This document shows, one piece after another, positions 1 through 35,936 of a stretch of DNA of 35,936 nt. The position numbers were made by a program, and so were the translations under genes. The stretch's first letter is position 1. Each line of letters opens with the position of its first letter. The stretch covers positions 1-35,936 of the forward strand of contig REBY01000104.1 of assembly GCA_007692485.1 (NCBI GenBank). The letters run 5' to 3'. Origin of the DNA: Pseudomonadaceae bacterium (GTDB lineage: Bacteria; Pseudomonadota; Gammaproteobacteria; Pseudomonadales; Pseudomonadaceae). The notes under the pieces are model-generated. The model did not search any database. It saw nothing but the letters and a program-made list of their open reading frames with translations, and was not told where the DNA came from.

Positions 1-225
1 CACTACCTTGACCCCGGTGCCCAACTGCAAACCAGAGGGCAACTGGGTATCCTGGCTGCTTTGCGCACCCGGCTGACGCTTGATCTGATAGAGCAAATCC
101 TCCACCTCGGCACGGTCGCGCTTGAAACCGGTGGTCGACACGTTGGCCAGATTGTTGGAAATGGTCGTCATCATTTTGTCTTGAGCGGCCAAGCCGGTCT
201 TGCTGACCCATAGTGCTGCGTGCAT
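1..225 (-). CDS. flgG: Flagellar basal-body rod protein FlgG, N-terminal part (truncated by window edge)
   Basis: Reverse-strand translation from ATG at 225: [55 protein letters not shown]..., a classic FlgG N-terminus, adjacent to flgF. Confidence 0.95.
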
Positions 226-264
226 CACACTTCTCCTCGCTGTTCGTCAACGAACAGTCGCCGA

Positions 265-1005
265 TTAACTCATTTGCAGAAGGCGGTCAGTCACCTGAGC
301 GTTCTCTTCTGCGGTACGCATCATCTTGATATGCAATTCAAACTGGCGAGCCAGTGACAGCATTGCGGTCATTTCTTCCACCGCATTGACGTTACTGCCT
401 TCCAGAAAACCGGTGACGATGCGCACATTGCCATCCGGTAGTTGTTCTTCCTCACCTTCCACCCGCATCAGACCGTCCAACCCTTTGGTCATCGCCTGCT
501 GGTCCGGATTAACCAACTTGATGCGGTCAACCTCGGCTAATACATTCGGCCCCTCACCCAAGGCCTGAACACTGATAGTGCCGTCCACGCCGATCTCGAT
601 CTTGTCCGCGGGCGGTATTGCTACCGGGCCACCGTTACCCAGTACCGGCAACCCATTACTGGTGACCAATAAGCCGAATTCGGTGACATGCAGGCTGCCG
701 GCACGGGTGTATGCTTCAGTGCCGTCGGGCGCCTGCACAGCAATCCAGCCATCTCGCTCGACCGCAATATCCAGATCACGGCCGGTCTGAATCAAAGTAC
801 CGGAGGACAGATCAGTGCCCGGTCGCTCGCTCATGGCATAGGCCCGCGTCGGCATGGTTTCGCCATAGACCGGCATAGAGCGCGCCTGCTCGAAATCGCG
901 GCGAAACCCCGTCGTGGCAACGTTGGCCAAATTATTGGCGTGCGCGCGCTGACCTAGCATGTTCTGGCTGGCCCCGCTCATCGAGATATAAAGCGACTTA
1001 TCCAT
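265..1005 (-). CDS. flgF: Flagellar basal-body rod protein FlgF
   Basis: 246 aa; MDKSLYISMSGASQNMLGQRAHANNLANVATTGFRRDFEQARSM; located between flgE and flgG. Confidence 0.95.
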   Translation of the reverse strand: MDKSLYISMSGASQNMLGQRAHANNLANVATTGFRRDFEQARSMPVYGETMPTRAYAMSERPGTDLSSGTLIQTGRDLDIAVERDGWIAVQAPDGTEAYTRAGSLHVTEFGLLVTSNGLPVLGNGGPVAIPPADKIEIGVDGTISVQALGEGPNVLAEVDRIKLVNPDQQAMTKGLDGLMRVEGEEEQLPDGNVRIVTGFLEGSNVNAVEEMTAMLSLARQFELHIKMMRTAEENAQVTDRLLQMS

Positions 1006-1059
1006 GCGGACTCCTGCGGCGTCGAAAATTTGCCGTAATTGCGGATCTCATTGGATATC

Positions 1060-1077
1060 AAGCAGAAACTGTGCCAA
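1060..1077 (-). promoter_or_regulatory. Putative sigma54 (-24/-12) promoter for flgF
   Basis: Minus strand TTGGCACAGTTTCTGCTT; GG and GC separated by 10 nt as in the TGGCAC-N5-TTGCW consensus; about 55 nt upstream of the flgF ATG. Confidence 0.75.
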
Positions 1078-1183
1078 TGCCACATAAAATCCATAACAAA
1101 TTGATTTATATGCATTATTTAATGAGGACTAAGACGACCTGAGGGGATGGCGGCAAACTACTGCCTAACGGAAAAGTAACTGA

Positions 1184-1213
1184 CAAAAAAACGCCGTCCA
1201 GGTGGACGGCGTT
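1184..1213 (-). terminator. Rho-independent terminator after flgE
   Basis: Stem acgccgtcc/ggacggcgt with a 4-nt loop, followed on the minus strand by a T7 run. Confidence 0.85.
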
Positions 1214-1223
1214 CGTGAGCGAA

Positions 1224-2624
1224 TTAACGCAAGTTGATGATGGTCTGAGTGACCGTATCCTGAGTCTGGATTGTTTTTGCGTTGGCCTGGTAGTTACGCT
1301 GAGCAACAATCATATTGATCAACTGCTCGGACAGATCCACGTTTGACTGCTCCAAAGCACCCGACTGAATCGAACCCAGGGTACCACTGGTAGGTGCGCC
1401 AATAACCGGCTCACCTGAGGCGGCTGACTGCGACCAGGCCGTTTTGCCCAGCGGGTTCAAACCCTGCTGATTGGCAAAAGTAGCCAGTACAACCTGCCCC
1501 TGCACCTTGGTCTGACCATTGGTGTAGCGCGCTACCAGCAAACCGGCATCGTCAATTTCCAGACCGGCCAGCTCACCGGTAGTAAAGCCGTCCTGTGTCA
1601 GCGCTGTAACACCGAAACTGGAGGAATATTGCGTGGAGCCGGTCAGGTCAAGAGAGAAGTCCAACCCTACCTCGGCACCGGTCGGCTGACCGGAACTATC
1701 CAGAGGCGCCCAGTTTTCAAAGGTAAAGGTTCGACCGGAAACCAGTTCACCCACGCTATTGAACTGAAGCGGAATTGGCTCCGGATCGAAAGCCGGATCA
1801 GTTGGTAGCAGGTTATTGCCAATCAAATTGCCGTCGCCATCGACACCGCCATCCAGATTGACCTGACGACCGTCAATCAGAGCAAACATGTCCCACTGAT
1901 TAGAATCGGTTTTAACAAAATACTTGGTTAAAACATGGGGGTTGCCCTGGCTGTCATAGATATTGACCGAGGTAGAGCTGTTATAGGTTGCCGAATTGGT
2001 CGGATCAAAGGTGCCCTGAGCGGCGCCCTTGGCGAGCGCAATATCATCCGGATCTGTTGGATCGGCTGCTGGGTTGTCGACAAAATATTGATCAAATGCC
2101 TGCTGCCACGGCTGCGGCCGCACACTGGTCGAGTTCAGGTTCAGGGTCGACTCGATCTGGGTAGTGGCCTGCGGATTAGCCGATCGCGTGTCAACGCGCA
2201 GATCCGTTTGTACGCCCTGGTTGACCTGTCCAGTCACCGGGTTAACCCCGTAACCTTGCAAGCGCTCGCCAAAGTTATTGGTAATAAAGCCCTCACGATT
2301 GGTACCAAAATAACCGGCACGCGTGTAGCTCAGAGCGCCCTCATTACTGGTCACGAAAAAGCCATTACCGTTGATGGCCAAATCCAGGCTGTTTTCAGTG
2401 AAATCAATATTACCTTGGGTGAACAGCTGCGCCACATCACCGAGCAGCACACCGCTGCCTTGCGCGTTACTGCCCGACCCCAACACTGAAGCGGCATAGA
2501 CATCAGCAAATTCGGCCCGCGAGGCTTTGAAACCAACGGTACCGACGTTGGCAACATTGTTACCGGTAATATTCAGATCGGAAGATGCCGCCCGAATACC
2601 ACTCAAACCGATATTAAATGACAT
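1224..2624 (-). CDS. flgE: Flagellar hook protein FlgE
   Basis: 466 aa; MSFNIGLSGIRAASSDLNITGNNVANVGTVGFKASRAEFADVYA; C-terminal SNVDLSEQLINMIVAQRNYQANAKTIQTQDTVTQTIINLR. Confidence 0.95.
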   Translation of the reverse strand: MSFNIGLSGIRAASSDLNITGNNVANVGTVGFKASRAEFADVYAASVLGSGSNAQGSGVLLGDVAQLFTQGNIDFTENSLDLAINGNGFFVTSNEGALSYTRAGYFGTNREGFITNNFGERLQGYGVNPVTGQVNQGVQTDLRVDTRSANPQATTQIESTLNLNSTSVRPQPWQQAFDQYFVDNPAADPTDPDDIALAKGAAQGTFDPTNSATYNSSTSVNIYDSQGNPHVLTKYFVKTDSNQWDMFALIDGRQVNLDGGVDGDGNLIGNNLLPTDPAFDPEPIPLQFNSVGELVSGRTFTFENWAPLDSSGQPTGAEVGLDFSLDLTGSTQYSSSFGVTALTQDGFTTGELAGLEIDDAGLLVARYTNGQTKVQGQVVLATFANQQGLNPLGKTAWSQSAASGEPVIGAPTSGTLGSIQSGALEQSNVDLSEQLINMIVAQRNYQANAKTIQTQDTVTQTIINLR

Positions 2625-2653
2625 ATCAAACTCCTTACTGTATCGGACGGCCG

Positions 2654-3340
2654 TTAACGGCCAATGGAAAACACTTCAGACAGCTCAATGCTGCCAAGAC
2701 CAGACAGGTTAAGTACCATGTCACCATTCTTGCCCATGCCCAATGAAACACTGTCGACATTAGCCGGCAACAGAGTTGCCAGTTGCTTGTTTTCACCCTC
2801 TAGCACGGCGTTGGCTTCAAACTTGTAGCGCCCAGGCGGCAAGACATTGCCGTTACCGTCAGTGCCATCCCAGGTGAACTTGTGCAAACCTGCTTTTTGC
2901 GCGCCCATATTCAAGTTGGTAATCAGGCTGCCAGAATCGCTATACACCGAGACGCTGACGTGCTCACTGGGCTTGTTCAGCACCAGTTCGCCCGTCATCC
3001 CGACTGCGGTATCCACCATGGAGCGCGACGTTGGCACGGTGACCGATCGGCCAACCAGCGAGGAAGCTTGCAGTGCTTGTGACGACTGATAGCCACCCAA
3101 CAGGGATTCCATCGACTTATTCAGGTTTTCGATACCTTCCACCGTGCTGAACTGGGCCAGCTGGGCAATAAATTCGCCGTTTTCCTGCGGTGATAGAGGG
3201 TCTTGGTTATTCAGCTGCGCGACCAGCAATTGCAGGAACTGGTCCTTGCCCAATTCATCACCCTTGGCAAAGCGCGACTGATCAACCTGATACTGGTCGA
3301 GTATGCTTTCACCGGTGGCCATACTGCTGTTGATGTTCAT
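2654..3340 (-). CDS. flgD: Flagellar hook assembly (hook-capping) protein FlgD
   Basis: 228 aa; KGDELGKDQFLQLLVAQLNNQDPLSPQENGEFIAQLAQFSTVEGIENLN is the FlgD signature; between flgC and flgE. Confidence 0.95.
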   Translation of the reverse strand: MNINSSMATGESILDQYQVDQSRFAKGDELGKDQFLQLLVAQLNNQDPLSPQENGEFIAQLAQFSTVEGIENLNKSMESLLGGYQSSQALQASSLVGRSVTVPTSRSMVDTAVGMTGELVLNKPSEHVSVSVYSDSGSLITNLNMGAQKAGLHKFTWDGTDGNGNVLPPGRYKFEANAVLEGENKQLATLLPANVDSVSLGMGKNGDMVLNLSGLGSIELSEVFSIGR

Positions 3341-3360
3341 GCCCTACTCCATTTGTGCAA

Positions 3361-3804
3361 TTACTGACCCAGCGTCAATACGCGCTGCAGCATGGTTTTG
3401 GTGGTGTTCATTATTTCCACGTTGGTTTGATAGCTGCGTGACGCCGACATCATGTTGGCCATTTCTTCGACCACATTGACGTTGGGGTAAAACACGTAGC
3501 CTTCTTCATTGGCCATCGGGTGGTCAGGCTCGTATCGAGCCTGCAGCTCTGCATCTGACTCGACGATGCCTAGCACCTGAACACCCTGCCCTTGCGCCTG
3601 ATCTTGAGTGAAGGGTGAACTGCCTAGACCGCCCTGTTGCTGCTGAAATACCGTGGCAAAGACTGGGTGCCGCGCCCGATAGGTTTCATCGGTACTGCTG
3701 GAAACGGTTTCCGCGTTGGCGATGTTGCTGGCTACGGTATTCAGGCGCAGTGACTGGGCACTCATGGCCGAACCGGCAATATCAAAGATCTGACTAAGTG
3801 CCAT
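3361..3804 (-). CDS. flgC: Flagellar basal-body rod protein FlgC
   Basis: 147 aa; FDIAGSAMSAQSLRLNTVASNIANAET; C-terminal VEEMANMMSASRSYQTNVEIMNTTKTMLQRVLTLGQ. Confidence 0.95.
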   Translation of the reverse strand: MALSQIFDIAGSAMSAQSLRLNTVASNIANAETVSSSTDETYRARHPVFATVFQQQQGGLGSSPFTQDQAQGQGVQVLGIVESDAELQARYEPDHPMANEEGYVFYPNVNVVEEMANMMSASRSYQTNVEIMNTTKTMLQRVLTLGQ

Positions 3805-3806
3805 GG

Positions 3807-4211
3807 TTATTCTCCTCGAAGGGCAGTCATCAGCCCTTTGAATTTGCCATCAAGAAAAGTAAAACTGGCCTGAAAGTCGATAGCGTTCTCGGCAAATTTA
3901 GCCTTCTCTACCTCAGTATCCACAGTATTGCCATCAATTGCCGGCTGACTCGGCGTGCGAAAGCGCAGTGCAGCCGCTTGATCAAGGAACCCCTGAGCGG
4001 GTAAATGCTGTGCATGCGTGCGATCGGCCCGGAAGCTGCTATCTGTGCTGGTTTTCTGTGCTTGCAGAACTGTCTGGAAGTCCAGATCTCGGGCCTTGAA
4101 GTTGGGGGTGTCTGCGTTGGCCAAGTTATTCGACAGCACCGAGGCCCGCTCAGCACGGAACTTCAATGCTTGCTCATGGACGCCCAGTGCGCGGTCAAAA
4201 TTCAGACTCAT
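3807..4211 (-). CDS. flgB: Flagellar basal-body rod protein FlgB
   Basis: 134 aa; MSLNFDRALGVHEQALKFRAERASVLSNNLANADTPNFKARDLDFQ. Confidence 0.95.
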   Translation of the reverse strand: MSLNFDRALGVHEQALKFRAERASVLSNNLANADTPNFKARDLDFQTVLQAQKTSTDSSFRADRTHAQHLPAQGFLDQAAALRFRTPSQPAIDGNTVDTEVEKAKFAENAIDFQASFTFLDGKFKGLMTALRGE

Positions 4212-4263
4212 GGTGACAACCTCGTGTCAATTTCTGCGGAGTAGTCTCCGGACACAAGGACAC

Positions 4264-4281
4264 AAGCAATAGCCATGCCAA
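4264..4281 (-). promoter_or_regulatory. Putative sigma54 (-24/-12) promoter for flgBCDE
   Basis: Minus strand TTGGCATGGCTATTGCTT; GG-N10-GC spacing; 53 nt upstream of the flgB ATG. Confidence 0.78.
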
Positions 4282-4436
4282 AAGCAAAAGTACTTAATTT
4301 TCAGAAGGTTATGTATTTTAACACTAGCGGGACGGCAACATTTTTCCGTCACCTGGCAAAGCGGAGGCTGCCTGACGCGCACGGCAACGGCAAGGAACAG
4401 CCGCGGCGTTAGGAGTTATCACTGGGGGTGGCCGGG

Positions 4437-5264
4437 TTACTTTGCCTGGTAAACAATACCCGGGCTGCACTGCACCATCTGATACAACTCAGGTAAACCG
4501 TTGAGGGCCTCAGAGGCGCCCAGCATCAAATAGCCGCCGGGTTTAAGCGTGGCATGAATGCGGCGCAGGATGTCTTTTTTGACCTCGGCCGAAAAATAGA
4601 TCAATACATTCCGGCAAAACACGATGTCGAACTTGCCCAGCATGGCGTAGCTGTCGAGGAGATTCAGGGCACGAAATTCCACCCGGCTGCGGATTGGCTG
4701 CTTAACCGCCCAGCGGCCCGGCGAGAGCGGATCAAAATAACGGGTCAGGCGCTCGGGAGCGAGGCCACGGGCAACGGAAAGACTGTCATACTCGGCACTT
4801 TTGGCGGCTGTCAAAATACTGCCAGACAAATCGGTAGCAACAATTTGTGCCCCTGCCCGCAACTGTCCGAGGTTGGTCCGATCAAACTCATCAATAGCCA
4901 TACTCAGTGAATAGGGTTCCTGCCCGGATGAGCAAGCCGCCGACCAAATGCGCAAGCGCTGATGTGGATTGGCCTTGATGAATTCAGGGATAAGCTTTTT
5001 CTTCAGGACTTCGAAGGGATACACATCACGAAACCAGAGGGTCTCATTGGTCGTCATGGCATCCACTACAGCCTCTTTGAGACCACCGCGTGGCTGGGCA
5101 TGAATACGCCGTACCAACTCACTCAGGCTGGTGATTTTTTCCTGCTCCAGCAGCCTATTCAGACGACTGGCAACCAGGTACTGCTTGTTATCTCCCAGCA
5201 CAATGCCGCAGGTCTTTTCCAGAAACTCGCGGAAAACCTGAAAATCCTGATTCGCTGAACTCAC
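4437..5264 (-). CDS. cheR: Chemotaxis protein methyltransferase CheR
   Basis: 275 aa; TNETLWFRDVYPFEVLKKKLIPE, IWSAACSSGQEPYSLSMAI, DIVFCRNVLIYFS motifs. Confidence 0.95.
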   Translation of the reverse strand: MSSANQDFQVFREFLEKTCGIVLGDNKQYLVASRLNRLLEQEKITSLSELVRRIHAQPRGGLKEAVVDAMTTNETLWFRDVYPFEVLKKKLIPEFIKANPHQRLRIWSAACSSGQEPYSLSMAIDEFDRTNLGQLRAGAQIVATDLSGSILTAAKSAEYDSLSVARGLAPERLTRYFDPLSPGRWAVKQPIRSRVEFRALNLLDSYAMLGKFDIVFCRNVLIYFSAEVKKDILRRIHATLKPGGYLMLGASEALNGLPELYQMVQCSPGIVYQAK

Positions 5265-5309
5265 GCAGCCATCCTGTTTTGCCTGTAGCTGGATATCACG
5301 GGTGGCCGA

Positions 5310-6251
5310 CTATTGTGCCACATCACCACGCAATGCATGTAAACGGTCAACAACCCGCTGGGCCAACTCATCCGGACGGAACTTGGCCAAAAAGTCATCG
5401 GCACCGACCTTCTTCACCATTGCCTGATTGAACACGCCGGACAATGAGGTGTGTAGCATGACGTGCAGACCGCTCAAGCGCGGGTCATTGCGTACTTCAG
5501 CCGTCAATGTGTAGCCGTCCATTTCGGGCATCTCGATATCCGACACCATGAGCAGCAACTCCTTGGTCACGTCGTCACCTTTCTCGGCCATATCCTTGAG
5601 ATAATTAAGCGCCTGCCGACCATCATTCAACGCAATTACTTCAACACCGACCTCTTCCAGGCAACGAGTTACCTGCTTGCGCGCAATCATCGAATCATCA
5701 ACCACCAAAACGCGCCGGGAAACGGCCTCAGCCTGGGTTTGCTCATCGATAATGCCTTCAGAAACCCCTTCTGACATGGGCACCACTTCTGCCAGGATCT
5801 TCTCCACGTCAATGATCTCAACCATTTGCTCATCTACCCGGGTGACTGCGGTCAAATAATGCTCGCGCCCGGTACCACGGGGTGGCGGATGAATTTCCGA
5901 CCAGTTCATATTGACGATGCGTTCAACCGAACGCACCAGAAAACCCTGCACGCGATAGTTGTACTCGGTGATGATCACAAAGGCCGTGCTGATATCGTCA
6001 AGCCCGGGGCCGCCAGTCGCCTTGTTAAGGTCAATAATAGGCAATGTGCCGCCGCGGATGTGAGCAACCCCACGGACGACAGGATTCAGCCGGGGCAGAA
6101 TCGTCAGCTTCGGGCACTGCAGGACTTCTTTGACCTTGAACACATTAATCCCGTACAGCTGCTTGCCAGCCAGACGGAATAACAACAATTCAAGGCGATT
6201 CTGCCCAACCAGCTGGGTACGCTGGTTGACTGAATCCATTACGCCAGCCAT
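5310..6251 (-). CDS. cheV: Chemotaxis protein CheV (CheW domain plus receiver domain)
   Basis: ORF 5310..6284; start more likely at MAGVMDSVNQRTQLVG (6251). CheW-like N-terminus, receiver domain RRVLVVDDSMIARKQVTRCLEE...VSDIEMPEMDGYTLTAEVR. Confidence 0.93.
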   Translation of the reverse strand: MAGVMDSVNQRTQLVGQNRLELLLFRLAGKQLYGINVFKVKEVLQCPKLTILPRLNPVVRGVAHIRGGTLPIIDLNKATGGPGLDDISTAFVIITEYNYRVQGFLVRSVERIVNMNWSEIHPPPRGTGREHYLTAVTRVDEQMVEIIDVEKILAEVVPMSEGVSEGIIDEQTQAEAVSRRVLVVDDSMIARKQVTRCLEEVGVEVIALNDGRQALNYLKDMAEKGDDVTKELLLMVSDIEMPEMDGYTLTAEVRNDPRLSGLHVMLHTSLSGVFNQAMVKKVGADDFLAKFRPDELAQRVVDRLHALRGDVAQ

Positions 6252-6356
6252 AAGCCACTCCTTCTTGCCGCCCGGGTCAGGCACGCTATTTGCTTATTAT
6301 CATGACAACGACGATTCATTGACATGCACTACCCCTAAGCCATCAAGGTTAATTGT

Positions 6357-7070
6357 ATGCGTTTTCTCAACATCTGCGCGGGTTTGGCACTAATTTTTTC
6401 CGCCAACGCATCAGCCAATCCGCTGATTGATCAGCTTATCGGCGTGACCACGGCTTTTCTTGAGGAAGAAATCCAGCAACACCTCGGACAAAGTAGCCGT
6501 GAAGCGCGACATAGCATTGCTGTTAATCGTCTGGATTCACGATTGCGCCTGACGCCATGCCCGGATAGCGACATCCATACCAGCCTGGAAAGCCCGGCTA
6601 CTCCTGTTGGTCGGGTAACCGTACGGGTTGCCTGCGAGAACGAACAAGTGCGCTGGCGCCTGTTCGTTCCGGCCCAGGTCAACCTCTATCAACCGGTAGT
6701 AGTATTGACGCGCCCCCTGGGTCGTCATGCCGCGATCAGTGCCAGCGATCTGACGCTGCTCGAACGTGATGTCGGCTTGCTCAATGGCAGCTACCTGACC
6801 GAACTGGATCAGGCTATCGGCATGCGAACCCGTCGCGCGATACGTGAAGACAGCGTACTTAACCCAAGCCACCTTGAGCTCGACGAGATCGTCAAGCGCG
6901 GTGACCGGGTCGTCATCAGCGCGGCCAACCCAAACATATCCGTACGCATGCCGGGCGAGGCACTTGAAGGCGGTGTGGTCGGCAGCCAGATCCGGGTGCG
7001 CAACAGTCGTTCAGGACGCACCGTGACTGGCCGTATAACGGCACCTGGCCAGGTCAAGGTGGCCCTGTGA
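6357..7070 (+). CDS. flgA: Flagellar P-ring assembly chaperone FlgA
   Basis: 237 aa with signal peptide; C-terminal SAF-like RMPGEALEGGVVGSQIRVRNSRSGRTVTGRITAPGQVKVAL; divergent from cheV. Confidence 0.93.
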   Translation: MRFLNICAGLALIFSANASANPLIDQLIGVTTAFLEEEIQQHLGQSSREARHSIAVNRLDSRLRLTPCPDSDIHTSLESPATPVGRVTVRVACENEQVRWRLFVPAQVNLYQPVVVLTRPLGRHAAISASDLTLLERDVGLLNGSYLTELDQAIGMRTRRAIREDSVLNPSHLELDEIVKRGDRVVISAANPNISVRMPGEALEGGVVGSQIRVRNSRSGRTVTGRITAPGQVKVAL

Positions 7071-7170
7071 AGAACCCCCACCCTTGGGTTATGATGGGTA
7101 GAGAATGTGTAACGCTCGGCACCATGACCGACCCCGTTTCACCACGGCAAAAAAACTTTCAGTCTCAGGC

Positions 7171-7197
7171 TAAAGTTTTTGTCGCACTGGCCGTTAC
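7171..7197 (+). promoter_or_regulatory. Putative sigma28 (FliA) promoter for flgM
   Basis: TAAA-N15-GCCGTTAC, compared with consensus TAAA-N15-GCCGATAA, 40 nt upstream of the flgM ATG. Confidence 0.75.
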
Positions 7198-7236
7198 AGA
7201 TGTCAGTAAAGTAATTAATTCTTGAGGACGGATAGA

Positions 7237-7560
7237 ATGGTCATTGACTTCAACGCGCCCAACAGCGCCAACAACAGCGGCCGTAGCAGCCAGTCTGGTG
7301 CGGCGAATGGCAAGCGCGAGGCCGGCATGGATAGCGCCAGCACTGATAGCCGCAGCCCGCAAACTGCCAACCCGACCAGCGATACAGCGGTCAACCTGAG
7401 CAGCCAGGCACAGCAGCTTCAAGCTATTGAAGATCGGCTCAAGCAAATGCCGGAAGTTGACAGCCAGCGTGTGGCTGAACTGCGTGACGCCATCGCCAAT
7501 GGCAGTTACCAGATTGACAGCGGCCGTATTGCTGACAAACTGCTGGCAAGCGAGGGCTGA
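7237..7560 (+). CDS. flgM: Anti-sigma28 factor FlgM
   Basis: MVIDFNAPNSANNSGRSSQ...QLQAIEDRLKQMPEVDSQRVAELRDAIANGSYQIDSGRIADKLLASEG; ATG at 7237 preceded by GAGGA. The ORF track starts upstream at a TTG. Confidence 0.92.
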   Translation: MVIDFNAPNSANNSGRSSQSGAANGKREAGMDSASTDSRSPQTANPTSDTAVNLSSQAQQLQAIEDRLKQMPEVDSQRVAELRDAIANGSYQIDSGRIADKLLASEG

Positions 7561-7602
7561 ACCCGGCCCTTTGTCCTGTTCTACTGATCATGGAGAAACG
7601 GC

Positions 7603-8061
7603 ATGCAGCAACTGGCTACCCTACTGAGTAACGCAAATCAGGACTGCCTTGCCTTTCTCGCCCTGCTCGATGATGAGCAGCAAGCTCTGATTGACAGCAA
7701 CATGCCTGCGCTCGAAGCGCTGCTTGAGCGAAAGTCTTCTCTTATTGCACGCCTTGCTGAACACGACCATCAGATCAACAACTGGCTGACAGCCGAGCAG
7801 ATCCCCTCTGGCGGCCTGCGCGATCATCTGGCGACATTGGCTGATACCTCCCTGCAAACAGCCTACACTGAATTTCTCGCTAACCTGGACCAGTGCCAGG
7901 AGGCCAGCAACCGCAATGCTCGCCTGGTGGCACACAACCAGCACAGTACCCGGCACCTGCTCGACCTGTTGCGTAATCAGGGCGAAACAACGCAAAATGT
8001 CTATGATCGTCAAGGCCTTACCCGTGGTCCTGGTGGTCAGCGGACAATCAGCAAAGCCTGA
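7603..8061 (+). CDS. flgN: Flagellar export chaperone FlgN
   Basis: 152 aa helical protein immediately downstream of flgM; ends YDRQGLTRGPGGQRTISKA. Confidence 0.88.
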   Translation: MQQLATLLSNANQDCLAFLALLDDEQQALIDSNMPALEALLERKSSLIARLAEHDHQINNWLTAEQIPSGGLRDHLATLADTSLQTAYTEFLANLDQCQEASNRNARLVAHNQHSTRHLLDLLRNQGETTQNVYDRQGLTRGPGGQRTISKA

Positions 8062-8135
8062 TGCTGTAGTCAAAAAGCCAGTACAGTGTTGTATAGTAGC
8101 GCCACTGCCTATAACGAATAAAACGGGATCACTCA

Positions 8136-8885
8136 GTGACGAGTCTTTTTGCGCAACCAGACGGCCCCCAGCCGCCGCGGGATGTCCGCTCCCCTATAGA
8201 AATCTGTGCCCTGCTAAAAAACTTGCAGCAATCGCACACGCCGCTTTCAATCCGATTTGCCGACCGTAATGACAGCTTCCAGAGCTTTATTGTGCAAGTG
8301 GATAACAAACGTCAGTGCGTCTGGATTGACGAGATGATTCCGCAGGCCGGTGACCGTTATATGAGCCTGGGCGAACCCTGCCGATTGGAGGCCTGGCAAG
8401 AAGGAGCACACTTGCGCTGGGAAGGCATTGGCGCCATGCGTGAAATACTGGACGACGCCCCAGCCTTCTGCCTGCCTATACCGGAGTTACTGGTCTACCA
8501 CCAGAAACGCGGCGCGTTTCGAGCCCCCATCCGGCGCAGCCTGGACGTCAGTATCGGCTTGCGCCATAGCAAACGTGGCGCAGCACCGCGAGGCGCCCTT
8601 ATGGACATCTCTGCCACCGGCTGCAAAGCACGCCTGGAGGGCAATCAGGTCAATCTGTTGCCTGCAGGCGAAGTATTCGACCTAAGCCATATCAGCCTGC
8701 CAGACAGCCCGCGCACCGCTGTTGCCGTCGAAATACGCCATCGCCAGTATTTTGCTGACACGGATGAAACCCATGTCGGCCTGATGTTTCATGATGTCGG
8801 CCCAGCGCTTCAGCGCCAAATAGATCGTTTCGTCAACTTCCTGCAACGCGAAGCACGACGCATGGAACGCGACGACCTGTTTTGA
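8136..8885 (+). CDS. flgZ: Flagellar brake protein YcgR/FlgZ (YcgR N-domain plus PilZ c-di-GMP domain)
   Basis: 249 aa, GTG start; RAPIRR (RxxxR) and DISATGCKA (D/NxSxxG) PilZ motifs; sits after flgMN as in Pseudomonas. Confidence 0.9.
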   Translation: MTSLFAQPDGPQPPRDVRSPIEICALLKNLQQSHTPLSIRFADRNDSFQSFIVQVDNKRQCVWIDEMIPQAGDRYMSLGEPCRLEAWQEGAHLRWEGIGAMREILDDAPAFCLPIPELLVYHQKRGAFRAPIRRSLDVSIGLRHSKRGAAPRGALMDISATGCKARLEGNQVNLLPAGEVFDLSHISLPDSPRTAVAVEIRHRQYFADTDETHVGLMFHDVGPALQRQIDRFVNFLQREARRMERDDLF

Positions 8886-8897
8886 TCTGACAGAGTC

Positions 8898-10247
8898 CTA
8901 ACCAGGCCGATGGTCGGCCTGGTCTTCATCCCGCTCAGAGACCGTTACCGCGTAGGCTTCGGATTCATCGATCATCTGCTCAACAACCATTTGTTCGTCG
9001 ACTCGCGGATCCAGCGCCGCGGCCAGCGGAGAGCTAGCCAAATTACCGGCTGAGGGCATGAAATGCACCGGCGCCTCTTGAACCAAGTGCTCACCCGTCA
9101 CCGTTTCCGGCCGTACCTTGAGCACCAGAATAAAGCTGCTCAACCCCATAAATACATATAACCAATGTGCGCCAAGCAGCTTCATTATTACCGAGGCCAG
9201 CAGAGGTCCTACGCTGGCACCAACGCCAAAGGTAACCAGCAACATGGCTGCCAGCGGCACACGGTCTTCCTGCTCGATATGGTCGTTGGCCAAAGCAACG
9301 GCCAAAGGATAAAGAGTAAAGATCAGTAAGCCAAACAAGGCAGTCAGCGCCAACAACCAAAACCCCGGACTGGCAGATATGGCAATCAGCATCGCTACCC
9401 CAGTCAGGATAATGCCATTGATCTGGATCATCCGGCTGCGGTCAAGCCGGTCTGATAGCCAACCCACGGGCCATTGGGCAATCAACCCCGCCCCGATGGT
9501 GACTGCCATGAAAACCCCGATATCCGATGTATCCAGACCCACCTCGCTGGCAAAAACCGGCGTCATACCATAAAAAGCACCCAGCAAAAGCCCAGACACT
9601 AGCACCGTGGTCAATGCCTGCGGAATCCGCTGGAAAAAGATTTTAACTTTCATCGGGGCCGGGTGCAGTGGTGCGGGGTGCAAACGGTTGGTCACTGCAA
9701 CCGGAATCAGGCAGAGCGAAAAACACATAGCGACCAGAATCAAGTGTTCAATCGCCAGTTCCGGCCTCAACGTAAGCACTACCTGACCCAATACCAGGCC
9801 AAGGAAGGTCACCACCATATAGCCGGCAAACACGCTGCCGCGCTGATGCGACTCAGCTTGCTCGTTCAGCCAGCTCTCCAGCACCATGTACTGGCACATC
9901 ATAGCCATGCCCGCGACCACCCGCAGCACCAGCCAGATTTCAACTTTACCCGTCAATGCATGCCCCAATACTGAAGCCGTTACCAACCCGGCGCTGGCAA
10001 CAAATGCCCTAATGTGACCCACCTTGGCAATCATCCGGTGACCTACAGAGGCCCCCAATACCAGACCAACGTAATAACCGGTCATCAACAGTCCGATCCA
10101 TATCTCATTCACACCTTCGCCAGCCAGACGCAAGCCCAGGTAGGTACTCAACAGACCACTACCAAGCAGCATCAACAAGGTAGCTAAATACAGTGACGAA
10201 AAGGCGGTGAAGGCAGAGGGCATGCTAACTCCAGAAATAACAGGCAA
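8898..10247 (-). CDS. MFS transporter (YcaD-like)
   Basis: 449 aa, about 12 hydrophobic segments, VGWLSDRLDRSRMI loop; hydrophilic acidic C-terminal tail. Confidence 0.85.
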   Translation of the reverse strand: MPVISGVSMPSAFTAFSSLYLATLLMLLGSGLLSTYLGLRLAGEGVNEIWIGLLMTGYYVGLVLGASVGHRMIAKVGHIRAFVASAGLVTASVLGHALTGKVEIWLVLRVVAGMAMMCQYMVLESWLNEQAESHQRGSVFAGYMVVTFLGLVLGQVVLTLRPELAIEHLILVAMCFSLCLIPVAVTNRLHPAPLHPAPMKVKIFFQRIPQALTTVLVSGLLLGAFYGMTPVFASEVGLDTSDIGVFMAVTIGAGLIAQWPVGWLSDRLDRSRMIQINGIILTGVAMLIAISASPGFWLLALTALFGLLIFTLYPLAVALANDHIEQEDRVPLAAMLLVTFGVGASVGPLLASVIMKLLGAHWLYVFMGLSSFILVLKVRPETVTGEHLVQEAPVHFMPSAGNLASSPLAAALDPRVDEQMVVEQMIDESEAYAVTVSERDEDQADHRPG

Positions 10248-10352
10248 AACTGCAAAGCAATGGTTTGCTAGCAGTGTAGAAGATATCTTCCAGGGACAGA
10301 GCAGATGGCTACATTTGCAAAGGTATACTGCAACAAACGGGTGGATGAAATA

Positions 10353-10429
10353 TGGCGCGCGAGCCCGGATTCGAACCGGGGACCTACCGCTTAGGAGGCG
10401 GTTGCTCTATCCAGCTGAGCTACAAGCGC
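10353..10429 (-). tRNA. tRNA-Arg (anticodon CCT)
   Basis: Minus strand GCGCTTGTAGCTCAGCTGGATAGAGCAACCGCCTCCTAAGCGGTAGGTCCCCGGTTCGAATCCGGGCTCGCGCGCCA; D, anticodon and T arms intact, CCA encoded; acceptor stem shows mismatches (see findings). Confidence 0.88.
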
Positions 10430-10654
10430 GCAGATTACCAGTCAGGCCGCTAATCGACGCGAATAGTAACCGACGCACCAGAGTCAGGCAAACCGCTTAA
10501 GGCAGGGCAATATTGAACCGATGGCAAAGTGACGCATTATTGGCGACATTTTATCGGCACAAGCCATGCATTCCTGTTACAAATAATGCTAGGATAACGG
10601 CGTTTATGCAGATGCGAGACATGTCCTGCGAGCTGCAGGCGACGAACGCGCATG

Positions 10655-10681
10655 GAACCAAAAGCGAAATGGTGTATCTTA
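10655..10681 (+). promoter_or_regulatory. Putative AlgU/sigmaE-type promoter upstream of amrZ
   Basis: GAACCA-N16-TCTTA, compared with consensus GAACTT-N16/17-TCTNA; about 87 nt upstream of the amrZ ATG. Confidence 0.5.
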
Positions 10682-10767
10682 AGGATGAGTGAAGGCATTT
10701 TGCAGCCATTGCACGGCATCTGCGGGATACCGTCCCCAACCACCAAATTGAGCGACTTGTTGCGATT

Positions 10768-11085
10768 ATGAAAACAGCTACCCAAACCTATACCAGCCGC
10801 ACCGCAGACAAGTTTGTTGTTCGTCTGCCCCATGGCATGCGCGATCGCATAGCCGATGTTGCCAAGCAGCACCACCGCAGCATGAATTCAGAGATCATCG
10901 CCCGTCTCGAACACAGCCTGGACGATCTGCCCAGCCTGCCCGAAGGCCCCACCCGCCATAGCCTCAACGCCTTGTCGGCCGAAGGCTTGAGTGGTCACGA
11001 GCAGGAACTGCTGACTCGCTTTCGCGACATGAGTCGTCGTCAGCAAAATGCCCTGTTGGCATTACTGATGAGCGAAAGCGCCTGA
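10768..11085 (+). CDS. amrZ: Ribbon-helix-helix transcription factor AmrZ (AlgZ)
   Basis: 105 aa; [45 protein letters not shown] closely matches Pseudomonas AmrZ; tetramer-type C-terminal region [12 protein letters not shown]. Confidence 0.92.
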
Positions 11086-11134
11086 CGCAGCACCGGGCAA
11101 CTGCAGCCAAGCTGTCTGCAAGTCGTCTTGGTAT

Positions 11135-11161
11135 AAAGCCGCTCTAACGAGCGGCTTTTTT
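11135..11161 (+). terminator. Rho-independent terminator after amrZ
   Basis: AGCCGCT-ctaacg-AGCGGCT followed by TTTTTT. Confidence 0.85.
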
Positions 11162-11209
11162 GTGCCCGCTTGCCAGTAACTGGGAATTGATACCGCCTGA
11201 TGATCGCAC

Positions 11210-11237
11210 AAAAAAGCCGCCCCTTCGGGCGGCTTTT
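11210..11237 (-). terminator. Rho-independent terminator after oadB
   Basis: Minus strand AAAAGCCGCCCGAAGGGGCGGCTTTTTT; convergent with the amrZ terminator. Confidence 0.88.
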
Positions 11238-11268
11238 GCATCGCTGGCAAACCTTGGCCTGCCGAGCT

Positions 11269-12405
11269 TTAACCAACAAAGTTCAGCAGGATACCAGCGG
11301 CTACAGCAGAACCAATCACACCAGCCACATTGGGGCCCATGGCATGCATCAACAGGAAGTTCTGCGGGTTAGCCTCCAGGCCTACCTTATTGGATACCCG
11401 CGCCGCCATCGGTACTGCCGAGACGCCCGCTGAACCAATCAAGGGATTGATCGGCTGCTTGCTGACCAGGTTCATCAGCTTGGCCATCAACAAACCCGCA
11501 GCAGTACCTCCACAGAAAGCCACCATCCCCAGGATCATGATGCCCAGCGTGCTAAGCAGCAGGAAGTATTCAGCCTGCAGTTGTGAGCCGACAGCCAACC
11601 CCAGCGCAATGGTCACAATGTTAATCAAGGCATTGCGTGCAGTGTCCGCCAAGCGCTCGACGACACCACACTCACGCATCAGATTACCGAAGCACAGCAT
11701 ACCCACCAGCGGAGCCGCAGAGGGCAGCAGCAGCGCTACCAGCATCATTAGCATCAGCGGGAACATGATCTTTTCCAGTTTACTCACGCTGCGTAGCTGG
11801 GTCATTTTGATCGCACGCTCTTTTTGCGTGGTCAGTGCTCGCATGATCGGTGGCTGCAACATCGGTACCAGAGCCATATAGGCATAGGCCGCTACGGCAA
11901 TCGGACCGAGCAAATGTGGTGCCAATTGCGAGGTCACAAAAATCGAGGTCGGGCCATCAGCACCGCCGATGATCGCGATTGAAGCGGCTTCCTGAATAGT
12001 AAAGTCAAAACCGGGCACACCCCAGGCCGTCAGTGCCAGTGCCCCCAACAAGGTACCGAAGATACCGAACTGGGCAGCCGCACCGAGCAGCAGGGTGCGC
12101 GGATTAGCCAGCATGGGACCAAAATCGGTCATGGCGCCCACACCCATGAAGATCAACAACGGGAAAACCGTGGTTGGCAAACCCACTTCATAAAGTATGT
12201 AAAGCAGGCCACCACTTTCAGCGATGCCGGCTACCGGCAGGTTGGCGAGAATACCGCCAAACCCGATCGGAATCAGCAGCAAGGGCTCAAACCCCTTACG
12301 AATAGCCAGGTAAATAAGACCCAGGCAAATGGCGATCATGATCACCTGACCAAACTGCATATGGTACAGCCCGGTCGTCTGCCACAACTGGAGCAGCTTA
12401 TCCAT
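11269..12405 (-). CDS. oadB: Oxaloacetate decarboxylase beta subunit (Na+-translocating membrane pump)
   Basis: 378 aa; [70 protein letters not shown] motifs of OadB/GcdB. Confidence 0.95.
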
Positions 12406-12417
12406 AAACGGCGCTCC

Positions 12418-14217
12418 TTAGCCTATTGTCAGCAGGGTATCGCCAACCGATACGGCATCGCCGACCTTGACGTTCACACTGGCTACGGTACCGCCCTTGA
12501 CGGCGCAGACATCGGTTTCCATTTTCATGGCTTCCAGAATGATAACGACCTGCCCTTCTTCCACAGTGTCACCTTCGTTGACCAGAATCTTGAAAATATT
12601 ACCGGCCAGCGGTGCCGGCTGGGCTTCGCCTTCACCCGCTGGCGCTGCTGAGGGAGCAGCTGCTGCAGCTTGTGATTCACCCGCCACCGGCTTGATACCG
12701 GTAATATCGCCACCATCGGCAACCTGAACAACAAACTCCTTGCCATTGACCGTGACGGTATACACCTCAGGCTCACCCACCTTGGCGGGTACTTTGGCAC
12801 TGGCTGCTACCATTTCCTGACCGGTCGGTACCGGCTCGAAGGCATCCGGGTTACCGCGATTTTCCAGGAACTTCAAACCAATCTGTGGGAAGAGCGCATA
12901 GGTCAGCACGTCATCGACTTCCGCATCCGCCAACGTGAAACCTTTCTCCTTGGCCAGGCCCTTGAGCTCAGCCGTCAGCTTGTCCATTTCATTATCGAGC
13001 AGGTCAGCCGGCCGACAGGTAATGGCTTCAGCACCATCCAGAACGCGCTCTTGCAACTCCTTGTTGAAAGGCGCAGGCGCAGCGCCGTACTCGCCCTTCA
13101 GGATGCCGGCAGTTTCCTTGGTGATCGACTTGTAACGCTCACCGGTCAAGACATTGATCACTGCCTGGGTACCGACAATTTGCGACGTCGGTGTAACCAG
13201 GGGAATAAAGCCAAGGTCTTCACGAACACGTGGAATTTCTGACAAGACCTCATCAAACTTGTCGGTCGCACCCTGCTCACGTAGCTGGTTCTCCATATTG
13301 GTCAGCATGCCACCAGGCACCTGGGCGACCAAAATACGGGAATCAACACCCTTGAGGGTGCCTTCGAACTTGGCGTACTTCTTGCGCACTTCGCGGAAGT
13401 AGGCGGCGACCTCCTCCAGCAGCTCAAGATTGAGCCCGGTATCACGATCGGTATTCTGGAAAATCGCCACCACCGACTCAGTCGGCGAGTGGCCGTAAGT
13501 CATCGACATGGACGAAATGGCGGTATCAACGTTATCGATACCGGCCTCGGCAGCCTTGAGAATGGCAGCAGTGGACAGGCCAGCGGTGGCATGGCACTGC
13601 ATATGCACCGGAATGCTCAGCGCCTGCTTCAGACGTGAAACCAGGTCAAAGCAGGTATAGGGCGTCAGAATCCCAGCCATATCCTTGATCGCAATGGAAT
13701 CAGCACCCTGATCCTCGATCTGCTTGGCCAAGTCCACCCACATCTCGATTGTGTGCACCGGGCTGGTGGTGTAGGAAATGGTGCCCTGGGCATGCTTGCC
13801 CTGAGCTTTAACTGCCTTCAATGCCGTTTCAAGATTACGCGGGTCATTCATGGCATCGAACACACGGAACACATCGACACCATTGTCCGCCGCCCGCTCG
13901 ACAAACTTTTCCACCACATCATCAGCATAATGACGATAGCCAAGCAGATTTTGCCCACGCAGCAACATCTGCTGACGGGTATTGGGCATCGCTTTTTTCA
14001 ACTCGCGAATACGTTCCCAGGGGTCTTCGCCGAGATAACGGATGCAGGCATCAAAGGTGGCGCCGCCCCAGGACTCCACCGACCAAAACCCGACCTGATC
14101 GAGCTTGCCGGCAATCGGCAGCATGTCGTCAAGACGCATGCGAGTCGCCAGAATGGATTGGTGGGCGTCGCGCAAGATGACATCAGTAATGCCCAGAGGC
14201 TTTTTGCTATCGGTCAT
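12418..14217 (-). CDS. oadA: Oxaloacetate decarboxylase alpha subunit (carboxyltransferase plus biotin carrier domain)
   Basis: 599 aa; [23 protein letters not shown]-terminus, biotinylation motif [11 protein letters not shown] at the C-terminus, [18 protein letters not shown] linker. Confidence 0.96.
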
Positions 14218-14265
14218 AATGTTATGGCCTTTCTGATTGTAATAGTGAAGCAGTCATGGAGGGTG

Positions 14266-14523
14266 TCAGGAGCGACGGGCACGATGCTGACGAATGGCCG
14301 CGCTAATGATCGCAATGGTCTGCTCATCAACGTCGCCCGCTTTGCCTTTCGGCTTGGCAGCAGCTTTGCCAGCAGGTACTGCAATCGGCTCAGGAAAATA
14401 ACGCCCGATGACTTTCGACATCAGCGTAGTGAGGACCACCAGCAAAATGAGAAAGATAAAAACCGACCCCATGCCCAGCAGCATCAGCTCAACGCCTTCC
14501 TCCATCAAATCGGACGAATTCAT
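14266..14523 (-). CDS. oadG: Oxaloacetate decarboxylase gamma subunit
   Basis: Small single-TM protein MNSSDLMEEGVELMLLGMGSVFIFLILLVVLTTLMSKVIGRYFPEP upstream of oadA; start probably 14523 rather than 14541. Confidence 0.88.
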   Translation of the reverse strand: MNSSDLMEEGVELMLLGMGSVFIFLILLVVLTTLMSKVIGRYFPEPIAVPAGKAAAKPKGKAGDVDEQTIAIISAAIRQHRARRS

Positions 14524-14706
14524 CAGATCTCCCGAAAACAATAAAGCGCACTAATGCGCAAATCCCAATATTATCAGCCGTGCAAATACGACTAAAGCGG
14601 CGCGCCGCTCCCCTGCGAATCTACACAGTTCCTGTAAAATCGGGTTAATGTAGCCTGCTGTAACACTTTTGGCAACGAATCCGCATGCAATCTTGCCTGC
14701 CGAAGA

Positions 14707-14720
14707 GAGCCCGAAGGCTC
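14707..14720 (-). terminator. Possible weak terminator hairpin after mgtE
   Basis: Minus strand GAGCC-TTCG-GGCTC followed by TCTTC; poor U tract. Confidence 0.35.
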
Positions 14721-14735
14721 AATCAAACAACTGAT

Positions 14736-16190
14736 TTACAAAAGGAAAATAGTTGCCAGGCCGAGGAAAATAAAGAACCCGCCACTGTCGGTGATGCCGG
14801 TAATCATGACACTGGAGCCCAGCGCCGGATCTCGCCCGAAGCGAACACGAATAAGAGGTATGAATACCCCCATCAAAGCAGCCAGCAGCATATTCAGCAC
14901 CATGGCTGACATGAGCACAACGGACAAGGCTGCGTTGCCGTAAAGCATGTAAGCGATCAGGGACAACACAAAGCCCCAGAACAGGCCGTTGATCAAGGCC
15001 ACCCCGGTTTCTTTGCGCAGCAAACGCTTGCCATGGGCAACCTGTACCTGGCCGGTAGCAATACCACGCACAATCATGGTGATGGTCTGATTGCCCGAGT
15101 TACCACCGATCCCGGCGACAATCGGCATCAGCGCTGCCAGCGCGACCAGTTGCTCGATCGAGCCTTCAAACAGACCGATAACCCGCGAAGCAATCAATGC
15201 AGTACACAGGTTGATCGCCAACCAGGCCCAACGGTTACGAACCGACTTCCATACCGAGGAGAAAATATCCTCTTCTTCACGCAGGCCCGCAGCACTGAGC
15301 ACTTCAGCCTCACTCTGCGCGCGGATATAGTCAACCACGGCGTCGATGGTCAGCCGACCAAACAAGCGGCCTTCATCATCCACGACCGGGGCGGAAATCA
15401 AATCATAACGCTCGAACGCCTGAGTCGCTTCATCGGCATCATCATTGGCACGAAATAACACCGGATCATCTGACATCACCTCAGCCACTGTCATTTCAGG
15501 CGAACTGACCAGCAATTTGCGAATCGGCAAGACGCCCTTGAGATGACCGTCAGCATCGATCACGAACAGCTTGTCATTATGATCCGGTAGGGCATCGAAG
15601 CGCCGCAGGTAGCGACTGACGACCTCCAGGGTGACATCATCGCGGATAGTGATCATGTCAAAGTCCATCAACGCCCCAACTTCATCTTCAGCGAAAGACA
15701 AAGCTGATTTCAGGCGCTCGCGCTCTTCGACGTCCAGAGTGTCCATGAGCTCGCGTACGACATCACGCGGCAAGTCTGGTGCCAGGTCAGCGAGTTCGTC
15801 CGCGTCCAGGTTGTTGGCGGCAGCCAGAATCTCCTGACTGTCCATATCCGCGATAAGCATTTCACGGACCGCGTCAGACACCTCAAGCAGGATGTCGCCA
15901 TCGCGCTCAGAGCGCACCAGCTGCCAGGCCAGCAAACGCTCTTCCAATGGCATCGATTCAAGGATTACCGCAACATCAGCCGGATGCAGCTCATCAAGCC
16001 GCTGCTGCAATTCCAGGCTTACTTCGTTGCGCAAGCCAGCAGCAACCTGATCACCCTCCTCCTGCTCCTCGGACTCAGCCGCATAGAGCTGCCGCACCAA
16101 CTCCAGCACCTGATCCAGACGATCCTGCAAGCTCTCGGGCGACTTTCTCTGCATTTCCGGCATGAATGGGTTCCTGGTGCTGATGGACAA
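14736..16190 (-). CDS. mgtE: Magnesium transporter MgtE (MgtE_N, CBS pair, TM domain)
   Basis: 484 aa; ELHPADVAVILESMPLEERLLAWQLV, GIGGNSGNQTITMIVRGIATGQ, DPALGSSVMITGITDSGGFFIFLGLA. Confidence 0.95.
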   Translation of the reverse strand: MSISTRNPFMPEMQRKSPESLQDRLDQVLELVRQLYAAESEEQEEGDQVAAGLRNEVSLELQQRLDELHPADVAVILESMPLEERLLAWQLVRSERDGDILLEVSDAVREMLIADMDSQEILAAANNLDADELADLAPDLPRDVVRELMDTLDVEERERLKSALSFAEDEVGALMDFDMITIRDDVTLEVVSRYLRRFDALPDHNDKLFVIDADGHLKGVLPIRKLLVSSPEMTVAEVMSDDPVLFRANDDADEATQAFERYDLISAPVVDDEGRLFGRLTIDAVVDYIRAQSEAEVLSAAGLREEEDIFSSVWKSVRNRWAWLAINLCTALIASRVIGLFEGSIEQLVALAALMPIVAGIGGNSGNQTITMIVRGIATGQVQVAHGKRLLRKETGVALINGLFWGFVLSLIAYMLYGNAALSVVLMSAMVLNMLLAALMGVFIPLIRVRFGRDPALGSSVMITGITDSGGFFIFLGLATIFLL

Positions 16191-16267
16191 AGATAATTAC
16201 CGTAGCTTAGCAGTTGACGCAGTGCATTACTGCTGCAAGTCAATGACAATCCAGCAAATTCCGGACG

Positions 16268-16301
16268 AAAAAAAACCCACTGGAAGACCAGTGGGTTTTT
16301 C
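16268..16301 (-). terminator. Terminator after tRNA-Arg(ACG) (possibly bidirectional)
   Basis: aaaaaaacccactgg-aaga-ccagtgggttttt; perfect long stem with A/T tracts on both sides. Confidence 0.85.
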
Positions 16302-16307
16302 TCAATA

Positions 16308-16384
16308 TGGCGCACTCGGGAGGATTCGAACCTCCGACCGCTCGGTTCGTAGCCGAGTACTCTATCCAGCTGAGCTACGAGTGC
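16308..16384 (-). tRNA. tRNA-Arg (anticodon ACG)
   Basis: Minus strand GCACTCGTAGCTCAGCTGGATAGAGTACTCGGCTACGAACCGAGCGGTCGGAGGTTCGAATCCTCCCGAGTGCGCCA; full cloverleaf. Confidence 0.97.
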
Positions 16385-16481
16385 GTTATGGGTGCGCATT
16401 ATAGGGCTTATTAAAACCCTGTCAAACATTATATTCCGTTAAGAATCAAAAACTAACGCTTGACATCTAATGAGCAAAAAG

Positions 16482-16572
16482 TGGCGGAGAGGGCGGGATT
16501 CGAACCCGCGATACGCTATTAACGTATACTCCCTTAGCAGGGGAGCGCCTTCAGCCACTCGGCCACCTCTCC
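16482..16572 (-). tRNA. tRNA-Ser (anticodon GCT)
   Basis: Minus strand GGAGAGGTGGCCGAGTGGCTGAAGGCGCTCCCCTGCTAAGGGAGTATACGTTAATAGCGTATCGCGGGTTCGAATCCCGCCCTCTCCGCCA; long variable arm. Confidence 0.97.
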
Positions 16573-16633
16573 GTAACACGCGGAGAATACTACCTACGCG
16601 CTCGCCCTAATGCAATGGAAAATTCCATTAAAA

Positions 16634-16819
16634 TTAGCTATTTGGTTCGTCATCCTTCTCTTTCTGGATGCGCTGGTAAATTTCTTCACGATGCACAGCC
16701 ACTTCTTTCGGTGCGTTGACACCGATTCGTACCTGATTGCCCTTAACACCAAGGACAGTCACTGTCACTTCATCACCTACCATCAGGGTCTCACCAACCC
16801 GTCGTGTCAAAATAAGCAT
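16634..16819 (-). CDS. rsmA: Carbon storage regulator CsrA/RsmA
   Basis: 61 aa; [52 protein letters not shown]. Confidence 0.98.
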
Positions 16820-17041
16820 TCCATTTCTCCTTGCTCTTGATCAGGACATAGCACTCTGCAAAAAACCGGCTCCTTGCCTACCAATGCCTGCCAGAGAGAT
16901 CAGTATAGACAGCTCTAGCTGGCTTGCACGCGATCATCATCGCAGGATATTTCCGTGCGAGTATGCCGCTGGCAGACGGACACGGCAGCCAGAAACCGTG
17001 CCCTTGCAGGCGAGTATACTGCTCTCGCCCAATACTGACAG

Positions 17042-18283
17042 TCAGAGGTGGTCGCGCTCAGCCTCTTCACTATCCAATTCAAAGGCGCTGTGCAACGAAC
17101 GCACAGCGAGTTCGAGATACTTTTCGTCAATAACCACGGAGATCTTGATTTCGGACGTAGAGATCATCTGGATGTTGATACCCTCATCGGACAGCGCCTG
17201 GAACATCTTGCTGGCAACCCCTGCATGCGAGCGCATGCCAACCCCGACGATAGACACCTTGACGATCTTGCTGTCGCCAGCCACCTCACGGGCACCGATC
17301 TGAGCGGCTACCCGATCCAAAATATCCTGTGCTTTACGTACGTCGTTGCGGTGCACGGTAAAGGTAAAGTCCGTGGTGTTATCCTGGGACACGTTCTGCA
17401 CGATCATGTCGACTTCGATATTGGCCGCACTCACCGGGCCAAGAATCTTGAAGGCAACACCAGGGGTATCCGGCACACCACGAATAGTCAGCTTGGCTTC
17501 ATCGCGATTGAAGGCAATACCGGAAATGACAGGTTGTTCCATTGCAGCACCTTCCTCAAGGGTTATCAGGGTCCCGGGACCCTCTTTGAAACTGTGCAGT
17601 ACGCGCAGAGGTACGTTGTATTTGCCAGCAAACTCGACGGCCCGGATCTGCAGCACCTTGGATCCCAGGCTGGCCATTTCCAGCATTTCTTCAAAGGTGA
17701 TCTTGTCCAGTCTGCGAGCGGTCTCGACCACCCGTGGATCCGTGGTGTAAACCCCGTCCACATCAGTATAGATCTGGCACTCATCGGCTTTCAGCGCAGC
17801 GGCCAGGGCAACCCCGGTGGTATCGGAGCCGCCACGTCCCAGCGTGGTAATGTTGCCCTGTTCATCAACGCCCTGAAAGCCAGCAACAATTACCACACGG
17901 CCGGCAGACAGGTCAGCGCGCATGCGTGCATCGTCGATATTCTGGATACGTGCCTTGGTATGCGCACTGTCCGTCAGAATGCGTACCTGGCTACCCGTAT
18001 AGGACACCGCATCGACACCACGCTCTTTCAGCGCCATGGCCAGCAGGGCAATGGTCACCTGCTCACCAGTAGAAATAATGACATCCATCTCGCGCGGATC
18101 TGGTTCAGCCTGAATGGCTTTGGCCAGTTCAATCAAGCGATTGGTCTCTCCGCTCATGGCGGATACTACGACCACCAGGTCATCACCCCGGGCACGAAAA
18201 CCTTTGACCTTTTCGGCAACCTGGCAGATACGTTCAACACTGCCGACCGAGGTACCACCAAACTTCTGGACAATGAGTGCCAT
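17042..18283 (-). CDS. lysC: Aspartate kinase (ACT domains)
   Basis: 413 aa; MALIVQKFGGTSVGSVERI, TLGRGGSDTTGVALAAALKADECQIYTDVDGVYTTDPR. Confidence 0.97.
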   Translation of the reverse strand: MALIVQKFGGTSVGSVERICQVAEKVKGFRARGDDLVVVVSAMSGETNRLIELAKAIQAEPDPREMDVIISTGEQVTIALLAMALKERGVDAVSYTGSQVRILTDSAHTKARIQNIDDARMRADLSAGRVVIVAGFQGVDEQGNITTLGRGGSDTTGVALAAALKADECQIYTDVDGVYTTDPRVVETARRLDKITFEEMLEMASLGSKVLQIRAVEFAGKYNVPLRVLHSFKEGPGTLITLEEGAAMEQPVISGIAFNRDEAKLTIRGVPDTPGVAFKILGPVSAANIEVDMIVQNVSQDNTTDFTFTVHRNDVRKAQDILDRVAAQIGAREVAGDSKIVKVSIVGVGMRSHAGVASKMFQALSDEGINIQMISTSEIKISVVIDEKYLELAVRSLHSAFELDSEEAERDHL

Positions 18284-18349
18284 TTTGTTGAACCAACTCC
18301 CTGCGCTAAATGTGCTCGTGACTAATCATCAACCCGCATGGCGGGCACC

Positions 18350-20971
18350 CTATTGTTGCGCCAACCAGTCCGCGGCCTTGCTTAAGGCAGCATCCAGGGC
18401 GGCGACATCGGTACCGCCGCCCTGCGCCATATCCGGTCGACCACCACCCTTGCCACTCACCTCGCCCGCGGTGAAGCGGATCAGGTCTCCGGCTTTGACA
18501 CTGGCGGTCAAGTCCTTGGTCACCCCGGCGACCAGCACTACTTTGCCGTCGAGCTCACCGCCTAATAGCACCACGGCCGAGCCCAGCTTGTTTTTCAGCT
18601 GATCGATCAGTGCCAACAGGGCCTTGCCATCGAGGCCGTCGACACGCTTGATCAACGCCTTGAACTGACCGACTTGCTGTGCCTCAGCGGCCAAGTCGCT
18701 ACCGGCAGCGCTGGCTGCCTTGGCTTTCAGTTGCTCAACATCTTTTTCCAGTTGCCGGCTACGCTCAACCAACCCGGATAACTTGTCCAGCAGAGTATCG
18801 CGTGACCCTTTTACCAGTTGCGCAGCCTGACGCAACTGTTCTTCGGTTTGCGTCAGATAATCGAGAGCACCCTGCCCCGTCACGGCTTCAATACGACGCA
18901 CCCCCGCAGCAATACCGCCCTCACTGACGATCTTGAACAAACCAATGTCACCTGTCCGGCTGACATGCGTACCGCCACAGAGTTCGACCGAAAAGCCATC
19001 GCCCATGGTCAGCACGCGCACTGAACTGCCGTACTTCTCACCAAACAAGGCCATGGCACCTTTACGCTTGGCGGTGTCGATATCGGTAATTTCAATTTCC
19101 ACTGCCGAGTTCAGTCGAATCTGCTCGTTGACCCGCAGCTCCAATGCCCGCAACTGCTCTGCAGTGATCGCCTCAAAGTGACTGAAATCAAAGCGCAAAC
19201 GCTGACTGTCGACCAAAGAGCCTTTCTGGGTGACATGCTCACCGAGAACTTCACGCAAAGCGGCATGCAACAAATGGGTCGCCGAGTGGTTAAGCTTGGT
19301 CGCTTGACGTACGCTTGCATCAACCAAGGCCTTGAGGTCGGCGCCGACACTCAGGCTGCCCCTGGCAACCACGCCATGATGCAGATGCGCACCACCGGCT
19401 TTGGTGGTGTCGCGTACATCAAAGCGCACGCCAGCCCCTTCCAGATAGCCGTTATCACCAACCTGGCCGCCTGACTCGGCGTAAAAGGGTGTGCGGTCCA
19501 GCACAACAACACCCGACTCACCATCGGCCAGCAGATCAACCGGCTCACCATCGCGAAACAGAGCCACGATCTTGCCGCTGCCAGCGGTCTGTTCGTAACC
19601 CTCAAAGCGGGTTTCGGCATCGATCTTGACCAGGCTGTTGTAATCCAAGCCAAACTGACTGGCCGAACGGGCGCGCTCACGTTGCGCCTGCATGGCCGTC
19701 TCAAAACCGGCCTCATCCAGCGTCAGGCCCCGCTCACGGGCAATATCGCCCGTCAGATCCATTGGAAAGCCATAGGTGTCATACAGTTTGAACACCAGTT
19801 CACCGGGGATTTCCTTGCCCTGCAAGCCAGCCAGGTCCTGCTCAAGAATCTTCAGCCCCTGTTCCAGGGTCTTGGCAAACTGCTCTTCCTCGGATTTCAG
19901 CACCCGCTCGATATGCGCCTGCTGGGCCTTCAGCTCGGGAAAGGCAGTCCCCATCTCTGCTACCAGTGCGGCAACAATACGGTGAAAGAACAAACCACTG
20001 GCACCCAGCTTGTTACCATGCCGACAAGCGCGACGAATGATCCGGCGCAGTACATAACCACGTCCTTCATTGGACGGCAGTACGCCATCGGCAATCAGGA
20101 AGCCACAAGAACGAATATGATCGGCAACCACCTTCAGTGATGCAGCATCATCATTGGCGCAACCGATAGCTTGTGCAGCGGCCGCCAGCAAGTTCTGGAA
20201 CAGATCGATTTCGTAGTTGGCATGCACACCCTGCATGACCGCACTAATGCGCTCCAGACCCATACCGGTATCGACACTGGGCGCTGGCAGCGGGTTCATC
20301 TCGCCACTAGCGCTGCGATTGAACTGCATGAAAACAATATTCCAGATCTCGATATACCGGTCGCCGTCTTCTTCCGGGCTACCCGGCGGGCCACCCCAGA
20401 TATCAGCACCATGATCATAGAAAATTTCCGTGCAGGGTCCGCAAGGCCCGGTATCACCCATAGCCCAGAAGTTATCCGACGCGTAGGGTGCGCCTTTGTT
20501 ATCGCCAATACGCACCATGCGTTCTGCCGGCACCCCTACTTCCTGAGTCCAGATGTCATAGGCCTCATCGTCCGAGGCATAAACCGTTACCCAGAGCTTT
20601 TCCGGGTTCAGCCCCATCCAGTCCTTGCTGGTCAGGAAGGTCCAGGCATAGTTGATGGCATCGCGTTTGAAATAATCGCCGAAACTGAAGTTACCCAGCA
20701 TCTCGAAAAAGGTGTGATGCCGTGCGGTATAGCCAACATTCTCGAGATCATTGTGCTTGCCGCCGGCACGCACACATTTCTGGCTGCTCGCGGCACGCGT
20801 GTACGCACGCTGCTCAAGGCCGAGGAAAGAGTCCTTGAACTGATTCATGCCTGCATTGGTAAACAACAGGGTCGGGTCGTCGGCCGGAATCAGTGAGCTG
20901 GAGGCCACACGACTGTGTCCCTGTTGCTCAAAGAAACGGAGGAAGGCTTCACGGATTTCAGCGCTTTTCAT
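18350..20971 (-). CDS. alaS: Alanyl-tRNA synthetase
   Basis: [47 protein letters not shown]; start at 20971, the first 15 aa of the tracked ORF being upstream. C-terminal [14 protein letters not shown]. Confidence 0.97.
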
Positions 20972-20998
20972 AACTCCCCTACCACAGATAGTTGAACC

Positions 20999-21015
20999 TG
21001 CCTGAAAATCAGGCA
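20999..21015 (-). promoter_or_regulatory. Perfect hairpin at the predicted 5' end of the alaS transcript
   Basis: TGCCTGA-AAA-TCAGGCA, about 28 nt upstream of the alaS ATG and just downstream of a perfect minus-strand TATAAT at 21025-21030. Confidence 0.45.
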
Positions 21016-21121
21016 AAGGCGGGCATTATATAGACATTGCAGCAAGGTATGCACCAGCCCACAGGTTGAAACTGTCTATCAACCGGATAGACAAGGCAAG
21101 GATAGCAGGTGAGCGAAGGAG

Positions 21122-21661
21122 TTAAGGCGCCAGGACCTGCTCGATTGCCGTGCGTAGGGTGCTTGATTCTGGCGCGACCCGACTGGGGAAGCTGCCGACA
21201 ACCTGACCGTCGGCGTCCAGCAAGTATTTATGGAAATTCCAACGCGGAGCTTCACCTGCAGCACCGACCAGTTGGCGGTAGAAAGGGTGCGCGCCGGGGC
21301 CGGTCAGCGCCAATGGTTCGGTCATCTGAAAAGTAACGCCATAATTGACATAGCACACATCCGCGATGGCTTCTTGGTCACGCGCCTCTTGGCGAAAGTC
21401 ATTGGACGGCACACCGAGAATTGCCAGCCCCTGATCTGAATAGGTCTCATACAGTGCCTGCAGACCTTCAAATTGACCGGTATAACCGCAAAAACTGGCT
21501 GTATTCACCACCAACAAGGGCTTGCCTGCATAACGCTCGCAGAGGTTGACCTGATCATTGGAGCGCAGCGCCTGTACTTCATGCTGCAATATCTCCGGGC
21601 AATCAGCCATAGCATGACTGGCCAGCACCAGCACAACAAATCCCGCAAAGAACCGCTGCAT
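21122..21661 (-). CDS. Secreted/periplasmic glutathione peroxidase-like protein
   Basis: 179 aa; signal peptide MQRFFAGFVVLVLASHAMA, active-site region LLVVNTASFCGYTGQFEGLQALYETY, VPSNDF, WNFHKYLLDADG. Confidence 0.9.
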   Translation of the reverse strand: MQRFFAGFVVLVLASHAMADCPEILQHEVQALRSNDQVNLCERYAGKPLLVVNTASFCGYTGQFEGLQALYETYSDQGLAILGVPSNDFRQEARDQEAIADVCYVNYGVTFQMTEPLALTGPGAHPFYRQLVGAAGEAPRWNFHKYLLDADGQVVGSFPSRVAPESSTLRTAIEQVLAP

Positions 21662-21766
21662 GCGACTGCCCTCTAAAGATGAATATAATTAAGTATAGGA
21701 GCACAGCCGAACCACCACCACGTCAGGGCTGTATCGACTTATGTCGCCGAGCTTACGGCCGCTGAC

Positions 21767-22825
21767 TCAAGCTACCGGCCAAGCCGAGTCACCGGCATAA
21801 GGATCCGCCGCCGCAACAGGCGCCAGGGGCACTGCCCGGACCGGCATGCCGGCACGCAAGCGCAGGCGCTGAGCGGTCTCCTTGGCTACGATCAGGGTTC
21901 CAGCAGCGACACGGCCAGCCCCCACAGTCATCCGACAATCTGCTCGGCCGCGGTTGTGAATCAGATAATCCTGCGCCTGCTCTCCCGGTGTGCCGATAGC
22001 CAACAAGAGTACCTGGCTATCGCGAATCGAACGTACCTGCTGTACCGGCGCCTCCACGGTAGCGCCGCCATCGAAGATGTCGACGTAACCCTGATAACTG
22101 AAACCGTCCTCTTGTAACATGGCCAGCCCCGGTGCCGACTGGGGGTGCACCTGACCAATGGCCGCCCGTGCCGCCTCACTGAGAAAGCAGGCATAGAGTG
22201 GGAACTTGGGCATCATTTCAGCAATGAAGGCCTTGCTGCCAATCCCGGTGAGATAGTCGGCGCGCGCAAACTCCATTTTGAAGAAGTGTCGGCCAAGGCT
22301 GTCCCAGAACGGCGAACGACCTTGCGTATCGCTGAAGCCACGAATTTCGCAGATAGCGCGCGGGGCGAAATCAGCGGCAAACTCGGCCATAAACAGCAAG
22401 CGGGACTTGGATAATAAGCGGCCGGTTCGTGCTGTGCGGTGCGGTGGCGGCAAAAATAGTGAGCACAGCGCCGTGCTACCCGTCAGATCATTGACCAGAA
22501 ACAGGGTTGGATGCTGGCGATACACCTGCATTTCACTGCTGGCTGAAACCGTCAGGCCCATGCGGTAGCTGTACCAGGGTTCACGCAAACCGGCAGCCGC
22601 CAGCAACGCGCTGGTGCCGAGTACCTCACCCGCATCGTCTTCAAGCAAAAACAGATAATCCGCTTCAGCGGGCTCAGCCGCACCGGCAAAGCTGCGTGCC
22701 ACGCGCTGCAAGCGTTCAGCCAGGTGCTCCTTGTTGGCAGGTAGACTGGTCAGCCCAGTGCCGGCACGCTCGGCGAAGGCCAACAAGCCTGCCAGATCAT
22801 CCGGTGTTGCCGCGCGCACCAGCAT
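21767..22825 (-). CDS. aruG: Arginine N-succinyltransferase subunit beta (AruG)
   Basis: 352 aa; MLVRAATPDDLAGLLAFAERAGTGLTSLPANKEHL, SPFWDSLGRHFFKMEFARADYLTGIGSKAFIAEMMPKFPLY. Confidence 0.93.
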   Translation of the reverse strand: MLVRAATPDDLAGLLAFAERAGTGLTSLPANKEHLAERLQRVARSFAGAAEPAEADYLFLLEDDAGEVLGTSALLAAAGLREPWYSYRMGLTVSASSEMQVYRQHPTLFLVNDLTGSTALCSLFLPPPHRTARTGRLLSKSRLLFMAEFAADFAPRAICEIRGFSDTQGRSPFWDSLGRHFFKMEFARADYLTGIGSKAFIAEMMPKFPLYACFLSEAARAAIGQVHPQSAPGLAMLQEDGFSYQGYVDIFDGGATVEAPVQQVRSIRDSQVLLLAIGTPGEQAQDYLIHNRGRADCRMTVGAGRVAAGTLIVAKETAQRLRLRAGMPVRAVPLAPVAAADPYAGDSAWPVA

Positions 22826-22826
22826 C

Positions 22827-23849
22827 TCAGTTCACCTCCAACAGTCGTAGCGCGTCACCATTGCGCACCTTGAGCTGCTCTGCCTGTTTTGCGTTCAGGG
22901 TCAACATCTGTCCTGGTTGCCAATCCACGGCCAGTACACTGGCGCGGTAATCCGCCACCTGCTGATTACTGACTAGCCAGCGCTGACGGCCTGGCACCAC
23001 CTCGGCGACGACATCCGCGCAGGCAACCTGACCGCCGGCAACCGCGCGCAGGCTGTTACTGCGCGCATGCAGAATCGGGCCGCCGTCAAAAATATCCACG
23101 TAATTGTCGGTTTCAAAGCCCTGTTCAAGCAGTAGTTCAAACACGGCCTCAGAGGCCGGGTTTACCTGGCCAATCGCCTCTTGTGCGGCATCCGACAGCA
23201 TAGGGACATAAATCGGATACCCCGGCATCAGCTCAGCCAGAAAACTGCGGCCGCGGGTCAACCCGATCTGCTCGGCCTCACTGTAACTGACAGCAAAAAA
23301 GTGCCGGCCAACAGCATCCCAGAAAGGCGCATTCTGGCCATCACTGATACCAGCAATTTCCACCGCGACAGATTCTGCAAAGCGGTCCGGATGGCTGGCC
23401 ATAAAAGCCAGGCGCCCCAGTGCGTTCAGCGCCAACACCGAGGGATCCTGATCCGGCAGCTGATACAGCCCTGATAACAGGCTGTGCCCGGTCAGGTCAT
23501 GGCATAGGGATAACACATGGATACGGTTATGCAGGCCCAGTTCACGTGAAGCGTGCAAGAAGACTTCATTACGGAAGGTGTAGAACGGCTGGCTGAAGCC
23601 GGCCGCGGCCACAATACTGCTACAACCGACCAGTTGACCCGTGTCAGTATCTTCCAGCACAAAAAAGTAACGCTCTTCTCCACTGAAGGTCACGCCCTCA
23701 AGCATCGCCGCTTCGGAACCTTCAATCAGCTCCGCCAGGCGCTGCTCTGCTGCCGGGACAGCAGCCGTTCCCGCCTTGGTCGCTGTAACCAGGCGTTGGA
23801 TACGGCCCATATCCTGACGGCGACAAAGTCGTTGCAACAGCATGCGCAA
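22827..23849 (-). CDS. aruF: Arginine N-succinyltransferase subunit alpha (AruF)
   Basis: 340 aa; FFVLEDTDTGQLVGCSSIVAAAGFSQPFYTFRNEVFLHASRELGLHNRIHVLSLCHDLTGHSLL; paralogous to AruG. Confidence 0.92.
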   Translation of the reverse strand: MRMLLQRLCRRQDMGRIQRLVTATKAGTAAVPAAEQRLAELIEGSEAAMLEGVTFSGEERYFFVLEDTDTGQLVGCSSIVAAAGFSQPFYTFRNEVFLHASRELGLHNRIHVLSLCHDLTGHSLLSGLYQLPDQDPSVLALNALGRLAFMASHPDRFAESVAVEIAGISDGQNAPFWDAVGRHFFAVSYSEAEQIGLTRGRSFLAELMPGYPIYVPMLSDAAQEAIGQVNPASEAVFELLLEQGFETDNYVDIFDGGPILHARSNSLRAVAGGQVACADVVAEVVPGRQRWLVSNQQVADYRASVLAVDWQPGQMLTLNAKQAEQLKVRNGDALRLLEVN

Positions 23850-23856
23850 ATCCGCC

Positions 23857-25071
23857 TTAACCGGCCAGCTCGGCCAGCGCCTGATCCAGCCGCGCCAGCG
23901 CTTCAGTGATATCTGCCTGCGGTATCACCAGACTCGGCGCAATCCGCATAACATCCGGGCCCGCCTGCAGCACCAGTACGCCATGGCGCTCGGCAGTGGC
24001 TTGCACATCCTTGGCGCGACCTTGCCAGGCTTCGCTCAACACTGCACCCAACAGCAATCCCTGGCCGCGCACAGAGGCAAACACGCCATAGCGCTTTGCC
24101 AGCGCCATCAGTCCCTCGCGCAGTTGCTGCTCACGCTCGGCTACGCCCGCGAGCACCTCGGGTGTATTGACAATATCCAGCACCCGCTCCGCCACAGCGC
24201 AGCCCAGCGGATTGCCACCATAGGTGCTACCGTGGGTACCTACCTCCAGATGCCCTGCGACCTCTGCCGTGGCCAGCATGGCAGCAATCGGAAAACCGCC
24301 GCCGAGACTTTTCGCCGTCGTCAGGATATCTGGCAAGACCTCGCCTTGCATGTAGGCGTAGAGCTTGCCAGTGCGCCCCATACCGCTTTGCACCTCATCA
24401 AAAACCAGCAATGCTTGATGGGCATCACAGAGCTCGCGGGCAGCCTGCAAATAGGCCGGATCAGCCGGAATTACCCCGCCTTCACCCTGAATAGGCTCGA
24501 TAACAACGGCGCAGGTCCGCGTCGATACCGCCGCGCGCAACGCTTCAATGTCATTGAAAGGCACATGGGTAATACCCTGCAGCGCCGGACCAAAACCCTG
24601 AGAATATTTCGGCTGACCGCCGACGCTGACGGTAAACAGCGTCCGACCATGGAAGCTGTTGGTGCAAGCGATGATCTCATGCTTGTCCGCGCCATGCGTA
24701 TTATGCGCCCAGCGCCGAGCCAGCTTGAAAGCAGCCTCATTAGCTTCGGCCCCGGAGTTGGCAAAAAACACCTTGTCGGCAAAAGTCGCGGCCGCCAACT
24801 TGTGCGCCAGACGCAGCGCCGGCTCGTTGGTCAGAATATTCGACACGTGCCAGAGCAGGCCTGCCTGAGTCGTCAGGGCTTCAACCAGCTGCGGGTGTGC
24901 ATGACCCAACGCATTGACCGCAATGCCGCCAGCCAGGTCAATATATTCGCGGCCCTGTTGATCCCACAGGCGTGAGCCCTCACCGCGAACCGGAATCATC
25001 TGAACCGGCGCGTAGTTAGGCATCATGACCCGATCATAGTCCGACCGGCCGACCTGTATTGACTGCGACAT
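23857..25071 (-). CDS. aruC: Succinylornithine/acetylornithine aminotransferase (class III PLP)
   Basis: 404 aa; [77 protein letters not shown]. Confidence 0.94.
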
Positions 25072-25110
25072 TGCAAAGCTCTCCTCTAGCCACCTGAAGT
25101 GGACATTTAA

Positions 25111-26091
25111 TTAAACAGTAGCATCCTGCTGTTGCGCGCGCCGCCGATTACGGTCCTCGCGCGGGGTAATACCAAAGAAATTGCGGTACGCACTGGAAAA
25201 GTGCGGGCCCGAAGAAAATCCACAGGACAAGCCAATCTGAATGATTGACTTGCTGGTCTGCAGTAACATTTGCCGTGCCCGGTTAAGGCGCATCTCCAGA
25301 TAATACTGTGATGGCACGCTATCCAGATACTGGCGGAAGATACGTTCCAACTGCCGCCGCGACACACAGACATGATTGGCGATCTCGTCAGTGGTCAGCG
25401 GTTCTTCAATGTTGGCTTCCATCAAAATGACCGCCTGGGTCAGCTTCGGATGGCTACTGCCCAGCCGGTTGCGCAACGGCACTCGCTGTTTTTCGGTAGC
25501 ATCACGCGTGCGCTCCAGGGTCAAATCCTCGGCGACCAACGCAGCCAGATCCTGCCCCTGCTGTTCCACCAGATGGTTGAGAAACAGATCAACAGTGGCC
25601 TGCAAGCCACTACTGGTTACCCGTTTACGATCCTCAACAAATAACTGGCTGGTGGCCTCCACCGCCGGAAAGCGTTCACGAAACTCATCCAGCATGCGCC
25701 AATGCACGGCGCAGCGGCAGCCATCAAGCAGGCCGGTCATGGCCAGTGGAAATACGCCTGCTTCGATTGCGCCTAGCTCAACACCATCATGCAACCATTG
25801 ACGTAACAGAGGTGCCAGCCACACCGGTACCTGAGCAGGCAACTGATCAGTGTCTGCCACCAGCCACAGCGACGACAGCTCCTGCCTTAGCTCACGCAGG
25901 GGGTTGGCTGGCCACTGCAGGCCTTCCGGGGTCACTATGGGGTGTTCATCCAGAGTCAGGCAAGTGACTTGATAGCATTCGCGCTCAGCCAGGCGATTGG
26001 CCGAACGTAACACGGCCAGCGCGGGCATCAGCACGACAGGAGAGGCCCCCGGCCAGAGCAAGAATCCAACGTGCCGCAGCTCAGACGCCAT
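25111..26091 (-). CDS. argR: AraC-family transcriptional regulator ArgR (arginine-responsive, GATase1-like N-domain)
   Basis: MASELRHVGFLLWPGASPVVL...; C-terminal HTH TTDEIANHVCVSRRQLERIFRQYLDSVPSQYYLEMRLNRARQMLLQTSKSIIQIGLSCGFSSGPHFSSAYRNFFGITPREDR; directly upstream of aruC. Confidence 0.9.
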   Translation of the reverse strand: MASELRHVGFLLWPGASPVVLMPALAVLRSANRLAERECYQVTCLTLDEHPIVTPEGLQWPANPLRELRQELSSLWLVADTDQLPAQVPVWLAPLLRQWLHDGVELGAIEAGVFPLAMTGLLDGCRCAVHWRMLDEFRERFPAVEATSQLFVEDRKRVTSSGLQATVDLFLNHLVEQQGQDLAALVAEDLTLERTRDATEKQRVPLRNRLGSSHPKLTQAVILMEANIEEPLTTDEIANHVCVSRRQLERIFRQYLDSVPSQYYLEMRLNRARQMLLQTSKSIIQIGLSCGFSSGPHFSSAYRNFFGITPREDRNRRRAQQQDATV

Positions 26092-26207
26092 GCACCGCAC
26101 CTTTACATGCTTCCGCCCAGCCTGTCATGCCAACGCCCAACCCGATTTATCATCAAGTCGAACATTGTGCCACAAGGATGGCTTGGCAAAACAGCGCAAT
26201 TACGCCC

Positions 26208-27023
26208 TCAGGCGCGGCTCAGCCCGAGTTTCTTCTCAGCCAGGCGGGTCATTTCAGAATAAATGGCTTCCGGTTGTGACTGCTTCATAGCCCAGGCTTC
26301 ACGACCTTTTTCATGCGGCAGAATCATGAACTGCCCGGCAGCAGACTCGCGCACAATAGTAGCCGCCACGTCAGCCGCGCTGATGGGTGAGTTTTCCAGC
26401 AACTTGGCAATATCAGACTTGTCCTGCGAGCTTGGGCCACGGTAGGAATCGAGCAGGTTGGTCTGAAAAAAGGAGGGGCAAACCACACTGACTCCGACCC
26501 CGATCGGCTTCAATTCACACAATAGGGATTCAGACAGGGCAACTACGCCCGCCTTGGCCACATTGTAATTACTCATGCCCGGGGCCTGCATCAGCGCAGC
26601 CATCGAGGCAATATTGATCACATGGCCGCTTTTCTGCTCCTGCAACATCGGTATAAAGGCTTTGCATCCTTTAACCACGCCCATCAGGTTAATGCTGATC
26701 TGCCAGTCCCAGTCTTCCAGTGACAAGTCGCAGAACATGCCCCCGGACGCCACACCCGCATTATTGATCAACACATCAAGGCCACCAAACTGCTCTTCGC
26801 AGGCTTGCGCCAATGCCGCCAACTGACAGTAGTCACGCACATCGCAGCGCTGGACAAAACCTTCAGCACCCTTGGCGCGGATCAGCGCCAGCGTCTCTCT
26901 GGCACCTTCCTCGTTGATATCAGCCAAGGCCAGCTGGGCACCTGGCTGGGCGTAACACAACGCCAGCTCACGACCCAATCCACTCCCAGCACCCGTAATC
27001 ACCACCCGTTGAGCTTGCTGCAT
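26208..27023 (-). CDS. SDR-family NAD(P)-dependent oxidoreductase
   Basis: Start MQQAQRVVITGAGSGLGRELALCYAQPGAQLALADIN at 27023; TGxxxGxG, NNAGVASGG, YNVAK motifs. Upstream ORF extension is not credible. Confidence 0.92.
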   Translation of the reverse strand: MQQAQRVVITGAGSGLGRELALCYAQPGAQLALADINEEGARETLALIRAKGAEGFVQRCDVRDYCQLAALAQACEEQFGGLDVLINNAGVASGGMFCDLSLEDWDWQISINLMGVVKGCKAFIPMLQEQKSGHVINIASMAALMQAPGMSNYNVAKAGVVALSESLLCELKPIGVGVSVVCPSFFQTNLLDSYRGPSSQDKSDIAKLLENSPISAADVAATIVRESAAGQFMILPHEKGREAWAMKQSQPEAIYSEMTRLAEKKLGLSRA

Positions 27024-27050
27024 TGCTACCCCTGCCTGCTTTATCTGGTT

Positions 27051-27085
27051 AATTGATACGTTTTGTTTTTGTGTCTCTATCAATT
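27051..27085. repeat. Inverted repeat AATTGATA-N19-TATCAATT upstream of the SDR gene
   Basis: Perfect 8-bp arms at 27051-27058 and 27078-27085. Confidence 0.6.
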
Positions 27086-27162
27086 GACAATCAAAGTCTA
27101 GCGGCTGAATAACGCCCTGCGCAGCAAATCTGGACGTTATAAGTCTGGCGAATACGCTGCAC

Positions 27163-27786
27163 TCACGGCTTATCAGGGTTGCCGGTTTCGCGGGCGGCAA
27201 AGTGCGCCTGGTAGGTCTGCTCGCCCATAGCGCGAATCTGCCCCTCAATCAATCGCTCAAAGGGGCGCAGCAAGGGCGTGAAGTCACGACCCGGCTCGAG
27301 AAGCCCTAGGGCAACAACCCCGGCTTCAAGCGTCGATAAAGCGCCAGGACCGGGTGCCTTGCGCAGGCGGTACCGGCTTTGTTGGCCGGCTGGCAAGGCT
27401 ACCTGAGGCAACTGCTGCAAGGCCGGGTTGAGGTAATAGAGTTTGCGTGCTTTGCGCCAGGTGCCATCAAGCAACACCAGCCGGCGCGGGCGAGTGTCAT
27501 TGCCCACTTGCAACTCACCCGCATCCGGGCCAGGGAAGAGTAATTCGGTTCGGTAATCTGGATCTAACAGCCAACTGTCCCAGTCCGCCGGCAACTGCTC
27601 GCTTACCAGCAGGGTCGCCGTGTCCAAGCCCAAACAGAGCAAGCGCGCCGTATTCAAGGCATGGCCCTGTTCACTCGGATGCTGCACGACCAACAATTCG
27701 ATAGTCGCGGCCAGCGATGGAATTTCGCCGCACAAACAGTGACCCTGCGGGCGCTTGCAGCGAGGACAACGCGATCTTTTGCTCAT
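27163..27786 (-). CDS. DTW-domain protein (tRNA-uridine aminocarboxypropyltransferase, TapT/YfiP-like)
   Basis: 207 aa; CPRCKRPQGHCLCGEIP zinc-binding N-terminus, VQHPSEQGHALNTARLL, LLDGTWRKARKLYYLNP (DTW-type motif). Confidence 0.9.
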   Translation of the reverse strand: MSKRSRCPRCKRPQGHCLCGEIPSLAATIELLVVQHPSEQGHALNTARLLCLGLDTATLLVSEQLPADWDSWLLDPDYRTELLFPGPDAGELQVGNDTRPRRLVLLDGTWRKARKLYYLNPALQQLPQVALPAGQQSRYRLRKAPGPGALSTLEAGVVALGLLEPGRDFTPLLRPFERLIEGQIRAMGEQTYQAHFAARETGNPDKP

Positions 27787-27825
27787 ACCGATATGCTAAT
27801 CGATAGGCCGCTGGCGGTCATGAAC

Positions 27826-27858
27826 AAAAAAAGCGGTTCACCCAGTCGGGGAACCGCC
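27826..27858 (-). terminator. Strong Rho-independent terminator after the 40-aa ORF
   Basis: Minus strand GCGGTTC-CCC-GACT-GGG-T-GAACCGC-TTTTTTT. Confidence 0.88.
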
Positions 27859-27893
27859 AAAGGCCTTGCGAGCCATGCCTGGGAGAAAATCAA

Positions 27894-28016
27894 TCAGCCT
27901 TTTTTCTTGTCCGCTTTATGGCTGTCATTCCAAATGAAGTAGCCGACGCCGCCCAGAAAGGCGACCATCAGGCCTACAGTGAGAATGCCGGCAACGACGA
28001 CTGTGTCCATGTACAT
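27894..28016 (-). CDS. 40-aa single-TM peptide resembling CcoM (accessory subunit of cbb3 cytochrome oxidase); not in the ORF track
   Basis: Translation MYMDTVVVAGILTVGLMVAFLGGVGYFIWNDSHKADKKKG*; GGAG Shine-Dalgarno 8 nt upstream of the ATG; one TM helix with lysine-rich tail. Confidence 0.75.
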   Translation of the reverse strand: MYMDTVVVAGILTVGLMVAFLGGVGYFIWNDSHKADKKKG

Positions 28017-28080
28017 GATGATGACTCCTCTGGGTCAGTAAGCAATGACTACAGAGTACCCACAGTCGACGGCGGGTTTA

Positions 28081-28094
28081 TTGACAATAATCAA
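28081..28094 (-). promoter_or_regulatory. ANR/FNR box
   Basis: Minus strand TTGATTATTGTCAA, compared with TTGAT-N4-ATCAA (9/10 conserved positions); 22 nt further downstream a TACTCT sits where a class II -10 element would be. Confidence 0.72.
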
Positions 28095-28106
28095 TAGAGT
28101 GAAGGG

Positions 28107-28301
28107 TTACTTCTTTTTTCGCGGGGATTTGCTTTTCTTGCTCTTTTTCTTGCCCGCTGCTGGTTTTCGCCCAGGCAACGGCAATGCCTGCTCGAATGCC
28201 TGACGCATCCGCTGCAAGCGGGCTTCGTTCAGGTCATGCTGGCGTTGCTGGCGGGCCAGATCAAGGTCAACCAGATTGTCAGGGGCTTTATCATCGCTCA
28301 T
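28107..28301 (-). CDS. Small hypothetical protein with lysine-rich tail
   Basis: 64 aa MSDDKAPDNLVDLDLARQQRQHDLNEARLQRMRQAFEQALPLPGRKPAAGKKKSKKSKSPRKKK; fills the gap in tandem with the next ORF. Confidence 0.7.
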   Translation of the reverse strand: MSDDKAPDNLVDLDLARQQRQHDLNEARLQRMRQAFEQALPLPGRKPAAGKKKSKKSKSPRKKK

Positions 28302-28313
28302 GGCGAAAGAATA

Positions 28314-28595
28314 TCAGACTTGGATATCGACCAGCAGCCCCTTCTCTGGCAACTCATGCCCGGAAGGCTCTTCGGTTGCCGTCGACTCGACAGCGGAGTT
28401 TTCCGGCAACGCCGCTGGCATTGAACGCCGCTTGCCGCGGCGCTCGGGAAAGTGACCTTGATCTCGCTGGCGCCGATCACGCGACTCTGTCACCAGGTCG
28501 TGCAAAAACTCGGCTTCCGCCAATGGCTTCACCGCTTTATTGATGGTGACTCTGTCGTTGACTGCCCCCGCCGGGGGCAAACCTGGAATCAGCAT
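28314..28595 (-). CDS. Small hypothetical protein
   Basis: 93 aa; 12 nt upstream of the 28107..28301 ORF on the same strand; no recognised domain. Confidence 0.6.
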   Translation of the reverse strand: MLIPGLPPAGAVNDRVTINKAVKPLAEAEFLHDLVTESRDRRQRDQGHFPERRGKRRSMPAALPENSAVESTATEEPSGHELPEKGLLVDIQV

Positions 28596-28711
28596 GCTTA
28601 CCCCCTCTTCGCTGCCGCGCTGGTTTGTTCCTCTATTATATCGACCGTGAAACCACTAACTAGATCCCAAAAAGTGTGAATTCGGTCACAAAACAGACAA
28701 ATAACGCGTCT

Positions 28712-28735
28712 TTTTGGCAACCTGGCATGCCAAAA
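28712..28735. repeat. Nested palindrome TTTTGGCA-N8-TGCCAAAA containing TGGCATGCCA
   Basis: Arms at 28712-28719 and 28728-28735; inner perfect 10-bp palindrome at 28723-28732; intergenic between the hypothetical ORF and rapA. Confidence 0.6.
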
Positions 28736-28878
28736 CCTAAATGACACGCAACCTTTGCCTCGCTTGACCGATCATTCAGTGCCGACCATCTGACGCACAT
28801 CGACTAGATGACAAAGCGGTTTTGGCAACACCAGTGATCAGTTACCATATGCGCCTTTTCACGCAGTAGGAGCATGGC

Positions 28879-31719
28879 ATGTCGGTATTCACCCCTGGGC
28901 AACGCTGGGTCAGTGATGGAGAAGCAGAGCTCGGGCTGGGGACAGTCTTGTCGCTGGATGACCGAGCAGTGATCCTGCTCTTCCCCGCCAGCGGTGAAAC
29001 CCGCCATTACGCTCTGCGCAATGCGCCACTGACCCGGGTGCGCTTTACCCCGGGTGACAGCATCAGCCACCATGAAGGCTGGCAGCTCACCGTCAGTGAC
29101 GTAAGTGAAGTGGACGGCCTGCTGGTTTATCAGGGCTTGCGTGAAGATGGCAGCCCGGCTGAATTTGCCGAAACCATGCTGGACAACTTTATTCGCTTTC
29201 GTCTGGCCAGCGACCGCCTGTTCGCCAGCCAGACCGATCCGCTACCCTGGTTCAGCCTGCGCCATGAAACCCTGCGCCACCATTGCCGCAACCAGCGCTC
29301 ATCTCTGCTGGGGCTCGCCGGTGTTCGCACCCAGCCGATCGGCCACCAATTACATATCGCCCGCGAAGTGGCGGATCGCATTGCCCCGCGTGTACTGCTG
29401 GCTGACGAAGTTGGCCTGGGCAAAACCATCGAAGCGGGCCTGATTATTCACCGCCAACTGCAGATGGGCCGTGCCCGCCGGGTGCTTATTGTGGTCCCGG
29501 AAAACCTGCAGCATCAGTGGTTGGTAGAAATGCGCCGGCGCTTCAACCTGCGCTTTGCTCTGTTCAATAGCGACCGCCTGCTCGGCGCTGAAGACAACCC
29601 CTTTGAGGAAGAACAACTGGTGCTGATTGCGCTGGAAAGTCTGCTCGAAGACCCACGTACCGCTGAGTGGGCCGCAGCCTGCGGCTGGGACTTGCTGGTC
29701 GTTGATGAAGCGCACCATCTGGTCTGGCATCCGGATGGCGCCAGTACCGCATACACGCTGATAGAGCAACTGGCGCAACAGATTGCCGGCGTGCTGCTCT
29801 TGACCGCCACCCCCGAACAGCTCGGCCAAGCCAGCCACTTTGCTCGCCTGCGCCTACTCGACCCAGCCCGTTTCCATGACTTTGCTGCCTTTGTTCAGGA
29901 AACCGCCGACTATCAACCGATTGCCGCGGCGGTGCAGCGTATGCTCGATAGCGAGCCGCTAAGCAGTACTGATCAGACCCAGCTCAGTAGCTGGCTGCAG
30001 CATGATATTACACCGTTGCTGCAAGCTCTGGAGGATGTCGACCCGGTAATCGCAACGGCTGCGCGTGAACGCCTGTTGCGCCAATTACTCGACCGCCACG
30101 GTACCGGCCGAGTGCTTTATCGCAATACCCGGCAAGCCATCAGCGGCTTCCCCGGACGTGAATTGCACCCCTATCCACTGCCTTGCCCGGACATCTATAA
30201 CGACCTTGACGGCCAGGCAGCCCTTTATCCGGAAGTCGAATGGCAGGCCGGGCATGGCAGCAGCGACCCCTGGTGGCAGCAAGATCCGCGAGTTGACTGG
30301 CTGATCGACACCTTGAAAATGCTCAAACGCAACAAGGTACTGGTCATCTGCGCCCATGCGGAAACCGCACTGGACCTGGAAGATGCATTGCGCGTGCGTA
30401 CCGGGCTGCAAGCGGCCACCTTCCATGAGGGCATGAGTATTATCGAGCGTGACCGCGCGGCAGCCTTTTTTGCTGACGAGGAGTTCGGCGCCCAGGTACT
30501 GATCTGCTCCGAAATCGGCAGCGAAGGGCGCAACTTCCAGTTCGCCCACCATCTGATCATGTTTGACCTGCCCAGCCACCCTGACCTCCTGGAACAGCGT
30601 ATCGGCCGCCTCGATCGTATTGGCCAGCAAGCAACCATCCAGCTGCACATTCCCTATCTGGAAGATACCGCGCAGGAGCGTCTGTTTGCCTGGTACCACG
30701 AAGCCTTGAACGCCTTCCTTAGTACCTGCCCAACCGGCAACAATCTGCAGCATGAATTTGGCGCAGAACTCTTGTTGCAACTGGACCACCCAGACCATAT
30801 CGCCTGGGAGCAGTTGCTGGACACCGCTGCACAGCGCCGCCTGGCACTGGAAGCCGACCTAAACCAGGGCCGTGATCGCTTGCTGGAACTGCACTCACGC
30901 GGCCATGGTGATGCCGATCAGATGCTCGCCAGCATTGAGCGCCAGGATCATGATCCGCAGTTGCCGATTTTCATGGAACGCCTCTACGACGTATTTGGCA
31001 TCGATAGCGAAGACCACTCCGATAACGCCCTGATTCTGCGCCCCAGCGAACGCATGCTGGATGCCAGCTTCCCGCTCGGTGACGACGAAGCCACGACCAT
31101 TACCTATGACCGTGACACAGCCTTGAGCCGTGAAGATATGCAGTTCATCACTTGGGAGCATCCCATGGTGCAAGGCGGCATGGACTTGGTGTTGGCCGGC
31201 AGCATGGGTAACAGCGCCGTTGCCTTGCTCAAGAACAAAGCCCTCAAGCCCGGCACCCTTCTTCTGGAATGCCTGTTCGTCAGCGAAGCCATTGCCCCGC
31301 GTGAACTGCAACTGCAACGTTACCTGCCACCCACACCAGTACGTTGCCTGTTGGACATCAATGGCACAGACTTGGCCGCCAAGGTCTCCTTCGATACGCT
31401 GGACAGTCAGCTCGAAGCCATGCCACGCCACCTGGCCAGCAAGGTCGCCAAAAGCCAACGCGAGAATGTGGAGAAGCTGCTCAATCGCGCCGAAACGCTG
31501 GCCGAGGTTCAGCATGACAGCCTGCGCCAGCAAGCGGTGGCCGGATTCAGCGCCGAGATGACTGAAGCCATCGAGCGACTCAGCCACTTGCAACAAGTCA
31601 ATCCTCTGGTGCGCCAGAGCGAAATTGATGCGCTACGCGAGCAGCAGGAACAAGGGCTGACTCATCTACAACAGGCCAAAGTCAGGCTGGATGCATTGCG
31701 CCTACTGGTCGTTCCCTGA
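28879..31719 (+). CDS. rapA: RNA polymerase-associated SWI2/SNF2 ATPase RapA (HepA)
   Basis: 946 aa; [38 protein letters not shown] (Walker A), [17 protein letters not shown]. Confidence 0.97.
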
Positions 31720-31734
31720 CCCTGTCCAGGCTAG

Positions 31735-32937
31735 CTAGCCATCCAGAATGGCCGGACAGGGCAAGCGCAGGAAACGCTGGATATCCTGCGTCTGAGCCAG
31801 GGCATCACGCCGGCCCAGATCAATCAGCTCCTGGCAGTATTCCGCCTCGAACAGCAGATAACTGGCCATGCTGCCGCCGGAGGCGCGGGTAATACCGCTG
31901 CCTCTGATAAAAGCACGCAAGCCGGGTGGCAATGCCTTGCGGTGTCGGGCAGCAATCACATCCAGCGGTTCGCTGGGTGAAATCACCAGCACCTCCACCG
32001 GACGCACACCATGCGAACGGCTGCGAGAACCTACCGGCATATAGGTCGCCAGGCTATTCATGCGTTCCAGCAACTCGATATCGGTTTCCAGGTTATCGAC
32101 AAAAGTACTGTTCAACAGATGTCCGCCGATTTGCGCCAGAGTCGGCGGCAAGGCCTTGCGCAAGCGCGGGCCATGCTGCCCGCCGGCCGCTCGGGCATCA
32201 TGCGCCAGGTTGTCCGACACACCGATCACCATGATCTTGCTGGCACCCAGATGCAGTGCTGGGCTGATTGGTGCCTGCTGGCGTACCGCACCATCGCCAA
32301 ACCACTCACGATTCAGTTTCACTGGGGGAAACAGCATGGGTATGGCGGCTGAGGCCATCAGGTGGTCTAGCCCCAAGGGTGCCTGCACGCCCACCCGGCG
32401 ATGCCGGTTCCACGGCGCTATGCGTTCATGGCCCTGATAAAAGCAAACAGATTCAGCCGATTGGTAACCAAAGGCGCTAACCGATACTGCTCGCAGGTGT
32501 CCGCTGCTGAGCGCCGGCTCAATTTTCGAGAAACGAATCTCCTTGTCCAGCAAGTCACGCAACGGCTGGTTGTTGAGCAAGGACGTTGGCGTCTTGCTGG
32601 CCCAACCCAGCAGGTTGGCCTTACCCCAACGCCAGGCTTGCCCTAGCAGCGAGCCCCAACCGGTGTGATACACCTGTTCGCAACGAAAGTTGCCCCACAC
32701 CCGCAGCAACTCCTCGATAGCCGCGTCATAGTCATCCGCGTGGGTCGCCAGAGCCAGCGCATTGATCGCCCCGGCTGAAGTGCCACAGACAATCGGGAAG
32801 GGCAAAGCGGCGCCTTCGGGCAACAACTCATTGACTGCTTGCAGCACGCCGACCTGATAGGCCGCGCGGGCACCACCACCCGACAGGACCAGACCCGCAC
32901 AGTCTTGCTGTTGAAACTGCTTCAGCAGCTCACTCAA
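31735..32937 (-). CDS. Patatin-like phospholipase family protein
   Basis: 400 aa; AGLVLSGGGARAAYQVGVLQ oxyanion motif, GTSAGAIN nucleophile elbow, FGDGAVRQ; TTG start overlapping the lpxL stop codon. Confidence 0.9.
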   Translation of the reverse strand: MSELLKQFQQQDCAGLVLSGGGARAAYQVGVLQAVNELLPEGAALPFPIVCGTSAGAINALALATHADDYDAAIEELLRVWGNFRCEQVYHTGWGSLLGQAWRWGKANLLGWASKTPTSLLNNQPLRDLLDKEIRFSKIEPALSSGHLRAVSVSAFGYQSAESVCFYQGHERIAPWNRHRRVGVQAPLGLDHLMASAAIPMLFPPVKLNREWFGDGAVRQQAPISPALHLGASKIMVIGVSDNLAHDARAAGGQHGPRLRKALPPTLAQIGGHLLNSTFVDNLETDIELLERMNSLATYMPVGSRSRSHGVRPVEVLVISPSEPLDVIAARHRKALPPGLRAFIRGSGITRASGGSMASYLLFEAEYCQELIDLGRRDALAQTQDIQRFLRLPCPAILDG

Positions 32938-33893
32938 GCGGCTCTCCGGGATTTCTTGCGCTTGCGTTGTTTGGCGTAGGGCCTCACCTCACCCTCCGGA
33001 CGCGTCTTGAAGCGCCGATGCACCCACATATATTGCTCGGGCTGAGTCAGAATCGAGGCTTCGACCCATTGGTTGATACGGGTAGCGTCAGCGATCTCGT
33101 CGCCACTCGGGAAATCCTCCAGTGGTGGATACACAATCAGGTCATAGCCACTGCCATCGGCCCGCCGGTGCTGCAGAAAAGGCACTACTTGCGCCTTACC
33201 CAAGCGGGCAAAGGTGCTGGTGGCGGTGACCGTGGCCGCTTGCTGGCCAAATAACGGCGCAAACACACTGACCTTGCGCCCGTAGTCTTGATCCGGCGCA
33301 TACCAGATAGCACGGCCCTGACGCAGTGATTTCAGCATAACGCGCACATTATCGCGCTCCACAGCCCAGGCCTCGGCATTGTGCCGCTCACGCCCACGGC
33401 GCTGAACAAAGTCAAAGGCCTTGTTCTTGTGTTCACGGTACATACCATCAATCACTATTTTCTGGCTTAGCAAAGCGGCCCCGATTTCCAGTGTAGTAAA
33501 GTGCAGCGACATCAATACCACACCCTGCCCCTTGGCCCGTGCCTGCTGCAAATGCTCCAGGCCCTGCACATGGGCCAAGCGCGCCAACCGCTCTGACGGC
33601 CAGAACCAGGCCATGGCCATTTCGAACAGGGCAATGCCGTTACTGGCAAAATTGGCCCGCAACAATTGCTCACGCTCGCCCTCCGAGCGCTCAGGGAAAC
33701 ACAGCGCCAGATTGACCCGTGCTATTTCGCGGCGTGCTGGCATGGCGATATACATTACCCAGCCGACCAGGCGCCCCAACCTCAATAACCAGCGATAAGG
33801 CAGCCGCACTATCAGCCATAACAAACCAAGGCCCAGCCATAGCAGCCAATAACGGGGGTGCAATAATGCCTTGGTAAAACCCGGACGCTCCAT
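32934..33893 (-). CDS. lpxL: Lipid A lauroyl acyltransferase LpxL/HtrB family
   Basis: Start MERPGFTKALLHPRYWLLWLGLGLLWL at 33893; HFTTLE (HX4E) acyltransferase motif, YAPDQDYG; polybasic C-terminus. Confidence 0.9.
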   Translation of the reverse strand: MERPGFTKALLHPRYWLLWLGLGLLWLIVRLPYRWLLRLGRLVGWVMYIAMPARREIARVNLALCFPERSEGEREQLLRANFASNGIALFEMAMAWFWPSERLARLAHVQGLEHLQQARAKGQGVVLMSLHFTTLEIGAALLSQKIVIDGMYREHKNKAFDFVQRRGRERHNAEAWAVERDNVRVMLKSLRQGRAIWYAPDQDYGRKVSVFAPLFGQQAATVTATSTFARLGKAQVVPFLQHRRADGSGYDLIVYPPLEDFPSGDEIADATRINQWVEASILTQPEQYMWVHRRFKTRPEGEVRPYAKQRKRKKSRRAA

Positions 33894-34011
33894 CTGATCC
33901 TGCCTTACGTGGAAAAAGGCTATTCTACCCAAGCCGTCGCCCCCTTGCGATCCATGCACGCAACCGATATAAGGTGTCGCAGCCACACACCTGAATTGAC
34001 TGGATGACCCG

Positions 34012-34776
34012 ATGACCGGCAACAGCACACCCGATCTGCTCGACAATGACCCCGTTTTCCACCTGAAAGGTGGCATGCTGGCGATGACCATGATCGAGCT
34101 TATCCGCCAGACACCTGAAGCCTTTGCCCGCCAGCTGGCCGAGAAGGTAGAGCAGGCACCGAATTTTTTCCGTGATACCCCGGTCGTCTTCAGCCTGGAA
34201 AAGCTGGCCGGCGAGCTACCGTCAGCGACCCTGCAGGAATTGTTGCGTATCAGCCGTGAACACGGCCTGCAAGCCGTGGCCCTGCGCGGTGAAGAGCGTT
34301 TCCGCCACCTGGCCCAGGAAGCAGAGCTGGTGCTGCTGCCCCCCGGCCGTACCCGGGAAAAGCCGCTGGAGGCAGCCGATGAAGAGACACCAGCAGCAGC
34401 CAATGAGCCCGCCAGCGCGCCAGAAACAATCAACAGCGAGCCCGTGGTCAGCTGTGGCCGGGTGATTACCGATCCGATCCGTTCCGGCCAGCAAGTCTAC
34501 GCACGCGGCGGTGACCTGGTGGTATTAGCCCCGGTCAGCGCCGGCGCCGAGCTGCTTGCCGATGGGCATATCCATGTGTATGGCCCCCTGCGGGGCCGCG
34601 CTCTAGCCGGCGTGCGCGGCAATACCGAGGCACGTATCATTTGCCAGAGCCTGGAAGCCGAACTGGTCTCCATCGCCGGCCATTACAAAACCGCTGAAGA
34701 CCTGCGCAAAGATCATTGGAAGCAAGCCATTCAGGTCAGCCTGGACGGTGACAGCTTGAAGATCAGCGAGCTATGA
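34012..34776 (+). CDS. minC: Septum site-determining protein MinC
   Basis: 254 aa; C-domain RSGQQVYARGGDLVVLAPVSAGAELLADGHIHVYGPLRGRALAGVRGNTEARI; followed by minD. Confidence 0.97.
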   Translation: MTGNSTPDLLDNDPVFHLKGGMLAMTMIELIRQTPEAFARQLAEKVEQAPNFFRDTPVVFSLEKLAGELPSATLQELLRISREHGLQAVALRGEERFRHLAQEAELVLLPPGRTREKPLEAADEETPAAANEPASAPETINSEPVVSCGRVITDPIRSGQQVYARGGDLVVLAPVSAGAELLADGHIHVYGPLRGRALAGVRGNTEARIICQSLEAELVSIAGHYKTAEDLRKDHWKQAIQVSLDGDSLKISEL

Positions 34777-34914
34777 CTGATACTGTGCAACCATTCTGAT
34801 ACGCCGGATTTACTGGCCTCTGGCCAGATCGGAAACTGTGCGGATAATGCCGGGCAGTACCGGTTTCCACTCCGGCTAACATTCACTCGCTAACCAAAAG
34901 ACAGGAAGGTCACC

Positions 34915-35724
34915 TTGGCAAAGATCCTCGTCGTAACCTCAGGCAAGGGTGGTGTGGGTAAAACCACCACCAGCGCCGCAATTGGCACCGGCCTCGCCCT
35001 TCGCGGCTACAAAACCGTTATCGTTGATTTTGATGTAGGCCTGCGTAATCTCGACCTGATCATGGGCTGCGAGCGCCGCGTGGTCTACGACTTCGTCAAC
35101 CTGATCAATGGTGATTCCAACCTGAATCAAACCCTGATCAAGGACAAGCGCTCGGAAAACCTGTTCATTCTTCCGGCCTCGCAAACCCGAGACAAGGATG
35201 CACTAACACCTGAAGGGGTGGAAAAAGTGCTCAATGAACTGAAAGAAACCTTCGACTACATCGTCTGCGACTCGCCGGCAGGCATCGAAAAAGGCGCCCA
35301 TTTGGCCATGTACTTTGCCGATGAAGCCATTGTTGTCACCAATCCTGAAGTTTCCTCGGTACGTGACTCGGACCGTATGCTTGGCCTGCTGGCCAGCAAG
35401 TCCCGACGTGCCGAGCAAGGTGAAAAGATCAAGGAAAATCTGCTGCTGACCCGCTATAACCCGGAACGCGTGGATACTGGCGAGATGCTCTCGGTCAGCG
35501 ATGTCGAAGACATCCTGTCGATCCCGCTACTGGGCGTCATTCCCGAATCCCAGGCCGTGCTCAAAGCCTCCAACCAGGGTATTCCGGTGATCATGGATGA
35601 CAAGAGCGACGCCGGCCAGGCTTACAGTGATGCGGTTGACCGCTTGCTTGGCAAGGAAGTGCCGCACCGCTTCCTTGAAACGCAGAAAAAGGGCTTGATG
35701 AGCCGCCTGTTCGGGGGGCGCTAA
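34915..35724 (+). CDS. minD: Septum site-determining protein MinD
   Basis: 269 aa, TTG start; AKILVVTSGKGGVGKTTTSAAIGTGLALRGYKTVIVDFDVGLRNLDLIMGCERRVVYDF; C-terminal amphipathic helix KKGLMSRLFGGR. Confidence 0.98.
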   Translation: MAKILVVTSGKGGVGKTTTSAAIGTGLALRGYKTVIVDFDVGLRNLDLIMGCERRVVYDFVNLINGDSNLNQTLIKDKRSENLFILPASQTRDKDALTPEGVEKVLNELKETFDYIVCDSPAGIEKGAHLAMYFADEAIVVTNPEVSSVRDSDRMLGLLASKSRRAEQGEKIKENLLLTRYNPERVDTGEMLSVSDVEDILSIPLLGVIPESQAVLKASNQGIPVIMDDKSDAGQAYSDAVDRLLGKEVPHRFLETQKKGLMSRLFGGR

Positions 35725-35727
35725 CCA

Positions 35728-35936
35728 ATGAGCATCTTCGATTATTTCCGCGACCGCAAAAAACCCACCACCACCGCATCCGTCGCCAAAGAGCGCTTGC
35801 AGATCATCGTTGCCCACGAACGTGGCCAACGCACACAACCGGATTACCTGCCGCAACTGCAGCAGGAAATCATTGATGTGATCAGCAAATATGTGGCGAT
35901 TGACCGCGACCAGGTCAGTGTGGCGCTGGAGAATCA
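35728..35936 (+). CDS. minE: Cell division topological specificity factor MinE (truncated by window edge)
   Basis: ATG at 35728: [69 protein letters not shown]. Confidence 0.96.

Follow-up and report, generated by a model that had tools for sequence, protein, structure and literature searches.

The minus strand at positions 27826-28094 of the window (the whole stretch of 35,936 nt that was analysed) raises two questions: whether an ANR-controlled RNA of the PhrS type is encoded there, and what such an RNA and its small ORF would do in a genome from which pqsR, the target described for PhrS, might be missing. PhrS is among the best studied small RNAs of Pseudomonas, and its ANR-dependent expression and binding to Hfq have been documented in P. 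aeruginosa (PMC8395346, PMC6890931). The source genome (G000) is a 2.8-Mb MAG, ∼94% complete, from the genus containing Halopseudomonas yangmingensis. We put at about 85% the probability that the locus is a bifunctional phrS orthologue, combining an ANR-driven mRNA for the oxidase subunit CcoM with a 3' Hfq-type pairing module whose creg element has changed.

The phrS locus and its predicted transcript

The Rfam PhrS covariance model (RF01673) matched positions 27824-28052 (minus strand) end to end (model positions 1-212), with a score of 88.2 bits against a gathering threshold of 37 bits and an E-value of 8e-20 in the window. The original prediction had proposed orthology with PhrS and named this search as one of its checks. 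It had also pointed to a neighbourhood of rapA and small ORFs, and the same arrangement was found beside phrS of P. aeruginosa PA7, including a 64-aa ORF. The corresponding 64-aa ORF here (28107-28301, minus strand) lies upstream of and outside the transcript, and serves as a synteny marker that adjoins ccoM in 80/80 named Pseudomonadaceae loci, 72 of which also have RapA no more than 2.5 kb away. It is lysine-rich, and no Pfam or NCBIfam family matched it. Because the covariance model, the homology of the internal ORF, the promoter geometry and the synteny with rapA and the 64-aa ORF agree, the locus is confirmed as the Halopseudomonas version of phrS.

The promoter consists of an ANR/FNR box (TTGATTATTGTCAA; 28081-28094, minus strand) with 9/10 consensus bases in class II position, and a -10 element, TACTCT (28053-28058, minus strand), which is conserved throughout the genus at the box-aligned position: across 36 Halopseudomonas genomes aligned on the box, TA.TCT was present at 100/100/./75/97/100%, with the consensus TATTCT. 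The centre of the box lies 41.5 nt upstream of position 28046, and in PA7 (G128, NC_009656) the Rfam model likewise begins 41.5 nt from the box centre. This equal spacing supports a start near 28046 and a predicted transcript of ∼221 nt up to the last T (27826-28046, minus strand), in line with the ∼220 nt first proposed. Within it follow a Shine-Dalgarno sequence, GAGGAG (28025-28030), the 40-aa ORF (27894-28016), the creg pairing element (27859-27878) and an intrinsic terminator with a U-run (27826-27858), all on the minus strand; box, -10 element, Shine-Dalgarno sequence, ORF and terminator each stand where they had originally been placed.

The terminator (stem 27858-27833, T-run 27832-27826, minus strand) is absent from the list produced by a mechanical terminator scan, though it is evident from the fold of the 3' 71 nt and from the Rfam alignment, and with its U-run it is, by analogy, a likely Hfq site. 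Folding of the full-length predicted transcript was no better than that of shuffles (z -0.46). A protein of the ANR type with the cysteine-rich start CKDCSLAAMC is encoded in the genome beside HemN-like and apt-like genes. A second FNR-type regulator (L038, G000:C67; 264 bits) was also seen. We infer that the RNA here depends on ANR and binds Hfq, since both properties are known in P. aeruginosa.

The small ORF and CcoM

The 40-aa ORF matched the NCBIfam family NF041600, 'cytochrome c oxidase subunit CcoM', over the full model (positions 1-34/34) with 74.8 bits, where the equivalog cut-off is 40 bits, and PDB entry 5djq_N with an E-value of 1.4e-13 over residues 1-35, of which 24/35 were identical by our count. 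We take 5DJQ to be the structure of a cbb3 oxidase that contains CcoM as chain N; in the PDB file this chain is labelled merely 'putative uncharacterized protein'. Work by Kohlstaedt from 2016 reportedly found CcoM physically present in the oxidase complex of Stutzerimonas stutzeri. In PA7 the CcoM match falls inside the PhrS match, at the same place, and the PhrS ORF of that strain (MFIDEVVLAGILTVGLMVAFFGGVGYFIWKDSHSRKG, 37 aa) is a homologue of the 40-aa ORF. On this sequence evidence, the PhrS small protein is CcoM, a single-helix subunit of the cbb3 oxidase.

The published lengths are 37 aa for the PhrS ORF (PMC6700203) and 36 aa for the cbb3 subunit identified as CcoM in P. stutzeri (as cited in PMC10433244), and the function of the PhrS small protein was listed as 'currently unknown' in 2021 (PMC8672173). 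Among the listed open-access papers matching both names, none joined PhrS with CcoM, and priority is thus not certain. The identification goes beyond the original prediction, which had suggested a peptide-coding ancestral role, a suggestion that is now strongly supported with the peptide named.

Constraint on the ORF acts at the level of the protein. Among 36 Halopseudomonas loci the median dN/dS was 0.13, with synonymous divergence averaging 0.69 per site, and among 70 other Pseudomonadaceae loci the median was 0.15. A chance ORF was ruled out by the value of 0.13. This constraint also bears on a different view, that the locus is foremost a regulatory RNA, to which the ORF contributes structurally or by being translated, without yielding a working protein. 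Such a view would accommodate the existence of PhrS RNAs that have no ORF, as well as the report from P. aeruginosa PA14 that the PhrS ORF, although conserved, has by itself no effect on CRISPR regulation (PMC6700203). We nevertheless regard it as very improbable in the face of a low dN/dS at near-saturated synonymous sites, the match to a subunit of a cbb3 oxidase of known structure, and the occurrence of ccoM without creg throughout the order.

This wider distribution was apparent in both the gene and its promoter. CcoM was found in 272/299 Pseudomonadaceae genomes, with PhrS over its cut-off in 277/299, and in 78/296 Pseudomonadales genomes, mostly from other families. An ANR box with ≤2 mismatches preceded 90/90 Pseudomonadaceae ccoM loci, compared with 85/1,800 shuffles, and 47/48 ccoM loci from other families of the order; ANR-boxed ccoM is an order-wide module of the Pseudomonadales. 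Two CcoM-like ORFs ∼4.8 kb apart were noted in one genome (L042 and L064, G262), and each genome of family f29, outside the Pseudomonadaceae (G422, G467, G506, G525, G544), had two CcoM-like matches, the second of them weak.

The gene ccoN was present in 7/7 CcoM-positive genomes tested and missing from 11/19 genomes without CcoM. The remaining 8/19 have ccoN, which indicates that CcoM is not obligatory for cbb3; together with two genomes (G101 and G115) that carry a divergent ORF and no ccoN, they show that the link between CcoM and the oxidase is not strict. In the source genome ccoN (775 bits) is followed by ccoO and ccoP. Just upstream of this ccoN lies a degenerate ANR-like site (L031; TTGACATGCGTCAT, 3 mismatches), followed at about class II spacing by CATACT, and weak control shared with ccoM may be possible.

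The creg element and its separate history

The 3' half of the transcript has a narrower range than its 5' half. Downstream of the stop codon, an exact copy of the creg core, CGCAAGGC, was present in 66/70 Pseudomonadaceae loci other than those of Halopseudomonas, and in 0/48 ccoM loci from other families, in which mismatch counts were similar to those of shuffles; among the Pseudomonadales loci compared, the combination of creg and terminator was not seen beyond the Pseudomonadaceae. At the present locus the core is kept and 10/14 bases are the same as in P. aeruginosa, while 4/14 are different. The resulting 20-nt Halopseudomonas form, GCATGGCTCGCAAGGCCTTT, is carried by 27/36 genomes of the genus at 97.3% mean pairwise identity. 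In these 27 genomes synonymous sites of ccoM are near saturation, the linker before creg varies from ∼17 to 81 nt and terminator stems differ between genomes. A creg fixed amid such variable surroundings suggests that the pairing sequence was replaced and re-fixed and did not decay. A lack of conservation outside the ORF would have spoken against the original prediction; box, -10 element and creg are all conserved beyond it. By this separate conservation, the RNA role appears to be real too, with a pairing element specific to Halopseudomonas.

The two halves have also been lost separately. In 9/36 Halopseudomonas genomes (L072, L078-L081, L158, L159, L162, L165) creg and terminator are gone, with ccoM and its box kept and a ccoM dN/dS of ∼0.06. 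A ccoM tree, which is weak (42 columns), requires two changes for this loss without ruling out one, so that one or two events may be involved. At these loci the transcript may run into the downstream gene.

The converse state was seen in RNAs that lack CcoM and keep box, -10 region, creg and terminator at a predicted length of 68-105 nt. They occur in genus g6 (L119, L121, L123, L124, L125 and L126 in G006, G024, G037, G049, G061 and G069), genus g15 (L114, L116 and L120 in G055, G260 and G271) and genus g3 (L118 in G002, with a weak ANR box of 3 mismatches). Those of the RNAs that were folded had a 5' hairpin, different from one lineage to the next, followed by a mostly unpaired creg and by the terminator. 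The genomes G055, G260 and G271 still have the upstream ORF, which indicates that ccoM was lost in place, and ccoN was not found in the g6 genomes tested. In genus g11 (L113, L117, L131) CcoM-like ORFs are shortened to ∼22 aa with creg and terminator intact. One genome of this genus (G011) apparently has two such shortened-ORF copies in tandem. The locus thus comprises two modules with different histories, 5' ccoM and 3' creg, each lost separately in relatives.

These patterns allow us to weigh the possibility that the transcript is in this lineage nothing but a ccoM mRNA, its 3' element merely surrounding the terminator or surviving as a relic of a PhrS in decay, and playing no part in base pairing. 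Creg-less ccoM is the rule outside Pseudomonadaceae and occurs in the nine Halopseudomonas genomes above, and neither PqsR in this genome nor a conserved perfect target of creg was found, all of which would fit. However, a 20-nt element 97.3% identical over 27 genomes despite a variable linker and stem weakens this account, because decay would not fix a single new sequence, and relatives without the ORF have retained exactly the part from creg to terminator. We consider it distinctly unlikely and continue to favour a bifunctional RNA.

What the changed creg would pair with was approached from pqsR and from its own complement. A PqsR query, verified against PDB 7qa0 (735.8 bits, 332/332 residues), gave no match at E 1e-50 in the ∼94% complete source genome, in accordance with the earlier suspicion that pqsR is missing, and PqsR was present in only 3/299 Pseudomonadaceae genomes. 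As PhrS is present in 277/299, the pqsR role is not the general one, and quorum sensing as a general function of PhrS was ruled out on the same figures. In the PA7 record the pqsR match (L036, G128:C1:4524217-4525210) is divided between two neighbouring reading frames, with the junction near residue 232, and the gene appears frameshifted in that record. Two PqsR-like proteins, 83% (L034; G020, probably Pseudomonas mangiferae) and 75% (L035; G001) identical to P. aeruginosa PqsR, belong to a different Pseudomonadaceae genus, g2.

The changed sequence of creg points to targets that are probably its own or adjusted, pqsR excluded. Searches of 37 Halopseudomonas genomes for the exact complement, GGCCTTGCGAG, gave approximately the control hit rate once phrS itself was set aside; such clusters as the hits formed were small, and the largest of them seems to lie within a coding region in antisense orientation. 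Duplex prediction between P. aeruginosa creg and pqsR leaders could not be distinguished from shuffles (z -1.2, PA7). As this missed a known pairing, the method was dropped, leaving the inference of targets without computational support.

A proposed respiratory role for both halves

Based on these observations, we propose that at low oxygen ANR would bind the box at -41.5 and switch on the ∼221-nt RNA. Its 5' part would serve as mRNA for CcoM, a one-helix protein expected to join and stabilise the high-affinity cbb3 oxidase. The 3' part, creg with the terminator, would act as a base-pairing module of the Hfq type, presumably added to ccoM in the ancestor of the Pseudomonadaceae, and the changed creg of Halopseudomonas may pair with mRNAs other than pqsR.

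A more specific form of the bifunctional reading holds that the halves make up an oxidase switch, with CcoM supporting cbb3 and creg repressing mRNAs of lower-affinity oxidases. In P. aeruginosa PhrS lowers cyoAB, encoding the bo3 oxidase, according to a review citing Sonnleitner 2011 (PMC12101431). ANR would govern both halves, and creg has outlived pqsR and even cbb3. However, no bo3 oxidase was identified in the source genome, where cbb3, an aa3-type and one further haem-copper oxidase were seen, and this refinement is somewhat unlikely to be correct as it stands.

On a broader scale, we tentatively suggest, at a little under even odds, that PhrS came about when, in the ancestor of the Pseudomonadaceae, a 3' pairing module was joined to a ccoM mRNA driven by ANR. 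It would then be an ancient respiratory switch, combining an oxidase subunit with an RNA that controls competing respiration, and the part it plays in quorum sensing by way of pqsR would be late and local; several lineages would have swapped the ORF for a short 5' hairpin, and one Halopseudomonas group would have dropped the RNA module. PhrS and CcoM were both known; the point here is that both are one gene with separately evolving halves, of which the variant part is a genus-specific creg. With its protein named as CcoM, PhrS becomes linked to respiration under oxygen limitation, which induces this RNA. Furthermore, deletion of phrS removes an oxidase subunit, so that deletion phenotypes may partly reflect the loss of CcoM. 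Loss of modules in both directions provides natural experiments, with RNA without protein in some relatives and protein without RNA in others.

Compared with P. aeruginosa PhrS, the locus has in common the covariance match, a class II ANR box, an ORF of 37-40 aa, the creg core CGCAAGGC, the terminator, and the adjoining 64-aa ORF and rapA. It differs in the creg flanks (TGGCTCGCAAGGCC here, GAGCACGCAAGGCA there), the Halopseudomonas form being nearly fixed (27/36 genomes), and in that PqsR was not found in this genome, so the activation of pqsR translation described for PhrS in P. aeruginosa is not expected here; with no PqsR match in 296/299 Pseudomonadaceae genomes, that function is also unsuited to defining the PhrS family. 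CcoM of Stutzerimonas (Pseudomonas) stutzeri ZoBell (5DJQ chain N) shares 24/35 residues and belongs to the same length class, but the open-access papers that mention CcoM describe an oxidase subunit gene, without a link to PhrS. SgrS/SgrT and VcdRP likewise unite a small-protein ORF and a separate base-pairing region in a single transcript; unlike in those systems, the protein here forms part of the structure of a membrane enzyme, and related genomes have lost the two modules independently of each other.
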